From Actinopolyspora lacussalsi subsp. righensis (GTDB taxonomy: Bacteria; Actinomycetota; Actinomycetes; Mycobacteriales; Pseudonocardiaceae): 64,000 nt of DNA. The notes under the pieces were generated by a model that did not search any database, was not told where the DNA came from, and was given only the letters and a program-made list of their open reading frames with translations. Shown one piece after another: positions 1-64,000 of this stretch. Position 1 is the stretch's first letter; every line of letters begins with the position of its first letter. The stretch is from assembly GCF_900116555.1 (NCBI RefSeq), contig NZ_FPAT01000007.1, positions 186,001 through 250,000 on the forward strand. Direction: 5' to 3'. A program made the position numbers and the translations under genes.

Positions 1-2
1 CA

Positions 3-101
3 CCGCTCGAGGAAATCTCCGGTCAGGAAGGACTCAGCGCCGAGTGGATCGACCGGGAAGAGTTCGAGCGTGCGTGGGGCGAGGCACAGATCGATTATTG
101 A
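3..101 (+). CDS. C-terminal end of an unidentified protein (5' end outside window)
   Basis: The third frame is open from the left edge to a TGA at 99-101 and encodes the last 32 residues of a protein. The tail is acidic (several Glu/Asp, ending in DY). Too little is visible to name a family. Its position, strand and acidic composition fit the immunity-type genes that follow, but this is inference. The start lies outside the window. Confidence 0.5.
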   Translation, partial: PLEEISGQEGLSAEWIDREEFERAWGEAQIDY

Positions 102-430
102 TGGAGCGTTGATTCGTAGCGCGTGGTGCCTGGTTCGTACTGCTCGCTGCTTTCGACTCTCCTCGGAGAGACTCCGGTCCGCGGGTGTTTCAGTTCGACT
201 GGTCACTTCCGCCCAACAGGCCCTCCAGATCCGGGCCGGAGCGTGGACCAAGCACTCGATCCCGTGCTGCCGTTCGAACGGCGGCGGAATCGCGGTCACC
301 ACGGAACAGCTGGTCCGGCAGCTATCCGCGAGACGTAACCACTCGTCCCGAAGCCGTCGACCCGGCTCCGGAACAAGCGTGCTCGAGATGGGACCGACCG
401 GGTACTGGAGATCGACAGCGTGCGGGGTGG
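102..430. other. Gene-free stretch between convergent genes
   Basis: These 329 bases separate the partial gene ending at 101 from the SUKH gene whose stop is at 431. Several frames are open here, but none has a convincing ribosome site or protein-like composition. No strong hairpin was seen. Confidence 0.4.
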
Positions 431-1717
431 TTACCAGTAGCTGTCCTGGCCCCAGGGGTGGAACTCGGCGAATTCGACCGGATCGTCGTCCTCGTCGAAC
501 CGGGGAAGCCCCTCGGTTCCGAACTTACCGCGCTGCCACTCCAATAGTGTGGCGATAAGGCCCCGCTCCAGCGGCGGGCCCTGATCGTCATGCCGCGGAT
601 GGACTATCAGCGGCCACTCGTCGGGATTCGTGCTGTTGGCCAGCCAGCCGACCTCGTCCTCGTCCAGGGAAGTGGCGAACGGCAGGAACCCACCGGGCTC
701 CGGCCATACGGGCAGCGGAAAGCCTTCCGGGAACTCATCCCGCAGGTACCGGTACCCGTCGTTGATCTCCCGAACGTGGTCGGTGAAACCGTTCTCCCCG
801 GTGCGCAGCGGTGTGTGGAAGCGGAGCCACCTGGTCCAGCAGCCCGAGCCGTACGTTTCCATGAGTTCCATGTACTCGGCCGGCAGACGGGTGCCCAGCT
901 CGGTGAAAAGCTCTTCCCAGGAAGAGCCTCCCAGGTGCGGTGCCCGCGGCGGCGGACACAGCAATCGTAGCGCTTTCAGGCCGGAGCCGGTTTCGAGCGC
1001 GACCCGGCGCTCCGCGTCGGTGAGTCGTGGGCCGGTGTCCTCCGGTGGTTCCCAGGGGCGTGGGGACACCAGGAAGCGAGTGCGGGAGATGGTGGGTGGA
1101 AGCCGCCCGAAGAACGGATCGGGGGTCTGTTCGTCATCGGTGAGGTACTTGAGGTACTCGGTGAAACCGAGACCGTACTCACGCCACTCGGTGTGCCGTT
1201 CCGCTTCCGGGTGCGACGGGCTCTTGTGGATGACCTCCCATCCGTGGCACACGACTACAGGCCACTCGTCCGGATCGGAGGAAGCGGAAGTGTCCCAGAA
1301 CAGGATGTCGCTGTGACGACCGAATCCCCAGGCGAGCAACCCACCGACAGTCGGGTGGAAGACGGGGCGGTCCGACTCCGGTAGCTCGTCGCGGGCCATG
1401 ATGCGTGCCCAGCGGTGAGTATCGTGCAGCCAGCTTCCGTAGTCGAAGTCCTGCTGACCTCGTTCGATGTCACCATCCTGAAAACAGGGGACATGAATCC
1501 AGATGTATTCACCGAACAGTACCGGGCCGTGTGCACTGGCAAGTCTCTTGTAATCGGTGGGTAACCTCAGACCGAGCCATTCCTCCACCCCGTCCAAGTC
1601 GACGGGGAGTGGCTCTGTGGGGGTTCCGTATCCGTGTGGACGAACTCCAGTAGTCGCTGGGGCGTTCGGACACGTCAAGGCACGTCCCGGAAGGGATTCG
1701 ATCCAGGGAAAAAGCAA
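431..1717 (-). CDS. Tandem SUKH (SMI1/KNR4) domain protein, probable immunity protein
   Basis: SUKH proteins are known as immunity proteins of polymorphic toxins. Two SUKH-like units are visible. The first (about residues 38-190) has the helix motif WLGLRLPTDYKRL and later DPDEWPVVV. The second (about 265-410) has LGTRLPAEYMELMETYG and NPDEWPLIV. The C-terminus is acidic. The open frame runs from a TTG at 1717, but no ribosome site precedes it. An SUKH-like N-terminal stretch (RLLEFVHTDTEP) lies in another frame at about 1628-1665, next to C-runs, so the 5' end may be frame-disrupted or the start misplaced. It is transcribed against the neighbouring genes. The family call is firm, the start is not. 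Confidence 0.7.
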   Translation of the reverse strand: MLFPWIESLPGRALTCPNAPATTGVRPHGYGTPTEPLPVDLDGVEEWLGLRLPTDYKRLASAHGPVLFGEYIWIHVPCFQDGDIERGQQDFDYGSWLHDTHRWARIMARDELPESDRPVFHPTVGGLLAWGFGRHSDILFWDTSASSDPDEWPVVVCHGWEVIHKSPSHPEAERHTEWREYGLGFTEYLKYLTDDEQTPDPFFGRLPPTISRTRFLVSPRPWEPPEDTGPRLTDAERRVALETGSGLKALRLLCPPPRAPHLGGSSWEELFTELGTRLPAEYMELMETYGSGCWTRWLRFHTPLRTGENGFTDHVREINDGYRYLRDEFPEGFPLPVWPEPGGFLPFATSLDEDEVGWLANSTNPDEWPLIVHPRHDDQGPPLERGLIATLLEWQRGKFGTEGLPRFDEDDDPVEFAEFHPWGQDSYW

Positions 1718-1814
1718 GAGAAATGATATGGACTCGTGACGAATCGGAGGTGAGGAGACCGTAGTTTCTGTGGGGTCGCGAGGCCGTCGTGGGTCGTTGG
1801 TGAGGAGGTTGGCG

Positions 1815-2117
1815 ATGGACGACGAGCTGTTGGAGGCGTTGGAAGAGGCCTGGGACTCCGAGTCCGGGTTTTTGGGAAAGCTTCGTTCGGGCCGGTTTGA
1901 TCCCGATGCTGGGGAGGCCTACGTGGCGCTGTTGTCGACGGTTCCGCCGATCGGGGATACCGTCGATTCGAGACTGGTTCAGCTGATCTGGTTCGCTCCC
2001 ACACTCATTGAATGGCAGACCGAGAGGGCCACCAAAAGTGCCGCAGAGGTGAAAAAGTTGGAGCGCATAGGGGATCTAGTTCGGGAAGTGTTGATCGCCC
2101 GTCTGGGCCTTCCCTAG
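1815..2117 (+). CDS. Small acidic protein of unknown family, possible immunity protein
   Basis: The product is 100 residues, soluble and mostly helical by composition, beginning MDDELLEALEEAWD and ending in a Leu/Arg-rich helix. The ATG at 1815 was chosen over upstream in-frame starts because GAGGAGG sits at 1803-1809. I do not recognise the family. Size, acidity and position among SUKH-type genes suggest a cognate immunity protein, but nothing in the sequence proves it. Confidence 0.6.
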   Translation: MDDELLEALEEAWDSESGFLGKLRSGRFDPDAGEAYVALLSTVPPIGDTVDSRLVQLIWFAPTLIEWQTERATKSAAEVKKLERIGDLVREVLIARLGLP

Positions 2118-2283
2118 AGTCGCCGAACACGTAGTCATGCTTGGCCGCTTGACGGCGGAACTTTGATCGAAGTCAGGCATGGTCGAAATGCGTGAGTTCC
2201 GGTACCAGTAGTACCAAGTCCCTTCATGTTCGGGCTGCTTGGTTGTCGAGATCGTAGGGTATAGCGAGAGGAGTTGGTGTCGG

Positions 2284-2769
2284 GTGTCTGTGGACTGGGA
2301 GGTTGAGATCGTCGAGTGCGGTGACATCGTCCAGGATGAGGATGAGACTGTTCCGCAGGATGAAGTCGAGCGTCGCTGGAACCGTTATGTGGAGCTGGCT
2401 GACTCCGTGACCGGTGATGAAGGTCCGGAGGCGGTTGTTCCGATCGTTTCTTCGTTGCGAGCCGAAGACGATTACGGTGCTTATCAAGCCGCGTATCGTG
2501 CTCTGCAGCGTTTCCCGCTCGCTGATCTCGGGAAGGGTGTCGCTGGGGCGGCCGACGAGCTCACTCGAATTCCGTATGATCAAAGTGGCGATGTACTTCT
2601 GATTGTGGCCAGATTGCCTGCCGAGGCGGCGGAGGCGTTCAACCAGGAGATAAAGTCCGTTCCGGGGGATGTTCGGAGCAGGCTCCGCGATGTTGTCGAT
2701 TTCCACGAAGCGAACGAGTGGCTCGCCGAGGAGGAGGACAGCGGCATCATCAAGGTGCCGCGTGAATGA
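2284..2769 (+). CDS. Acidic helical protein of unknown family, possible Imm30-like immunity protein
   Basis: The GTG start at 2284 follows GAGAGGAG at 2266-2273 and gives 161 residues. An in-frame TTG at 2239 has no ribosome site. The middle of the protein (about residues 55-125) consists of short amphipathic helices of HEAT-like spacing, which resembles small HEAT-type immunity proteins such as Imm30; that match is from memory and weak. There is no signal peptide or membrane segment. It lies in the same-strand run of the immunity-type island. Confidence 0.55.
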   Translation: MSVDWEVEIVECGDIVQDEDETVPQDEVERRWNRYVELADSVTGDEGPEAVVPIVSSLRAEDDYGAYQAAYRALQRFPLADLGKGVAGAADELTRIPYDQSGDVLLIVARLPAEAAEAFNQEIKSVPGDVRSRLRDVVDFHEANEWLAEEEDSGIIKVPRE

Positions 2770-2866
2770 ACGCGTGAGTACAGGGGCGTCATGAATCGAG
2801 AACAGTGGGATGTGCCTCGTGAAGCTTGGCTTTTTGGACGTCTGTTGACGAATAGGTGGGAAATCA

Positions 2867-3220
2867 GTGGCGAACTTGCTGAGTCCTGAATGTCTTCCGG
2901 AAGGATTTACCTATCCTCGGGAGTTCGTTCGTGTGGTGGAGCTCGGGCTCACGGACCTGGAGCCGTGGTCGATTCTGGAGGGGAGAAGGCTTGTGGAACA
3001 CTTTGCCGGTCTGCGAAAACGCTATCCGGACAGGAATGTGATCCCGTTCGCTCATAGGATCGACAACGATGATGTCGCTTGTTGGGATCTCGATCGCGAT
3101 GCCCGCGTGGTGATCGTCCACGATTTCGCTTCGCCGGGGTGGGAGCGGCAGGGAGAGTACGAGGGCTTCTACGACTGGCTCCGCCAAGCGGTGGAGGATC
3201 TGATCGAGTATGACAACTGA
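2867..3220 (+). CDS. Short SUKH-superfamily-like immunity protein
   Basis: The product is 117 residues from a GTG start at 2867, with GTGGGAAA about ten bases upstream. The C-terminal half has the SUKH pattern: a strand with VIPFAHRIDNDDVACWDL, then VVIVHDF and a closing helix FYDWLRQAVEDLIEY. In SUKH proteins this is the sheet that presents the protein's state residues (N-D/W-D) followed by the C-terminal helix. The N-terminal helix pair of a full SUKH domain is shortened. It is likely an immunity protein; the toxin partner is not visible. Confidence 0.6.
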   Translation: MANLLSPECLPEGFTYPREFVRVVELGLTDLEPWSILEGRRLVEHFAGLRKRYPDRNVIPFAHRIDNDDVACWDLDRDARVVIVHDFASPGWERQGEYEGFYDWLRQAVEDLIEYDN

Positions 3221-3285
3221 CCTGAAGCCGTTCACGCCGGAGTGCTGGGATCTACTGTGCTGATCGGCAGTGGAGTTCGGGTTCG

Positions 3286-3564
3286 TTAACGTCCTTGTTC
3301 CACGTTCTCGTCTAGATTCTTCCAGGTGCGGGGTTCGACTCCGCACATCCGGCCGACACGGACGATTTCTTCATGGAGCTCGCGTGTGAGGACCGCGTCG
3401 TACTCGCCGAGCTGCGCGCACATGTTCTCGAAAGCTATCCCCCACTCGGCGTGGACAGCGAGTTCGGTCATGTCTTTTCGGTCCTCGTCGGACAGCGCGG
3501 GAACCCGCCTGATCAACGGGATGAGACTGTTCTCGATGCACTCGATCCGTTCGCGGTTGCGCAT
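3286..3564 (-). CDS. MafI-like immunity protein
   Basis: The product is 92 residues. The ATG at 3564 is preceded (on the minus strand) by AGGGGA with good spacing, which fixes the start. The motif HAEWGIAFENMCAQLGEYDA, followed by a helix ending in a Trp-containing turn (RTWKNL), matches the layout I know for MafI family immunity proteins. It runs against its neighbours and lies opposite the start of an overlapping plus-strand frame that I judge non-coding here. Its toxin would be a MafB-type polymorphic toxin, which is absent from the window. Confidence 0.6.
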   Translation of the reverse strand: MRNRERIECIENSLIPLIRRVPALSDEDRKDMTELAVHAEWGIAFENMCAQLGEYDAVLTRELHEEIVRVGRMCGVEPRTWKNLDENVEQGR

Positions 3565-3729
3565 GTGTTTTCCCCTGAGCTGGTGCGTGAAGCGATCCGA
3601 AGAGCGGAAGCTTGGGCTGCGTATCGGTCGCGGACGAGGTTCGGTGTCGGAGTGTATCGTGTCCGGAACGATGGTTGGTGTTGCAGTCATCACGATTTGA
3701 CTGTGGTTCATTCCTCCCTCGAGGTTTCG

Positions 3730-4200
3730 ATGATATCTTTTAGGTTTTTTCCTCGCGACGAAGACCCCTCGTGGGGAGGTGAGTGGGAGTCGGAAGTTCC
3801 GCTTTCCGCGCTGAGAAACAGCAATTTTGTCTTTGACTATTTTTATGCCGATGTATTGATCGGCGACGGCGAGAACGATATTTTGCTGTCGGATCCGGTT
3901 GTTTCGGTTGTTGACTTTGTTTTGATGCTTGGCCTGTTGCGGCACGAGGTTAGCAGGTTGGGTGCTTCTATTGTGATGACGTCCATGACTAAGAAGTATG
4001 TCTTCGCGACGAAGCAAGGTGGTGATGTCGAGTTGTCCTACAGCTTTTCGCCTGTGGTTTCGTGCGTTTCCGCGGACGACATCGAGCGGGCTCCTGTTGT
4101 CGCGGCTCGTGCCGCTTTGGACGTGCTGTACGGGGCTCGTGAGGAGTTGAGGTCGAATCCGTTCCTGGCTGGGCTCGTGGATATGGTCCGGGTCGGTTGA
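3730..4200 (+). CDS. Hypothetical beta-rich protein, possible immunity protein
   Basis: The product is 156 residues starting MISFRFFPRDED, with GAGG at 3721. The same frame is open further upstream, but that part lies opposite the MafI-like gene and has a different composition. The protein alternates strands (VFDYFYADVLIGDGE, SIVMTSMTKKYVFAT) with a helix carrying VVDFVLMLGLL. The VDF segment and following Thr-Ser-Met resemble a family of small actinobacterial DUF proteins seen beside toxins, but I cannot name it. Codon use is clearly more AT-rich than in core genes. Confidence 0.5.
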   Translation: MISFRFFPRDEDPSWGGEWESEVPLSALRNSNFVFDYFYADVLIGDGENDILLSDPVVSVVDFVLMLGLLRHEVSRLGASIVMTSMTKKYVFATKQGGDVELSYSFSPVVSCVSADDIERAPVVAARAALDVLYGAREELRSNPFLAGLVDMVRVG

Positions 4201-4228
4201 CCGGTTGAGGAAGGCTACGCTACGGCGG

Positions 4229-4603
4229 ATGTGCGACACGGGAACGAGCGATTCGTTGGTACGGGATTGCGCGGAGTTGGACGTGACTGTGGTCGCGGTG
4301 GAGTCGTACGGTGTCAGGGTCGTTACACGGGACGGTGTCGAGGGAATTGTCGACAAGATCAAGATTCCGTCCTGGTTGGCTTCCGAGGAGCTTCCCGGCG
4401 TGGGGGAGTCGCTGACTGTGGTGGTGCTCGACGAGCGGCGCGATCGGTTTCGGGCGAGTCTGCTCGACACTGATTTCGAGATCGCGGGAATGGTACGGCG
4501 CGGTGAGTTGGACGAAGAGGCATACGTTCATCCTGCGGACCTTGCTCCGGAACAGCTCAAAGGAAGGTTGTCGTTCAACGACCGCGACTCGGGTGAACGG
4601 TGA
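4229..4603 (+). CDS. Small S1/OB-fold-like protein
   Basis: The product is 124 residues from ATG 4229. A TTG at 4205 is an alternative, and neither has a strong ribosome site. Residues about 18-80 have the S1-domain pattern: VTVVAVESYGVRVVTRDGVEGIVD, then PGVGESLTVVVLDERRDRFRASL. S1/OB folds usually bind RNA, but single-domain versions also occur in toxin islands as immunity proteins. The tail is acidic and charged. It lies between two immunity-type genes in the same direction. Confidence 0.55.
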   Translation: MCDTGTSDSLVRDCAELDVTVVAVESYGVRVVTRDGVEGIVDKIKIPSWLASEELPGVGESLTVVVLDERRDRFRASLLDTDFEIAGMVRRGELDEEAYVHPADLAPEQLKGRLSFNDRDSGER

Positions 4604-4647
4604 GATGAGTGATGACTCATGTCGCGGGAATGGAGAGCGAGTTGCCG

Positions 4648-5202
4648 ATGGCGTCCTCATTGGATCGGTTGCGAATGTTGTTACCGCCTCCGGAGGTGGC
4701 ACCCGCACCGCAACCTTGGCAAGATGTCGAGCGTCGACTCGGCGTGGCGCTGCCGAACGATTACAAGGAGTTCATGGAGGTTTACGGTGACGGAACACTC
4801 GAAGATTACTTGCTGTTGGAGCAGCTGATTACTTCGGAGGAGGAGTTTTCGGAGTGGTGGGAAGAGCAGTTGGACGATTTGCGTTCCGCCGCAGAGAGGG
4901 TTCCTGAGCGCTACACACTCGAACCCGGTCGGGTTGATCTGCTGCCTTGGGGTTTTACTATCGACGTTGATGTCTGTTACTGGTGGATGGATCCTCGAGA
5001 GGATCCGGATCGCTGGTGGATAGTGTCTCGTGATCGAGATGTGTCGCGATGGAGCGTCTTCGAGGGTTCGATGGTGGAATTCTTGGTGGAGGTCGTCTCG
5101 GGGCGACGGCGGGAGCCGTGGATGCCGTGTGATTTTCCAGGGGATTCGCCGTGGTTCAAGACGACCGCGCGGTATCTCGCGGATACGGATCCGTACAAAT
5201 GA
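4648..5202 (+). CDS. SUKH (SMI1/KNR4) family immunity protein
   Basis: A single SUKH domain of about 184 residues. The N-terminal helix LDRLRMLLPPP leads into WQDVERRLGVALPNDYKEFMEVYGDG, the family's first conserved block. LLPWGFTIDVDVCYWWMDP with DPDRWWIVSRDRD is the second, followed by a helix that ends the domain. ATG 4648 has GGAGAGCGAG upstream; in-frame starts at 4609, 4612 and 4630 are possible. SUKH proteins neutralise diverse nuclease and deaminase toxins. The partner toxin is not in the window. Confidence 0.75.
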   Translation: MASSLDRLRMLLPPPEVAPAPQPWQDVERRLGVALPNDYKEFMEVYGDGTLEDYLLLEQLITSEEEFSEWWEEQLDDLRSAAERVPERYTLEPGRVDLLPWGFTIDVDVCYWWMDPREDPDRWWIVSRDRDVSRWSVFEGSMVEFLVEVVSGRRREPWMPCDFPGDSPWFKTTARYLADTDPYK

Positions 5203-5229
5203 TCTTTCGGAAGGGTCGTTGGTGGTTGG

Positions 5230-5643
5230 ATGACGTGGAGTTCCGGTAGTTTTCGCGATGCCTTCATCGGGGTTGTCCGAGACTCTGGGCAATGGCGGGA
5301 TCTGGAGCCGGATGCCTTGCTGGGGCGATGGGACCGTTTCGTTGCGGACTGCGATAAGGGGTATCCCTACGATAGGGAGGACTACTTTAACGATCGAACA
5401 CTAAGAGATAGTATTGAGGTTGCTTTGAACACCCCTGAGCTGCAGGAGTTCTCGGGAATGGTGGTGTTTCGCACCAGGGTGGAGATCATCGACGCCCGCT
5501 TTCGGCCACTGCTGATCCCGGATGTATTTCCCAAGTTCGACGAGGGAAGGTGGTGGGCGCGCGGCTTGGTGCGCTACGCACGACGGAAACTGGTTTCCGA
5601 GTTGTGGGAAAGTTTTGGGGTCGAGATTACCGAAGTCGGTTGA
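5230..5643 (+). CDS. Hypothetical protein in immunity island
   Basis: The product is 137 residues, with the start at ATG 5230 and AAGGG about 14 bases upstream. The N-terminal half is helical (RDAFIGVVRD, LLGRWDRFVADC) and the C-terminal half holds a short beta segment and a basic helix (VRYARRKLVSELWESFGVEI). There is no signal or membrane segment. I do not recognise the family. Its spacing from the SUKH gene (27 bases) suggests co-transcription. Confidence 0.5.
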   Translation: MTWSSGSFRDAFIGVVRDSGQWRDLEPDALLGRWDRFVADCDKGYPYDREDYFNDRTLRDSIEVALNTPELQEFSGMVVFRTRVEIIDARFRPLLIPDVFPKFDEGRWWARGLVRYARRKLVSELWESFGVEITEVG

Positions 5644-5763
5644 ACCGGACCCGCTGTCGGGTTCGCGCGGGTTCGCGTGGTGCCCCCGGGGATGGGCGCC
5701 TGTCGTGGAACCGCCCGGCAATGTTTTCTTTTCTCGTGTTCGTGATTTTCCGGAGGGGTTTCG

Positions 5764-6252
5764 ATGTATCTGGACAGGCCGCAAATCAAAGAATGGATGC
5801 AAGAGCACGACGTGATCGCCCTGGACGAAAGAGTTTCGGGACGCTTCGAGAATTACCTCAACTCCTTCCCGTGGGCCGGAAGTCATGTCGACTGGCGGGT
5901 AGTTGAGAACGAAAAGCTGTGTCATCCCGATGACGTGGACGACCATTTCCTGGAAAAATGTCGCGGTACGCCTTGGGGATCTTTCGGGCACGTCTTGGTC
6001 GTGTATACCGGCGATGAGCCTTCCCTGCTGTGCGAGCTGGAGGACGTGGCCGAGGACATAGACCTCCTGTACTGCGTTTCCCCGGGTGACAGGTTTTCCT
6101 GTGCCGCCTCGCTCGACGGGGATGTAGTGAGGGTGTACTTCTCCAATTTCCTGGAGTACGACGGACACGTCAGAATGCTCGCGGCGAAGAACACCAAGGA
6201 GTACTTCGAGGAGTTCGACCTGCGAGAGCACAGTATCGAATTGGATGGTTGA
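5764..6252 (+). CDS. Hypothetical acidic protein, possible immunity protein
   Basis: The product is 162 residues from ATG 5764, with GGAGGGG at 5753-5759. It is strongly acidic and carries paired Asp/Glu motifs (DDVDDHFLEKC, EDVAEDIDLLY) between hydrophobic strands. There is no signal peptide. The family is not recognised. It closes the left accessory island; beyond it base composition rises to the host level. Confidence 0.5.
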   Translation: MYLDRPQIKEWMQEHDVIALDERVSGRFENYLNSFPWAGSHVDWRVVENEKLCHPDDVDDHFLEKCRGTPWGSFGHVLVVYTGDEPSLLCELEDVAEDIDLLYCVSPGDRFSCAASLDGDVVRVYFSNFLEYDGHVRMLAAKNTKEYFEEFDLREHSIELDG

Positions 6253-6562
6253 TCTAACTGTCGAGGTGCCGGCCGGTGGATGAGCCTTGGCGTGACGGTT
6301 GGAACACGACGCATCTCCACCGTGAGGTACTCCCGGCCGGAACCGACCACCACGTACCGGGCACCGCTTCGGGGAAAGAGTGTCAAGTTCTCACACTCGC
6401 TCGTTCCCGACCCCGTGAGCACGCCCGATCGTCGCCGCCCGATCGGCCTTCCGGCGCAACTTCGTGTTACTTGATCGATACCGTCTTTACCGTTCAACCT
6501 CTCCCCACCAGCATCGTTGTTCGGGTGCACCCGCTCCGTCACCCCCAGCGAGGAGAGTTTCG
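6253..6562. other. Gene-free boundary between immunity island and GH16 gene
   Basis: These 310 bases mark the change from the AT-richer island to host-like DNA. GAGGAG at about 6551-6556 serves the GH16 gene. No convincing promoter hexamers, hairpin or attachment-like repeat were seen. Confidence 0.4.
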
Positions 6563-7474
6563 ATGCGTGGACGAAGGAAGCAACTGGTCGGTGGCGCCGC
6601 CCTGGCGCTGACCGCCCTGTTGTCGGTATCCGCCACCAGCGCCGCCAGCCCGGCCGACTCCGCGGACACGTCCGCGGTGACCTTCTTCGACGACTTCTCG
6701 GGCAACAACCTCGACCGCTCCAAGTGGAAGGTCCTCAAAACCGGCGAGAACTTCGGCACGGTCAACAACGAGCAGCAGGCCTACGTCGACTCCCCGGAGA
6801 CCATCTACATCGACCAGAACGTCGCCGGTGCCAGCGGCGGCGCGCTCGCGCTGCACCCCCGCTACCGGCCCGGCCACCAGGCCCCCGACGGCCGCAGCTA
6901 CGACTTCATCTCCGGCCGGGTGAGCACGCAGGACCGCTTCGAGTTCACCTACGGTAGGTACGAGGCCCGCATCAAACTGCCGGAGAACGCCAACGCGGCC
7001 GGACTGTGGCCCGCCTGGTGGTCGTTGGGCGCGAAGATCGACGAGGGCGAGCCCTGGCCCACCAACGGTGAGGTCGACGTGATGGAGAACGTCGGCGAGC
7101 CGTGGACCAGCGTCGCGCTGCACGGGCCCGAGTACCACGGCGACACCCCGGTCAACGCCAGCCAGTCCTTCCCCAACGGCGATCCGGGCGGCTGGCACAC
7201 CTACCGCGCCGACTGGTGGAACGGCGGGTTCACCTTCTTCGTCGACGACAGGCAGATCTACCGCATCACCAAGGCCGAGATCGAGCGGAACGGTTGGACC
7301 TGGGTCTACGACGACCCGCAGTACATGATCCTCAACTTCGCGCTCGGCGGCTCCTACCCGCAGGGCGTCAACGGGGTCACCCAGCCCTACCCGGGCCTCC
7401 CGCAGTCCACCGTGGACAAGGTCGCCTCGGGCAGCTCCCGCTACCTGATCGACTGGGTGCGGGTCTCCCAGTGA
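6563..7474 (+). CDS. Secreted GH16 family glycoside hydrolase (beta-1,3-glucanase type)
   Basis: The product is 303 residues and is predicted to hydrolyse beta-1,3 or beta-1,3/1,4 glucans outside the cell. ATG 6563 follows GAGGAG and opens a typical signal peptide (basic MRGRRK, hydrophobic core, ATSAA). The mature enzyme begins with the GH16 pattern FFDDFSGNNLDRSKW. The catalytic signature E-V-D-V-M-E at residues 170-175 supplies nucleophile and acid/base. An aromatic-rich C-terminal part (WHTYRADWW, LNFALGG) matches the substrate cleft. The gene stands alone, followed by a strong hairpin. The exact glucan cannot be read from the sequence. Confidence 0.92.
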   Translation: MRGRRKQLVGGAALALTALLSVSATSAASPADSADTSAVTFFDDFSGNNLDRSKWKVLKTGENFGTVNNEQQAYVDSPETIYIDQNVAGASGGALALHPRYRPGHQAPDGRSYDFISGRVSTQDRFEFTYGRYEARIKLPENANAAGLWPAWWSLGAKIDEGEPWPTNGEVDVMENVGEPWTSVALHGPEYHGDTPVNASQSFPNGDPGGWHTYRADWWNGGFTFFVDDRQIYRITKAEIERNGWTWVYDDPQYMILNFALGGSYPQGVNGVTQPYPGLPQSTVDKVASGSSRYLIDWVRVSQ

Positions 7475-7483
7475 GCCACCCCG

Positions 7484-7518
7484 CCGCGCGGTCGGGAGCA
7501 CCTCTCCCGGCCGCGCGG
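7484..7518 (+). terminator. GC-rich hairpin terminator after GH16 gene
   Basis: CCGCGCGG-T-CGGGAG pairs with CTCCCG-G-CCGCGCGG around a five-base loop, ten bases after the GH16 stop. There is no U-run, as is common in high-GC actinobacteria. Confidence 0.7.
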
Positions 7519-7636
7519 CCCGCTCTTCGCGGTCGCACGATCGGAACGTCCGAGTGCTCGGCCCGCGGGATCTCCCACCGCGCGAGGTGGCGACCCCGAT
7601 CGGGTGTCCCCGGTCCCCGAGCGGGCATCCGCGCGC

Positions 7637-8224
7637 TCAGTCGCCGCCGATGACGGTGCGGATCCGTTCCGGCAGCGGGTACTCCCGCTCCACCGGCAGC
7701 AGCCGCCGCATCGCCTCGTGATCGCCGTCCCGGTGGTGCCGGTGGAGCTCGCCCGCCAGCTCGGTGCGGTCGTGCACCGACACGATCCACTCGTCGACGT
7801 AGCGCCGCACCGCGTCACCGCCCAGCCCCACCTGGATCGCCCGCCGCTCGGTGGGGCGCATGGCGGCGTCGCGCTCGGGATCCCACTGCACCCGCACCGG
7901 GCTCTCGGCCAGATGGGCGCGCCAGTGCTCGTGGTCGCGATAGCGCCTCGGGTCGAACGAGCTCGCGCAGGAGTGGGCCAGCGCCCACTCGAAACCCTCC
8001 CGCCACAGCCGCACGGCCAGCACCCGCTCCTGGTCGGGTTTGGTGCCGAAGCCGCAGCGATACATCATCCAAAGCAGCGAGGGTTTGATCCAGGTCATGC
8101 GGTCGCGTTTGAACGGTGCGACGAACGTTCCCGCCCGCAGCGCGGGGTCGGCTATCTCCGGGCGGTACGCCTGGTAGACGGTGACGGTCCGCTCGTCGAA
8201 CTCGGCTCGAACGGTTCTGGTCAT
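7637..8224 (-). CDS. DUF4291 domain-containing protein
   Basis: The product is 195 residues. The start MTRTVRAEFDE at 8224 is chosen because the conserved domain begins there; the open frame continues upstream without homology. Family hallmarks are visible: VYQAYRPEIAD, MTWIKPSLLWMMYRCGFG, and later a long region ending in an RIRTVIG-like helix. The function of DUF4291 is unknown. It is single-copy here, convergent with the GH16 gene and with no operon partner. Confidence 0.85.
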   Translation of the reverse strand: MTRTVRAEFDERTVTVYQAYRPEIADPALRAGTFVAPFKRDRMTWIKPSLLWMMYRCGFGTKPDQERVLAVRLWREGFEWALAHSCASSFDPRRYRDHEHWRAHLAESPVRVQWDPERDAAMRPTERRAIQVGLGGDAVRRYVDEWIVSVHDRTELAGELHRHHRDGDHEAMRRLLPVEREYPLPERIRTVIGGD

Positions 8225-8247
8225 CGGTGAACGTCCTCGTGGCAGTG

Positions 8248-8335
8248 GTCGGGTCGGCGGAACCTGCCGCGGCCTATCGCTCCGGCAGGACCGACGTCGA
8301 GCGAGTACTACACCACGTCGGTCCTTTCCGGCGAG
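8248..8335 (-). repeat. Dispersed extragenic element, copy 1 (full length)
   Basis: On the minus strand this reads as a hairpin followed by a conserved tail. The arms are at 8287-8297 and 8315-8325 (11-bp perfect inverted repeat, 17-base loop containing GTAGTAC). The tail ends in GGTTCCGCC near 8254-8262. The same layout occurs at 41793-41882 on the plus strand. It lies in the gap between the DUF4291 gene and the GntP gene. Confidence 0.65.
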
Positions 8336-8471
8336 TCGTTTCTCTCCCACGAGAACCGGGTCCGGCCCTGGTTCGTCCGGTTCGCGCCGGATTTCTCGTG
8401 GTGCACCGACCCCGGTGCACCACGCCCCGACGAATCGATCGGCCGCGCCGTCCGGTGAGCCCGGACCGGGA

Positions 8472-9869
8472 TCAGGCGAACGCGCTGATGAGCAGCACCA
8501 GGAGGAAACCGGTGCCGCCGACCAGCGTGGCCATCACGGTCCACGTCTTGAGCGTGGTGCTCACATCGAGGCCGAGGAAACGTCCCACCAGCCAGAACCC
8601 CGAGTCGTTGACGTGCGACAGCACCATCGATCCGCACGCGATCGCCAGCACGAGCAGCGCCAGGTACAGCGCGGAGAGCCCCTCGACAGCCGCGACCGTC
8701 GGCGCGAGAAGCCCGGCGGTGGTGGTCAGCGCCACCGTGGCCGAACCCTGTGCCACGCGCAGCCCGGTCGCGATCACGAACGCGGCCACTATCAGCGGGA
8801 ATCCGGCCGCGTTGAGCGTTTCGGCGAGCGCGTCGCCGATTCCGCTGGCCTGGAGCACGCTTCCGAACATCCCACCGGCGCCGGTGATGAGGATGATCGC
8901 GCACACCGGCCCGAGCGCTCCGTTGACGATCCGCTCCACGTTCGTCCGGGATCGTCCGCGTCCGAACACGACGATGCTGACGATCGCGGTGGTCAACAGC
9001 GCGATCGGTGTCTCCCCGAGCAGCAGCAGCGGACGCGCCCACGCCGCGTCCGAGTCGACCGCTCCCACCGTTCGAAGTGTCTCCAGCCCAGTGTGCAGGA
9101 AGATCATCACCAGCGGCAGCAGCAGTACCGCGAGGACGGTGCCGAACCGGGGGAGCGGAGCGGCCTCCTCCGAACCCGCCGTGTCCTGGTCCACTTCGGA
9201 TGAAGCGCCCAGCACCGGCACCGGCACGTCGATACGGGGACCGATGAACTTGGAGAAGACGTACGAGCCCACGTACCAGGACGGCACGGCCACGAGCAGA
9301 CCGAGCAGCAGCACGAGGCCGACGTCGGCTCCGAGGAGCTCGGAAGCCGCCACCGGGCCGGGGTGTGGTGGGACCAGGGCGTGCATCGCCAGGAAACCCC
9401 CGGCCGTGGGGAGGGCGTACAGCAGCAACGAGCCGCCGAACCGTCGCGCCACGCTGAATACGATCGGGAGGAGCACCACGAAGGCGGCGTCGAAGAAGAT
9501 GGGGAAACCGAACAGCAGGGAGGCGAACCCCAGAGCGAGCGGAGCCCGTCGCGGGCCGAACCGGTTGATCAACGTGTCGGCCAGGACCCGTGCACCGCCG
9601 CTGATCTCCAGCAGTCGCCCGATCATGGCTCCCAGGCCGACCAGCAGCCCCACGTTCGCCAGCGTGTCGCCGAATCCGGTGAGCAGCGTGTCCACCAGTT
9701 CGTCGAAAGGTATCCGTGTCGCCAGCCCGACGAGCAGACTGACCAGCACCAACGAGATGAAGGCGTGCAGTTTGAACCGCACGATCAGTAACAGCAGCAG
9801 GGCCACCGCGGCGACCGCTATCGCCAGCAGCGGGATGATTCCGTAGACGGGCTCCGTCGTCGTTTCCAC
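8472..9869 (-). CDS. GntP family permease, probable pentonate/gluconate:H+ symporter
   Basis: The product is 465 residues with 12 or more hydrophobic segments, an integral membrane carrier. GTG 9869 was chosen because GAGGAG lies just upstream; the open frame extends to 10073 without protein-like sequence. Family features include FPIFFDAAFVVLLPI and HALVPPHPGPVAASELLGAD in the first half and VNDSGFWLVGRFLG near the end, as in gluconate permeases. It is the last gene of the operon encoding the pentonate enzymes, so the substrate is more likely a sugar acid such as xylonate or arabinonate than gluconate. This is inference from context. Confidence 0.88.
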   Translation of the reverse strand: METTTEPVYGIIPLLAIAVAAVALLLLLIVRFKLHAFISLVLVSLLVGLATRIPFDELVDTLLTGFGDTLANVGLLVGLGAMIGRLLEISGGARVLADTLINRFGPRRAPLALGFASLLFGFPIFFDAAFVVLLPIVFSVARRFGGSLLLYALPTAGGFLAMHALVPPHPGPVAASELLGADVGLVLLLGLLVAVPSWYVGSYVFSKFIGPRIDVPVPVLGASSEVDQDTAGSEEAAPLPRFGTVLAVLLLPLVMIFLHTGLETLRTVGAVDSDAAWARPLLLLGETPIALLTTAIVSIVVFGRGRSRTNVERIVNGALGPVCAIILITGAGGMFGSVLQASGIGDALAETLNAAGFPLIVAAFVIATGLRVAQGSATVALTTTAGLLAPTVAAVEGLSALYLALLVLAIACGSMVLSHVNDSGFWLVGRFLGLDVSTTLKTWTVMATLVGGTGFLLVLLISAFA

Positions 9870-10014
9870 GGGAAGCTCCTCGATGCGGGTTTCCTCGAAA
9901 CCGGTGGCGGCGCGCATCGCCGGAAGCGGTTTCAAAAGGGGTGGGGATGCGGCGCGCGAGCCGCCGAGGGTGCTCGCGCGCGGTTGAACGCGGGACGGGG
10001 GCGTCCCGGGGCCG

Positions 10015-11736
10015 TCAGTGGGACTGCCGCGCCACCGTCGGGCCGCTGGAGCCGACCAGGAAGTCGAGATCACAGCCTTGGTCGGCCTGCAGGACGTGCT
10101 CGGTGTAGAGCTTCACCCAGCCGCGCTCCTCCTGCCGCGGGGTGGGGTGCCGCTCGGAACGCCGACGGGCGAGTTCCTCGTCGGGTACGTCGAGGTGCAG
10201 CCGCCGGGAGGCCACGTCGAGTTCGATCCAGTCACCGCTCCGCACCAGCGCGAGCGGTCCGCCCACGGCGGACTCGGGGCATACGTGCAGTATCACGGTT
10301 CCGTAGGCGGTTCCGCTCATGCGTGCGTCGGAGATGCGCACCATGTCGTCCACGCCCCGCTCGGCGAGTTTGCGGGGAACGGTGAGGTTGCCGACCTCGG
10401 GCATTCCGGGGTAGCCGCGTGGTCCGGAGTTCCGCAGCACGAGCACCGTGTCCGCGTCCACGTCCAGCTCGGGGTCGTCGACGACGGCGTCGTACTCCTC
10501 GATGCTGTCGAACACCAGCGCCCTGCCCCGGTGGTTCGCGAGCTCGGGGGAGACCGCGGACTGCTTGACGACCGCTCCGTTCGGGGCGAGGTTGCCGTGC
10601 AGCACCGCGGTCCCCGCGCCGAGACCGAGCGGCTCCGCACGCGGGTGGATGACTTCGGTGCCGGGCACCCGCTCCCCGCCGGACGCAGCCTCGACGAGCC
10701 CGCGCCCGGTGACCGTGATCGCCCGTTCGTCCAGCAGATCGGTCAGCTCGGCCAGGACGGCGGGCAGCCCACCCGCGTAGTAGAAGTCCTCCATCAGGTA
10801 CTCGCCCGAGGGCTGCAGGTTCGCCAACCACGGCACGTCGCGACTGATCGCGTCCAGGTCGTCCAGCGTCAGCGGGAGTCCCACCCTGCCCGCGATGGCC
10901 AGCAGGTGGACCACGGCGTTGGTGGATCCGCCCAGCGCCGCGTTGGCGACCACCGCGTTGCGCATCGCGGGTTCGGTCACGACTCTGCTGAGTCGCAGGT
11001 CCTCGCCGACCATCTCGACGATCCGCTGTCCGGCGCGCTGCGCGGTGGCGTAGCGGCGGGAGTCCACGGCCGGTATCGCGGCGGACCCCGGGAGCGAGAG
11101 GCCCATAGCCTCGGTCAGGCAGGCCATGGTGGATGCGGTGCCCATCGTCATGCAGTGCCCGTTGCTCCGGGACATGCCCGACTCGGCGGCCAGGTAGTCC
11201 TGTTTGCTCATCCTGCCCGCGTTGACGTCCTGCGTGAACTGCCACACGGCCGTTCCCGAACCGATGTCGCAGCCTCGGAACTTGCCGTTGAGCATGGGGC
11301 CGCCCGTGACCACCAGGCTGGGCAGGTCCACGCTGGCCGCTCCCATGATCGACCCGGGGGTCGTCTTGTCGCACCCGGTCAGCAGCACCGTTCCGTCCAT
11401 GGGGTTGCCGCGCAGCGACTCCTCCACGTCCATCGACAGCAGGTTGCGGAAGAGCATGGCCGTGGGGCGCAGCAGTGTCTCGCCGAGCGACATCGTCGGG
11501 AACTCCACGGGAAATCCGCCCGCCTGCCAGACTCCCTGCTTGACGCTCTCGGCCAGCCTTCGCAGGTGCGCGTTGCACGGTGTGAACTCCGAGAAGGTGT
11601 TGCAGATCCCGATGACCGGACGTCCGTCGAAGACCTCGTCGGTGAACCCCTGGGCCCGCATCCACGAGCGGTGGAGGAAACCGCCCCTGCCGCTCTCGCC
11701 GAACCAGTGCCTGCTGCGGTTGTCCTCGTCGTTCAT
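10015..11736 (-). CDS. IlvD/Edd family dehydratase, probable pentonate (xylonate/L-arabinonate) dehydratase
   Basis: The product is 573 residues and should convert a pentonate to 2-keto-3-deoxypentonate using an Fe-S cluster and Mg2+. Family motifs are visible: CNTFSEFTPCNAHL, LLTGCDKTTPG, GHCMTMGTASTMACLTEA, ANAALGGSTNAVVHL, and SDARMSGTAYG near the C-terminus, with Cys residues placed as cluster ligands. Within the family this is nearer the sugar-acid dehydratases than IlvD; the operon supports that. The start ATG overlaps the stop of the semialdehyde dehydrogenase by ATGA. Which pentonate is used is not determined. Confidence 0.88.
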   Translation of the reverse strand: MNDEDNRSRHWFGESGRGGFLHRSWMRAQGFTDEVFDGRPVIGICNTFSEFTPCNAHLRRLAESVKQGVWQAGGFPVEFPTMSLGETLLRPTAMLFRNLLSMDVEESLRGNPMDGTVLLTGCDKTTPGSIMGAASVDLPSLVVTGGPMLNGKFRGCDIGSGTAVWQFTQDVNAGRMSKQDYLAAESGMSRSNGHCMTMGTASTMACLTEAMGLSLPGSAAIPAVDSRRYATAQRAGQRIVEMVGEDLRLSRVVTEPAMRNAVVANAALGGSTNAVVHLLAIAGRVGLPLTLDDLDAISRDVPWLANLQPSGEYLMEDFYYAGGLPAVLAELTDLLDERAITVTGRGLVEAASGGERVPGTEVIHPRAEPLGLGAGTAVLHGNLAPNGAVVKQSAVSPELANHRGRALVFDSIEEYDAVVDDPELDVDADTVLVLRNSGPRGYPGMPEVGNLTVPRKLAERGVDDMVRISDARMSGTAYGTVILHVCPESAVGGPLALVRSGDWIELDVASRRLHLDVPDEELARRRSERHPTPRQEERGWVKLYTEHVLQADQGCDLDFLVGSSGPTVARQSH

Positions 11737-13229
11737 AACGGCCTCCTGACCGGGGACGTGCTCCGCTCACCGTCGACGAGGCGGGGCAGCCCGAGCGGGT
11801 TGTGGTCCGCCAGCTCCTCCGGGAGCAGTGGTTGGGGGGTGGACTGGAAGCACACCGGACGCAGGAACCGCCGCAGCGCCGTGGTGCCGACGGAGGTGTG
11901 CACCGAACCGGTGGTGGCGGGGTGGGGGCCGCCGTGGTGCATGGCCGCCGTGACCGCGACCCCGGTCGGCCAGCCGTTGAACACCACCCGGCCGACCCGT
12001 TCGCGCAGCACTTCCAGCAGCGGAGGAACCACCTCGTTGTCCGGGTCGGACAGTTGTTCGGCCTCGCAGTGGAGGGTGGCGGTGAGGTTTCCCGTGAACG
12101 CCTCGGCGGCCTCTCGCAGTTCCGCGAGGTTCTCGTAGGTCACCACGATCGAGGTGGGGCCGAAGCATTCGGTGAGCGCGGAGTCGGAATTGGCCAGCAG
12201 TTCCGGCACGGTGGTTTCGAGCAGCGTGGCGGGTACCCGCTCGTCCGCCGGAGCGCCGGTGGCCAGCACTCGCATTCCGGGGACGGTGGTCAACCGCTCG
12301 CGTTCGGCGGCGTACGCGTCCCTGATCCGCTCGTTGAGCATCGCGGCGGGAGCCGACCGCTCCACCGCGTCGACGATGCGCTGCCGTTCGCCGTGCCCCG
12401 AGGGCAGGAACAGCAGACCGGGTTTGGTGCAGAACTGTCCCGCGCCGAGGGTGAAGGACGCCACGTACCCGTCGACGATCTCGGGGCCGCGTGCGCGCAG
12501 CGCGGCGGGGGTGACGAACACGGGGTTGAGGCTGCCCAGCTCGCCGTAGAAGGGGATCGGGTCGGGCCTGGAGTTCACCGCGTCCAGCAGTGCTTTTCCG
12601 CCCGCCGCCGAGCCGGTGAACGTGGCCGCCTTGACCCGCGGATCGGTCAACGCGCGCAGGCCGGCGTCTTGCCCGTGCACCACCGCGAGAGCGCCTTCGG
12701 GGGCCCCGGAGGCGCGGAGCGCTCCGGCGAGGAGCTCGCCGATGCGTTCGGACAGCCGTGGGTGTCCGGGGTGCGCTTTGACCACGACCGGACATCCCGC
12801 TGCCAGCGCCGAGGCGGTGTCACCGCCCGGGACGCTGAAGGCGAACGGGAAGTTGCTCGCGCCGAACACCACGACCGGTCCGAGCGGAACGAGCATCCGC
12901 CGCAGATCGGGCCTGCCGTTCTCGGTCGCCGTGTCGATGACGGGTTCCAGGTACCCGCCGTCCTCGAGTGCCGCGGCGAACATCCTGAGTTGTCCGCTGG
13001 ACCTGCCCACCTCGCCGGTGAGGCGGGGGCGCGGCAGCGCCGTCTCGCTCTCGGCCAGCGAGACGAGCTCCTCGGTCGCGGCGTCCAGCGCGTCCGCCGC
13101 CGCCCGGAGCAGCAGGGCCCTTTCGGAGGGACGCAGCGCGGCGAGCGGTCCGGCCGCCTCGCGCGCGGCGCCGAGCGTTCGTTCGAGTTCGGGGAGGTCT
13201 GTTTCCTCCGGGGTGGTGGCCGTGGTCAT
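11733..13229 (-). CDS. Aldehyde dehydrogenase, probable alpha-ketoglutarate semialdehyde dehydrogenase
   Basis: The product is 498 residues and is expected to oxidise 2,5-dioxopentanoate to 2-oxoglutarate with NAD(P)+. The ALDH fold is clear: VVVFGASNFPFAFS, ATFTGSAAGGKAL, the general base in GELGSLNP, and the catalytic Cys in GAGQFCTKPG. The truncated NADP+-type pattern matches the KGSA-dehydrogenase branch. It is sandwiched by overlaps: TGATG with the FAH gene upstream and ATGA with the dehydratase downstream, so the three are translated as a coupled unit. It is the last step of a Weimberg-type pathway. Confidence 0.88.
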   Translation of the reverse strand: MTTATTPEETDLPELERTLGAAREAAGPLAALRPSERALLLRAAADALDAATEELVSLAESETALPRPRLTGEVGRSSGQLRMFAAALEDGGYLEPVIDTATENGRPDLRRMLVPLGPVVVFGASNFPFAFSVPGGDTASALAAGCPVVVKAHPGHPRLSERIGELLAGALRASGAPEGALAVVHGQDAGLRALTDPRVKAATFTGSAAGGKALLDAVNSRPDPIPFYGELGSLNPVFVTPAALRARGPEIVDGYVASFTLGAGQFCTKPGLLFLPSGHGERQRIVDAVERSAPAAMLNERIRDAYAAERERLTTVPGMRVLATGAPADERVPATLLETTVPELLANSDSALTECFGPTSIVVTYENLAELREAAEAFTGNLTATLHCEAEQLSDPDNEVVPPLLEVLRERVGRVVFNGWPTGVAVTAAMHHGGPHPATTGSVHTSVGTTALRRFLRPVCFQSTPQPLLPEELADHNPLGLPRLVDGERSTSPVRRPL

Positions 13230-14134
13230 CACGCCCTCGCTTTCGGTTCGGTGGGGGATTCGGTGAACCAGGAGGTGGTTTCCCGTCCCCGAACGACGTG
13301 GTTCGACAGCCTCGCCACCTCGTCGATCTCGATCTCGATCAGGTCGTCCGGGGCCAGGGTGAAGTCGAGTTCCGGGATGATCCCGGTGCCGGTGGCGAGC
13401 ACGGCACCGTCCGGGAAGTCGGTCTCGGCGAACAGCGCGTCCACCAGTTCCCGCGGGGTTCGGTGCAGCTTCGCGGTGGAGGTCTCCCCGCGCCACACCT
13501 CGTTCCCGTCCCGTCGCACGGTCATGCTGATGCGCAGGTCGGTGGGGTCCTCCACCTGCCAGATCGGCCTGATGCCCGCGCTGAGTCCGCAGCTGCCGTT
13601 GTAGACCTTGGCCTGCGGCAGGTAGAGCGGGTTCTCCCCTTCCAGGGAGCGTGAGCTCATGTCGTTGCACGCGGTCAGACCGACGATCTCGCCGTGGCTG
13701 TTGACGACCAGCGCCAGTTCCGGCTCGGGAACGTTGAGTGGCGAGTCCGCGCGGATGGCGACGGGATCACCGTCGGTGACCACGCGCCACGCCGGTGCCT
13801 TGAAGAACAGCTCGGGCCGTGGCGCGTCGTAGACGTGCAGGTAGACGGTGCCCGCCTCGCTCTCCTCCACGCGGGCGCCCCGAGACCGTTCGTAGGTCAC
13901 GCCGCTCGCCCAGACCTCGGTGCGGCCGTCGACGGGAGGAAGTAGCCGAGCGCCCGATTCGGGCGTGGAGTCGGCGGAGGTGTTCCGCTCCAGGAACTCG
14001 CGGAACTCGGCCGCGGGCAGGCGTAACAGCTCCGCGATGCTTTCCACCGAGGGCAGGGGGGTGACGCGGTCTCCTTCGTGGCGGCCGATGCGGACCGTGC
14101 CCGTCCCGGGATCCACGTAACGAACCAGGTGCAC
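13229..14134 (-). CDS. FAH family protein, probable 2-keto-3-deoxypentonate dehydratase
   Basis: The product is 301 residues from GTG 14134, preceded by AAGGAGAGG. The fumarylacetoacetate-hydrolase fold is indicated by PELFFKAPAWRVV, a metal-binding EPELALVVN with DMSSRSLEGENPLYLPQAKVYNGSCGL, and a C-terminal GTGIIPELDFTLAPDDLIEIEI. In pentonate operons this branch removes a second water from 2-keto-3-deoxypentonate to give 2,5-dioxopentanoate. It is the first gene of the operon and carries the promoter region shared with the divergent IclR gene. Confidence 0.87.
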   Translation of the reverse strand: MHLVRYVDPGTGTVRIGRHEGDRVTPLPSVESIAELLRLPAAEFREFLERNTSADSTPESGARLLPPVDGRTEVWASGVTYERSRGARVEESEAGTVYLHVYDAPRPELFFKAPAWRVVTDGDPVAIRADSPLNVPEPELALVVNSHGEIVGLTACNDMSSRSLEGENPLYLPQAKVYNGSCGLSAGIRPIWQVEDPTDLRISMTVRRDGNEVWRGETSTAKLHRTPRELVDALFAETDFPDGAVLATGTGIIPELDFTLAPDDLIEIEIDEVARLSNHVVRGRETTSWFTESPTEPKARA

Positions 14135-14184
14135 TGCGCCTCTCCTTGAGTTGTTCCGGGCGACCATCACTCGTAATGGTCAAT

Positions 14185-14213
14185 ATGCTGAACGGTAGAC
14201 AGCATGCTGAACG
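14185..14213. promoter_or_regulatory. Paired direct repeat, probable IclR operator
   Basis: ATGCTGAACG occurs at 14185-14194 and again at 14204-14213, 19 bases apart (close to two helical turns), in the 160-base gap between the divergent FAH operon and the IclR gene. Position and spacing suit a regulator dimer or tetramer. No unequivocal -10/-35 pair was identified. Confidence 0.55.
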
Positions 14214-14294
14214 ATATGGGCCGCTGTGATCTGTGTCAATCCGAGGTGGGAAATAGGATGCGGCGCAGGGACCGGCTGAGGAGGAGCACGGATC

Positions 14295-15092
14295 GTGGAG
14301 AACGAATCGGGTCAGGGGGACGGAGACCGCTCTCTCGCGCCCGCGGTTACGCGTGCGGTGGCGGTTCTGGACATGCTCGCCGCGAACCGGGAGGAGTCGT
14401 TCGGGCCGAGCGAGCTCGGCCGGAGGTTGGGGATCGCGAAGTCCTCCGTGTCCAACGTGTGCCACGCCCTCGCGCAGGGAGGGCTGCTGCGGCAGGTGGA
14501 CGGGGAGTACTGCCTCGGCCAGCGGCTGGTGGAGTACGGCGAGGCGTATCTCGCGGGTGTCGACCTCGTCCAGCAGTTCCACGCCGCCTGCCTCGAGCTG
14601 GCCGAGGACGAGGAGGAGACCCTCCAGCTGGCCGTACTCGACGGTTCCGACGTGGTCTACCTGGCACGCAGGGGTGGAGGCCACCCGATCAGGCTGGTCT
14701 CCGAAGTCGGTCGTCACCTGCCCGCGACGTGTACCGCGGTGGGCAAGGCGATGCTCGCCACGCTGAGCGAGCGCGAGCTGGCGGAACGGCTCGGTACGGA
14801 CCAGGAGCTGCCCCGGCTGACCGCGAACAGCGTGCGCACCCGCGCCGAACTGGATTGGCAGCTTTCCGAGATCCGCGCCAGGGGCTACGCCGTCGACGAC
14901 GAGGAAGCGGGCGAGGGCATATTCTGCCTGGCCGGCACGGTCTCGACCCGCAGCGGCACGACCGCCGCGGTCAGCGTCACCCTCCTCAAGGCCCGACACA
15001 GCCGGGAACGTGAGCAGCGACTCGTCGCACTGCTGCGAACGCTCGTGCGGGACCTGGCGGGGCGGCTCGGTTCGACCGGGGTGCGGGGGTAA
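14295..15092 (+). CDS. IclR family transcriptional regulator of the pentonate operon
   Basis: The product is 265 residues from GTG 14295, with AGGAGGA about ten bases upstream. Residues about 15-75 form the winged helix-turn-helix (TRAVAVLDML, SELGRRLGIAKSSVSNVCHAL). The rest is the IclR effector domain with HLPATCTAVGKAMLA and a conserved AGTVSTRSG. It is divergent from the pentonate catabolic operon, so it most likely controls that operon and itself through the repeats at 14185-14213. The effector is presumably a pathway sugar acid. Confidence 0.9.
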   Translation: MENESGQGDGDRSLAPAVTRAVAVLDMLAANREESFGPSELGRRLGIAKSSVSNVCHALAQGGLLRQVDGEYCLGQRLVEYGEAYLAGVDLVQQFHAACLELAEDEEETLQLAVLDGSDVVYLARRGGGHPIRLVSEVGRHLPATCTAVGKAMLATLSERELAERLGTDQELPRLTANSVRTRAELDWQLSEIRARGYAVDDEEAGEGIFCLAGTVSTRSGTTAAVSVTLLKARHSREREQRLVALLRTLVRDLAGRLGSTGVRG

Positions 15093-15376
15093 CGGGATTC
15101 GGCGTCCCCACCGGTCGCCGCTCGGGAAGCGACGTCGAGCTCTCGCACTCGTTGGCTACCTGGATTTCACCCCTGGTGTGTTGACGGCCGACAAGCCCGG
15201 CACGCTGTGCCGGATTTCATCCGCGCCGCTGTTGCGCGGCGGTTCCGGCTTTGTGACCGTGGATCTCGCCGGGCCGCACGGTTGTCGCCTCGCCTCAGCG
15301 GGTAGCCCCGTCGTCCGGCACGGTTCGCCGCTGGTGGGCCGGAACACGACTTCCTCGAGAACCAGGAGCGCACGCG

Positions 15377-16429
15377 GTGTTCGATTTCTCCGAGCTGCGG
15401 CTCCCCGTGATCGCCGCGCCGATGGCGGGCGGACCGTCCACACCGGAACTGGTCGCCGCCGTGGCATCGGCGGGCGGTACCGGTTTCCTGGCGGCGGGCT
15501 ACAAGACCCCGGAAACCCTGCGGGAGCAGATCGAACGGCTGCGCGGCGAGGTCCCGGTCTTCGGCGTCAACCTGTTCGTGCCGGGGCCGCCGTCCGACCG
15601 CGCCGAGGAAGTGGCCGCCTACCTGGCGGAACTGCGCGGCGAGGCCGAGCGCTACGCCGCGAAACTGCCGCAGCCCGACCCGGCCGACCGCGACCGCTTC
15701 GAGGAGAAGCTCGACCTGCTGGAACGCGAACCGGTCCCGATCGTCTCCTTCACGTTTGGCCCGCCGCCCGAGGAGGTGGTGCGGCGGCTGCACCGGGTGG
15801 GCACGCACGTGGTGGCCAGCGTCACCACGGTCGACGAGGCGCTGCACGCCGAACGCAACGGTGCCGACACCCTCACGGTGCAGGGCACCGAGGCGGGCGG
15901 CCACCGCGCGACGTTCCACCCGGACACCCCGGACGACGAGGTGAGCACCCTCGAACTGCTCGTGCGGGTGCGGGCGGCCACCGAGCTGCCGCTGCTCGCG
16001 GCCGGTGGGATCTCCGACGGCATCGACATCGCCAACGCGCTGCGGGCGGGGGCCACGGCGGTGCAGCTGGGAACCGCCTTCCTGCGCTGCCCCGAGGCCG
16101 GGACGAACGGGCCGCACAAGGACGCGCTGATCGATCCGCGCTTCGCCGAGACCGCCGTGACCAGGGCGTTCTCGGGCAGGAACGCGCGCGGGCTGCGCAA
16201 CCGGTTCATCGCCGAGCACGACGCCATAGCCCCGGCCGCGTACCCGGAGGTCAACCAGCTCACCAAACCGCTGCGCGCCGCCGCGGCAGCGCAGGCCGAC
16301 CAGGACGGGCTGGCGCTGTGGGCGGGGACCGGCTACCGCGAAGCGGGTGATGACCCGGCCGGGCGAATCGCCACTCGGCTGTGGGAGGAGGCCGGGAGCC
16401 CGGTTCCCGGCGATTTCGCGAGAAATTGA
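15377..16429 (+). CDS. Nitronate monooxygenase (2-nitropropane dioxygenase family)
   Basis: The product is 350 residues, an FMN-dependent TIM-barrel enzyme that oxidises alkyl nitronates such as propionate-3-nitronate. Visible features are LRLPVIAAPMAGGPSTPELVAAV at the N-terminus, ADTLTVQGTEAGGHRATF carrying the phosphate/base motif, LPLLAAGGISDG, and AGATAVQLGTAFLRCPE. GTG 15377 has CAGGAG upstream. The last four codons (FARN and stop) coincide with the start of the direct repeat 16418-16520, so the native C-terminus may have been altered by recombination. The 284 bases upstream contain no gene. Confidence 0.9.
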   Translation: MFDFSELRLPVIAAPMAGGPSTPELVAAVASAGGTGFLAAGYKTPETLREQIERLRGEVPVFGVNLFVPGPPSDRAEEVAAYLAELRGEAERYAAKLPQPDPADRDRFEEKLDLLEREPVPIVSFTFGPPPEEVVRRLHRVGTHVVASVTTVDEALHAERNGADTLTVQGTEAGGHRATFHPDTPDDEVSTLELLVRVRAATELPLLAAGGISDGIDIANALRAGATAVQLGTAFLRCPEAGTNGPHKDALIDPRFAETAVTRAFSGRNARGLRNRFIAEHDAIAPAAYPEVNQLTKPLRAAAAAQADQDGLALWAGTGYREAGDDPAGRIATRLWEEAGSPVPGDFARN

Positions 16430-16520
16430 CGGCGCCCTCCGGGCCGGGGTGGCTACCGGGGACGCCGTCATGGGCCGTGGTGTTTGGTGGTCAGTGGAAG
16501 CGGTTGGTCTTGAGGGCGGT
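16418..16520. repeat. Direct repeat, left copy, flanking the DUF397/Imm1 patch
   Basis: This stretch (starting GCGAGAAATTGA and running into the 3' end of a DUF397 gene) recurs at 19451-19547 with high identity, including ACCGGGGACGCC and GTGGTCAGTGGAAGCGGTTGGT. The two copies enclose about 3 kb of accessory genes. Confidence 0.7.
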
Positions 16521-16560
16521 GCGGTTCTTGGTGGCGCGGAGGGCCGCGCCGTGGGCTAGG
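16491..16560 (-). pseudogene. DUF397 gene remnant with internal deletion
   Basis: On the minus strand this carries the end of a DUF397 gene (TCA stop at 16491-16493, then the codons for ALKTNRFH-like sequence) joined directly to the segment encoding DGAA-RDTKNR. About 48 bases between them, present in the intact copies, are missing, at a GCGGT microhomology. The 5' half is absent. It is clearly related to the gene at 19518-19706. Confidence 0.7.
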
Positions 16561-16625
16561 TGAAGTCGGCGCACGCGCCGATCCAGGTAGGAAGCAGCTG
16601 ATCACCGCCGCCAAGCTCATCGGGG

Positions 16626-17167
16626 CTATGCGGCGTTGCGCAGCATGGCTCGGTATTGGTGTGCGTCTACGTACAACCGGCCGAGATCGTCACCGTCCGA
16701 GGACCACAGGATGCATTCGGGCCGCTCACCTGTTCCACGGCGGCAGAACTCGCGGATCGCGGCTTCCACGTGGTCGAGTGGGATGGTGTAGGCGGGGTGG
16801 AACCAGCGTGGGTATCCCGGGTCACCGATGACTGCGGGGTCCCGGGGAGGACGCGGGTTGACCGAGACCCACCGGTGGCCGTAAAGGGAGTCGGCCACTT
16901 GGCGCTCTTCGGTGTGTGTCCAGGTCAGCGCGCCGAAGCCGGTGCGTGGATTCGTCGCGATCTGCAGGTAGTTGTCCGGCCACCAGTCGAAGGTATCCGC
17001 ATCGTGACGAGCGGTGGCGAAGCTGAAGTAGGCATCTTCGCCGGGGGCCATCGCTTCCCACGGGGTGCCCGGGTCCAGGTCGTACAGGACCTTGTTGATC
17101 AGCGCTTCCACCTGCTGGGGGACTCACCGTAGTGGTAGGTCCCGTGGATCACCGCGTTCAAGATCAT
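16626..17167 (-). pseudogene. Imm1-like immunity gene with a frameshift in a C-run
   Basis: From ATG 17167 the frame reads MILNAVIHGTYHYGESP, then shifts at five consecutive C on the minus strand (17117-17121). The remainder continues in another frame as VEALINKVLYDLDPGTPW through to the stop at 16626. One extra C would join them into a protein of about 180 residues. The body has Imm1-type features: WWPDNYLQIATNPRTGFGALTWTH, GYPRWFHPAYTIPLDHVEAAIREF, CILWSSD. Imm1 proteins protect against deaminase or nuclease toxins. The gene is either inactivated, phase-variable, or a sequencing error. GGGAG lies upstream of ATG 17167. Confidence 0.7.
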
Positions 17168-17183
17168 TGTGGGGCCACTCCCT

Positions 17184-17381
17184 TCAAGGGCCATTCTCGC
17201 TGCGGTTGGTTTTGAGGGCGGTGATGAAAGCCGTCCACTGTGTTCGGGTGGTGGTGAGGTGTCCGGCGTTGCGGTTTTTGGTGTCGCGGATGGCCGCGCC
17301 GTCGGTTAACCGGCCGACCTCGACGCAGTTGGTTTGGTTGCCGCTGTAGCTGGACTTGTGCCAGTGGGATGCTGAGCTCAT
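17184..17381 (-). CDS. DUF397 domain-containing protein
   Basis: The product is 65 residues with the DUF397 pattern WHKSSYSGNQTNCVEVG, then IRDTKN and a closing WTAFITALK helix. DUF397 proteins are small actinobacterial partners of XRE/DUF5753 regulators (BldB-like group); their action is not well defined. The ATG overlaps the stop of the upstream 51-residue gene by ATGA, indicating translational coupling. It is nearly identical in its C-terminal half to the copy at 17530-17718, so recent duplication is likely. Confidence 0.85.
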   Translation of the reverse strand: MSSASHWHKSSYSGNQTNCVEVGRLTDGAAIRDTKNRNAGHLTTTRTQWTAFITALKTNRSENGP

Positions 17382-17533
17382 ACCGCTTCTTCCCGTTCGT
17401 CGATGGTGCCGTCCAGCGGATCCTCCCCCCGCTGCGGTGGAAGGTCGATCCGGAAGTCGGGTGAGACGGCCGAGTGAGAAGACCGTCCCGGTGCGCGCGC
17501 ACTTTCCGGGACGGTCTGGACGGCTGAACTCAT
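17378..17533 (-). CDS. 51-residue gene coupled between two DUF397 genes
   Basis: It encodes MSSAVQTVPESARAPG and so on to a Glu-rich end (DEREEAV). No family is recognised and no membrane segment is present. Two ATGA overlaps tie it to the DUF397 genes on either side (17530-17533 and 17378-17381), which is the best evidence that it is translated. It could be a decayed fragment retained by the coupling. Confidence 0.5.
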   Translation of the reverse strand: MSSAVQTVPESARAPGRSSHSAVSPDFRIDLPPQRGEDPLDGTIDEREEAV

Positions 17534-17718
17534 TCGAAGCGGTCGGTCTTGAGGGCGGTGATGAAGGCTGTCCACTGTGTTCGGGTGGTGGTGAGGTGTC
17601 CGGCGTTGCGGTTTTTGGTGTCGCGGATGGCCGCGCCGTCGGTTAACCGGCCGACCTCGACGCAGTTGTCGGTGTTAGTGCTGCGGGTTGACTTGCGCCA
17701 GCTGTGCGGTGTGGTCAT
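17530..17718 (-). CDS. DUF397 domain-containing protein
   Basis: The product is 62 residues: MTTPHSWRKSTRSTN, the CVEVGRL core, DGAAIRDTKNR and WTAFITALKTDRFE. ATG 17718 overlaps the stop of a truncated reading frame upstream (TGA at 17715-17717). The DNA from the CVEVG codons to WTAFI is almost identical to the next copy downstream. It is the first intact gene of a three-gene coupled run. Confidence 0.85.
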   Translation of the reverse strand: MTTPHSWRKSTRSTNTDNCVEVGRLTDGAAIRDTKNRNAGHLTTTRTQWTAFITALKTDRFE

Positions 17719-17822
17719 TGTGTGCTCTCCGTTCCGTTGATGGCTTCGTCGATGAGCTCCACGGATTTGGTCGGGCTTATGACGACTTCGAACCCGCATC
17801 TGTCAATAAGTTCATATGGAAA
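17715..17822 (-). pseudogene. C-terminal fragment of a small gene normally preceding DUF397
   Basis: The minus-strand frame ends ISPTKSVELIDEAINGTESTQ and a TGA overlapping the DUF397 start. The matching piece before the DUF397 gene at 19022 ends IPTESAELISDVINGTESKP, so the two are related. Here the frame has no start: it runs back into the hairpin that follows the ParB-like gene, suggesting the ParB-like segment truncated it. Confidence 0.5.
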
Positions 17823-17855
17823 CGAGCCCCACACGTTCCGCAGTATGGGGCTCGT
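17822..17855 (-). terminator. Hairpin terminator of the ParB-like gene
   Basis: ACGAGCCCC (17822-17830) pairs perfectly with GGGGCTCGT (17847-17855) around a 16-base loop, 15 bases after the ParB-like stop, followed on the minus strand by TTTCC. Confidence 0.65.
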
Positions 17856-17869
17856 CGCTGTGGAAATTT

Positions 17870-18730
17870 TTAGAAGTCGTTCGGGTTCAAAGGAGTTGGG
17901 AATGCCTCAGGATTGGATCCGCCAGCCCTCCATCGCAGGGCACGCAACCCTTCACCTTTGATGTGTGCATTCCACGACTTGATGTACAGCGCCAGAATGT
18001 GTGCTTGTGAGTAGTTACGTTTTGAGGAAGGCGTGCTAATCAGCCACTCACGCAGCCTGTGCACTGGACTATCTTGTGCTAGCTCGTTGCCATCTGCCAG
18101 TTGCGCAAAGAACGAGTCGGCCTCGTCTTCGTCCAATGTGGAAAAAACAAAGTGAGCGACGGCCGCAACTGCTGGTGACATACGGAACTTTTTGATTGGT
18201 TGCGACTGCTGCACTGACTTCCGCAGTCCAGGACAGTCTTCCAAGAGAGTCAGGAGTTCCTCGTAGGTAGGCTCAACTTTGAAGTACCGCAGTGTTCCCT
18301 GTTCATACCGCCAGTACAACCGCAGAGCGGCAGCCAACTCAGTCACTTGCGATTCGCTTCGCAGTCGCAACACATCAGCAAGGGTGCGTTTTGCGCCGGT
18401 GTCCATCGTGACCTGGGCTTCTCCGGAGATCCCCCACGCCACAAAAGTCCTTACAGAGTGACCTGAATGCTGGATGGCTAGCAGCCGGTGCTGACCGTCT
18501 CGCAGTCTGTCGTTTTCATCGAAACGGATAGTGTCCCCGTTGACCTGCCACTCGTCGCGTCGGATCGCACCCGCGATCTTTTCTACCAAGCGTTCACGTA
18601 TGTTGCGGTTGTTGTCGTTGGTTGCCAGCCACTTACCAGCCATTTCCGGTGTGACAGTCATCAACTGGACGGTTGGGTTGAGGTTGTTCTCACGGTGCGC
18701 GCGAGAAGCACCGGCGTTAGGGTCTTCCAT
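17870..18730 (-). CDS. ParB/sulfiredoxin-like protein, phage- or element-type, orphan
   Basis: The product is 286 residues from ATG 18730. Residues about 30-90 have the ParB/Srx-like fold: NRNIRERLVEKIAGAIRRDEW, then DTIRFDENDRLRDGQHRLLAI, the hallmark of element-borne ParB-like proteins. The rest is mainly helical (LRLYWRYEQGT, VAHFVFSTLDEDEADSFF) with no named domain. No ParA partner lies nearby. Base composition is visibly lower in GC than the flanks and the gene has its own terminator, consistent with recent transfer. Its role (DNA binding, NTP or nuclease activity) cannot be read from the sequence. Confidence 0.75.
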   Translation of the reverse strand: MEDPNAGASRAHRENNLNPTVQLMTVTPEMAGKWLATNDNNRNIRERLVEKIAGAIRRDEWQVNGDTIRFDENDRLRDGQHRLLAIQHSGHSVRTFVAWGISGEAQVTMDTGAKRTLADVLRLRSESQVTELAAALRLYWRYEQGTLRYFKVEPTYEELLTLLEDCPGLRKSVQQSQPIKKFRMSPAVAAVAHFVFSTLDEDEADSFFAQLADGNELAQDSPVHRLREWLISTPSSKRNYSQAHILALYIKSWNAHIKGEGLRALRWRAGGSNPEAFPTPLNPNDF

Positions 18731-18770
18731 GGTTGTCCTCTCAGAGCACGTAAACCAGGCAGGGCAACTG

Positions 18771-18815
18771 TGTCAGCGGTGTTGGTGGCAGCCGCCCGCT
18801 GACAGACTGTTTTTA
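18771..18815 (+). terminator. Plus-strand hairpin followed by T-run
   Basis: TGTCAGCGG (18771-18779) pairs with CCGCTGACA (18796-18804), followed by GACTGTTTTT on the plus strand. It looks like an intrinsic terminator on the plus strand, although no plus-strand gene precedes it. It lies just upstream of the minus-strand ParB-like gene and may block antisense transcription or act in its leader. Confidence 0.55.
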
Positions 18816-18821
18816 CACGGC

Positions 18822-18854
18822 GTGATCGCCTGCCTCACTAGGGTAGGCGATCAC
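18822..18854. promoter_or_regulatory. 10-bp inverted repeat upstream of ParB-like gene
   Basis: GTGATCGCCT (18822-18831) and AGGCGATCAC (18845-18854) form a perfect inverted repeat with a 13-base spacer. It lies in the 290-base gene-free stretch between the ParB-like gene and the next DUF397 gene, and could be an operator or a second hairpin of that gene's leader. Confidence 0.45.
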
Positions 18855-19021
18855 ACCGACCTCTGGTGCAGCTCCCCCACACGTAGCGCCGTTCTACGGT
18901 GTTCTCTTCTGTCTCATGAGCAGAGCTACCACTGTCGTGTGGTCCTGAGACGTGGTGGTTTTGGGCAGTAAACCGTCTTGATATACCCCTCACATCCAGG
19001 CGATTTGGGCGGTGTTCGGCT

Positions 19022-19210
19022 CTACTCAAAGCGATTGGTCTTGAGGGCGGCGATGAAGGCCGTCCACTGTGCTTGGGTGGTGGTGAGGTGTCCGGCCGTG
19101 CGGTTCTTGGTGTCGCGGACGGCCGCGCCGTTGGTTAACCGGCCGACTTCGACGCAGTTCGAGGTGTTCGTACTGCGGGTTGACTTACGCCAGTCGCGTG
19201 GTTTTGTCAC
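19022..19210 (-). CDS. DUF397 domain-containing protein
   Basis: The product is 62 residues from GTG 19210: VTKPRDWRKSTRSTN, the CVEVGRL core, AVRDTKNR and WTAFIAALKTNRFE. Its GTG overlaps the stop of the upstream 47-residue gene (GTGA). It is closely related to the copy at 17530-17718, including the SWRKSTRSTN-type N-terminus, so these two form a subfamily distinct from the WHKSSYSGN copies. Confidence 0.85.
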   Translation of the reverse strand: MTKPRDWRKSTRSTNTSNCVEVGRLTNGAAVRDTKNRTAGHLTTTQAQWTAFIAALKTNRFE

Positions 19211-19350
19211 GGTTTGCTCTCCGTTCCGTTGATGACGTCGCTGATGAGCTCTGCGGACTCGGTCGGGATCATGGCGATTTCGCGGACGGTTTGGCGGGGG
19301 TGTGTGCACCACTCTGGCAAGGATTGCCGGGGCCTCGTGAGGGCGCTCAT
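19207..19350 (-). CDS. 47-residue gene coupled to DUF397
   Basis: It encodes MSALTRPRQSLPEWCTHPRQ and ends SAELISDVINGTESKP, with its TGA overlapping the GTG of the DUF397 gene. No family is recognised. A related C-terminal piece precedes the DUF397 gene at 17530, so the pair (small protein plus DUF397) appears to be a duplicated cassette. The ribosome site is weak. Confidence 0.5.
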   Translation of the reverse strand: MSALTRPRQSLPEWCTHPRQTVREIAMIPTESAELISDVINGTESKP

Positions 19351-19450
19351 CGGACTTTTGCCGGGCAGGCTATGACTGTCCGATGGGGCGTAACCCTACG
19401 TACTCTCACCTCAGATCGAGCCACGTGGCGCACGCACTGGTTAAAACGAA

Positions 19451-19547
19451 GCGAGAAATTGATGGCGTCCCCGGAGCCCCTGGTGGGTACCGGGGACGCC
19501 GTTGTGGGGTCTGGTGGTCAGTGGAAGCGGTTGGTTTTGAGTGCGGT
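19451..19547. repeat. Direct repeat, right copy
   Basis: Matches 16418-16520 from GCGAGAAATTGA to the DUF397 3' end. Here it sits at the natural end of the intact DUF397 gene 19518-19706 and includes that gene's terminator, so this copy is probably the source and the left copy the product. Confidence 0.7.
19464..19500 (-). terminator. Hairpin terminator of the XRE-DUF397 operon
   Basis: GGCGTCCCCGG (19464-19474) pairs perfectly with CCGGGGACGCC (19490-19500) around a 15-base loop, 17 bases after the DUF397 stop; ATCAATTTCT follows on the minus strand. The left repeat copy keeps only a degenerate version. Confidence 0.65.
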
Positions 19548-19706
19548 GATGAAGGCTGTCCACTGTGCTCGGCTGGTGGTGAGGTGTCCGGCTGCGCGGT
19601 TCTTGGTGTCGCGGATGGCCGCGCCGTCGGCTAACCGCCCGACCTCGACGCAGTTGGTTTGGTTGCCGCTGTAGCTGGACTTGTGCCAGTGGGTTGTTGG
19701 GCTCAT
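19518..19706 (-). CDS. DUF397 domain-containing protein paired with XRE regulator
   Basis: The product is 62 residues: MSPTTHWHKSSYSGNQTN, CVEVGRLADGAAIRDTKNR, and WTAFITALKTNRFH. Its ATG overlaps the XRE gene stop (ATGA at 19703-19706), the canonical XRE-DUF397 arrangement in actinomycetes. It is the apparent parent of the deleted remnant at 16491-16560. The partner protein probably modulates the XRE regulator, but this is known only by association. Confidence 0.88.
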   Translation of the reverse strand: MSPTTHWHKSSYSGNQTNCVEVGRLADGAAIRDTKNRAAGHLTTSRAQWTAFITALKTNRFH

Positions 19707-20545
19707 GTTGCCTCCTTCAGTTCTTCGATGATCTTGGTTATGAGTTGTGTGGTGGTATCGGGGCTCATGGTGGTCTGTCGGAGGCTATCGGCTGCTGTTT
19801 GGTAGTCGGCCACGTCTTTGGCGTCGGTGATGGTGGTGCTGGAACGGTAGTGTTCGAGATGGACGACTGGTTTGGTTCGCTCGAATTCGAGGAGCACGAA
19901 GGGGCCTTCGAGTGCGGGCGTGTAGCGCTGTTCCAGTGGAATGGCACCAAGGGAGACATTGGGTAGCTCTGTCCAGCTGATCAGGTGGCGTAGTTGTTCC
20001 AACATCACGCCTGGTTCGCAGGGTGGGTAGCGGAGTGCGTGTTCGCCGATGACGGCGACGAGTTTGACCGGATCGCGTTGGGTGAGGACGTCTCGACGGC
20101 CGAGACGGAAGGTGACTCGCTGATCTGCTTCGCCACGCGTAGCGCCTGCGCCGATCATGATGGATCTGGCGTACTCGGCGGTTTGGAGCAGTCCGGGGAT
20201 CAGTAGCGGTTGTACATCGACGATGGTGCGTGCTGTCCGTTCGTACTCGGTCAGCGCCGCCAGTTGGCGATCGACACCGGGAGCGACCCAGTTCGGATCT
20301 CCCGCGTCGCGTGCCAGTTTGAGCAGTCGATCGCGCTCCTCACCGGTGACACCGAGGATTCCCAGCACCGCGCTCGTGTCCGCTTCGCTCGGCGTGAGCT
20401 TGCCGGTCTCCCACCGTGACACGTGGGTGTGTGAGCGGTCGAGTTGCCGTCCTAGCTGGTGAGTGGTCATCCCGGAAGCTTTGCGTGCTTGCCGCAGCTC
20501 GGCACCGAGTTGGCGAGAGCGTGGGGTATCAGCGGTGCTGGCCAT
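19703..20545 (-). CDS. XRE family regulator with DUF5753 domain
   Basis: The product is 280 residues. Residues about 12-70 are the helix-turn-helix (LGAELRQARKASGMTTHQLGRQL, SHTHVSRWETGKLTPSEAD). From about 105 on is DUF5753, recognised by VDVQPLLIPGLLQTAEYARSIM, the FRLGRRDVLTQRDPVKLVAVIGEHALR block, LPNVSLGAIPL and FVLLEFE. It is coupled to the downstream DUF397 gene. The palindrome at 20607-20643 lies between it and a divergent operon and is the obvious candidate site for autoregulation. Confidence 0.92.
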   Translation of the reverse strand: MASTADTPRSRQLGAELRQARKASGMTTHQLGRQLDRSHTHVSRWETGKLTPSEADTSAVLGILGVTGEERDRLLKLARDAGDPNWVAPGVDRQLAALTEYERTARTIVDVQPLLIPGLLQTAEYARSIMIGAGATRGEADQRVTFRLGRRDVLTQRDPVKLVAVIGEHALRYPPCEPGVMLEQLRHLISWTELPNVSLGAIPLEQRYTPALEGPFVLLEFERTKPVVHLEHYRSSTTITDAKDVADYQTAADSLRQTTMSPDTTTQLITKIIEELKEAT

Positions 20546-20606
20546 GCACCGATCCTAGTCAGTCGCCGCGTTGTTTCTGAGTGTCACGCGATCGAAGCAT
20601 TGCGGA

Positions 20607-20643
20607 TTTGGTGCATGCACTGAAAATCTGTGCATGCACCAAA
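20607..20643. promoter_or_regulatory. Perfect 14-bp inverted-repeat operator in divergent promoter region
   Basis: TTTGGTGCATGCAC (20607-20620) and GTGCATGCACCAAA (20630-20643) are exact reverse complements around a 9-base spacer, and each arm contains the smaller palindrome GTGCATGCAC. A third related palindrome, TAGTGCACTA, lies at 20651-20660, ahead of the plus-strand ribosome site. The location between XRE regulator and divergent operon suggests the XRE protein binds here. Confidence 0.7.
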
Positions 20644-20681
20644 TGGAAGTTAGTGCACTATTCGATAAGGAGTGATCGCTC

Positions 20682-20939
20682 GTGTCGCATCCGTTCGTGT
20701 GGGTGCCGGGTGGTGGTGCTCGGCATGCGAGTGGGGATGTGGTGCCGCTGCCGGGGGTGGAGTTTCCGGAGGGTGTGGTGGTGTCGACGTTGTGCGGCGT
20801 GGAGGTGTCGGCGGAGACGGGTGAGGTGGCGTGGTTGTGGGGCACGTGTCGCGATTGTGACGAGCGGACGCGGGAGGTCGTCGGACTGGAGCCGTTGGCC
20901 GAGGTCGAGCGGCGCGCCGGAAGGGTGGTGCGGTCGTGA
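20682..20939 (+). CDS. Small zinc-finger-like protein
   Basis: The product is 85 residues from GTG 20682, with AAGGAG at 20668-20673. The protein starts MSHPFVWVPGGGARHA and has a Cys in LCGVE plus a CRDC motif, which with the His residues could hold a zinc ion. Such proteins occur beside XRE/DUF397 pairs in actinomycetes. The function is unknown. GTGA overlap couples it to the next gene. Confidence 0.7.
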   Translation: MSHPFVWVPGGGARHASGDVVPLPGVEFPEGVVVSTLCGVEVSAETGEVAWLWGTCRDCDERTREVVGLEPLAEVERRAGRVVRS

Positions 20940-21178
20940 CCGGTGAGCGGGCGAAGTTGGCGATCGCGCTCAAGCACGAGGAGTGGGTACTGGATCAGGT
21001 GGCCTGCGACCTGGCCGGTGGTCGGGCCACGGCGCGGCGGTGTGCGGAGACGGCGGTGGTGCTGGAGCGGGTGGCGCGGCAGCTGCGGGAGCACGCGGCG
21101 GCGGTCTCGTTCGGTGGTGGGGCCGTGGACGGTGTGGTCGATGCGGGTGTGCTGGGTGATGAGGGTGGTGCCCGGTGA
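20936..21178 (+). CDS. Hypothetical 80-residue helical protein
   Basis: GTG 20936 overlaps the previous stop (GTGA). The protein is a helical hairpin by composition: LAIALKHEEWVLDQVACDLAGG and CAETAVVLERVARQLREHAAAV, with a Gly-rich tail. No family is recognised. It is the middle gene of a three-gene coupled operon divergent from the XRE regulator. Confidence 0.65.
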   Translation: MTGERAKLAIALKHEEWVLDQVACDLAGGRATARRCAETAVVLERVARQLREHAAAVSFGGGAVDGVVDAGVLGDEGGAR

Positions 21179-21624
21179 TGGTGAGTTCGGTGTGGCCGGT
21201 GGGGACCGCGTTGGTGCTGGCCGGGGTGGCGGTGGTGCTGCGGTGCTGGTCGCGGCGGGGCGCCTGGCGTCCGCGCCATGCCGGGGGCAGTGGCCCGGCG
21301 GCACGCGGGTTGGCGGTGTTGCGGTTGGAACCCTACTTCCGGGAGGAGCGGCCCACGGTGGAGCTGATCGGATGGCCGCTGGTTGATCCGGATGAGCAGC
21401 CGCACCTGTTCGCCCCGGCGGTGCCGGGGCCGGTGGTGCCGTCGGTGGTGCCCGCTGCCGCCGAGGCTGCTGCGGCGGCTGGTACCGCGCCCGGTACCGG
21501 GGTTGCTGCCGGGGCCGGGGAGGCCGGGAATGTCGAGAGCGGCCTGGGCAGCGCGGCCGAGCAGCCGGACCCGGTCGTCATGGGCCGGGTGCTGGCCGGG
21601 CTGCGGCGGCTCCAGAGGCCCTGA
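21175..21624 (+). CDS. Hypothetical membrane-anchored protein with Pro/Ala-rich tail
   Basis: The product is 149 residues. The start is GTG 21175 or ATG 21178, both overlapping the previous stop. One N-terminal membrane segment (VGTALVLAGVAVVLRCW) is followed by a basic patch, a short conserved-looking stretch (LAVLRLEPYFREERP), a low-complexity Ala/Gly/Pro region and a terminal helix MGRVLAGLRRLQRP. No family is recognised. It ends the operon and is followed by a long hairpin. Confidence 0.65.
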   Translation: MMVSSVWPVGTALVLAGVAVVLRCWSRRGAWRPRHAGGSGPAARGLAVLRLEPYFREERPTVELIGWPLVDPDEQPHLFAPAVPGPVVPSVVPAAAEAAAAAGTAPGTGVAAGAGEAGNVESGLGSAAEQPDPVVMGRVLAGLRRLQRP

Positions 21625-21671
21625 ACCCTTCCGAGTTCCGGCATCGTCGCCTTGGCGCGGCCCGCAGTCAT

Positions 21672-21720
21672 GGTCCGGGTGTCCCGACCAGCCCCGACAC
21701 AGTGGCGGGACACCCGGACC
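21672..21720. terminator. 15-bp perfect stem-loop between convergent genes
   Basis: GGTCCGGGTGTCCCG (21672-21686) pairs with CGGGACACCCGGACC (21706-21720) around a 19-base loop. It lies between the plus-strand operon ending at 21624 and the minus-strand methyltransferase ending at 21822, so it can terminate both. A 14-bp palindrome (ATTTCTCGAGAAAT, 21742-21755) follows; its role is unclear. Confidence 0.7.
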
Positions 21721-21821
21721 ACCCCGACCTGGACCTCGTCAATTTCTCGAGAAATCGCCGCGAGGGATGCCGGGGAGAGCGGCGTTGGAAGAGGGCTGGG
21801 ATCTCGGAAGACGACGAGATT

Positions 21822-22457
21822 CTAGGGTTTGCGGGCGAGCAGCAGCTGGTGCTGCTCGGTCTCGGTACTGCTCCGTCCGGTGGGGACGAACGGTTCCGAG
21901 CTGTCCCGCAGCACCTCCAGGCCCGCCCGCTCCAGCAGCCGCGGCCACTGCTCGGCGGCGAAGCTGGTGGCGTGGATCGGGTATCCCAGGAAGCGCACCA
22001 CCCGCTGCTCGATGTCGCCGGGCACCGTCAGCAGCGCGAACACGCCACCCGGCGCGAGCCAGTCCCGCACCCGCTCCAGCATGGTGCGGATCTCCGCGCG
22101 CGACAGCGTCAGGAACGAGAAGAACGCCACCACCGCGTGCAGCGACCCCGGCGGGAAGTCCCGGTCGCGGATGTCGGTGAGTTCGAACCGCGCCCCCGGC
22201 ACCCGCTGCCGGGCCAGCTCGATCATGGTGGCCGAGACGTCCAGGCCGGTCACCTCGAACCCGGCGCCGGACAGCCGCTCCGAGACGGGGCGGCCGGTGC
22301 CGCTGCCCAGGTCCAGCACCTCGTCACCGGGCCGCAGCCGCGCCAGCAGCTCGTGCAGCCCCTGCCACACCAGCGGCGCCTCGTGGAACGCCGCCTCGTA
22401 GTCGGCCCCGAGCTCGTCGAACACCTCTGCCGGGTCCAGCACACCGTCCGAATCCAC
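21822..22457 (-). CDS. Class I SAM-dependent methyltransferase
   Basis: The product is 211 residues. GTG 22457 has GGAG five bases upstream and precedes a family-like N-terminus (DPAEVFDELGADYEAAFHE). SAM motif I is VLDLGSGTGRP (about residues 45-55), followed by VTGLDVSATMIELAR, FELTDIRD and VAFFSFLTLSRAEI. The methyl acceptor cannot be told from the sequence. No operon partner is present; the open frame continues upstream but without homology. Confidence 0.82.
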   Translation of the reverse strand: MDSDGVLDPAEVFDELGADYEAAFHEAPLVWQGLHELLARLRPGDEVLDLGSGTGRPVSERLSGAGFEVTGLDVSATMIELARQRVPGARFELTDIRDRDFPPGSLHAVVAFFSFLTLSRAEIRTMLERVRDWLAPGGVFALLTVPGDIEQRVVRFLGYPIHATSFAAEQWPRLLERAGLEVLRDSSEPFVPTGRSSTETEQHQLLLARKP

Positions 22458-22684
22458 GTCGACTCCAAGGCGTAGGCGGCGGTTACCGCCTTCGATGCTG
22501 CGGCGAAACAGACGCCGCGTCCCGCAGAAACGCCGAGCCCCCACGGAAACACCGGAACCGACGGAGAACGCGGCGGTAACTCGCTGCTCCGAGAGTTCGC
22601 GGGGAGCCCCGGTGAACACCGGCGACTCCCCGCGTCCGATTCAGCTCCGCGGGTCGTACCCGCTCCGCGACGGTGCCGCGCTCG

Positions 22685-23962
22685 TCAGCCCGTGACCACG
22701 GACTCCTCGCGCTCCGAGCTCACCTCGCCCGACTCCTCGGCGTGCGAGGCGGGCCGCGCCGCGATCGCCACCGCAAGCGCACCCAGCGCGCCGATGGCCG
22801 CGAAGGCGTAGAAGCCCCACGGGTAGGCGATACCGGCCGTGAGCAGCGCACCACCGATCAACGGGCCGCTGATCGCGCCGATGCGCCCCACACCGGTGGT
22901 CCAGCCCAGCCCGGTGGCCCTGCTGTCCACCGGGTAGCTGCGCCCCACGAACGCGTAGACCAGCACCTGGGCGCTGAACACGAAGAACCCGGCGAAGAAC
23001 ACCGCCGCGTAGAGCCCGAAAGCGGGCAGCCGGACGCTGAGCAGCGCCAACATCACGGCGGCCGCACCGAACCAGGCCACCGTGGAGCCCTTCACGCCCG
23101 CCTTGTCCGCCACGCGACCGGCCACGACCAGGCCGACCACCGCACCGGCGTTGAGCGTCAGCAGCAGCCCCAGCGAGGTCCCCAGCGGGTACCCGGCGCT
23201 GCGCATGATCTCCGGCAGCCAGGTGTTGAGCCCGTACACCAGGATCAGCCCCAGGAACGAGGTGATCCAGAAGGCCAGCGTGGAGCGGGCCATGCCGTCG
23301 CGGAACAGCAGCGTGATGCTCTGCCGCGCCGAGGCGCCGTGCGACTCGGTGGACCTCTCGGCCTTGGCCCGGAAGACCTCGGACTCGGGCAGGTAGCGCC
23401 ACATCAGCGGCACCAGAACCACGGCGGGCAGCGCCCCCGCCACGAACATGGCGTGCCACCCGAAGTTCGGGATCAGCGCGATACCCAGCAGCGCGGTCAG
23501 CACCGCGCCCACGTGGTAGCCCGTCATGATCGTGGTGGTGGCGCTGCTGCGCCACGAGCCCCGCGCGTACTCGGTGGTCAACGTGATCGCGGTCGGCAGG
23601 CAGCCCCCCAGGCCCAGCCCCGCCAGGAACCGCAGCAGCCCGAACACGAACACCGAGGGAGCCACCGCGCACAGCAGCGTGAACAGCGAGAAGGTGGTCA
23701 CCGCCACCAGCAGCACCTTGCGGCGCCCGATCAGGTCCGTGACCGTTCCGATCGTCAGCGCGCCGACCATCATGCCGATCAGTCCGACCGTGGAGACCAC
23801 CGACGCGCTCGCGGGCGTCAGTCCCCACACGTCGTTCTCGAGCATCACGGGCAGCACCGATCCGAGCACCACCAGATCGAAGCCGTCCAGCAGCACCGCC
23901 GCCCAACACAGCGGCAGCACCCAAGCGGCGCCCGCGCGACTCGTCGTCTCAACACCCGACAC
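22685..23962 (-). CDS. MFS transporter, aromatic acid:H+ symporter (AAHS) type
   Basis: The product is 425 residues with 12 membrane segments. Features of the AAHS branch are LLDGFDLVVLGSVLPVM in the first helix, GRRKVLL between helices 2 and 3, and PESEVFRAKAERS in the central loop. Members import benzoate, 4-hydroxybenzoate and related acids. It is divergent from a LysR gene 215 bases away, which probably controls it in response to the transported compound. No aromatic-ring catabolic genes lie in the window, so the substrate is open. Confidence 0.88.
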   Translation of the reverse strand: MSGVETTSRAGAAWVLPLCWAAVLLDGFDLVVLGSVLPVMLENDVWGLTPASASVVSTVGLIGMMVGALTIGTVTDLIGRRKVLLVAVTTFSLFTLLCAVAPSVFVFGLLRFLAGLGLGGCLPTAITLTTEYARGSWRSSATTTIMTGYHVGAVLTALLGIALIPNFGWHAMFVAGALPAVVLVPLMWRYLPESEVFRAKAERSTESHGASARQSITLLFRDGMARSTLAFWITSFLGLILVYGLNTWLPEIMRSAGYPLGTSLGLLLTLNAGAVVGLVVAGRVADKAGVKGSTVAWFGAAAVMLALLSVRLPAFGLYAAVFFAGFFVFSAQVLVYAFVGRSYPVDSRATGLGWTTGVGRIGAISGPLIGGALLTAGIAYPWGFYAFAAIGALGALAVAIAARPASHAEESGEVSSEREESVVTG

Positions 23963-24103
23963 AGCACTCTCCTAGCTGGGTTGGACGTGGTTGGAAGTTC
24001 CGGCCGGTCACACCGTCTCCCCGCCCGGTCGGCGTCGCGTGGTCGCGGTGTCGCGCGGCGTGTCATGGGGTCCGGGCGGGGTGGTGACCGTCGGGTAGCA
24101 GCC

Positions 24104-24121
24104 TGACTTTGACGTAAGTCA
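24104..24121. promoter_or_regulatory. Inverted repeat in the MFS-LysR divergent region
   Basis: TGACTT (24104-24109) and AAGTCA (24116-24121) form a short dyad, with a further TGACGGTAGTCATA sequence at 24142-24155. LysR regulators bind dyads of this size next to divergent promoters. Confidence 0.4.
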
Positions 24122-24177
24122 TATGTCCAATACCATCTCGTGACGGTAGTCATACGATCAAAATATGCGGCACGGCT

Positions 24178-25104
24178 GTGCTGCGACGGATGGCGGAAGT
24201 GGAACTACGACACCTGCGGTATTTCGTGACCATCGCGGAGGAGCAGAGCCTCACCCGCGCGGCAGCGCGATTGCACATCGCGCAACCTCCGTTGAGCGCG
24301 CAGCTGCGCAAGCTCGAAACGGAGCTGGGAACCAACCTCGTGCACCGCACCGCGCGCGGCGCGCAGCTCACCGAGGCGGGCAAGGTGCTGCTGGAGGAGG
24401 CGCGGCGCATCCTGCACGAGGTGGAACAGGCGGGCCGGATGACCCGGGAGGTGGGCAGCGGGCTGGTGGGCAGGCTGGCGCTCGGGTTCATCCCCTCCGC
24501 GTCGAACGCGGTGCTGCCGCCCATGCTGCGCCGGTTCAAGGCCGAGTACCCCGACGTGACGCTGCACCTGCAGGAGATGCGCCCCGACGAGATCGTGGAC
24601 CGGCTGCACGACCGGCGGATCGACGCCGGGCTGTTCTACCTCCCGTTCGAGGACCCCGCGCTGCACGTCCGGCCGGTGGCCGAGGAGTCGCTGCTGCTCG
24701 CGCTGCCCGCCACGCACCGGCTGGCCGACCGGGAGCGGGTGCGGCTCGACGAGGTCTCCGACGAACCGTTCATCCTGCCCGCCCGACACGGCAGCATGCC
24801 GGGGCTTTACGCGATCGTGGTCGAGGCCTGCGAACGCGCCGGTTTCACCCCTCGGGTGGTGCAGCGCGACGTCTGGCTGATGCAGACCATCGTCGGGCTC
24901 GTGGCCGGTGGCATGGGGGTGGCGGTGGTGCCCGCCTCGATGCGTAGCCTGCAGCGCGCCGGTGCCGTCTTCCTGACGCTGAGCGACGTCGGGGAGCGGG
25001 CCCAGACCGCGATCTCGTGGCGGCGCGGCAGCACACCGCCGGTGCTGCGGTCCTTCCTGGACATCGTCACGGGATCGTCCAGCGGGGTCGGCCCCGACGA
25101 GTAG
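24178..25104 (+). CDS. LysR family transcriptional regulator
   Basis: The product is 308 residues from GTG 24178; ATG 24190 is equally likely because LysR proteins usually begin ELRHLRYFVTIAEE, and neither has a clear ribosome site. The HTH (SLTRAAARLHIAQPPLSAQLRKLE) is followed by the periplasmic-binding-like effector domain (LGFIPSASNAVLPPMLRRF, VAGGMGVAVVPASM). It is divergent from the AAHS carrier, which it probably regulates. An unlinked role cannot be excluded. Confidence 0.9.
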   Translation: MLRRMAEVELRHLRYFVTIAEEQSLTRAAARLHIAQPPLSAQLRKLETELGTNLVHRTARGAQLTEAGKVLLEEARRILHEVEQAGRMTREVGSGLVGRLALGFIPSASNAVLPPMLRRFKAEYPDVTLHLQEMRPDEIVDRLHDRRIDAGLFYLPFEDPALHVRPVAEESLLLALPATHRLADRERVRLDEVSDEPFILPARHGSMPGLYAIVVEACERAGFTPRVVQRDVWLMQTIVGLVAGGMGVAVVPASMRSLQRAGAVFLTLSDVGERAQTAISWRRGSTPPVLRSFLDIVTGSSSGVGPDE

Positions 25105-25183
25105 CTCCCCGGACGAGTAGCTCCCGAAGCGGTTGCGCGCCCGCGGTTTTCCCGAGGGGACGACGCTGCTCCGATCGGCTCGT

Positions 25184-25227
25184 GTTCCCGCCGTGCTGTG
25201 GACCACGGCGGGAACCTGATCTATACG
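25184..25227 (+). promoter_or_regulatory. Palindrome overlapping a probable leaderless promoter
   Basis: GTTCCCGCCGTG (25184-25195) and CACGGCGGGAAC (25204-25215) form a 12-bp inverted repeat with an 8-base spacer. A promoter TGGACC (25199-25204), 17-base gap, TATACG (25222-25227) overlaps it. The -10 ends seven bases before the ATG at 25235, so the transcript would start at or near the start codon. The palindrome could be an operator or the terminator of the LysR gene. Confidence 0.5.
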
Positions 25228-25234
25228 TTGTGCC

Positions 25235-26710
25235 ATGCGTGCCGACTGGCGGGTGGAGTTCACTGGGCGAATCCTGCTGCTCGGCTGCGGCGCGGTTTCA
25301 CGGTGTCTGCAACCGCTGCTGCTGCGTCATGTCGCCATGAACTTCGGCGAACTGACCATCATGGACCGGGTCGATTCACGCACCGGGGCCGAATCGGCTC
25401 TGGCACGTGGTGCCCGCTTCGTCAGGCACCGGCTCACCAGGCAGAACTACCCGCACACCCTGGCCCGTGAGCTTGGGCCCGGTGACGTGCTGATCAATCT
25501 GACCTGGGACGTCGACTCCCGCGACCTGCTGTGGTGGTGCCACCGCAACGGGGTGCGCTATCTCGACACCTCGCTGGAGACCTGGGCGTCCGAGGGCGAC
25601 TCCACCACGACCGCGGCAGACCGAACCACCTACCGCAGACACGGCAAGCTGTACGAGCTGGGGGCTCGGCTCGACCCGGCCGGTCCGACGGCGGTGGTCG
25701 AACACGGCGCCAACCCGGGCCTGGTCAGCCACCTGACCAAACGCGCACTGCACGACGTCGCCACCGCCGTGCTCGCCGATCGGGACGCGGGATCCGGCCC
25801 GGCGGTCGATGACGACGGTGCGCTGGAGTCGGCGCTGGCGGACGGCGATCACGCCCGCATCGCCATGACGACCGGCACGCGGGCCATCCACATCTCCGAA
25901 CGGGACACCCAGCGCGGCGAGATCCCGAAGGACGTGGACGAGTTCGTGAACACCTGGTCGGTCAAGGGCTTCTACGAGGAGGCGACCGCGCCTGCCGAAC
26001 TCGGGTGGGGCACCCACGAGCGCGAGCTGCCGCCGCTGGCCGTCACCCACGAGACCGGCCCCCGCAACCAGATCTACCTCGCCCGCACCGGGATGAGCAC
26101 CTGGGTCCGCTCCTGGGTGCCCTCCACCGGGCCGATGCTGGGAATGATGATCAGCCACGGGGAGACCTTCACCATCAGCGACGGTCTCACCGTCCGTGAT
26201 CCGAGTGGGCTGCCGATCTACCGCCCGACAGTGCATTTCGCCTACCTGCCCAGCGACGCGGCTCTGGCCTCGCTGCACGAGTTCCGGATGCGGGGCTACC
26301 GGACGCAGTCGCGGCAGCGGATCGTCGACGACGAGATCGTGGCGGGTTCCGACGAGCTCGGCGTGCTGCTGCTCGGCCACGGCCGCAACGGGTGGTGGAC
26401 CGGTACGAGTCTGGACATCCACGAGGCGCGTTCCCTGGTGCCGGGGCAGAACGCCACCACGCTGCAGGTCGCGGCTTCGGCGCTCGGTGCGCTGCGCTGG
26501 ATGCTGCTGCACCCGAATCGGGGGCTGCGCGTACCCGACGATCTCGATCACGAGGAGGTGCTGGCCGCGGCGGAGCCTTACCTCGGCGAGTGCCCCTCCG
26601 TGCCGACGGGCTGGACACCGTTCGACGGGGCCGACGATCGGCTCGACGCGCCGGTGCGGAGCTCGGACGAGGACGATCCCTGGCAGTTCGGCAACGTCCT
26701 GGTGCGCTGA
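25235..26710 (+). CDS. Homospermidine synthase (saccharopine dehydrogenase-like)
   Basis: The product is 491 residues. Homospermidine synthase condenses two putrescine units (or putrescine and spermidine) using NAD+. The Rossmann start GRILLLGCGAVSRCLQPLLLRH, the segment LINLTWDVDSRDLLWWCHRNGVRYLDTS, the VEHGANPGLVSHLTKRAL motif and HGETFTISDGLTVRD are all characteristic. ATG 25235 fits a leaderless promoter; GTG 25253 is a possible later start. It stands alone. Homospermidine may be an end-product polyamine here or a precursor, which the window does not show. Confidence 0.87.
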   Translation: MRADWRVEFTGRILLLGCGAVSRCLQPLLLRHVAMNFGELTIMDRVDSRTGAESALARGARFVRHRLTRQNYPHTLARELGPGDVLINLTWDVDSRDLLWWCHRNGVRYLDTSLETWASEGDSTTTAADRTTYRRHGKLYELGARLDPAGPTAVVEHGANPGLVSHLTKRALHDVATAVLADRDAGSGPAVDDDGALESALADGDHARIAMTTGTRAIHISERDTQRGEIPKDVDEFVNTWSVKGFYEEATAPAELGWGTHERELPPLAVTHETGPRNQIYLARTGMSTWVRSWVPSTGPMLGMMISHGETFTISDGLTVRDPSGLPIYRPTVHFAYLPSDAALASLHEFRMRGYRTQSRQRIVDDEIVAGSDELGVLLLGHGRNGWWTGTSLDIHEARSLVPGQNATTLQVAASALGALRWMLLHPNRGLRVPDDLDHEEVLAAAEPYLGECPSVPTGWTPFDGADDRLDAPVRSSDEDDPWQFGNVLVR

Positions 26711-26938
26711 AACGTCCTGGTGCGTTCAAACGCCGCTCCGGTTCGGAGAACCTCCCGCCCGCGTGTACCCCGATTCCGGATCGGACACCCCCGCATGGCA
26801 CGGGTTCCGGTGCCGCGGTTCGGTGTCCCAGCCACCGGACGCGCGGCGAATCGTGTCCACCGACACGTGGTCGATCTCCGCTACACCCGGCATGGTGGCG
26901 GAAGTCGTACGCGGTGTATCGAGAAGGTGTGAACGAGT

Positions 26939-28084
26939 ATGACCGTTCCGACCAGCCCCACCTCCGTCGAGGACGAGGTCGTCGAGGAGCTCTGCTCGGC
27001 CGCTTTCGCGGCGTTGCGCAGGAGGGACCAGCGGCGTCGCGGTGAGCAGTACGTCCGTGGCCTGCTGTCCAGCACCGGTCGTCGCTCCATCCGCAACATC
27101 GCGACGAGCGTCGGTGGCGCGGCCGCGGCGCAGAACCTGCACCACTTCGTGCACAGCTCCACCTGGGACTGGAACGCGGTGCGCGAACTGCTGCTGAGCC
27201 ACCTGCGGGAGCGGATCACCCCGGCCGCCTGGGTGGTGAGTCCTCTGTCCATACCGAAGAACGGGGACCACTCGGTCGGCGTGCTCTCGTGTGCCAACAA
27301 ACAGCAGGCGTTCGGGCTGTGGTTGACCGACGAGGGTTCCGCCTTCCCGGTCGATTGGCGGCTCTACCTGACCACGGAGTGGCTGGCGGACCGGAACCGC
27401 CGCAGCAGGGCGGCGATTCCCAGCGGGGCGGGCGCGGAGACGCTGGGGCAGTCCGTGGCCAATGTCGCTTTCGAGGCCGCCCGACGCTGGGGACCGCTGG
27501 ACGCCCCGGTGGTGTTCGACAACGACTCCGTCGACCTCGACCTGTTCGGCACCGGGCTCGCCGCCGCTCCGTTCCCCTTCCTGATGCGGGTGCGTGCGGA
27601 CAACCGTTTCGTGGTCACCGACCCGACACTGCCCGGCTACGGTTCCGTTCCCACGACGGCGCGGCGACTGCTCGAAGCCGTGCGGGGGCTGCGCGGCGAC
27701 GTGGAGTGGACCGATCCCGTGACCCGCCGTCGACACACCAGCGCGGCGGTGACCGTTCCGGTGGAGCCGATCCCACGACGACCGGACAACGGCCCCGATA
27801 CCGGCAAGCGGCGGATGCTGCGTCTGGTCGGGGAGTGGTCGGATCCGCGAAACCCACCGGAGCGGATGTGGCTGACGAACGCACGCACCCCGTCGGTCGA
27901 TGCTCTGCTGCGGAGCGGCAAGCTTCCCCGGCGGGTCGCCCGCGACAGCGAGGAGATCGGCGGGACCGTCGGCATTCGCGACTTCGAGGGGCGTACCTAT
28001 CCCGGTTGGCACCGCCACATCACGCTGGCCTCGCTGGCCCACACGGCTCGTGTGCTGTCACGGGACAGGACGGCGGACTACTGA
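26939..28084 (+). CDS. IS701-type transposase-derived protein, first catalytic Asp lost
   Basis: The product is 381 residues from ATG 26939 (GAAGGTG upstream). IS701 signatures are intact around the fold: GRRSIRNIA near the N-terminus, HHFVHSSTWDWNAVRELLL, DWRLYLTTEW, and GWHRHITLASLAHTAR at the end. However, the segment that in active IS701 transposases reads Asp-rich before PKKG is here SPLSIPKNGDHSVGV, so the first DDE aspartate is absent. The second region reads VVFDNDSVDLD. No terminal inverted repeats were found. It overlaps the convergent MFS gene by 7 bases. It is most likely a domesticated, possibly DNA-binding, protein. Confidence 0.75.
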   Translation: MTVPTSPTSVEDEVVEELCSAAFAALRRRDQRRRGEQYVRGLLSSTGRRSIRNIATSVGGAAAAQNLHHFVHSSTWDWNAVRELLLSHLRERITPAAWVVSPLSIPKNGDHSVGVLSCANKQQAFGLWLTDEGSAFPVDWRLYLTTEWLADRNRRSRAAIPSGAGAETLGQSVANVAFEAARRWGPLDAPVVFDNDSVDLDLFGTGLAAAPFPFLMRVRADNRFVVTDPTLPGYGSVPTTARRLLEAVRGLRGDVEWTDPVTRRRHTSAAVTVPVEPIPRRPDNGPDTGKRRMLRLVGEWSDPRNPPERMWLTNARTPSVDALLRSGKLPRRVARDSEEIGGTVGIRDFEGRTYPGWHRHITLASLAHTARVLSRDRTADY

Positions 28085-29529
28085 TCCCGACCTCCGGTCC
28101 CGCGGAGTGTCCACAGTGCCACCGCCGCCGTGCCGAGCAGGACCAGCGCGGCCGTGTCGAACGCGAAGGAGTACCCGGACGTCTCGGCGACACGCGGCGC
28201 TGCCCCCTCGGCGAGCAGTGAGTCGGTGTGGGCGGTGGCCAGCGAGACCAACAGTGCCAACCCGGCGGTCGGACCGGTCTCCATGGCGGTGTTGACCAGG
28301 CTGCCCGCGAGGCCGGCCCGCTCCTCGCGCCCCGGCGAGAAGACCCGGACCGTCGCACCGGAGAACATCATGCTGATCCCGACCGGCAGGACCAGCAGCC
28401 CGGCCAGCAAAGCACCCGCGTACGGTCCGTCCGCCGTCGTGCCACCGAGCAGTGCCGCTCCTCCGGCGGCGAGCAGCGAACCGACGACCGCGACGACGCG
28501 CGGCCCGAACCGGTTGACCAGCCGCGTCACGATGAGCCCGGCGAGCAACAACAGCAGGCTGAACGGCAGGAACGCGGCAGCCGTGCCGAGCGGAGACATT
28601 CCCTTCACCTGTTGGAAGTACAACGACAACAGCATGAGAACGGTCGAGATCGCGGTGGCACCGACCAGGATCACCCACAGGGCGCCGAGTCGGCGCCCCG
28701 AGCCCAGAAACGCCGGCGGCAGCAACGGGTCGGCCGCTTTCCGCTCCGCGAGGATGAAGGACGTAACCAACACCACACCCGCCGCGAGCGGGCCGAGCAC
28801 CGGCAGCGAGAACCAGGATCGCTCCGCCGCGTGGACCAGGCCGTAGCTGAGCGCGGTCAGCCCCGCCGTCGCCAGAACCGCGCCCCCGACGTCGAGCCCA
28901 CCCCGCACGGTCCGCCCGTCGGCGGGTAGTAACGAGCTGGTCAGCGCCAACACCAGTACGGCGGCGACCACCGGCACCGCGAACACCCAACGCCACGACA
29001 CCCAGCCGGCGATCACGCCGGAGGACAGCACGCCCGCCGCCGCTCCGAGCGGGGAAAGCCCACCCCACGCCGCCAAGGCCCGGGCACGGCGACGCGGTTC
29101 GGGGAACACGACCCCGACCAGCGCCACCGCTGCCGGTGCCGCCAGTGCCGCGCCCGTTCCCTGCAGGAATCTGCTGATCGCCAGTGTCCAGAACCCGGGC
29201 GCCACACCAGCCGTGATGGAGGCGGTACCGAACAGCACGAGCCCCGTGGTGAACAGTCGCCGAGGGCCGTAGAGATCCGCGGCCCGGCCTCCCAGCAGCA
29301 ACAGCCCGCTGAAGGAGAGGCCGTAGGCGGCGTTGACCAGGGTCAGGCGGCCCGCCGAGAGCCCCAGTTCCGCCTCGACGCGCGGTAGCACCACCGCGAG
29401 CATGGTGATCGCCATGATGAGCACGAGCTGCGTCGCGGCCAGCAGCGAAAAGGCCGCTCTCGTACGTGGCGTACGGCATTCCGCTCGGCCCGCCGCGGGC
29501 GCGTCCTCGTGCCCGGATCCGATGGTCAT
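28078..29529 (-). CDS. MFS transporter, DHA2-type multidrug exporter family
   Basis: The product is 483 residues with 14 predicted membrane segments. Typical features: TQLVLIMAITMLAVVLPRVEAELG in the first segment, GGRAADLYGPRRLF between 2 and 3, RFLQGTGAALAAPAAVALV in segment 4/5, and a long hydrophobic remainder. ATG 29529 has CGGAG upstream. Members export drugs or secondary metabolites by proton antiport. No regulator sits beside it; the 298 bases upstream, up to the SDR gene, show no gene or clear hairpin. Confidence 0.87.
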   Translation of the reverse strand: MTIGSGHEDAPAAGRAECRTPRTRAAFSLLAATQLVLIMAITMLAVVLPRVEAELGLSAGRLTLVNAAYGLSFSGLLLLGGRAADLYGPRRLFTTGLVLFGTASITAGVAPGFWTLAISRFLQGTGAALAAPAAVALVGVVFPEPRRRARALAAWGGLSPLGAAAGVLSSGVIAGWVSWRWVFAVPVVAAVLVLALTSSLLPADGRTVRGGLDVGGAVLATAGLTALSYGLVHAAERSWFSLPVLGPLAAGVVLVTSFILAERKAADPLLPPAFLGSGRRLGALWVILVGATAISTVLMLLSLYFQQVKGMSPLGTAAAFLPFSLLLLLAGLIVTRLVNRFGPRVVAVVGSLLAAGGAALLGGTTADGPYAGALLAGLLVLPVGISMMFSGATVRVFSPGREERAGLAGSLVNTAMETGPTAGLALLVSLATAHTDSLLAEGAAPRVAETSGYSFAFDTAALVLLGTAAVALWTLRGTGGRDQ

Positions 29530-29827
29530 CAAAAACTCCGAAGAATCGGAAAGTCGTTTCCGTCCGGAGTTTGCGCGTCTTTTCCGGGAGGAACAACCGA
29601 GATTTCGGACTTTGTCATGTTCCGGGGGCGGCGCTCGACATGACGAAGTGTGTGGTGCGGCTTGCCCTGGTGTCCGTTGCTTCGGAGGATGTGCGGCGGA
29701 TCCTCGGTAGATGTGTTCACCCGGATTTCGGGGGATCCGAGGAGTCGCTCGACCCTTTTCGGGGAGCGATTATTTCGGTTTTCACGGGCAGGCGGAGAAC
29801 GGTAAGTCGGAATCAGGAGAACGAATC

Positions 29828-30589
29828 ATGAATTCGCGTTTCGAGGGAAAAGTGGTTTTCATCACCGGAGCCGGCTCCGGTCTCGGCCGGAGGAGCGCTC
29901 TTTCCTTCGCGGCGGAGGGGGCCACAGTGGTCGCCGCGGGTCGTGACGACGAGAAGACCGCGCGGACCGTCGAGATGATCGAGGAAAACGGGGGCGAGGC
30001 CAGTGCGGTCAACGTCGACGTCACCGATTCCGCGTCGGTGAGCGACGGGCTGGAAACCGTGGTGCGGCGGCACGGATCCCTGGACATCGCGCACAACAAC
30101 GCGGGGGTCTTCCCGGAACCGGGAGCGTTCGCCGACACGGCGGAAAGCACCTGGCACTCCGCGATCGCCGTCAACCTCACCGGTGTGGCGCTGTGCATGA
30201 AGCACGAGATCAACCACATGCGGGAGCACGGTGGCGGCGCCATCGTCAACGTCGGATCGAACATCGGTGACCACGCCAGGTTCGGTGGTGTCGGTCCCTA
30301 CGTGGCCTCCAAGGCCGGAGTCAGCAACATGAGCCGCTCCGCCGCGCGGGACCACATTCGGGACGGCATCCGGATCAACGTCGTCAGCCCCGGTGCCTCC
30401 GACACCGACATGACGTTCCTACCGGGAGAGACGGCGGAGCAGCGTTCGGCCAGGCTCACCGGTGGTATCCCGGCGGGCAGGTTGGCCGATCCCGGCGAGA
30501 TCGTCGCGGCGGTACTGTGGCTGGCCTCGGAGGAAGCGAGTTTCGTGGTCGGTCACGACCTGGTCGTCGACGGTGGGGCGAGCGCCTGA
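29828..30589 (+). CDS. SDR family oxidoreductase
   Basis: The product is 253 residues from ATG 29828 with AGGAG upstream. Classical SDR: cofactor motif TGAGSGLGRR (about residues 12-20), NNAGVF, the catalytic Ser in VNVGSNIGD, and Y-x3-K in PYVASKAG. The C-terminal GHDLVVDGGAS is typical of FabG-like enzymes. The Arg after the glycine motif suggests NADPH preference, but this is weak. The substrate is unknown and there is no operon partner. Confidence 0.87.
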   Translation: MNSRFEGKVVFITGAGSGLGRRSALSFAAEGATVVAAGRDDEKTARTVEMIEENGGEASAVNVDVTDSASVSDGLETVVRRHGSLDIAHNNAGVFPEPGAFADTAESTWHSAIAVNLTGVALCMKHEINHMREHGGGAIVNVGSNIGDHARFGGVGPYVASKAGVSNMSRSAARDHIRDGIRINVVSPGASDTDMTFLPGETAEQRSARLTGGIPAGRLADPGEIVAAVLWLASEEASFVVGHDLVVDGGASA

Positions 30590-30596
30590 CCGCGAA

Positions 30597-32048
30597 TCAG
30601 TGCGGGCTGGTCTCGGCCAGGGTGCGCCCGGCCGGGACCGTCGCGCTCGCTTCCCGGGCCGTGGGGCGTGCCCGCTCCGTGCCGTCCCGCAGCTCCAGCG
30701 TCCAGGACCACTCGCCCGGCTCGTCCGCGCCGACGTGCTTGAACCCGGCCGAACGCAACGTGCGCGCCATCGCGGTGTTGTCCAGCTGGGTCAGCGCGCT
30801 CACCCGGGCGAGTCCGAACTCGCGGGCACGTGTCAGCAGTGCGTCCCGCAGCGCCGACCCCACGCCCAGCCCCTGCCAGTCGTCGCGCACCAGCAGTGCC
30901 AACTCACCGGCGGTGCCGTCGTGGTCGAGGTCGCCCATCGCCACCACCTCGCCCTCGGGCGAAGTCGCCAGCAGCGAGCTACCCAACCGTGAATCCCCCA
31001 GCCGCGAATCCACTCGTGCCGGAGTCGGCGACAGCTCCGGCCGTCGGTCAGCGGGGATTCCCGCCACGAAGTAGCGCCGGTGCCTGCTCGCGTTCGAGCA
31101 CCGCTCGTGCAGCTCGCGCACCAGCGGCAGGTCCGCGTCCTCGGCGCCGCGTACCGCGAACTCGGAGCCGTCGCGTGCCGTATGGCCCTCGGAGGGACGT
31201 CCCGCGTGCGCCTTCCGGCTCGCCGCCAGCCCCGTCATCGCGCGGGCCCTGGCGAACTCGGCCGGGGTGAACTCCCCCGCCCTCCGGCGCAGCAGCAGCA
31301 CACCGCCGCCGGGGTGGTCCAGGCAGATCGACTGCCCGAGCAGTTCATCGGTGCCCATGCCCAGACCCTCGGTCGAGGCCAACCAGCTCACCTCGACGTC
31401 GCCCAGCAGCGCCCGCAGCGCGCCGCGCGGTTCGTCGGTGCCCTCCACCAGTTCGGTCGCCAGCCGCAGTGCCCTGGTGGGGACGTCGTCCAGCTCGCGC
31501 GGGCCGGTGCGTTCGGCGGTCACGTCACGGCCACCGGCGCTGGTCACCGCCTCGACCAGTTCGGGGTGGCCGACCTCGCCGGGCAAGTGCAGCAGGAACT
31601 CGTCCACCGCCGCGTCGGCGACCGGGTGCACCTGCATGGTCCGAATGTCACCGTCCAACAGGGCCAGTTGGCCGGCCAGTGCGGCCAGGCCGCCCGGTTC
31701 GTCGCTGACCGAGGCGCGCACCCGCCACAGCTCCCGGTCCGCCCGCTCGCCGAGCTCCACAGTGGTGGGTTCGCCCGCGAACCGTCGTTGCTCGGTTCTC
31801 CGACCGCCGAGCCGGGCGAGCGCGGGCAGCATCCGACCGATCGCGGTCGCGCACAGCCACGCCACACCCGCGACTGTCAGGACCCACGCGGCGAGCCGTC
31901 CGGCCCCCAGTTGGAACAGCACGAGCTGCGTCGTGCCGACAGCCACCGCGGCAGGGGCGAACCACGCCGAGGGACGCGCGGCGGTCGGACGCCGGGTCAC
32001 GGTGCCGCGGTCGGTTGCCGCGAAGTCTCGCTCGGTCATGTCCGCCAT
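30597..32048 (-). CDS. Membrane-ACT-GNAT fusion protein (acetyltransferase)
   Basis: The product is 483 residues. Two hydrophobic segments lie at about 28-70 (WFAPAAVAVGTTQLVLF, LAAWVLTVAGVAWLC). An ACT-type regulatory domain follows at about 105-170 (RVRASVSDEPGGLAALAGQLALLDGDI). The C-terminal third (about 315-455) is a GNAT acetyltransferase with the acetyl-CoA loop VRDDWQGLGVGSALRDALL. ACT domains bind small ligands such as amino acids, so the acetyltransferase may be ligand-gated at the membrane, as in Pat-type enzymes fused to sensor domains. The target is unknown. It converges on the SDR with only 7 bases between stops. Confidence 0.72.
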   Translation of the reverse strand: MADMTERDFAATDRGTVTRRPTAARPSAWFAPAAVAVGTTQLVLFQLGAGRLAAWVLTVAGVAWLCATAIGRMLPALARLGGRRTEQRRFAGEPTTVELGERADRELWRVRASVSDEPGGLAALAGQLALLDGDIRTMQVHPVADAAVDEFLLHLPGEVGHPELVEAVTSAGGRDVTAERTGPRELDDVPTRALRLATELVEGTDEPRGALRALLGDVEVSWLASTEGLGMGTDELLGQSICLDHPGGGVLLLRRRAGEFTPAEFARARAMTGLAASRKAHAGRPSEGHTARDGSEFAVRGAEDADLPLVRELHERCSNASRHRRYFVAGIPADRRPELSPTPARVDSRLGDSRLGSSLLATSPEGEVVAMGDLDHDGTAGELALLVRDDWQGLGVGSALRDALLTRAREFGLARVSALTQLDNTAMARTLRSAGFKHVGADEPGEWSWTLELRDGTERARPTAREASATVPAGRTLAETSPH

Positions 32049-32237
32049 ACTGGTTCCCGGTTGTTACCTCGGAGCCCGTCAGCGATGACGTGCGAGTTAA
32101 ATCCGCCGCTCCCGCCCGTCGCGCGGTGGAGTGGCACCGGGCTCCGGTTCTGGAAGGCATCGGAGCCTTCCCGGGGCAACGGATCTCCCTGGGGCATCGG
32201 ATCGCGCCGTGGCGCCGGTGCGCGGGTTTCGGCGTCC

Positions 32238-32612
32238 TCAGGAGCCGGGGTTGACCACGCCGATCACGTGCCCCTCCGGATCGGCGAACAGCCCGATCTC
32301 CAGCTGCTCCATCACCTTCTCCGGGCCCATCACCCGGCTGCCGCCGAGGGTCTCGGCCTGGGACAGCGCCTGCTCCACGTCGTCGACGCCCACGTAGAAC
32401 GTCACCATTCCCTCGTAGCCCTCCGGAACGGCGGCGATGCCGCCGCCGATGCCCACGGTCTCACCGTCGTCCTCGACCGTCTCGCGCTCGACCATGCCGT
32501 AGTCCAACTGGTTGTCCGTGTCGATCTTCCAGCCGAACAGCCGTGAGTAGTAGTCGCGGAGCTTCGCCGCGTCCTTGCCGAGAATCTCGAAGTGCACCAC
32601 CGGGTTGCCCAT
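32238..32612 (-). CDS. VOC (glyoxalase/bleomycin resistance) family protein
   Basis: The product is 124 residues starting MGNPVVHFEILGKDAAKLRDYY. Two beta-alpha-beta-beta-beta units are visible: the first with YYSRLFGWKID, the second with TFYVGVDDVEQALSQAETLGG and LFADPEGHVIGVV, where metal-binding His/Glu residues would lie. The start is placed at 32612 on domain grounds, with GGGAAGGGAGCGAATC upstream. The function is undetermined; VOC proteins isomerise or dioxygenate small molecules or bind antibiotics. Confidence 0.85.
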   Translation of the reverse strand: MGNPVVHFEILGKDAAKLRDYYSRLFGWKIDTDNQLDYGMVERETVEDDGETVGIGGGIAAVPEGYEGMVTFYVGVDDVEQALSQAETLGGSRVMGPEKVMEQLEIGLFADPEGHVIGVVNPGS

Positions 32613-32875
32613 GATTCGCTCCCTTCCCCGCGCATCGCCGGAATCCGTTCGCGCGATGCTTGTCGAAAGCACTCCCACCACGAGTAAAGAACCGTCCGAG
32701 ACCGGGTCGCAAGCTCTCGGCGACATCGGTGACTTCGGTCCTTCGAACCCGGGCAGGAGGCCCATGCGGGTCGGCACCTGTCCGTGGAGCCGCGTACGTG
32801 GTCTCGTGGTGAGCGTGCGACGGCGTGATCGGACCCTCGTGATCACGCGCACGGTCTCGTGAGAGGTTTCCCGGT

Positions 32876-33649
32876 ATGGACGTCAACGCTGACCTGGCCG
32901 AGGGGTTCGGGCGCTGGGAACTGGGCGACGACACCGCGCTGCTGGACATCGTCAGCAGCGCCAACGTCGCCTGCGGGTTCCACGCGGGTGATCCGAGGAC
33001 GCTGCGCGCGGCCTGCTCCGGAGCGGCGATGCGCGGGGTCGCCGTGGGGGCCCAGGTCGGTTACCGGGACCTGGCCGGATTCGGCCGCCGGTTCATCGAC
33101 ATGGACCCGGCCGAACTCGTGGACGAGGTGATCTACCAGATCGGCGCGCTCGACGCGCTGGCCAGGGTGGCGGGCACCGCGGTCACCTACGTCAAGCCGC
33201 ACGGCGCGCTGTACAACACCATCGTCTCGCACACCGAGCAGGCCGAGGCCGTGGTGGAAGCGGTGCGCCGGTTCCGTCCCGGCATGGCCGTGCTGGGCCT
33301 GGCCGGTTCGGAGTGGTTGCGGCTGGCGGGGGAGTCGGGGTTGAAGCCCCATCGGGAGGCGTTCGCCGATCGCGCCTATACCCCGGAGGGAACCCTCGTG
33401 CCGCGTGGTCGTCCCGGCGCGGTGCTGCACGACCCCGAGGCGATAGCCGACCGCTGCCTGCGGATCGTCCGGGGGCAACCGATCGAGGCGGCGGACGGGA
33501 CCCCGCTGTCGCTGTCGCCGGACTCGATCTGCGTGCACGGCGACACCCCCGACGCGGTGGGGATCGCCCGCACCGTGCGGCGGAAACTGACCGAGCAGGG
33601 GACGTCGATCGAGCCGTTCGCCCCGCCGCCCGCACTCGTGGCGGACTGA
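32876..33649 (+). CDS. pxpA: 5-oxoprolinase subunit PxpA (LamB/YcsF family)
   Basis: The product is 257 residues and, with PxpB and PxpC, hydrolyses 5-oxoproline to glutamate with ATP. The family signature MDVNADLAEGFGRWELGDD opens the protein, followed by SSANVACGFHAGDPRTL, GAQVGYRDLAGFGRR, TYVKPHGALYN and FADRAYTPEGTLVPR. ATG 32876 has GAGAGG upstream. The order A-B-C is the common bacterial one. The 115-base gap to pxpB contains a partial copy of the dispersed repeat. Confidence 0.93.
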   Translation: MDVNADLAEGFGRWELGDDTALLDIVSSANVACGFHAGDPRTLRAACSGAAMRGVAVGAQVGYRDLAGFGRRFIDMDPAELVDEVIYQIGALDALARVAGTAVTYVKPHGALYNTIVSHTEQAEAVVEAVRRFRPGMAVLGLAGSEWLRLAGESGLKPHREAFADRAYTPEGTLVPRGRPGAVLHDPEAIADRCLRIVRGQPIEAADGTPLSLSPDSICVHGDTPDAVGIARTVRRKLTEQGTSIEPFAPPPALVAD

Positions 33650-33662
33650 GAACCGTTTTCCG

Positions 33663-33723
33663 GTGTTCCTCCTCGATGTCGGTCCTCCCGGAGCGAGAGC
33701 CAGCGGGAGGTTCCGCCAAGCGA
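33663..33723 (+). repeat. Dispersed extragenic element, partial copy
   Basis: From CTCGATGTCGG at 33672 through GCGAGAGCC to GGGAGGTTCCGCCAAGCGA at 33723 this matches the right half of the full element at 41793-41882. The left hairpin arm is missing. It lies between pxpA and pxpB. Confidence 0.6.
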
Positions 33724-33764
33724 GCACCCCGGCAAGTTCGAACGGAAGACTCCAAGGAGGTGCG

Positions 33765-34421
33765 GTGCGGATCCTGCCCTGCGCGGACGCGGGTTTGCTC
33801 GTGGAACTGGACGAGCTGGAACAGGTGCTGGCGCTGCACGCCGCGCTGTCCGAACGGAGCCTGCCCGGCGTCCTCGACCTGATCCCCGCGGCACGGACAC
33901 TGCTCGTCTCGCTGGATCCCGAGCACGCCGACCGGCGCGCGCTCGCCGATGAGATCCGCCGAGTGCCGTTGACCGGAGCCCTGTCCGCCGGAACCGGATC
34001 GGCCGGAACCGGGGCGGCCGGGGGAGAACGCGCCGACCGGGGGTCGCTCACGGTGCCGGTGATCTACGACGGTGCGGATCTCGACGCGGTGGCCGAGCTG
34101 ACCGGGCTCACACCCCGCGAGGTGGTGCTCGCCCACACCGGAACCGAGTGGCGGGTGGCCTTCGGCGGATTCGCACCGGGATTCGGTTACCTGGTGGGAG
34201 GTGACCCCCGACTGGAGGTCCCACGCCGCGTGGAGTCCCGAACCGGTGTGCCCGCCGGTTCGGTCGGGTTGGCGGGCAGGTTCAGCGGTGTCTACCCGCG
34301 AACCTCGCCGGGCGGTTGGCAGCTGATCGGCCGCACCGAGCTGGAGATGTGGCGCACCGACCGTGATCCGCCCGCACTGCTGCGTCCCGGGGTGCGGGTG
34401 CGGTTCGAGGAGGTGTCATGA
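33765..34421 (+). CDS. pxpB: 5-oxoprolinase subunit PxpB (KipI family)
   Basis: The product is 218 residues from GTG 33765, directly behind AAGGAGG (33754-33760). The KipI-type fold is indicated by the N-terminal RILPCADAGLLVELDELEQVL and by the conserved C-terminal half: LTPREVVLAHTGTEWRVAFGGFAPGFGYL, PRRVESRTGVPAGSVGLAGRFSGVYPR and a closing RPGVRVRFEEV. It acts with PxpC and PxpA. Its stop overlaps the pxpC start (ATGA). Confidence 0.93.
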   Translation: MRILPCADAGLLVELDELEQVLALHAALSERSLPGVLDLIPAARTLLVSLDPEHADRRALADEIRRVPLTGALSAGTGSAGTGAAGGERADRGSLTVPVIYDGADLDAVAELTGLTPREVVLAHTGTEWRVAFGGFAPGFGYLVGGDPRLEVPRRVESRTGVPAGSVGLAGRFSGVYPRTSPGGWQLIGRTELEMWRTDRDPPALLRPGVRVRFEEVS

Positions 34422-35344
34422 GCGAACCGGACACCGGTACCGCCGGGCTCGACAAGGGGTCGCCGGCCACCCGACGGCTGGAGGTGCTGCGCCCCGGTCC
34501 GCTGTCGACCGTGCAGGATCTGGGCCGGACCGGACTGGCCGGGATGGGGGTGGGAGTCTCCGGGGCCGCCGATCGGAGCTCGCTGCGGCTGGCCAACCGC
34601 CTCGTCGGCAACGCGGAGTCGGAAGCCGCCGTGGAGATCACGCTGGGTGGGCTGTGGTTGCGCGCCCGCGGTGTGCTCACCGTCGCGCTGACCGGCGCCT
34701 CGTTTCCGGTCACGCTGGACGGGCGTGCGGCGGCGAGCCACACCGTGCTCACGCTGCCCACCGGTTCGGTACTGCGCGTCGGGCAGTGTCGCACGGGGAT
34801 GCGGGGGTACCTGGCGGTGCGCGGCGGTATCGACGTCCCGGCCGTGCTGGGGTCACGCGCCACCGACACGCTCTCGGGGCTGGGGCCGGAGCCGCTCGCG
34901 GTGGGCACCGTGCTCCCCGTCGGGCGAGCCCACGGCGAGTTCCCGCGCGTGGACGCCGCGCCGATCATCCCGCCGTCCGGCGGGGAACTGACGCTACCCG
35001 TGCTGCCCGGGCCGAGACAGGACTGGTTCAGCGCCGAAGCGCTGCGTCACCTGCTGCACGAGCCGTTCGAGGTCACCCGGGACAGCGACCGGGTCGGCAT
35101 GCGCCTGTCCGGACCGCCGCTGCCCCGGAACGAGACCGGTGAACTTCCCAGCGAGGGGATGGTCAGCGGGGCGCTGCAGGTACCGCCCGCTGGGCAGCCC
35201 ACCCTGTTCCTGGCGGACCACCCGGTGACCGGGGGATACCCCGTGATCGCGGTCGTGCTGTCGGCCCACGTGGCCGTGGCCGCACAGGCACGACCCGGCC
35301 AGCGGTTGCGCTTCCGCGCCGTGCGGGAGCCGTCGGAGTACTGA
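34418..35344 (+). CDS. pxpC: 5-oxoprolinase subunit PxpC (KipA/biotin-dependent-carboxylase-like)
   Basis: The product is 308 residues starting MSEPDTGTAGLDKG; ATGA overlap with pxpB. The family block LEVLRPGPLSTVQDLGRTGLAGMGVGVSGAAD is at about 21-55, RGYLAVRGGIDVP at about 125, and VSGALQVPPAGQPTLFLADHPVTGGYPVI near the C-terminus. With PxpA and PxpB it forms the ATP-dependent 5-oxoprolinase that clears pyroglutamate arising from glutamine or glutathione-like damage. Confidence 0.93.
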   Translation: MSEPDTGTAGLDKGSPATRRLEVLRPGPLSTVQDLGRTGLAGMGVGVSGAADRSSLRLANRLVGNAESEAAVEITLGGLWLRARGVLTVALTGASFPVTLDGRAAASHTVLTLPTGSVLRVGQCRTGMRGYLAVRGGIDVPAVLGSRATDTLSGLGPEPLAVGTVLPVGRAHGEFPRVDAAPIIPPSGGELTLPVLPGPRQDWFSAEALRHLLHEPFEVTRDSDRVGMRLSGPPLPRNETGELPSEGMVSGALQVPPAGQPTLFLADHPVTGGYPVIAVVLSAHVAVAAQARPGQRLRFRAVREPSEY

Positions 35345-35546
35345 TCGCGCGGCGGCACGATCGACCGACACCAGGGCCGACGTGTGCTGGTCCGGCGGGT
35401 ACCGGTCCGACGGGTGTTGCCGCGTCGCGCCCGGGCGATCTCGCCGCGCCGGAAGGGCCGCGGCAGCGGAGCCCTCGGGACGGCACGACGGCGCGGGCGG
35501 CCCGGAAGTTCCCACCGGCCCGCCCGCGGGAGTCATCGGGTTCGGG

Positions 35547-35756
35547 TCAGCTCGACTGCACGGTTCGCCGGTCGCGGACCGAGCCGTCGATGCCGTGGAT
35601 GAGGATCTCTCCTCCGTCGGAGTTCTCCAGCTGCCTGCGTGCCTCGTCGATGGCGTCCGCCTGGGTGTTGGTGCTCGACTCGGTGGATCCGGTGGCCGCG
35701 CCGACCACCTTCCAGCCGCCGCCACCGCCTCCGGGAACGACGTGTCGCTGGCCCAT
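35547..35756 (-). CDS. DUF2188 domain-containing protein
   Basis: The product is 69 residues: MGQRHVVPGGGGGGWKVVGAA, then TNTQADAIDEARRQLENSDGGEILIHGIDGSVRD. This is the complete DUF2188 unit (a short beta-alpha-beta fold). The function is unknown. It stands alone between pxpC and the aldo/keto reductase. Confidence 0.85.
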   Translation of the reverse strand: MGQRHVVPGGGGGGWKVVGAATGSTESSTNTQADAIDEARRQLENSDGGEILIHGIDGSVRDRRTVQSS

Positions 35757-35933
35757 GGTTACCTTTCCGGAAGGGGAAACGTCCTGCTCCGGCGTACCCG
35801 TGTCGGAACGCGCTCACACCACTCGGGTGATCCCTCCGAGCCGATCAACTCCCCACCCCGCTCGTCAATGCCGCAACGCCCGTGGCCCGCTCCGGAAACC
35901 GGGGTGAGGCCCCGGTCGGTGGGAGAGTCCTCG

Positions 35934-36926
<993 letters not shown>

Positions 36927-37202
36927 TCGCCCACTCCGTGTCGGTGAGTTCGATCGATTCCGTCGTCGAGTATGCCCGCGTGATCAGCGAACGGCAGTCC
37001 CACGCCGGATATTCCCGCGTTCGCGCGGCGAGGAAACGGGCACGGGAACCGGGCGCGGTGGGGGATTCCCGGTTTCCCGGCGAGGGGACTCGTCGGGCGC
37101 GTTACACGAATCGGTGGTGTCCCCGCGTTGCGGCCTCCGTTGGCGGGCACCGCGTGCGAGGGTGGTCGCGATTCGCGGTCGTTCGAGACACGGAGGTCGG
37201 GA

Positions 37203-37385
37203 GTGGACCGCAGGAGTGTGCTCGTTCTGGTGACATTCGCGGCGATCGCGGTCGGTTATCTGGTGGTGCGCGACCCGGTCGCCGCCGCCGGAGCTGTACG
37301 GCAGGGATCGCTGGTGCTCTTCGACAGCGTCGCTTTCGTGTTCCAGTCGCTGGTCACCTTCGTACGACACCTCTTCGAGGGGTAG
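37203..37385 (+). CDS. Small hydrophobic protein, two membrane segments
   Basis: The product is 60 residues from GTG 37203 with GGAGGT at about 37191. A first hydrophobic stretch VLVLVTFAAIAVGYLVV and a second LVLFDSVAFVFQSLVTFV flank a short charged linker. The family is not recognised, though short proteins of this design are common in Actinomycetota. No operon partner is evident. Confidence 0.6.
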   Translation: MDRRSVLVLVTFAAIAVGYLVVRDPVAAAGAVRQGSLVLFDSVAFVFQSLVTFVRHLFEG

Positions 37386-37521
37386 CCAATGGGGGAGTGG
37401 CTCCGAACCGGGTCTCCTCTCGTCCATCCGATGCGTTTCGAATCACATGTGTCTCTTGTCACGTAGGCTTGGGTCGTGCAGAGTCTTCCGGTGACCGGAT
37501 CGGGAACGCGAGGTGGTGCGA

Positions 37522-37869
37522 ATGTCCTCGACAGCTGAACTGGGTGACGTGCTTCGTGCGCTGTCCCAGCTGCGTACCGGTGTCGACGAGCTCTACACCA
37601 GATACGGCGACGTCGCCGTTGTGCGGCGTATCGAGAACGACCTCCAGCGACTGGAGATCGACGTCTCCGAGCTGTCGACCGCCGCCCCGGGGCCACCGCG
37701 CCAGCGTTCCGGCGGTGCCGCCGCGACGGCTCGCGGCGGTGGCGCGACCGCGCACCGCGAGGTAGGGGAGAGCGACATCATCGAGGTTCCCGACACACCC
37801 TACGACCCCTCCTGGTGGCAGGGCGTGGACGACGAGGGAGTGGGAGGCCAGTCATCGCGCGAGGACTGA
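37522..37869 (+). CDS. Conserved hypothetical actinobacterial protein
   Basis: The product is 115 residues from ATG 37522, with GAGGTGG upstream. The N-terminal half is a helical coil (LGDVLRALSQLRTGVDELYTRYG, VRRIENDLQRLEIDVSEL). A basic low-complexity linker follows, ending in an acidic IIEVPDTPYDPSWWQGVDDEG. It sits upstream of the succinate dehydrogenase genes without overlap. The function is not known. Confidence 0.6.
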   Translation: MSSTAELGDVLRALSQLRTGVDELYTRYGDVAVVRRIENDLQRLEIDVSELSTAAPGPPRQRSGGAAATARGGGATAHREVGESDIIEVPDTPYDPSWWQGVDDEGVGGQSSRED

Positions 37870-37997
37870 TTCCGCCCGTGGTCGCGGCACCGGACCCCTC
37901 GTGGTCGCCCCCGGTCCGGTGCGAACCGGGCCGGGGCCCGTGACGACCGGGCGACCACCGCGACAACCGTCATTCTCGCTACCACCAGAGGTCGAGC

Positions 37998-38792
37998 ATG
38001 TCAGCTCCCACAACTTCATCGTCCCTCCGGCGCGGGCGCACGCTGCGAACCGATCGATGGTGGTTGCCGCCACTGGGCACCGCGCTGGGACTCGGTGCCT
38101 TCGTCGTCTACGGCCTGATACGGACCTTCATGAACCAGTGGTACTGGGTGCCCGAGTACCACTACCTCGCCCCGTTCTTCTCGCCCTGCCTCAGCGACGC
38201 CTGCGTGCCCGGGGCGAGCCACTTCGGATCGCCGTTCCCGGACCTGGCGCCGTGGATTCCCCCACCGGTGTTCGTGCTGCCGTTCGTGCTCGGCTTCCGA
38301 CTGACCTGCTACTACTACCGAAAGGCCTACTACCGGTCCTTCTGGGCCGCGCCGCCCGCCTGCGCGGTGACCGAACCCCACCGCCGCTACACCGGTGAGA
38401 CGCGGTTCCCGCTGATCATGCAGAACGTGCACCGCTACTTCTTCTACGCCGCGCTGTTGGTGGCCGCGGTGCTGACCTACGACACCGTGATCGCCTTCCG
38501 TGGTCCGGGCGGCGGCTTCGGCGTCGGAATCGGGACGCTGCTCATGGTGGTCAACGTCGTGCTGCTGTGGGCCTACACGCTGTCCTGCCACTCCTGCAGG
38601 CATCTGATAGGCGGACGCATCAACCACTTCTCCCGCCACCCGGTGCGCTATCGAATGTGGACGCTGGTGAGCAGGATGAACGGTCACCACATGGGGCTCG
38701 CCTGGGCATCGCTGGTGTCGGTCGCGCTGGTGGACCTCTACGTGATGCTCGTGGCCGCGGGCGCCTTCCCGGATCCGCGGCTGTTCAACTGA
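37998..38792 (+). CDS. Succinate dehydrogenase membrane anchor subunit (Sdh1 type)
   Basis: The product is 264 residues, an integral membrane protein with about five hydrophobic segments. Family-typical loops are NQWYWVPEYHYLAPFFSPCLSDACV and FRLTCYYYRKAYYRSFW, with His residues in QNVHRYFFYAALL and MNGHHMGLAW that could ligate haem or contact quinone. It precedes the flavoprotein and iron-sulfur genes in the order seen for the actinobacterial Sdh1-type complex. It anchors the dehydrogenase and passes electrons to menaquinone. Confidence 0.78.
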   Translation: MSAPTTSSSLRRGRTLRTDRWWLPPLGTALGLGAFVVYGLIRTFMNQWYWVPEYHYLAPFFSPCLSDACVPGASHFGSPFPDLAPWIPPPVFVLPFVLGFRLTCYYYRKAYYRSFWAAPPACAVTEPHRRYTGETRFPLIMQNVHRYFFYAALLVAAVLTYDTVIAFRGPGGGFGVGIGTLLMVVNVVLLWAYTLSCHSCRHLIGGRINHFSRHPVRYRMWTLVSRMNGHHMGLAWASLVSVALVDLYVMLVAAGAFPDPRLFN

Positions 38793-38876
38793 CCCCCGGC
38801 GCGCCGCGGCCGTGCGCGCACGCGGTCGAGCGGCAGCGCCGCGAAACCATTTCGGACGAGAAATCGGAAACGTCAC

Positions 38877-40778
38877 ATGGCCGAGATCGAGAGTCACGAC
38901 TACGACGTGATCGTCATCGGGGCGGGCGGTGCCGGCCTGCGTGCCGCCATCGAGGCCCGCTCGCGCGGACTGCGCACGGCGGTGCTGTGCAAGTCGCTGT
39001 TCGGCAAGGCGCACACCGTCATGGCCGAGGGCGGTATCGCCGCCGCGATGGGCAACGTCAACTCGGGGGACAACTGGCAGGTGCACTTCCGCGACACCAT
39101 GCGCGGCGGCAAGTTCCTGAACAACTGGCGCATGGCCGAGCTGCACGCCACCGAGGCCCCGCAGCGCGTCTGGGAGCTGGAGACCTACGGCGCACTGTTC
39201 GACCGCACCGCCGACGGTCGGATCAGCCAGCGCAACTTCGGCGGGCACGAGTACCCCAGGCTCGCGCACGTGGGTGACCGCACCGGACTGGAACTGATCC
39301 GCACGCTGCAGCAGCAGGTGGTCTCGCTGCAGCAGTCCGACCACGCCGAGCACGGCGACTACGAGGCCGGGCTGCGGATCTTCGCCGAGTTCACGGTGAC
39401 CGACCTGCTGCTGGACGGGGACCGCATCGCCGGGACGCTCGGGTACTGGCGGGAGAACGGTCGGTTCGTGCGGCTGCGGGCACCAGCGGTGGTGCTGGCG
39501 ACCGGTGGGATCGGCAAGTCCTTCAAAGTGACCTCCAACTCCTGGGAGTACACCGGCGACGGGCACGCCCTCGCGCTGCGGGCGGGCGCCCGGCTGATCA
39601 ACATGGAGTTCGTGCAGTTCCACCCCACCGGCATGGTCTGGCCGCCCAGCGTGAAGGGGATCCTGGTCACCGAATCCGTGCGCGGTGACGGTGGTGTGCT
39701 GCGCGACGCCTCGGGAAGACGCTTCATGTTCGACTACATTCCCGAGGTCTTCAAGGAGTCCTACGCGGACAGCCCGGAGGAGGCCGACCGGTGGTACTCC
39801 GATCCGGACAACAACCGCAGGCCACCGGAACTGCTGCCGCGCGACGAAGTGGCACGCGCGATCAACAACGAGGTCAAGGAGGGCAGGGGAACCCCGCACG
39901 GTGGGGTCTACCTCGACGTGGCCAGCAGGCTCTCCGCCGAGGAGATCATGCGCAGGCTGCCCTCGATGCACCACCAGTTCAAGGAACTGGCCGATGTGGA
40001 CATCACCAGTGAGCGCATGGAGGTCGGGCCGACCTGCCACTACGTGATGGGTGGTGTGGAGGTCGACCCCGACACCGCGGCCTCCTCGGTGCCCGGGCTG
40101 TTCGCCGCGGGGGAGGTGGCGGGCGGTATGCACGGTTCCAACCGGCTCGGGGGCAACTCGCTCTCCGACCTGCTGGTCTTCGGCAGGCGGGCCGGAGCGG
40201 GCGCCGCCGAGCACGTCGCCGCCGCGCGGCACGCCCGCCCCGACGTCTCGGAGGAGGTGGTGACCGAGGCGGTGAACTCCGCACTCGCCCCGTTCGAGGT
40301 CACCGACGTGCGGGGCCAGGAGAACCCCTACTCGTTGCAGGCGGAGCTGCAGCAGGTGATGAACCGGCTGGTCGGGATCATCCGGGACGGGGCCGAGATG
40401 TGTGCCGCGTTGGAACAGCTCGCCGAGATCAAACAGCGTGCCGTCCGGCTGGCCGTTCCGGAGGGCAACCGCCACTTCAACCCCGGCTGGCACCTGGCGC
40501 TGGACCTGCGCAACATGTTGGTCGTCAGCGAGTGCGTGGCTGCGGCGGCGCTGCGCCGCACCGAGAGCAGGGGCGGGCACACTCGCGACGACCACCCGGG
40601 CATGAACTCGAAGTGGCGCGGCACGCTGCTCGGCTGCGAGCTGCGGGACGGTTCGATCGAGATCACCGAGCACGAGCAGCCGCCGATGCGGGAGGACCTG
40701 TTGCGGCTGTTCTCCGTGGCGGAGCTGGGCAAGTACTTCACCGAGGAGGAGCTGGCCATCGTAAGAACGCCTTCTTAG
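38877..40778 (+). CDS. sdhA: Succinate dehydrogenase/fumarate reductase flavoprotein subunit
   Basis: The product is 633 residues. The dinucleotide motif YDVIVIGAGGAGLRAAIEA is at about 10-28. The covalent-FAD His lies in GKAHTVMAEGGIAAAMG. Catalytic regions are MEFVQFHPTGM, RGDGGVLRDASGRRFMFDY and RLGGNSLSDLLVFGRRAG. ATG 38877 has a spaced purine tract upstream. It oxidises succinate to fumarate (or the reverse) together with the neighbouring anchor and Fe-S subunits, linking the TCA cycle to the membrane quinone pool. Confidence 0.93.
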   Translation: MAEIESHDYDVIVIGAGGAGLRAAIEARSRGLRTAVLCKSLFGKAHTVMAEGGIAAAMGNVNSGDNWQVHFRDTMRGGKFLNNWRMAELHATEAPQRVWELETYGALFDRTADGRISQRNFGGHEYPRLAHVGDRTGLELIRTLQQQVVSLQQSDHAEHGDYEAGLRIFAEFTVTDLLLDGDRIAGTLGYWRENGRFVRLRAPAVVLATGGIGKSFKVTSNSWEYTGDGHALALRAGARLINMEFVQFHPTGMVWPPSVKGILVTESVRGDGGVLRDASGRRFMFDYIPEVFKESYADSPEEADRWYSDPDNNRRPPELLPRDEVARAINNEVKEGRGTPHGGVYLDVASRLSAEEIMRRLPSMHHQFKELADVDITSERMEVGPTCHYVMGGVEVDPDTAASSVPGLFAAGEVAGGMHGSNRLGGNSLSDLLVFGRRAGAGAAEHVAAARHARPDVSEEVVTEAVNSALAPFEVTDVRGQENPYSLQAELQQVMNRLVGIIRDGAEMCAALEQLAEIKQRAVRLAVPEGNRHFNPGWHLALDLRNMLVVSECVAAAALRRTESRGGHTRDDHPGMNSKWRGTLLGCELRDGSIEITEHEQPPMREDLLRLFSVAELGKYFTEEELAIVRTPS

Positions 40779-40780
40779 CG

Positions 40781-40799
40781 GAACCGTCGGTTCGGTTTT
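40781..40799 (+). terminator. Short hairpin with T-run after sdhA
   Basis: GAACC-GTC-GGTTC followed by GGTTTT begins three bases after the sdhA stop. The stem is only five pairs, so it may attenuate rather than stop transcription into the Fe-S gene. Confidence 0.35.
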
Positions 40800-40808
40800 C
40801 GTGGGGCG

Positions 40809-40850
40809 TGGCGGAACCTCTCGCACGGTTCTCGTCCCGGTCCGAGCATG
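40809..40850 (-). repeat. Dispersed extragenic element, partial copy
   Basis: On the minus strand GACGAGAACCGTGCGAGAGGTTCCGCCAC ends this copy; the 17 bases GCGAGAGGTTCCGCCAC match the copy at 41793-41882 exactly. The hairpin half is diverged. It lies between the flavoprotein and Fe-S genes. Confidence 0.55.
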
Positions 40851-40896
40851 CTGCGAGTGCGGGCTTTCGGTGAGCGTCGTGGAAGGGACTGTGGAA

Positions 40897-41655
40897 ATGG
40901 GATACCGGGCGCGACTGCGCGTGTGGCGCGGTGACGCCGATTCCGGCGAGCTGCGGGACTACGAGGTCGACGCGGAGGAAGGCGAGGTGGTGCTCGACCT
41001 GCTGCACCGACTACAGGCCACCCAGTGTGCGGACCTGGCGGTGCGCTGGAACTGCAAGGCGGGCAAGTGCGGTTCCTGCTCGGCCGAGGTCAACGGCAGG
41101 CCGCGGTTGACCTGCATGACCAGGCTGTCGCTGTTCGACACCGACGAGACCATAACGGTCACCCCGATGCGGGCCTTTCCGGTGATCAAGGATCTCGTCT
41201 GTGACGTCTCGTACAACTACGTCAAGGCACGCGAGGTGCCCGCCTTCAGCCCACCCGAGGGGTTGGAGCCGGGGGAGTACCGGATGCAACAGCGGGACGT
41301 GGAGCGTTCCCAGGAGTTCCGCAAGTGCATCGAGTGCTTCCTGTGCCAGGACACCTGCCACGTGATCCGCGATCACTCGGAGAACAAGGAGGCGTTCTCG
41401 GGGCCGAGGTTCCTGATGCGGGTCGCCGAGCTGGAGATGCACCCGCTGGACTCGCACCAGGAGAAGGGCGGCGACCGCCCGGAGGAGGCGAGGGGCGACC
41501 ACGGGCTCGGGCTCTGCAACATCACCAAGTGCTGCACCGAAGTGTGCCCGGAGCACATCGGGATCACCGACAACGCGCTCATCCCGCTCAAGGAACGCCT
41601 GGCCGACCGGAGGTACGACCCGCTGACCATGCTGTTCCGGCGTAAGAACCGCTAG
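40897..41655 (+). CDS. sdhB: Succinate dehydrogenase/fumarate reductase iron-sulfur subunit
   Basis: The product is 252 residues from ATG 40897; GTG 40870 is an in-frame alternative with a weaker ribosome site. The [2Fe-2S] site is WNCKAGKCGSCSAEVNG with a later LTC (about residues 50-75). The [4Fe-4S]/[3Fe-4S] ligands are in CIECFLCQDTCHV and CNITKCCTEVCPEH. It transfers electrons from the flavoprotein to the anchor and quinone. The C-terminal spacer is rich in charged residues. Confidence 0.93.
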   Translation: MGYRARLRVWRGDADSGELRDYEVDAEEGEVVLDLLHRLQATQCADLAVRWNCKAGKCGSCSAEVNGRPRLTCMTRLSLFDTDETITVTPMRAFPVIKDLVCDVSYNYVKAREVPAFSPPEGLEPGEYRMQQRDVERSQEFRKCIECFLCQDTCHVIRDHSENKEAFSGPRFLMRVAELEMHPLDSHQEKGGDRPEEARGDHGLGLCNITKCCTEVCPEHIGITDNALIPLKERLADRRYDPLTMLFRRKNR

Positions 41656-41702
41656 CCCGGTGTTTTGCGTTGTACGGTGGTCCCGCCCGCCTGCGTAGCT
41701 GG

Positions 41703-41717
41703 TCGCTTGGCGGAACC
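41703..41717 (-). repeat. Dispersed extragenic element, short fragment
   Basis: The minus strand reads GGTTCCGCCAAGCGA, identical over 15 bases to the end of the partial copy at 33709-33723. It lies about 85 bases before the full copy at 41793. Confidence 0.45.
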
Positions 41718-41792
41718 GCCGGGTCGCTTCGGTGCAGGGCGCACCCCGACCACCCTCGCAGCCGGCACCGCCGCGGGTTCTCCCGTGTGGCT

Positions 41793-41882
41793 CTCGTGAG
41801 GAAGGCCCGACGTGGCGTAGTACCTACTCGATGTCGGGCCTCGCCGCAGCGAGAGCCGCGCGAGAGGTTCCGCCACCCGACC
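41793..41882 (+). repeat. Dispersed extragenic element, full copy
   Basis: Hairpin arms AGGCCCGACGT (41803-41813) and ATGTCGGGCCT (41831-41841) enclose a 17-base loop with GTAGTAC. The conserved right half follows: GCAGCGAGAGCCGCG and GAGAGGTTCCGCCACCCGACC. The element aligns over about 88 bases with the minus strand of 8248-8335. It fills the gap between the Fe-S gene and the convergent SDR. Confidence 0.65.
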
Positions 41883-41914
41883 CCTACGACGAGTGGACAC
41901 GTCCTGTCGGTTCA

Positions 41915-42793
41915 TCACTTCCGCTGGAGTTTGTCGTTGCGGGAGCTGAAACCCCGTCCCAACTCGGCGACCTCCGCCTCCATCTGCGGCAGCAGCTTCC
42001 GCACCATCGGCAACATCAGCCGTTCCACCAGCCGCGAGGAGGGCAGGTTCCGCAACCAGTGCATCAGCATGACCGACCTGGGAACGTAGACGCGCCTGGC
42101 GCGGCGTTCCATGCCCGCCACGAGTGCCCGGGAGCAGTCGGCGACGTTGGTGGTCGAATGCATCGGCCAGGGCAGTTTCGCCCGCATGGCGCGGAAACTC
42201 GGCAGATCCGTCGAGGCATCGCGAACCAGGTCCGTGTCGATCCAGGAGGGATGCGCGCTTCCCACGGCGACTCCCAGGTGACCGACTTCGGAGCTCAGGG
42301 CGCTGGCCAGTGCCTCGGAACCGGCCTTGCTCGCGGTGTAGGCGGCCATGCCGCCGATCGGGGCGAACGCCGACAGCGAGGAGACCACCAGCAGGTACCC
42401 CCGCCGTTCCACCAGGTGGGGTAAGGCCGCACGAGCGGTGTGGAACACCCCGTTGAGGTTCACATCCACCGTCTTGGTGAACGCCCGGGGATCGTGGTCG
42501 CGCACGGTCCCGAAGGGAGCCACACCCGCGTTGGCCATGACCACGTCGATGCCGCCCAGCTGTCGTGCGCTCTCGTCGATGGCCGTCTTGATCGACTCGG
42601 GGTCGGTGACGTCGGCCTCGAACCACGGGTGGCCGGTGCCGAGCTCGTCGGCCACCGAAGCCAGCTCGTCGGGTTCCAGTCCGATCAGGGCCACTCGCGC
42701 CCCCTTGCGAACCAGATCCCGTGCGGTCTGAGCACCGATGCCACGTGCGGCACCCGTGATGGCGACTGCTTTGCCCGACATCGACATGGGCAT
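41915..42793 (-). CDS. SDR family oxidoreductase with long C-terminal extension
   Basis: The product is 292 residues from ATG 42793, with AGGGAGG just upstream; the frame continues further but as low-complexity sequence. The cofactor motif is TGAARGIGAQTA, then NAGVAPFG, a Ser in VVSSLSAFAP and Y-x3-K in AAYTASKAG. The last 50 residues (LPSSRLVERLMLPMVRKLLPQMEAEVAELG) add a basic amphipathic helix, as in SDRs that associate with membranes or lipid substrates. It is divergent from a small membrane gene and has a dyad operator in its promoter. Confidence 0.85.
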   Translation of the reverse strand: MPMSMSGKAVAITGAARGIGAQTARDLVRKGARVALIGLEPDELASVADELGTGHPWFEADVTDPESIKTAIDESARQLGGIDVVMANAGVAPFGTVRDHDPRAFTKTVDVNLNGVFHTARAALPHLVERRGYLLVVSSLSAFAPIGGMAAYTASKAGSEALASALSSEVGHLGVAVGSAHPSWIDTDLVRDASTDLPSFRAMRAKLPWPMHSTTNVADCSRALVAGMERRARRVYVPRSVMLMHWLRNLPSSRLVERLMLPMVRKLLPQMEAEVAELGRGFSSRNDKLQRK

Positions 42794-42868
42794 GGGGCCT
42801 CCCTGCTCTCGAACCGGCCTGCCGGCGGTGGGACGACAAGCCCACGGCCGGGTTACCCATAGTAGGTT

Positions 42869-42897
42869 ACTCGTTCGTAAAGTAAAGGGGAACGAGT
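42869..42897. promoter_or_regulatory. Inverted-repeat operator upstream of the SDR gene
   Basis: ACTCGTTC (42869-42876) and GAACGAGT (42890-42897) are perfect arms with a 13-base spacer, in an unusually AT-rich island (GTAAAGTAAAG) between the divergent genes. Size and symmetry suit a TetR-type dimer, but no regulator gene is nearby. Confidence 0.5.
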
Positions 42898-42994
42898 TCA
42901 CTGGATCGCATTCACCGCGACCGATCGCGGACTCGTCCGGCCCCGAATCACCCGAGACACCAACCGTCGATCCATCGGATTCCGGAGGCCCTCG

Positions 42995-43201
42995 TTGCGC
43001 GCTTCGCTTTCGTCGCTCGTGGGAGCGCTGCTGCTCGTGCTCGGTGTGATCTGGACGCTGCAGGGCGTGGGGGTTCTCGGTGGAAGCCCGATGACCGGGG
43101 TGACCCGTTGGGCCGTGCTCGGGCCGATAGCCGCGCTCATCGGGCTGGCCTCGATCGTGCTCGGTGGCGTCCGGATGCGGCGAGGACGGCGAAACGGATG
43201 A
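42995..43201 (+). CDS. Small membrane protein with two helices
   Basis: The product is 68 residues. The start is TTG 42995, six bases after GGAGG (42984-42988). The two hydrophobic segments are LVGALLLVLGVIWTLQGVGVL and WAVLGPIAALIGLASIVLGGV, with a basic C-terminus (RMRRGRRNG) indicating an inside tail. This design is widespread in Actinomycetota but its function is unknown. Confidence 0.7.
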   Translation: MRASLSSLVGALLLVLGVIWTLQGVGVLGGSPMTGVTRWAVLGPIAALIGLASIVLGGVRMRRGRRNG

Positions 43202-43220
43202 GCGCGGGTAATCGGCTCCG

Positions 43221-43904
43221 CTAGAAGTGCTCGTTGAGGCGGGAGAACGGATCCACCGTGTGGAAGCCTGGGCGCCGCTCCGGCAGCTCACGCATTTCCA
43301 GTCCCCAGGTCATGGGGTGCGGCACCAGCACCGCGTTCAACCCCGCGTGCAGTGCGGGCCAGATATCCGAACGTGGTGAGTTGCCGATCATCCAGGTCCG
43401 CGAGACATCCAGTCCGCGCTCGGTGACGAACCGTTCGTAGGCGGCGGTGTCCTTCTCCGGCACCACCGTGGTGTCGGAGAACAGCTCGCCCAGTCCGGAC
43501 ATCTTGATCTTGCCGGTCTGCTCGTCGGCCTCGCCCTTGGTGAGCAGGTAGAGGTCGTGCCGTAGTGACAGTTCCCGCAGCGTTTCCTCGACACCGTCGA
43601 TCAGCTCGACCCGTTGTTCCCGGATCGGCGCGCAGGCCCTGCGCAGTTCGGCGTGATCCGCCTCGGAAGCCTCTCCCCCACGCAGGTGCCGCAGGCAGTC
43701 CAGCAGGCTGCGCTCGAAGCTGTCCACCCCGTAGCCGTGAATCCGGCAGTTGATCCGCTCGATCTCGTCCAGCTGTTCCCGCACCTGTCGCCGGGACAGC
43801 TCGGGATGCGCCAAGTGGTCGATGAACACTTCCACCGCGCGTTCGAACAGCACGTTGTTCTCCCACAACGTGTCGTCAGCGTCGAAGATCAGGTTCTCGG
43901 CCAA
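43221..43904 (-). CDS. HAD family hydrolase
   Basis: The product is 227 residues from TTG 43904, which has GGAGG six bases upstream; the open frame extends further without a ribosome site. Motif I is IFDADDTLWENN (D-x-D), motif II the Thr/Ser in YLLTKGEADEQ, and the downstream block is WMIGNSPRSDIWPALHAGLNAV with PHPMTWGLE. This is a phosphatase-like HAD of the YjjG/pyrimidine-nucleotidase type by layout. The substrate cannot be assigned. It is convergent with the small membrane gene. Confidence 0.85.
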   Translation of the reverse strand: MAENLIFDADDTLWENNVLFERAVEVFIDHLAHPELSRRQVREQLDEIERINCRIHGYGVDSFERSLLDCLRHLRGGEASEADHAELRRACAPIREQRVELIDGVEETLRELSLRHDLYLLTKGEADEQTGKIKMSGLGELFSDTTVVPEKDTAAYERFVTERGLDVSRTWMIGNSPRSDIWPALHAGLNAVLVPHPMTWGLEMRELPERRPGFHTVDPFSRLNEHF

Positions 43905-44066
43905 CGTTTCCCTCCGTGTGACGACGGCGAACCGGCTCGTACTCATCGGACCGGTTTCGGGTCGTACCGAAGGCTAACGTCTGGTACGGCCGTACCAGTA
44001 CCGCCACGTGCAGCAGCGCGAGCGGTGGGAGGTCGGCGACATTCCCCGAGGGCACCGTCGCACCCG

Positions 44067-44126
44067 GTGGCAGCCAACCCCGTGACAGCCAACCCCGTGA
44101 CAGGCAACCCCGTGGCAGGCAACCCG
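44067..44126. repeat. Four tandem 15-bp repeats
   Basis: Four units of GTGRCAGSCAACCCC (44067, 44082, 44097, 44112) with two varying positions lie between the HAD and DUF305 genes. The units keep a 15-base period and would encode repeated VTxNP if translated, but no gene covers them. Confidence 0.75.
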
Positions 44127-44216
44127 GTGACCGGGAGGATCGGTGACCGGGAAGGCCTCCGGGTGTGGAGCTGTCCGGTCACCGGGCCTCGGTCGGGTGG
44201 GCGAGTCGGGTAGGGA

Positions 44217-44849
44217 TCAGAGGTTTTCCCGCAGCTGCCGCAGCTCGTCGAGCTCGGTGGTGCGGGAGTCCAGGATCGCCGTGGCGATCGACTTCATCTC
44301 CTCGTTCGAGCCCTTGTCGATCTCGGTGCGGGCCATCTCGACCACGGCCTCGTGGTGGTCGATCATCGACTTGAGCCACAGCGAGTCGAAACTGCCCTGC
44401 TGGACCTCCTCGAGCTCGGTGAGCTCGCTGGAGACGTCGGTTCCAGGCATCTGCGAGTCCTCGCCCGTGCCGACTTCCCCGGGCGTGACCTCGCCCTCGC
44501 CGCGTTCCCGCAACCAGCTCCTGATCTCCTCGAGCCGCGGGCCGTGCTGCTGTTCGAGCTGCTCGGCGAACTCCACGACCTGGTCGTCCGGCGAGTTCTT
44601 GATCGCCACTTCCAGCAGCTGCGTCTCCGACTCGTGATGGGCGACCATCTGCTCGGCGAACTCCAGGTCGGTGTTGACCCGCGTCGTCTCGTCGCCGCTG
44701 CCGGAGTCCTCGGCGGGCATGATCGCGCTCGGTGGCGGCGGAGTGCCCGCGCCCGGCTGCATGTCGCTCGGTTCTTCGTAGTTCGGCGAGCAGCCGGTCA
44801 GTGCCAGGACCGCGGCCCCAAGGACGCCGATGATCGTGCTCTTGCGCAC
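44217..44849 (-). CDS. DUF305 lipoprotein
   Basis: The product is 210 residues from GTG 44849 with GAGG upstream. The signal is of lipoprotein type: basic start, VLGAAVLALTGC with Cys as acyl site. A Pro-rich acidic linker follows. Two DUF305 histidine motifs occur, MVAHHESETQLLEVA at about 80 and SMIDHHEAVVEMAR at about 167, of the form seen in ferritin-like, possibly metal-binding, cell-surface proteins. A role in copper or stress handling has been proposed for relatives; here it is not shown. Confidence 0.87.
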   Translation of the reverse strand: MRKSTIIGVLGAAVLALTGCSPNYEEPSDMQPGAGTPPPPSAIMPAEDSGSGDETTRVNTDLEFAEQMVAHHESETQLLEVAIKNSPDDQVVEFAEQLEQQHGPRLEEIRSWLRERGEGEVTPGEVGTGEDSQMPGTDVSSELTELEEVQQGSFDSLWLKSMIDHHEAVVEMARTEIDKGSNEEMKSIATAILDSRTTELDELRQLRENL

Positions 44850-45356
44850 CGTTTCCTCGCCTCCGGAAATACCGATCCTTCCCCGGGCGGGTCGGGTGCT
44901 GTGTACAACCGACACGCCTGCGGAGCCTTCAACCCGCTGGGTCCAGCGGCCCGCCTGACCGAACAGGCGACCACGTGCCAGCTTAAGGGGTGCCTTCAGG
45001 GTGATCCGTACAGGTGGTCCCCCGAGGGGCGCTGCGCTTGTTCCCCGAGGGGTGCTGCGCTCCGCCACGGGCTTCCCGCGGGCGCGTTCGTCGTCCCGGC
45101 GGCCACTCGTCACTGTCGCGTGGATCTCACCTTCGGTGTCCTCGGCGAGGGTGATGAATAGAGTGACTACAGCCCGGACGTAGCGGAGTTGAGCGCCGGG
45201 ACTAATATCCGCAGATGGCAGTCATCGAATCGATCATCGGGGAGCGAGTCGAACCGATATCGGTTGCGACGCTGCCATCAGGGTTAACCGGCCCGAACGG
45301 GCCGGCGGTCCCGTGGTCGGGGCCGACAACGTCTTCGAGGCAGTGCAGGAGGCACC
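44850..45356. other. 507-base intergenic region ahead of ctaD
   Basis: This contains the divergent promoters of the DUF305 gene and ctaD. A CCCCGAGGGG-centred 20-base unit is repeated at 45020-45039 and 45043-45062. AGGAGG at about 45347-45352 serves ctaD. No additional gene was found; short open frames here lack ribosome sites. Confidence 0.5.
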
Positions 45357-47123
45357 GTGACGGCCGTCGCGCCAGAGCCGATCACTTCGCGCCCCTATCC
45401 GGTGCGCAACACGTCCAAGGGATCCACACTGCTGGGACTGCTGCGTACCACCGATCCCAAGCAGATCGGCATCCTCTATCTGGTCACCTCGATGGGATTC
45501 TTCCTGGTCGGTGGCCTGATGGCCATGCTGATCCGTGGTGAGCTCGCGGTCCCGGGGATGCAGTTCCTGTCGCAGGAGCAGTACAACCAGCTGTTCACCA
45601 TGCACGGCACGATCATGCTGCTGTTGTACGCCACGCCGATCCTGTTCGGGTTCGCCAACTACATCCTGCCGCTGCAGATCGGCGCGCCGGATGTGGCCTT
45701 TCCCAGGCTGAACTCGTTCTCCTACTGGCTCTACCTGTTCGGTGGGCTGACCGTGATCAGCGGTTTCCTCGCGCCGGGCGGTGCCGCCGACTTCGGCTGG
45801 TTCGCCTACACCCCGCTGTCCGACCCCGTGCACTCCCCCGGTATCGGTGCCGACCTGTGGATCACCGGTCTGCTCGTCTCCGGCCTGGGCACGATCCTCG
45901 GTGGCGTCAACATGGTCACTTCGGTGGTCTGCATGCGCGCGCCCGGCATGACGATGTGGCGGATGCCGATCTTCACGTGGAACATCCTGGTCACCAGCGT
46001 GCTGATCCTGATGGCGTTCCCGATCCTGACCGCCGCGCTGTTCGGGCTGCTGGCCGACCGGCACCTCGGTGCCCACGTGTTCGACCCGGCCAACGGCGGG
46101 GTGATCCTCTGGCAGCACCTGTTCTGGTTCTTCGGTCACCCCGAGGTCTACATCGTCGCGCTGCCGTTCTTCGGGATCGTCACCGAGATCTTCCCGGTGT
46201 TCTCCCGCAAGCCGCTGTTCGGCTACACCGGCCTGATCTACGCGACGCTGGGTATCGCCGCGCTGTCGGTGGTCGTCTGGGCCCACCACATGTACGCGAC
46301 CGGCGCGGTGCTGCTGCCGTTCTTCGCCTTCACCACGTTCCTGATCGCGGTACCCACCGGTATGAAGTTCTTCAACTGGATCGGCACCATGTGGCGCGGG
46401 CAGATCACCTTCGAGACACCGATGATCTTCTCGATCGGCTTCCTGGTGACCTTCCTGTTCGGCGGGCTGACCGGTGTGCTGCTGGCCGCGCCGCCGATCG
46501 ACTTCCACGTCTCGGACACCTACTTCGTGGTGGCGCACTTCCACTACGTGCTCTACGGCACGATCGTGTTCGCCACCTTCGCGGGCATCTACTTCTGGTT
46601 CCCCAAGATGACCGGCCGGATGATGGACGAACGGCTGGGCAAGGTGCACTTCTGGCTGACCTTCATCGGCTTCCACGCCACGTTCCTGGTGCAGCACTGG
46701 CTGGGCAACGAGGGGATGCCCCGGCGCTACGCCGACTACCTGCCGACCGACGGGTTCACCACGCTCAACGTGATCTCCAGCGCCGGGGCGTTCCTGCTGG
46801 GAGCCTCGATGCTGCCGTTCCTGTACAACGTGTTCAAGAGCTACCGGTACGGCGAACGCGCCAACGTCGACGACCCCTGGGGCCACGGCAACTCGCTGGA
46901 GTGGGCGACCTCCTGCCCGCCGCCGCGGCACAACTTCACCGAGCTGCCCCGGATCCGTTCCGAGCGTCCCGCCTTCGAGCTGCACTACCCGCACATGACA
47001 GATCGGATGCGGGTGGAGAGCCACGTCGGTCTCTCCGGCAAGCCGCTGGCCCACGCGGGTGCCTCCGGTGAGTCGGGCCACGGCGGCGACCCGGGCGAGG
47101 CCCGCAAGCTCGACGAGAAGTGA
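45357..47123 (+). CDS. ctaD: Cytochrome c oxidase subunit I (aa3 type)
   Basis: The product is 588 residues with 12 membrane segments, the haem-copper catalytic subunit of the terminal oxidase. Landmarks are [14 protein letters not shown] (haem a His), [19 protein letters not shown] (CuB His-Tyr crosslink region and proton channel), WAHHMYATG (CuB His pair), and [12 protein letters not shown] (haem a/a3 His). GTG 45357 follows AGGAGG. It is followed by a strong terminator and then serB, an order shared with mycobacteria. Confidence 0.96.
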
Positions 47124-47135
47124 TATTCGACCTAA

Positions 47136-48527
<1,392 letters not shown>

Positions 48528-48540
48528 GGTGTACGACTCG

Positions 48541-49188
48541 ATGCTGTCCAGCCGGGCGTGGCCCGTACGTCTGCCGCGGATTCTGCTCGGCGCGCTGGCG
48601 GTGATCGCCGTCGGCAGACAGTTCGCCGCGGACCTGGCGTTGCCGGACTTCTCGCCGGTGAACTTCTTCAGCTACTTCACCATCCTGAGCAACATCGCGG
48701 CGGGAGCACTGCTGATTCGTCTCGGGGCGGCTCCCGGCCGTGACGGCCGCGCCGTTCTCGAGTGGTTGCGCGGGGGCATGACCGTCTACATGGCCACGAC
48801 GGGAACCGTCTTCGCGTTGCTGCTCGACGGCGGCGACTCGCTGCCCTGGGTGAACACTGTTATGCACCACGTCATGCCGGTGGTGATGTTCGTGGACTGG
48901 CTGTTGGTCCGGCCTCGCGCCCGGATCCGCTACACGAGCGCGTTCGCCTGGCTGACCTTTCCGCTGGTCTACGTCGTCTACTCGTTGGTGCGCGGTGCGG
49001 TGACGGGGTGGTTTCCCTATCCCTTCCTGCGTCCCGGCACGACGGGAGGCGTCGATGGGGTCGCGCTGTACCTGGTGGTCATGACGATCTGCATCGCCCT
49101 CGCCGCGATGCTGGTCGCCTGGCTGGGCAACATCCGGGTGCGGGAGCCGGAACCGGTCGAACTGCCGGAGGGACAATCGGTTCCGTGA
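48541..49188 (+). CDS. Pr6Pr family membrane protein
   Basis: The product is 215 residues from ATG 48541; GTG 48529 is in frame. Six hydrophobic segments with the family pattern NFFSYFTILSNIAAGALL, VYMATTGTVFALLL, MHHVMPVVMFVDWLLV (a conserved His pair) and WLTFPLVYVVYSLVRGAVTGWFPYPFL. The function is unknown. It follows serB closely and its stop overlaps the next gene (GTGA), so the three form an operon-like unit. Confidence 0.86.
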   Translation: MLSSRAWPVRLPRILLGALAVIAVGRQFAADLALPDFSPVNFFSYFTILSNIAAGALLIRLGAAPGRDGRAVLEWLRGGMTVYMATTGTVFALLLDGGDSLPWVNTVMHHVMPVVMFVDWLLVRPRARIRYTSAFAWLTFPLVYVVYSLVRGAVTGWFPYPFLRPGTTGGVDGVALYLVVMTICIALAAMLVAWLGNIRVREPEPVELPEGQSVP

Positions 49189-50015
49189 GTGAGTACGCCG
49201 CGGTGCTTCGGCCGCTGACCGACCGCTACGCCTCCTGGCTGTCGATGCCCGCTCGTGCCACGGCCGACACCTCCGAGGAGGATCCCGACAACGTCGTGCT
49301 GCTGCCGGTGGTGCTGCGCATCGAGCGCGACACGCCGCCGGGCCGCACCGCGCTGCTCGAGGCCTCGGCCGCGGCCGCCGTGGCGGTGTGCCTCGATCAG
49401 CGCAGCGAGCCGGGTGGTCCGTGGCACGAGGCCGTCTCCGGCTGGGTCGACGGGCGGATCCGCAAGGTCACCCGGCGAGCCCGCGGTTCCCACTGGCGAG
49501 CCGTGTCGGAACTTCCCGGTATCACGGTCGATGTCGCGGGGGCCGAGGCGCGTGCGCTGCTGCCCGCCCGAGTGGCCGACATGCCGCGGGAACTGACCCG
49601 GTTGCAGATCTCCGGAAGCGACCTTCCCGCGGACGAACCGGGACCCGCCGGGGACGGGAGCCCGGTGCTGTGGTTGAACCCGCACGTCGACATGACGGCG
49701 GGGAAGGCGGCCGCCCAGGTCGGCCACGCCACCATGATCCTGGCCGCGTTGCTGCACGGGGACGCGGGCCGTTCCGACGCCGTCGGCGAGCACGCCGCGA
49801 GCGAACTGCACCGCTGGCACGAAGCCGGTTTCCCCTGCGCAGTCCGCACCCCGGACACCGACACCTGGCTGCGACTGCTGCCCGGTGACGGGCCCGCCGC
49901 TGCCTGGCGGGATCGCGGGGTGGCCGCCGTGCGGGACGCCGGATTCACCGAGATCGACCCTGGCACCGTGACCGTGCTGGCCCAGTGGCCGCGTGCGGCC
50001 GGAGCGGGGAGCTGA
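49185..50015 (+). CDS. Peptidyl-tRNA hydrolase 2 (PTH2)-like protein
   Basis: The product is 276 residues from GTG 49185, overlapping the previous stop. The C-terminal part from about residue 160 has the PTH2 pattern: LWLNPHVDMTAGKAAAQVGHATMILAAL, a His-containing ASELHRWHEAGFPCAVR, and TVTVLAQWPRA. The N-terminal 150 residues (LLPVVLRIERDTPPGR, WVDGRIRKVTRRARGSHW) form a separate domain of unknown role. It may release tRNA from aborted peptidyl-tRNA or act on another ester. It is followed by a strong bidirectional terminator. Confidence 0.8.
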   Translation: MSEYAAVLRPLTDRYASWLSMPARATADTSEEDPDNVVLLPVVLRIERDTPPGRTALLEASAAAAVAVCLDQRSEPGGPWHEAVSGWVDGRIRKVTRRARGSHWRAVSELPGITVDVAGAEARALLPARVADMPRELTRLQISGSDLPADEPGPAGDGSPVLWLNPHVDMTAGKAAAQVGHATMILAALLHGDAGRSDAVGEHAASELHRWHEAGFPCAVRTPDTDTWLRLLPGDGPAAAWRDRGVAAVRDAGFTEIDPGTVTVLAQWPRAAGAGS

Positions 50016-50022
50016 ACGCGTT

Positions 50023-50050
50023 GCCGACCGCCGGGTGACCGGCGGTCGGC
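50023..50050. terminator. 12-bp stem, 4-base loop between convergent genes
   Basis: GCCGACCGCCGG (50023-50034) pairs perfectly with CCGGCGGTCGGC (50039-50050), directly after the PTH2-like stop and six bases before the SDR stop at 50057. It can serve both strands. Confidence 0.75.
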
Positions 50051-50056
50051 CCACGC

Positions 50057-50857
50057 TCAGTGCAGTACGCTTCCCACCTCGACGTGCGGCAGGTCGTGCC
50101 GGTAGGGCTGCGTGCCCTTGCCGCCGTCCACCGCCAGGGCGGTGCCGGTGATCCACTCGGCCTCGTCCGAGGCGAGGAAGGTTATGGCCCGGGCGACGTC
50201 CTCGGGAGTGCCTTCCCTGCCCAGGGGATACGAGGCGTCGACCTGTTCCTTCGGCAGTCGCTTCAGCTTCTCGGCGAACGCGGTGTCGACGAAGCCGGGG
50301 GCGACGCTGTTCACCCGCACCGCGGGGGCGAGCTGGTCGGCCAGGTGTTGCCGCAGTATTTCCAGCGCGCTCTTGGTCATCGAGTAACCGGCCAGCCGGA
50401 CGTTGCCGAATGCGGCTATGGAGCTGAGCAGCACCACCGAACCGCCGTTGTCACGCATGCTGGTCCAATAGGCCAGCTTCGTGTACTCGAGCGCGCTCAC
50501 CACGTTGAGGTCGTACTCCTTGCGCAGGACCTCGGGGTCGAGTTCGAGTACCGAGGCGTTTCTGGAAATGTTCGTCGCCGTCGTGTAGACGAGCACGTCC
50601 AGCTTTCCGAACTCTGTCGCCGCCGTCTCGACCGTGACCCGCCGTTCCTCGGCACGGCGAGCGTGCCCTACCACGGGGAGTACGGCGGTACCGGTTTCCT
50701 CCTTGATCAGTCGTGCCGCTTCGGAGAGCGTCTCCTCGTCCCGCCCCGTGATAGCGACGGAGCCACCCTCGGCCGCGATGTTCCTGGCCGCGGCGAACCC
50801 GATGCCTCGGGACGCTCCCACCACCAGTGCGCTCTTGTTCCTGAACCTTTCGTTCAC
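50057..50857 (-). CDS. SDR family oxidoreductase
   Basis: The product is 266 residues from ATG 50857. Cofactor motif GASRGIGFAAARN, Y-x3-K in GYSMTKSALEIL, Ser in VVLLSSIAAF, and a C-terminal ITGTALAVDGGKG. The usual NNAG block is replaced by YTTATN, so substrate or cofactor handling may differ slightly. The C-terminal dozen residues after the SDR core (RHDLPHVEVGSVLH) are unusual. The substrate is unknown; it has no operon partner. Confidence 0.85.
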   Translation of the reverse strand: MNERFRNKSALVVGASRGIGFAAARNIAAEGGSVAITGRDEETLSEAARLIKEETGTAVLPVVGHARRAEERRVTVETAATEFGKLDVLVYTTATNISRNASVLELDPEVLRKEYDLNVVSALEYTKLAYWTSMRDNGGSVVLLSSIAAFGNVRLAGYSMTKSALEILRQHLADQLAPAVRVNSVAPGFVDTAFAEKLKRLPKEQVDASYPLGREGTPEDVARAITFLASDEAEWITGTALAVDGGKGTQPYRHDLPHVEVGSVLH

Positions 50858-51004
50858 CAGGCTCTCCTGCGATCGGAGAAGTTTCGGTAAGCGAAAGCTA
50901 GCGGTGAAGACTGATACGGGACTGACAGATCGTTGACATCGCCCCCGACGCCGCAGCGAGAACGGCGATTCGTCCGGAACCAGGCTGCCCCGAGCGGGTG
51001 AGTG

Positions 51005-51655
51005 CTACCCCCGCCGGGAACCGGGCACCCGGGTGACGTCACTTCCGTCCTCGTCCCCGACCCCACGAGCGGCCAGGGCCTCCCCGAGCTCGTCGGCGTG
51101 CCGCAGCGTGCGGATCAGGAAGGGAACGGCGAACGCCGCGACCGAACGGTTCGCGCCGCGCGCCCGCTGGGCCTCACGGGTCTGCCGCGCGATCACCGAC
51201 AGCGCTCCCACGGCCTGGATGGTCAGCCCCACCAGCAGTCCCAACATCTCCGGGCGCACCCCCACCCGGCGCAGCGGGGACGCCGCTCGCTCGATCGCCG
51301 CCACCAGGTCGTCGACCCTCGTGGTGAGCGTGAACAGATTGGCCGCCCCGATGGCCACCAGCAATCGCAGACACACCACCACCGCGCTCTCCACCCCCAG
51401 CAGCCACCACTGCAACGCGAAAACGACACCCAGCAGCACCAGCACCGTGCGCATGGTGCGCAGCACCAGACCGGGGCTGATCCGTGCCACGGCGTACCCG
51501 GCGCAGACCACCCCGGTGAACCCGGTGAGCTGCCACGGGCGGTCGAACACCACGACCAGGGCCGCGAACACCAGCAATCCGAGGAACTTCCATCCCGCGG
51601 GCAGTCGGTGCAGCGGGCTTCGGCCGGGCTGGTAAAGCCCGATCACATGGCTCAT
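51005..51655 (-). CDS. bioN: Energy-coupling factor transmembrane protein EcfT (BioN type)
   Basis: The product is 216 residues from ATG 51655, overlapping the ecfA stop (ATGA). About five hydrophobic segments lead to the cytoplasmic coupling helices, where the Ala-Arg-Gly motif (QRARGANRS) and a second one (ALAARGVG) dock the ATPase. With EcfA and BioY it forms an ECF-type biotin importer. It is the last gene of the operon. The substrate assignment rests on bioY at the head of the operon. Confidence 0.85.
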   Translation of the reverse strand: MSHVIGLYQPGRSPLHRLPAGWKFLGLLVFAALVVVFDRPWQLTGFTGVVCAGYAVARISPGLVLRTMRTVLVLLGVVFALQWWLLGVESAVVVCLRLLVAIGAANLFTLTTRVDDLVAAIERAASPLRRVGVRPEMLGLLVGLTIQAVGALSVIARQTREAQRARGANRSVAAFAVPFLIRTLRHADELGEALAARGVGDEDGSDVTRVPGSRRG

Positions 51656-52326
51656 GCCGCCAGCTCCCGGTAGTACCGCAGCGCCGCTCGGGGCTCGTCG
51701 TCGGCGACCACACGTCCCCCGTCGAGCACCACCACCCGGTCGAAATCGTCGAGAAGTTCCAGATCGTGAGTCACCAGCACGATCTGCTGTTCGAGACCGC
51801 GCAGCCGTTCGACGAACCGGCGCTTGTTGCGCAGGTCCAGCAACGTGGTGGGCTCGTCGCAGACCAGCACGTCGGGCTCCAGCACCAGCATCGCGCACAG
51901 CGCGAGCAGCTGTTTCTGCCCACCGGAGAGCTGCTGGGCCGGATGGTCGGCATAACCCGCCAGGCCGTGCTCGGCCAGCGCCTCGGCCGCCCTGCGCTCC
52001 CGCTCCGCCTTGGAGAGCCCCTTCCCACGCAGCGAGAAGGCGACGTCCTCACCCGCCGTGGGCATGACTATCTGCGAATCCGGGTTGGTGAACACGAACC
52101 CCACCCGGCTGCGTACGCGGTTGCCCGCTTTCGCGGGATCCGACCCGTCCACCAGTACCCGCCCACTGCTCGGCAGCACCAGCCCGTTGATCATCCGGGC
52201 GAGGGTGGACTTGCCCGACCCGTTGGCCCCGACGAAGGCCACCCTGCGCTCGTCCAGCCGCAACCGGACGTCGTCGAGCACCGTGTGCTCGCCGTAGGAA
52301 TGACCGACCCCGTCGAACTCGATCAA
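51652..52326 (-). CDS. bioM: Energy-coupling factor ATPase EcfA (BioM type)
   Basis: The product is 224 residues. Walker A is GANGSGKST, the Q-loop FTNPDSQIV, the signature LSGGQKQLL, Walker B VLVCDEPTTLLD and the H-loop LVTHDLE, all intact. It powers biotin uptake together with BioN and BioY. It starts 40 bases after the thiolase-like gene, the only non-overlapping junction in this operon. Confidence 0.9.
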   Translation of the reverse strand: MIEFDGVGHSYGEHTVLDDVRLRLDERRVAFVGANGSGKSTLARMINGLVLPSSGRVLVDGSDPAKAGNRVRSRVGFVFTNPDSQIVMPTAGEDVAFSLRGKGLSKAERERRAAEALAEHGLAGYADHPAQQLSGGQKQLLALCAMLVLEPDVLVCDEPTTLLDLRNKRRFVERLRGLEQQIVLVTHDLELLDDFDRVVVLDGGRVVADDEPRAALRYYRELAA

Positions 52327-52366
52327 CCGATCCTCCGCATCCCCGGATCGCCCCGCGACCCGCTAC

Positions 52367-53509
52367 TCAACGAACCAGTTCCCACATCGTGGCGATCCCC
52401 AGACCGCCACCGGAGGACAGCGCGGCCATGCCCAACGATTCTCCGTGGTGCAGCATCCGGTGGAACAGCCGCACCACCAGCACCGCACCGGAGGCCGCCC
52501 AGGGATGGCCGAGCGCGATCGCACCGCCCTCCGGACTCACCAGCCGCTCGTCCAGCCCCACGGCGTCCAGGCACGCCAGCACCTGCCCCGCGAACGCCTC
52601 GGTGAACTCCACCACCTCCGGAATGCGCCGCTGCCGCCGCAGCACGGCGTCCATAGCGGGAACCGCCGCTGTGCCCAGCCGGTTCGGGTCGGTGCCCACG
52701 ACCTCCGCGTCCAACAGCCGCAACCCCGGCAGCCCGCGCTCGCGCCGCAGGCGCTCGCTGGTCACCGCCACCATCGCGGCTCCGTCGGCGATGCCGCAGG
52801 AGTTCGCGGCCGTGGCCGTGCCGCCGCTGGTGAAGGCCGGTGGGAAGCGGGCGAGTCGTCGGACGTCGAACCCGGTACGCGGCCGCTCGTCGTGCCGAAC
52901 GCCGGTTACACCGACCAGCTCGGCGTCGAACCGCCCGGCCTCCCGCGCCGCCGAGGCACGCCGGTGGCTACGCGCGGCGAACTCGTCCTGCCGCTGCCGC
53001 GTGACACCCGCCTCGGCCGCGACCAGATCGGCCGCGGGCCCCATATCGGGATCGCCGACGTCCGGCGGCGCGAACGGCGCCCGGGTGTAGAACCGGGGAG
53101 GATCGGTGGCGTCGCGCGGTCGCCAGGCACGCCAGGGCGCGGTCGAGGCGCTCTCCGCGCCGCCCGCCAGGTAGTGCTCTCCGACGCCGGCCGAAACCAG
53201 CCGGGCGGCGGTCACGATTGTGCTCAACCCGGAGGCGCACTGCCGGTCCACCGTCATTCCGGGGGTCTCCGGACCGAGCCCGGCGCGCAGCGCGGCCACG
53301 CGTGCCGGGTTGCCGCCGGGACCGCGGGTGTTTCCCAGCAGCACCTCGTCGACCCGCTCGAAGCCTGCGTCGTCGAACACCGCCGAGGTGATCGCTCCCG
53401 CCAGCCGGTCGAGTTCGACGTCGCGCAGCGAGCCACCAGCGGTACCGATCGGACTGCGGCGCGCGGCGACCACCACCGGGGCCGGCGGATCGGGGACAGC
53501 AGTGCTCAT
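52367..53509 (-). CDS. Thiolase-superfamily protein with altered active site
   Basis: The product is 380 residues from ATG 53509 (ATGA overlap with the ligase). The nucleophile Cys is present in VDRQCASGL and the catalytic His in AIALGHPWAASGA. However, the position of the usual second Cys reads AALSSGGGLG (Ser), and the NEAFA motif reads TEAFAG. Canonical thiolases need the second Cys as acid/base, so this protein may carry out a different acyl transfer or hydrolysis. It is comparable in context to YhfS beside YhfT and BioY-like YhfU in Bacillus. Its substrate may be pimeloyl- or acyl-CoA, which is inference. Confidence 0.82.
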   Translation of the reverse strand: MSTAVPDPPAPVVVAARRSPIGTAGGSLRDVELDRLAGAITSAVFDDAGFERVDEVLLGNTRGPGGNPARVAALRAGLGPETPGMTVDRQCASGLSTIVTAARLVSAGVGEHYLAGGAESASTAPWRAWRPRDATDPPRFYTRAPFAPPDVGDPDMGPAADLVAAEAGVTRQRQDEFAARSHRRASAAREAGRFDAELVGVTGVRHDERPRTGFDVRRLARFPPAFTSGGTATAANSCGIADGAAMVAVTSERLRRERGLPGLRLLDAEVVGTDPNRLGTAAVPAMDAVLRRQRRIPEVVEFTEAFAGQVLACLDAVGLDERLVSPEGGAIALGHPWAASGAVLVVRLFHRMLHHGESLGMAALSSGGGLGIATMWELVR

Positions 53510-54972
53510 CGCTGCACCTCGGGGCGTAGCTCCCCGGAGGCCAACCACTCGCGCACCGTGCCGCGCGCGGGTTTCCCGGTGTGGGTGCGCGGCAGCTCGT
53601 CCACCGAGAGCCAGCGTCGGGGCCGCTGTGCGTTGCCGAGCGAGTCCCGCGCCAGTCTGCGCAGTCCGGCGAAGTCCACAGCGCCCGCCGACTCGGGTTC
53701 GATCACGGCGGTGACCAGCGAACCGAAGCGGGGATGCGGGGTGGGGGCCACCACCACGTCGAACACCCCGGGCGCGGTGCGCAACACGTTCTCCACCTCC
53801 TCCGCGGTGACGAGCCTGCCGCCGGTTTCGATCGTCGTCGATCCCCTGCCCAGCACCCGGAAACCGTCCCGGTGCGATCCCGTCGCGAGATCCCCGACGG
53901 TGTGGAAACCCGGTTCGACGGCGCGTAGCACGCCCGACTCCAGGCAGCCGCTGAAGCTCAACGGGGAGCGAACCCACAGCGTGCCGGGATCGGTGCCGTC
54001 GCTGGTCGTATCGGTCGAATCGCCGATCCGCACCTCGACGTGCTCGGCCGGGTGCAGCAACCCGTCCGCGCCGCGCAGCGCCACCACGGAGTGCTCGGCC
54101 GAGCCGTAGTACTCCACGAGTTCGCAGTCGGGCAGCAGCTCGCCCAGCCGTCGCCGGAGCCCCTCGTCGGGTCTCGCCCCGCCGCACACGAACCTCCGCA
54201 CCCGGCACGCGGCGAGCAGCCGCGGCTCGCGCTCCAGCACCGCCAGCAGCGCGGCCAGCATCGAGGGCACCAGGTGCACGGCGGTGGCCCTGGTGCAGGC
54301 CTCGGCGGTCTCCTCGACGGACCAGCGCCGTGACAGCTCCACCTCACAGCCGAGGTGCATCGCGTGCAGTGCGCCGAACAGGAACAGCGAGGAACTCGGC
54401 GGGCCGGGGAGCAGCACCGTGTCCCCTCCGGTGATCCCGACGTCGAAAGCCTCGAAGCTGTGCCACCAGGAACGCCGGGTGCGTGCCAGCACTCGCGCAC
54501 GGCCGGTGCTGCCCGAGGTGGTGGGCAGGTAGAACAGGCTCGCGTCGTCGCCGTGCGGCAGGACCGTCCCGGTCGACTCGGGGAGGGGGCCGCCCGCGAC
54601 CACGTCCGGTGCTGCCTCGCGCAGCACACCGGTTCGTTCGGTGCCGCTCCACCCCGGATCGGCCAGCAGCGTGGCCGCTCCCAGCAGATCGGCGCCCAGC
54701 AGCCGGGCCAGCCCGATCGTCGGATCCCGATCGGCTTCGACGAGCACGCGGCTGTTCGGCCCGGCGCCCGCCGCCGCCAGCTCGATCGCGGCCGCGTGCG
54801 CGCCGCGGACCAGTTCCGCGCCCGTGAGCTCTCCTTCCGGGGAGCGAACGGTGCGCGGGGTGCCGCCCGCGAGGATCGGTGGCAGGGCCGGGCCGGGGTT
54901 CGACTCCGAGCTGTCGGGACGGCGCCGCGGCGGTGGCGGTGTCGAGGGCAGCGGCGGTGTCGGGGACGTCAT
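53506..54972 (-). CDS. Acyl-CoA ligase (ANL superfamily, YhfT-like)
   Basis: The product is 488 residues from ATG 54972, coupled by ATGA to bioY before it and the thiolase-like gene after it. The adenylation P-loop reads LPTTSGSTGRARVLART, followed by LVEYYGSAEHSVVAL, HTVGDLATGSHRDGFRVLGRG (the Asp of the hinge) and the C-terminal RTHTGKPARG lysine. It is short for the family but retains all core motifs. It should activate a carboxylic acid as acyl-AMP and then CoA. Linkage to bioY suggests a biotin-related acid such as pimelate, not proven. Confidence 0.85.
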   Translation of the reverse strand: MTSPTPPLPSTPPPPRRRPDSSESNPGPALPPILAGGTPRTVRSPEGELTGAELVRGAHAAAIELAAAGAGPNSRVLVEADRDPTIGLARLLGADLLGAATLLADPGWSGTERTGVLREAAPDVVAGGPLPESTGTVLPHGDDASLFYLPTTSGSTGRARVLARTRRSWWHSFEAFDVGITGGDTVLLPGPPSSSLFLFGALHAMHLGCEVELSRRWSVEETAEACTRATAVHLVPSMLAALLAVLEREPRLLAACRVRRFVCGGARPDEGLRRRLGELLPDCELVEYYGSAEHSVVALRGADGLLHPAEHVEVRIGDSTDTTSDGTDPGTLWVRSPLSFSGCLESGVLRAVEPGFHTVGDLATGSHRDGFRVLGRGSTTIETGGRLVTAEEVENVLRTAPGVFDVVVAPTPHPRFGSLVTAVIEPESAGAVDFAGLRRLARDSLGNAQRPRRWLSVDELPRTHTGKPARGTVREWLASGELRPEVQR

Positions 54973-55583
54973 CGGGCCGCGCGTCCCCGGCGGGGTGTGG
55001 CGTTCGGGAAGGCGCGGTACACCGCCACTGCCACCAGCGAGACCAGCACGACCTTGGCGAGATCGCCGGGCACGTAGACGAGCATGGCGACGGCTGCCGC
55101 GCGCAGGCCCCCCATGGCAGCGGCCATGACGGGCAGGCCGATCAGGTAGTCCACGGCGATGCCCGCCAGGTTGGCCAGCAGCAGCACCGGCAGCGTGGGC
55201 CTGCGGGCGAGGAACACGATCAGCCCCACCACGAGCGCCGAGGCGATCCAGCCGAGCAGGAAGCCACCGCTGGGGGTGAAGAATTGGGCGATTCCGCCGC
55301 GCCCGCCGGACAGCAGCGGAAGGCCGAGCGCCACCAGCCCCAGGAACAGCGCCACCGAGGCCACGCCGCGGCGAGCGCCCAGCAGGCTGCCGCACAGCAG
55401 CGGCCCCGTGTTCTGCAGCACGATCGGCACCGCCGAGCCCGCGAGGTAGATGCCGGGGAAGGTGCCCAGCACGGCGGTGAACGCGGCGAACACCACGATC
55501 CGGGCCAGATCGGCCGCGGGCCGGCCGCGTTGTTCGGAGACGGGGCTCGGGGAGGCGGACCGCGAGGGGGCGGAGTCGGACAC
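54969..55583 (-). CDS. bioY: Biotin transporter BioY (ECF S-component)
   Basis: The product is 204 residues with six hydrophobic segments. BioY features are VFAAFTAVLGTFPGIYLAGSAVPIVLQNTGPLLCGSLLGARRG, GLPLLSGGRGGIAQFFTPSGGFLLGW and MLVYVPGDLAKVVLVSLVAVAVYRAFP. It binds biotin at the outer face and works with the EcfA/EcfT pair at the end of the same operon. The operon order is bioY, ligase, thiolase-like, ecfA, ecfT. The promoter region upstream holds two dyads (55731-55749 and 55789-55806). Confidence 0.92.
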   Translation of the reverse strand: MSDSAPSRSASPSPVSEQRGRPAADLARIVVFAAFTAVLGTFPGIYLAGSAVPIVLQNTGPLLCGSLLGARRGVASVALFLGLVALGLPLLSGGRGGIAQFFTPSGGFLLGWIASALVVGLIVFLARRPTLPVLLLANLAGIAVDYLIGLPVMAAAMGGLRAAAVAMLVYVPGDLAKVVLVSLVAVAVYRAFPNATPRRGRAAR

Positions 55584-55730
55584 GCTGCTCTCCTGTGCGA
55601 ACGATCGGGAAACGGCTCACTCGAACGGGGATGGTTGGCCCCCTGTTCCGGTGAGACTTCCGCCGATCGGCTGACGGAAGCGGCGCAAACCTAACCGGCT
55701 CCGACCCGATTACAGAAAAGATCGCCTCAC

Positions 55731-55806
55731 GTTGTGGGGTTCCCACAACCGGGGCGGTGTGGATTCCGCGTGAAATCGATGAGCTCAGTTGTGAAGCGGA
55801 ACACAA
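55731..55806. promoter_or_regulatory. Two related dyads upstream of the bioY operon
   Basis: GTTGTGGG-GTT-CCCACAAC (55731-55749) is a perfect palindrome, and TTGTG-AAGCGGAA-CACAA (55789-55806) repeats its outer arms with a one-base-longer spacer. They lie in the 365-base gap between divergent bioY and a small plus-strand gene. A biotin-responsive repressor (BioQ or BirA type) is an obvious candidate ligand, but no consensus was matched. The rest of the gap shows no gene. Confidence 0.5.
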
Positions 55807-55948
55807 GAGGTCCCCCTGTGTCGGTTCCGTCTGGTTTACGAAGCCCCACAGAGGAAATCCGGAGGGTGTCCCGAAAAGTGCCCGGCACCCCGGCTGTGGG
55901 GCGTGCCCCGGCCGTGGGTAGGTGGGACGTGATCCGAAAGGTGGCGCC

Positions 55949-56233
55949 GTGCTTTCGATGTTGCGCAGATACGGAATGGACTCGGACAAGATGTTCGGTG
56001 CGGGGATGGCCTCGATACTCCTCGCGATCACCTCCTGGGGGGCCTCACGCGGGCTGCGAGGGGAGAACCTGGCGCGAGCGGACAGGTGGGGAATTTTCAT
56101 CGGGGAGTGGGCCCCCACGTTCTTCGCGCTCGGTGCGGCCATGCGGCTGGAGGAGTACACGCACCCGGAGGTGCCCGAGCAGTCCGAACGCCAGCACGAA
56201 CGTGACAGGAGCTTTTCCGAGGTCGGCAGGTGA
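55949..56233 (+). CDS. Conserved small membrane-associated actinobacterial protein
   Basis: The product is 94 residues from GTG 55949, with AAAGGTGG upstream. A weak hydrophobic stretch (FGAGMASILLAITSWGAS) and a second (WGIFIGEWAPTFFALGAAM) are followed by an acidic/charged tail (LEEYTHPEVPEQSE). The WAPTFFALG block is frequent in actinobacterial small proteins of unknown function. It is divergent from bioY and not in an operon. Confidence 0.65.
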   Translation: MLSMLRRYGMDSDKMFGAGMASILLAITSWGASRGLRGENLARADRWGIFIGEWAPTFFALGAAMRLEEYTHPEVPEQSERQHERDRSFSEVGR

Positions 56234-56315
56234 ACGAGCCCGGTGGCGGAGTTCGGACGCCGGACTCCGCCACGGGAGAGCGCGGGTACGGGCTCGTCGC
56301 CCAACGACCCCCTGA

Positions 56316-58628
56316 TCAGCCCGCGGCCTCGTCCAGGCGCCGAAGTGCCCCGCGCACCACCTCGGGGTTCTCGGTGTTCCAGAACGGCGGCAGCGAGGCG
56401 CGCAGGAACCCGCCGTAGCGTGCCGTGCTCAACCGGGGATCCAGTATCGCGATGACCCCGCGGTCGGCCGCCGAGCGCAGCAGTCTGCCGGCACCCTGCG
56501 CGAGCAGCAGCGCGGCGTGCGTTCCCGCCACCGTGATGAAACCGTTGCCCCCGCGCGCCGAGATCGCCTGTTGCCGAGCCGAGGCGAGCGGATCGTCCGG
56601 TCGGGGGAACGGAATGCGGTCCATCACCACCAGCTGCAACGACTGGCCGGGAACGTCCACGCCCTGCCACAGTGACAACGTGCCGAACAGGCTGGTCGCC
56701 GGATCCTCGGCGAACGAGCCGACCAGCTGCGAGGTGCTGTCCTCCCCTTGGCACAGCACCGGAGTGGACAGTCGTTCCCGCAGCTGTTCACTGGCCTGCC
56801 GAGCGGCGCGCATCGACGAGAACAGTCCCAGGGTGCGCCCACCGGCCGCGGTCACCAGCTCCGTGAGCTCGTCCAGATAGGCATCCGGGAGCCCGTCACG
56901 CCCGGGTTTCGGCAGGTGCCGCGCCACGTAGAGGATGCCGCTGCGCGGGTAGTCGAACGGTGATCCCACGTCGAGCCCCACCCAACTCGGTTCCGAGTCG
57001 TCAGAGGGCGGCTCCTGCGCGGTCGCGGTGTCGGTGGCCGGTTTCGCCTCCCGCTGCGGCGGCAGACCCCACTGCGAGGCCAACGTGTCGAACGAACCCC
57101 CCAGCGCCAGCGTGGCCGAGGTCAGCACCGTGGTGCGCTGCCCGAACAGCCGCTCCCGCAGCAGCCCGCCCACACCCAGCGGTGCCACCTGCAACGAGGG
57201 CGGCCGGTTGTTCTCCGCGCTGATCCAGATCACGTCGCGTCGATCCTGCTCCGGCTCCTCGAACCCGTCCAACAGCCGGATCGCCGTGTCCTGGATCTCC
57301 TGGGTCGGTGCCAGCGCCAGCTTGCGTGCGCTGCCCGATTCCACGTCCTCGCGCTGTTCGGGCCCCAGCGCGTTCACGCAGGCCGACGCCGCGTCGCGGA
57401 TCCCGGACAGCGCGGCGGACAGTTGGTGGGACGGTTCGCCCACCCGACCGGGCTCGAGCTCGCCCAGTACGAATTCGAGTCCCTCACCGGCCTCGTTGAG
57501 CCGATCCGCGATCTCCTCCTCCACGGCGCGACCGCACTTGCGGGCCGCCTGCTTGATCGCGTTGCCCGACAACTCGCCACCCGCCGCGGTGGTCACCCGG
57601 TCGACCAGGTCGTGCGCCTCGTCCACGACCACCATGTCGTGCTCCGGTAGCACCGGGCGATCGTCGAGCGCGTCGATGGCCAGCAACGCGTGGTTGGTGA
57701 CCACGATGTCGGCGCGTCCGGCCTCGTTGCGCGCCTGCTCCGCGAAGCAGTCCGAGCCCACCGGGCAGCGGTGCGCGCCGAGACATTCGTTGCCGGTGAC
57801 CGAGACCTGCCGCCAGGCCCGTTCCGAGACGCCGGGCACGAGTTCGTCGCGATCCCCGGTCTCGGTGTCCGAGGCCCAGTCGTGCACCCGTCGTACCTCG
57901 CGCTCCAACGAGGACGCGGCGAAGGCGTCGAAGAGTGCCCCCTCGTCCGGCTCGTCGGGGGCGTTGCCGTGTATCCGGTTCAGGCACAGGTAGTTGCGCC
58001 TGCCCTTGAGGATCGCGAACGTGGGCCTTCGCCCCAGTGAGTCCGCGAGCGCGTCCGCCAGTCGGGGCAGGTCACGATCCACCAGCTGACGCTGCAGCGC
58101 GATCGTCGCGGTGGAAACCACCACGGTGGTGTGCGCGGTGACGGCGTGCCGGATGGCGGGAACCAGATAGGCGAGCGACTTTCCCGTGCCGGTGCCCGCC
58201 TGTACCGCGAGGTGCTCGCCGGACTCGATCGCGTTGCCGACTGCCTCGGCCATCGCGGTCTGGCCGTCCCGCTCGCTGCCGCCGACGGCCGCCACCGCGA
58301 CGGAGAGCAATGTGGACAGATCGGCGGGTTCGACGTCGGTCCGGATCCCGGCAGCAGCCGTCCCCGTGCCTTTCGTCGTTCCACCGCTTTTCCCCGTACC
58401 GGAGCCTTTTCCGGCCTGTCGCTCCGCACCGCTCGATGTCGGTCCGGTCCCGTCCGCGCCCGATCCGCTCGTGAGGTCTCGCCGCGGTGGTTCATCGGCC
58501 GATCCCGCGGTGCGGGTGTCGGAAGTCGGTTCCGAGCTCCTCGTCAACTCCGGGGGCAACTCCTCGGTGCCGTCGGGCTCGAAAACGTCGGGAACGGACC
58601 AGTTCGGAACGGATGCTGGCACGTTCAC
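56316..58628 (-). CDS. dinG: DinG-like ATP-dependent DNA helicase (XPD family)
   Basis: The product is 770 residues from GTG 58628; the first 100 residues are a low-complexity Ser/Gly/Thr linker, so the true start could be later. Walker A AGTGTGKS is at about residues 144-151 and the DEAH box is in VVVDEAHDLVDRV. Cys residues in NYLCLNR and NECLGAHRCPVGSDCF provide the four ligands of an XPD-type Fe-S cluster. It unwinds D-loops, R-loops or G-rich structures during repair. It begins the block whose order (dinG, pncB, clpS and so on) matches mycobacteria. Confidence 0.9.
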   Translation of the reverse strand: MNVPASVPNWSVPDVFEPDGTEELPPELTRSSEPTSDTRTAGSADEPPRRDLTSGSGADGTGPTSSGAERQAGKGSGTGKSGGTTKGTGTAAAGIRTDVEPADLSTLLSVAVAAVGGSERDGQTAMAEAVGNAIESGEHLAVQAGTGTGKSLAYLVPAIRHAVTAHTTVVVSTATIALQRQLVDRDLPRLADALADSLGRRPTFAILKGRRNYLCLNRIHGNAPDEPDEGALFDAFAASSLEREVRRVHDWASDTETGDRDELVPGVSERAWRQVSVTGNECLGAHRCPVGSDCFAEQARNEAGRADIVVTNHALLAIDALDDRPVLPEHDMVVVDEAHDLVDRVTTAAGGELSGNAIKQAARKCGRAVEEEIADRLNEAGEGLEFVLGELEPGRVGEPSHQLSAALSGIRDAASACVNALGPEQREDVESGSARKLALAPTQEIQDTAIRLLDGFEEPEQDRRDVIWISAENNRPPSLQVAPLGVGGLLRERLFGQRTTVLTSATLALGGSFDTLASQWGLPPQREAKPATDTATAQEPPSDDSEPSWVGLDVGSPFDYPRSGILYVARHLPKPGRDGLPDAYLDELTELVTAAGGRTLGLFSSMRAARQASEQLRERLSTPVLCQGEDSTSQLVGSFAEDPATSLFGTLSLWQGVDVPGQSLQLVVMDRIPFPRPDDPLASARQQAISARGGNGFITVAGTHAALLLAQGAGRLLRSAADRGVIAILDPRLSTARYGGFLRASLPPFWNTENPEVVRGALRRLDEAAG

Positions 58629-58772
58629 CGACGTTACCGCAGCGCGTCACGGGCATCGCATCCCTCCGCCCGCGCGGGGCCGTCGTTCGGTGTCCGTCCA
58701 CGGGGCGCCACCGGCGATCGCCGTTCGACCGGGCCCTGAGTCGTGCCGAGTCCCCCCCCGGGGCTCCGGGCA

Positions 58773-59333
58773 CTACCCGCCGCGAACCACGGGCTCCCCC
58801 GTCAGCTCGACCCCGGCCTCGCGAAGCCGCCGCAGCGCCTCGTGCACGGTCCCCGCCGCGACCCCGGCCGTCAGATCCAACATCACCCGGGTGTCGAACC
58901 CGGCGCCGGCCGAGTCCAGCGCGGTGGCACGCACGCAGTGGTCGGTGGCCAGCCCGACCACGTCGACCTCCCGCACGTCCCGCGCGGCCAGCCAGTCCGC
59001 CAGGCCGTTGCCCTCGAAACCGGAGTAGCCGTGGCTGTACTGCCCCTTGGAGAACACCGCACCGATCGGAGCCACGTCCAGTTCGGGGTGGAACGCGGCC
59101 CCCGGAGTCGCCGCCACGCAGTGCACCGGCCAGGAGGTCACGAAGTCGGGCTCGTCCGAAAAGTGCTCGCCCGGGTCGATGTGGTAGTCCCGAGTCGCCA
59201 CCACGTGATCGTGGTCCGACTCCGCCAGCAGCCGGGAGATCGCGGCCGCCGTTTCCGCGCCACCCTCGACCGCCAGCGCGCCGCCCTCGCAGAAGTCGTT
59301 CTGCACGTCGACGACGATCAACGCCTTGGCCAT
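58773..59333 (-). CDS. Nicotinamidase (isochorismatase family)
   Basis: The product is 186 residues from ATG 59333 with GGAGG upstream. The catalytic Asp is in VVDVQNDFCEGG (D9), the metal site in ATRDYHIDPGEHF (D-x-H-x5-H), Lys in VFSKGQYSHGYSGFEGN and nucleophile Cys in GLATDHCVRATALD. It hydrolyses nicotinamide to nicotinic acid, feeding the PncB step encoded upstream on the same strand. A pncA-type annotation is reasonable but the family also includes other amidases. Confidence 0.88.
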   Translation of the reverse strand: MAKALIVVDVQNDFCEGGALAVEGGAETAAAISRLLAESDHDHVVATRDYHIDPGEHFSDEPDFVTSWPVHCVAATPGAAFHPELDVAPIGAVFSKGQYSHGYSGFEGNGLADWLAARDVREVDVVGLATDHCVRATALDSAGAGFDTRVMLDLTAGVAAGTVHEALRRLREAGVELTGEPVVRGG

Positions 59334-59409
59334 TTCCCGTACCTCCAACACCACGTCACATCAACAGCCCTGTCGCACCGTTCGTTCGGGGGCGCTCACC
59401 CCGGACGGA

Positions 59410-60711
59410 TCAGAAATTCTCGAACACCGTGGGAATCGCGGGTTCGCCCGCCGAGAGCTTGAGTCCTTCCCAGGGCAGGCTCACCAGCGCGTGCCGCAGT
59501 CGTTGCCTATTGTCCTCCAGCCCCGGGAGGTTCTCGACCCGCTCGCCCCCGCGGACCAACGGCAGCTGCATGAAGCGGTCGTGCGGCCCGGCCTCCGGGG
59601 GCTCGATGCCGGGGCCGTTGCGGTGCACCACCTCCTCCAGTGCCGTACCGGTGGGCTTGTGCCTGCGCAGCGCGTTCTTGCTCCCGCCGCGCGACTCCTT
59701 GTGCGAGCTGCGCTTGACCACCGGGCGGCCGTCCACCTCGGCCAGTTTGTAGACCATCCCGCAGGTGGGATGGCCGGAACCGGTCACCAGCGAGGTGCCG
59801 ACCCCGTAGACGTCCACCGGTTCGGCACGCAACGAGGCGATGGCGAACTCGTCGAGGTCGCCGGACACCACGATCCGTGTTCCGGTGGCCCCCAGCGAAT
59901 CGAGCTGCTCCCTGGCCTGCCTGGCCAGCACCCCCACGTCCCCGGAGTCGATGCGTACCGCGCCGAGGTCCGTTCCGGCCACCTCCACCGCGGTGTTGAT
60001 CCCCTCGGTGATGTCGTAGGTGTCCACCAGCAGGGTGGTGTCCGCCCCCAGTGCGGCGACCTGTGACTCGAACGCGGCGCGCTCGTTGTCGTGCAGCATC
60101 GTGAACGAGTGCGCCGAGGTACCCGCCGTTGGAATCCCGTACCTGGCTCCGGCCAGCAGGTTCGACGTCGCGGTGAACCCGGCCAGGTAAGCGGCCCGCG
60201 CCGAGGCGACCGCCGACTCCTCGTGCGTGCGCCGGGATCCCATCTCGATGATGCGTCTGCCGTTGGCGGCCGAGGCCATGCGCGTGGCCGCCGCCACGAC
60301 CGCACTGTCGTGGTTGAGGATCGACAGGACCACGGTCTCCAACAGCACCGCCTCGGCGAAGGTCCCGCGGACCGTCAACAGCGGTGATCCTGGGAAGTAG
60401 AGCTCGCCCTCCGGATAGCCGTCGATATCACCGGTGAACCGGAAGTTCGCCAGCCATTCCAGGGTGCGCCGGTCACAGACCCGGTCGCGTTCCAGGGCCT
60501 CCAGCACTCCTTCGTCGAACCGGAAGTTCTCCACCGCGTCGAGCAGCCGCCCCATCCCGCCGACCACCCCGTAGCGGCGGCCGTCCGGCAGGCGCCTGGT
60601 GAACACCTCGAACACGCAGTGGCGGTGTGCGGTGCCGTCGCGCAGGGCGCTGCTGAGCATGGTCAATTCGTAGTGGTCGGTGCGCAGCGCTGTACCGGCT
60701 GGATCGGTCAT
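59410..60711 (-). CDS. pncB: Nicotinate phosphoribosyltransferase
   Basis: The product is 433 residues from ATG 60711. Features: [29 protein letters not shown] at the N-terminus, [43 protein letters not shown] and the phosphoribosyl-binding [14 protein letters not shown] with VSGDLDEF. It converts nicotinate to NAMN in the Preiss-Handler salvage route, receiving nicotinate from the nicotinamidase encoded 76 bases downstream. It is divergent from clpS with only 73 bases between. Confidence 0.93.
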
Positions 60712-60784
60712 GTCCGCGAGATTACGTGTCGGCCGGAACCGCGTGGGCGGCAGTCGCCCGCCGGCATCGTGTGAGAATGGACGT

Positions 60785-61078
60785 ATGACCACGCCCGCCG
60801 AAGTCGAAAGTGCGCAGGCCGAACCGGAGGAGGCCGCGAGCGAGGAACGGCCCTGGGTGGCCGTCGTGTGGAACGATCCGGTCAACCTCATGTCCTACGT
60901 GACCTACGTACTCCAGAAGATCTTCGGCTACAGCAAGGAGCACGCCACCAAGCTCATGCTGGATGTGCACAACAAGGGCCGGGCCGTGGTCTCATCCGGC
61001 TCCAAGGAAAAGGTGGAGGGCGACGTGGCGAAACTGCACGCCGCGGGGCTCTGGGCCACCATGCAGCACGACTCGTGA
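60785..61078 (+). CDS. clpS: ATP-dependent Clp protease adaptor ClpS
   Basis: The product is 97 residues from ATG 60785. The N-degron pocket pattern [26 protein letters not shown] and [41 protein letters not shown] is complete. An acidic N-terminal extension precedes it. ClpS delivers N-end-rule substrates to ClpC/ClpA with ClpP. The gene is followed closely by the DUF2017 gene, the usual actinobacterial arrangement. Confidence 0.95.
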
Positions 61079-61094
61079 ACGGGCAGCGAATCCA

Positions 61095-61658
61095 GTGCAG
61101 GATTGGACACGCGACAACGACAGGCTGGTGACCGAGTTCGAACCGAACGAGGCCGCGGTGATCCGGGGGCTCGTCGGTGAGATCAAGGACATGCTCACCG
61201 CCCGCGCCGACCAGGCGCCGCAGGACGAACTCGCCGAGCTGACCGGGATGCGTGCCGGGCCGAGCACACCCCCGGAGGAAGGTGTCCTCGCCAGGCTGCT
61301 GCCCGACTTCATCCGACCGGATCGGGACAGCTTCGAGCCGGAGGCCGAAAGCTCCGACACCGCCGGTGCGCTGCGCTCGCTGCACGAGCCCGAGCTGATC
61401 GAGCACAAGAGCGGGGTGGCCGCCACCGTGCTCGACACCTGCCCCGAGCGCGGCGGCAGGGTGTCGCTGACCGAGGACCAGGCCGACAGCTGGCTCTCGG
61501 CGCTCAACGACGTCCGCTTGGCCCTCGGTACCGCGCTCGGGGTCTCCGAGGAGGTCCCCGAGGATCCGCCCGAGGACCAGCTGCAACGCGAGCACTACTA
61601 CGTCTACCAGTGGCTGACCTGGGTGCAGGAGAGCCTCATTCAGGCGCTCAGTTCCTGA
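61095..61658 (+). CDS. DUF2017 family protein
   Basis: The product is 187 residues from GTG 61095. The family block FEPNEAAVIRGLVGEIKDMLTAR, LARLLPDFIRPDR, and a helical C-terminal half (LTEDQADSWLSALNDVRLALGTAL, YVYQWLTWVQESLIQALSS) is recognisable. It is always next to clpS in actinobacteria, suggesting a shared role in proteolysis, but its biochemical action is unknown. It is 16 bases downstream of clpS. Confidence 0.88.
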   Translation: MQDWTRDNDRLVTEFEPNEAAVIRGLVGEIKDMLTARADQAPQDELAELTGMRAGPSTPPEEGVLARLLPDFIRPDRDSFEPEAESSDTAGALRSLHEPELIEHKSGVAATVLDTCPERGGRVSLTEDQADSWLSALNDVRLALGTALGVSEEVPEDPPEDQLQREHYYVYQWLTWVQESLIQALSS

Positions 61659-61810
61659 GTGGTCGAGCCGGTCTACTCGGGCTCCGGCTCGGTATCGCCG
61701 GCCGAGTCGGCGCCTCCCCGGAACGGATATCGGGCGGTGCCGCGTGTCGTGACGCGTGGAGACCCGCCGTTCGCGGGGATGCTCGCGTTCGATCCCTTCG
61801 GTCGTCGAGG

Positions 61811-62875
61811 ATGACGCACATGGTCGATTCGCTTCCCGGCGCGGGACCCAACAACGCGATCACCGACATAGCGGGCGTCACGGTCGGTCACCAGCGACGG
61901 TTGGACGAACGGTGGGCCACCGGCAGCACTGTGGTGCTCACGCCGGCCGGAGCCGCCGGTGCCGTGGACGTTCGCGGCGCCGGTCCGGGTACCCGGGAGA
62001 CCGACGTGCTGGCTCCCGAGAACCTGGTGCGGCGGGTGCACGGGATCGTGCTCGGCGGCGGCAGTGCCTACGGGCTCTCGGCCGCCGACGGTGTGATGCG
62101 ATGGCTGGCCGAACGCGGCCACGGCGTACCCGTCGGTCCCACCCCGCACGAGGTCGTGCCCGTGGTGCCCGCCGCGGTGCTGTTCGATCTGCCCATGAGC
62201 GACTGGGGCAGACGTCCCGACGCCACCTTCGGCTACGCCGCGTGCGAAGCGCGGACCACCGGCCATCCGGGTGCCGGGAACGTCGGTGCGGGCACTGGCG
62301 CTGTCGCGGGGGCGATCAAGGGTGGTCTCGGGACGGCGAGTTCGGTACTGGCGGACGGGACCAGGGTCGGTGCGCTGGTGGCGGTCAACTCCTCGGGGAG
62401 CGTGATAGACCCGGCGACCGGTCTGCCGTGGGCCGTCGACAGCGGTCTCGAAGGAGAGTTCGACCTGCCGCGGCCCTCGCCGGAAACCGTCAGCTCAGCG
62501 GCGCGGCGTACCGCCCGGTCCGACCGCGCGGGCAACGAGATCACTCCGCTCAACACCACGATCGGCGTCGTGGCCACCGACGCCGGTTTCGCCAAGTCCG
62601 ATTGCCGCAGGATCGCGGTCGCGGCGCAGGACGGGCTGGCCAGGGCGATACGTCCGGCTCACGGCATGACCGACGGGGACACGGTGTTCGCGCTGGCCAC
62701 CGGCGAGCGCACCACCCCCGCGGCGGGTGAGTCCCAGTGGTTGGCGGCGTTGGACGAGGTGTGCACGGCGGCGGCGCACGTGATGGCCCGGGCGATCGTG
62801 CACGCCGTTCTCGCGGCGGGATCGGTGGGTGCCGTGCCCTGTTACACGCGTCTCTACCATCCCGAACGGGAATGA
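61811..62875 (+). CDS. P1 family peptidase (DmpA/L-aminopeptidase type)
   Basis: The product is 354 residues from ATG 61811; ATG 61820 is a possible alternative. DmpA-type features are NNAITDIAGVTVGHQ at the N-terminus, HGIVLGGGSAYGLSAADGVMRWLAERG, GAGNVGAGTGAVAGAIKGGLGTAS (self-processing region with the Gly-rich loop before the catalytic Ser/Thr) and LNTTIGVVATDAGFAKSD. These hydrolases self-cleave between Asn/Gly and Ser to form two chains; here the candidate site precedes the TTIGVVATDA strand. The substrate is unknown. It is conserved at this place in mycobacteria. Confidence 0.87.
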   Translation: MTHMVDSLPGAGPNNAITDIAGVTVGHQRRLDERWATGSTVVLTPAGAAGAVDVRGAGPGTRETDVLAPENLVRRVHGIVLGGGSAYGLSAADGVMRWLAERGHGVPVGPTPHEVVPVVPAAVLFDLPMSDWGRRPDATFGYAACEARTTGHPGAGNVGAGTGAVAGAIKGGLGTASSVLADGTRVGALVAVNSSGSVIDPATGLPWAVDSGLEGEFDLPRPSPETVSSAARRTARSDRAGNEITPLNTTIGVVATDAGFAKSDCRRIAVAAQDGLARAIRPAHGMTDGDTVFALATGERTTPAAGESQWLAALDEVCTAAAHVMARAIVHAVLAAGSVGAVPCYTRLYHPERE

Positions 62876-62957
62876 ATCATGGTCGAATGTCGTTTCGACC
62901 GATGAACGACCGGTCACCGGGTTCACATTATGGGACCACGGTGAATCACCCCGTAGG

Positions 62958-63422
62958 ATGGTGGCTGTGCTGGTGATCCGACGCGACCTCGTGGATGCGA
63001 TGGTTGCGCATGCTCGACGGGACCACCCGGATGAGGCGTGTGGTGTTGTGGCGGGACCCGAGGGGTCGGACCGCCCGGAACGAATGATCGAGATGCTCAA
63101 CGCCGAACGTTCGCCGACGTTCTACAGGTTCGACTCCACCGAGCAACTGCGGGTCTGGCGAGCGATGGACGCCGCCGACGAGGAGCCGGTGGTCATCTAC
63201 CACTCGCACACCGCGACCGAGGCGTACCCCTCGCGGACCGATGTTTCGTACGCCTCGGAACCCAACGCGCACTACGTGCTCGTGTCCACCAGGGACCCGC
63301 ACGAATACGAGCTGCGCTCCTACCGCATCGTCGACGGCGTCGTCACCGAGGAGCCGGTGGAGGTCGTCGAGTCCTACATGTTCGCCCACACCGGCGGCGA
63401 CGACATCCCCGACCTAGGCTGA
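62958..63422 (+). CDS. mec: Mec-type JAMM metallopeptidase of the CysO cysteine pathway
   Basis: The product is 154 residues from ATG 62958; GTG 62967 is possible. The JAMM zinc motif is complete: Glu in DHPDEACGVVAG and HSHTATEAYPSRTD (His-x-His-x10-Asp). In mycobacteria Mec releases cysteine from the CysO-cysteine adduct, or trims sulfur-carrier C-termini. Adjacent cysO and cysM support the first role; the GGMR tail of CysO here also allows the second. Confidence 0.9.
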   Translation: MVAVLVIRRDLVDAMVAHARRDHPDEACGVVAGPEGSDRPERMIEMLNAERSPTFYRFDSTEQLRVWRAMDAADEEPVVIYHSHTATEAYPSRTDVSYASEPNAHYVLVSTRDPHEYELRSYRIVDGVVTEEPVEVVESYMFAHTGGDDIPDLG

Positions 63423-63499
63423 GTCCCCGCGTCGTGCGGTCACGCACGGTGCGGCTGTCGGGTGGATTTGCGAAATTTCGTGTAGTAGGAGGTTGCGCC

Positions 63500-64000
<501 letters not shown>

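Follow-up and report, generated by a model that had tools for sequence, protein, structure and literature searches.

We describe a long hairpin that recurs in the window, the 64-kb stretch of an Actinopolyspora genome analysed here, and that we read as a dispersed family of hairpins, not described before, which are probably mobile and non-autonomous, settle at the 3' ends of genes and are kept according to their orientation; we give this reading a probability of a little under one half (about 0.48). As far as our searches show, the element is new as a family, and it is real, abundant, structured and spread over a bacterial family. Searches of open-licence PMC papers for repeats in Actinopolyspora, MITEs of actinobacteria, REPs close to stop codons and RNAs of Pseudonocardiaceae gave nothing recognisable as this element.

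All five occurrences given in a preliminary description of the window are present in the sequence, two of them full-length. The first full copy (41765-41877, plus strand; hairpin arms about 41773-41873) scored 117 bits with our covariance model (CM; E value 1.5e-24; training sequence L018) and lies between two convergent genes, named by Pfam, sdhB (stop at 41655, plus strand) and an SDR-family gene (stop at about 41915, minus strand), with its right end 40 nt from the TGA of the latter, counted from GGCGGAACC. The spacer that leads from this copy to the facing stop codon occupies 41878-41912 on the plus strand, as judged from the information content of 62 copies in the window's genome (22 contigs, 4.92 Mb), and the inner ~30 nt of such a spacer is, in other copies, a weakly conserved head that forms part of the element. 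The second full copy is diverged (8253-8367, minus strand; 51.5 bits, E value 7.7e-9) and, by gene call and Pfam, has as neighbours a gntP-type permease gene, which ends at 8472, and a gene for a DUF4291 protein, each on the minus strand; the right end of the copy points at the start of the latter gene (about 8224), which makes the copy an exception to the stop-codon rule set out below. Both full copies were among the 20 training sequences of the CM, so their scores are partly a matter of construction and independent support comes from copies elsewhere.

The three partial copies, at 33663, 40809 and 41692, were not reported by the CM at an E value of 0.1. A right-half copy broken near the apex occupies 33663-33717 (plus strand), its tail at 33693-33717 being an exact pattern match (C3:219693-219717 of the window's genome); it lies between a LamB/YcsF gene (stop at 33649) and a carboxyltransferase-domain gene, both on the plus strand by Pfam, and is a further exception to the rule, with no facing stop. 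The outer part of the right half is all that remains at 40809-40852 (minus strand), between sdhA (stop at 40778) and sdhB by reading of the sequence and Pfam, where GGCGGAACC (40810-40818) begins 31 nt behind the sdhA stop. Finally, 41692-41717 (minus strand), 53 nt behind the sdhB stop, carries only the outer head TGCGTAGCTGGTCGCTT and GGCGGAACC when compared by eye with the head consensus, and is the remnant of another copy.

The GC content of the window is 0.66-0.70, and a loose scan for stems was uninformative in such GC-rich sequence, returning many weak stems; both suit an explanation by chance similarity or low complexity. That explanation is refuted, however, and we consider it close to impossible. 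The window contains 7 occurrences of the motif GGTTCCGCC where 1.88 are expected on average, a count reached in 0 of 100 shuffles, the exact right-half pattern has 126 matches in the window's genome while the reversed pattern has 0, CM E values in genomes of the genus go down to 4.0e-28, and the fold survives the shuffle and slide controls given below. The preliminary description was thus correct in calling the occurrences more frequent than chance allows, and many copies genome-wide, which it had named as support for a mobile or structured element, were found.

The aligned full copies form one interrupted hairpin of ~101-113 nt with an apex of 3-4 nt. In the orientation of the preliminary description, used throughout, the consensus reads GCGGGTTCTC.CGTGCGGCTCTCGC GAGGA(A/C)GG CCCGACGTTGTGTAG n3-4 CTACCCGATGTCGGG(C/G)C TCCCGCA GCGAGAGCCGTGCGAGAGGTTCCGC. 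The element had been described as ~90 bp long, with an 11-bp stem, a 17-base loop and then a right half. It is larger than that, the copy placed at 8248-8335 continuing to about 8367; the described stem and loop make up only the top of an interrupted stem that extends further; and the right half pairs with a left half, which both full copies possess. Since the aligned copies make a single long hairpin, the 17-base loop contains further pairs, and the apex GTAG-n3/4-CTAC is itself paired. Six individual stretches of ~160 nt from the window's genome folded at -71 to -91 kcal/mol. Conservation in that genome extends ~30 nt beyond the GGTTCCGCC end (62 copies) and, on the other side, ~44 nt from the anchor GAGAACCC (39 copies); the unit is a ~30-nt head, a ~105-nt hairpin and a ~35-nt tail. 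By eye, related direct-repeat modules, TGCGnGGGTGGTCGG, stand on both sides. The far side of full copies also bears a ~24-bp tandem module, TGCGGGAGTGGTGGGAGTTCGGCC, in one to several repeats, related to the gene-side head.

We aligned 65 copies from twelve genera with MAFFT and derived a structure of 34 pairs with RNAalifold. Changes on both sides, the covariation that the preliminary description had proposed to look for, were found in 23 of the 34 stem pairs. Paired cells made up 95.2% against 77.8% after shuffling, and the covariation score was 0.419 against 0.122 for shuffled and at most 0.103 for slid versions of the alignment, the latter being the better control as related sequences can exceed shuffles; the absolute values lean towards the fold because the copies were picked with a model of it. 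The apex stem GTAG/CTAC is replaced in other genera, with compensation, by GACC/GGTC, GAAT/ATTC or GTAT/ATAC, and a number of unpaired columns hardly vary.

The strength of this covariation and the conservation of unpaired bases also fit a close rival, a host RNA element of gene 3' ends that would act as a bidirectional terminator or insulator, or as a stabiliser, behind stop codons, mainly between convergent genes, and block antisense and head-on transcription. We regard this as possible, at something under one chance in three. It draws further support from the minority wobbles at the genus level, where G.T cases outnumber A.C cases by 53 to 16, as would fit an RNA read towards the stop codon, an excess that may partly reflect the selection of copies by a model that scores G.U pairs. 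The same strand folds better in 60 of the 65 copies with RNA parameters and in 59 of 65 with DNA parameters; against the host RNA, this best-folding RNA is antisense to the gene with the fixed spacing. Recent changes within the genus, counted by eye, look about equally G.T and A.C; they give no sign that the fold of one strand is at present selected within the genus, and the strand asymmetry rests on the comparison between genera. Also against a host terminator, no U-tract or T-run was seen behind either arm in 20-30 copies of the window's genome inspected by eye, which departs from the canonical intrinsic terminator. Searches against Rfam 15 gave nothing above the gathering score in the window and only a tRNA at seven loci; the best weak match in 41640-41930 was mir-8830 (E value 0.33), far below the gathering score.

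The element is abundant across the genus. Full-length CM matches numbered 127 in the complete genome of the window's species (G041). Within the genus, nine of ten genomes had 127-143 CM matches each, from 150 scored candidates per genome, and a palindrome may have been counted on both of its strands. The tenth genome (G006) had 3 CM matches at E ≤ 0.001, amounting to 2 distinct copies, and none in 400 kb, against 28 full and partial copies in 358 kb of the window's genome; this near absence from one species of the genus counts against a host RNA element. One of its two copies (L137 1379-1614) has arms that are largely rewritten yet still pair, and lies beside a family-B-like hairpin.

Beyond single species, CM relatives were found in 15 of 60 family genomes and 12 of 46 genera, the genus of the window included, and the other 45 genomes gave no CM match at an E value of 1e-4. 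The numbers of matches were 108 in G021 and 34 in G020. The exact pattern was not found in 32 sampled genomes of other genera, nor in G006. Among the 80 pattern matches listed in named genomes, 78 were from Actinopolyspora (mzabensis, alba, biskrensis and xinjiangensis) and the other two came from a contig of Aminobacter and an unclassified contig of a MAG. An exact right-half match is present on MAG contig CALAKE010000022.1 (L089), from an uncultured bacterium. Variants are lineage-specific: by eye, one 25-mer makes up 39 of 45 matches in genome G001 and 7 among the 100 matches listed of 126 in the window's genome. The genes that the element faces are mostly unshared between genera, another point against the host RNA; in other genera, 4 of 58 facing genes had a counterpart more than 70% identical among 86 facing-gene families of Actinopolyspora.

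The element keeps a regular position relative to stop codons in this analysis of gene context, for which genes were called with a codon-usage script rather than taken from annotation. Among full copies in the window's genome, 31 of 42 had the facing stop 25-47 nt from the right (GGTTCCGCC) end, and the same was found in 13 of 21 copies in alba, 19 of 25 in mzabensis, 7 of 9 in biskrensis and 10 of 16 in xinjiangensis, compared with 6.5-9.6% when copies were placed at random in the same gaps; the five sets share orthologous sites, and they exclude duplicates with the same context, one copy that lies inside a gene and 8 copies at the edges of contigs. On the far side of full copies, which served as a control, 1 of 31 stops fell at 25-47 nt in the window's genome, and the four further species had no such case. 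Half copies keep the spacing in part (11 of 23 in the window's genome, 6 of 8 in alba, 3 of 3 in mzabensis, 2 of 4 in biskrensis and 3 of 5 in xinjiangensis). The mode is 37 nt, shared by 29 of 138 distinct spacers (115 of them from full copies). In other genera, represented mostly by their best-scoring copies, 49 of 77 near sides and 5 of 77 far sides were in register, one G013 copy probably being counted twice. Full copies lay between convergent genes in 40 of 64 cases, orthologous sites of several genomes included, against a background of 169 convergent gaps among 811 of at least 100 bp.

The near-fixed ~37-nt spacing in many genera and the convergent location speak for the host RNA element. 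The register likewise counts against a mobile element, which has no obvious way to measure from a stop codon, and selection for a host function would explain it more directly. We considered other sources of the spacing. The element does not itself supply the stop codon, as the 138 stops comprise 85 TGA, 39 TAG and 14 TAA and the distances are spread. Native 3' hairpins sharing the 37-nt place found no support: the stems of genes without the element start broadly, the commonest place being within 10 nt of the stop (28 of 103 in G006 and 24 of 106 in the window's genome), with 9 and 10, respectively, starting at 30-39 nt. The 37-nt peak is therefore a property of the element. Displacement of native terminators is also unsupported, since a strong 3' stem was present within the 100 nt searched in 12 of 19 orthologues in G006 that lack the element, a share only slightly higher than in the background (103 of 188, with up to 160 nt searched). 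Upstream of many full copies (for example L003, L013, L027 and L028) we saw a small palindrome, GTCGATTTCTCGCGAAATCGCC, that recurs, sometimes more than once per gap, and also in alignments of the C7 segment, in the same intergenic spaces as the element.

The orientation of the element follows replication. With dnaA placed at 3.594 Mb in G041 and close to coordinate 1 in both G020 and G021, the gene-side orientation of full copies was co-directional with the fork in 89 of 127 copies in G041, 81 of 103 in G021 (103 matches listed of 108) and 32 of 34 in G020 (one-sided p values of 3.5e-6, 2e-9 and 3.5e-8 against 50%, and 0.003, 8e-6 and 3e-6 against a gene bias of 58%). Among the 40 best G041 matches with the origin unplaced, the bias was unclear, at 27 of 40 for the best split. 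In 20 fetched stretches of G020, chosen around 20 of its 34 matches, all 13 of 13 convergent copies faced the co-directional gene, co-directional genes there numbering 207 of 356; a convergent pair offers one gene per strand, so gene bias alone cannot give 13 of 13. In a 295-kb segment of G041, 7 of 9 convergent copies faced the co-directional gene, with 134 of 234 genes co-directional. One full copy in G041 (C1:3594858-3594967) lies just behind dnaA, whose domain is at 3593795-3594280.

Copies without a full-length match behave differently from full ones. In G041, 16 of 39 of them were co-oriented, against 89 of 127 full copies (Fisher p = 0.002), where the 39 combine 13 of 28 from the pattern list (the first 100 listed of 124), classed by the absence of a CM match at an E value of 1e-12 rather than by reading, with 3 of 11 from the fetched segment. 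Stricter non-full sets gave 14 of 35 (p = 0.0015) and, for the pattern list alone, 13 of 28 (p = 0.026); one copy grouped as non-full, at 4914661, covers model positions 7-107, and dropping it leaves 16 of 38 (p = 0.002). All G041 copies together were co-oriented in 105 of 166 cases (p = 0.10 against the 58% gene bias). As this is close to the gene bias, it is the split between full and non-full copies that carries the signal of orientation in this species, and survival is favoured over a bias at insertion.

A protein-bound DNA signal for chromosome organisation or replication, oriented from origin to terminus, would account for the shared orientation in three genomes and for the conserved unpaired bases. 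It would also fit the density of copies, which falls to about zero at the terminus in G041 (19, 24, 19, 16, 22, 12, 4, 9, 1, 1 and 0 copies per successive 250 kb from dnaA) and in G021. The thinning is less clear in G020, however, where copies persist near the terminus; only 70% of full copies are oriented in the window's species, with all copies together near the gene bias; G006 nearly lacks the element; and a near-fixed register to stop codons is unexpected for signals of this kind. We consider such a signal improbable.

Many copies retain only the GGTTCCGCC, gene-side half, and those that we read are mostly broken near the apex. In syntenic segments, 9 of 14 non-full copies in the window's genome, 6 of 10 in G041 and 8 of 12 in G007 started at model positions 45-64, around the apex. 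In the segments of five genomes that carry copies, every match reached model position 107 or beyond, and the other half was never found alone. The same site can differ between strains: the copy at 374435 is a half in the window's genome and full in G041 and G007, that at 4920378 is a half in G041 and full in the window's genome and G007, and that at 162330 is a half in the window's genome and full in G007. A half copy at 330040 in G007 is absent between the same flanks in the window's genome, G041 and G004, and is the one apparent gain. Such present, half and absent states inside one species count against a host RNA element. The empty-site orthologues that the preliminary description had named as support did not appear: at twelve aligned sites we saw neither a target-site duplication nor a clean full-length insertion, and most of these sites look like deletions or exchanges of the sequence between genes. 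In several places the entire stretch between conserved gene ends differs among strains that are 94-98% identical to the window's genome at one anchor, far in excess of the divergence of the genes.

A second, rarer family of long hairpins with the same GTAG..CTAC apex, GTGAGTCGG...GAGTAGCGACCTACGCGGCGAGCGGCCC...CCGACTCACGCACCGG, was noticed on C7 of the window's genome at about 162120, 331918 and 385498 and at L118 2110-2225, with 6 matches, partial ones included, in 358 kb. At C7 405313-405396, and in the corresponding copies of G041 and G007, halves of the two hairpin families are joined at the apex.

The mobility of the hairpin is supported by the variable copy number, the lineage-specific variants, the one apparent gain and the few shared facing genes (4 of 58); for the reading as a whole we also count the covarying fold, the register to stop codons, the orientation of full copies and its loss in the others, and the strand asymmetry. 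We suggest that the element may be mobilised by an enzyme acting on the folded strand and may land near the foot of a native 3' hairpin. It would settle at 3' ends so that the stop codon is followed after a few nucleotides by the head and after ~37 nt by the hairpin, and, once settled, would probably be the first strong 3'-end hairpin of its gene. In the common orientation, the better-folding strand is the leading-strand template, and in the rare orientation the lagging-strand template, on which long hairpins would be cut; broken halves would then be left, in the rare orientation. A break that removed the gene-side half would be liable to harm the gene, which is only 37 nt away, and this would explain the persistence of that half. 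Orientation would in this way arise through survival.

No mobilising gene was found in a search of the ten genus genomes for the Y1 transposase (PF01797). This domain is present in 8 of the 10; the two genomes without it, G002 and G008, carry 130 and 132 CM matches, respectively, and Y1/RAYT is therefore rejected as a present-day requirement, although a RAYT may have acted in the past.

Comparison with known repeats places the element near several classes. MITEs are short and non-coding, with inverted arms, high copy number and lineage-specific variants, and the element shares all of these, its arms pairing almost end to end as terminal inverted repeats. It differs in its mosaic flanks and in that neither a target-site duplication (twelve sites) nor a parent transposon (Y1_Tnp search only) was seen, which leaves the MITE label unproven. 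The ERIC/IRU of enterobacteria, a ~127-bp intergenic imperfect palindrome for which a transposase is not known, resembles it by description as a long intergenic palindrome of that kind, likewise with no known transposase; we know of no stop-codon register or orientation of this sort for ERIC. MIRUs of mycobacteria (~50-100 bp) are small repeats at stop codons in a related bacterial group, but they are tandem rather than long hairpins. Integron attC sites, imperfect palindromes that follow stop codons, have co-varying arms and work as single strands in folded form. The element resembles them in its place and its covarying arms, but it is dispersed where attC sites are arrayed, and RYYYAAC/GTTRRRY boxes were not seen by eye at its ends.

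REPs are a further published parallel. According to PMC3733652, most of them follow a coding region and, when the genes are convergent, they lie less than 20 bp from both ORFs in two species; according to PMC8266576, they are 20-50 nt long with a tetranucleotide that is most often GTAG; and, according to PMC12306157, E. coli REPs lower translation only within 15 nt of the stop. The element shares with REPs the palindromic form, the high copy number, the location in intergenic gaps, frequently after a 3' end and with the flanking genes convergent or in tandem, and the frequent inverted pairs able to fold together (PMC3733652), and it carries a GTAG motif in the window's genus, all of which would suit a REP or BIME of a RAYT (TnpA-REP) system. 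We nevertheless consider this very unlikely. The hairpin is ~105 nt rather than 20-50 nt (PMC8266576); the unpaired end tag (GTAG or CGTC) of RAYT REPs is lacking, GTAG being paired in the apex stem instead of standing at the hairpin foot and being replaced in other genera; two copy-rich genomes lack the Y1 transposase, to which the element has no link; its orientation is tied to replication; and its ~37-nt register is one-sided, in contrast to the distance of less than 20 bp from both ORFs (two species; PMC3733652). The preliminary description had offered either a REP/MITE-like element or a conserved site for an RNA structure or regulator. It was right as to a dispersed and structured element, given the high copy number, intergenic location, stem covariation and present, half and absent differences between strains; neither label is proven.

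Taken at its fullest, the proposal is of a new class of hairpin in many genera of one actinobacterial family, mobile or once mobile, registered to stop codons and to replication, installed as the 3' end of co-directional genes and serving as a bidirectional transcript barrier, with the folded strand deciding survival; we hold this fuller version as doubtful, at perhaps one chance in four. Why extragenic palindromes sit where they sit is an open question, and the family offers more than 100 natural copies per genome on which to pursue it. Three measurable rules, namely how far the element lies from a stop codon, which way it points relative to the fork and that it breaks close to the apex, make testable both the orientation-dependent removal of hairpins by replication and the passage of a mobile hairpin into a standard gene 3' end. 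The near absence of the element from G006 is a natural control. The broken halves and the chimera of two families at the apex record the cutting and rejoining of hairpins in the chromosome.
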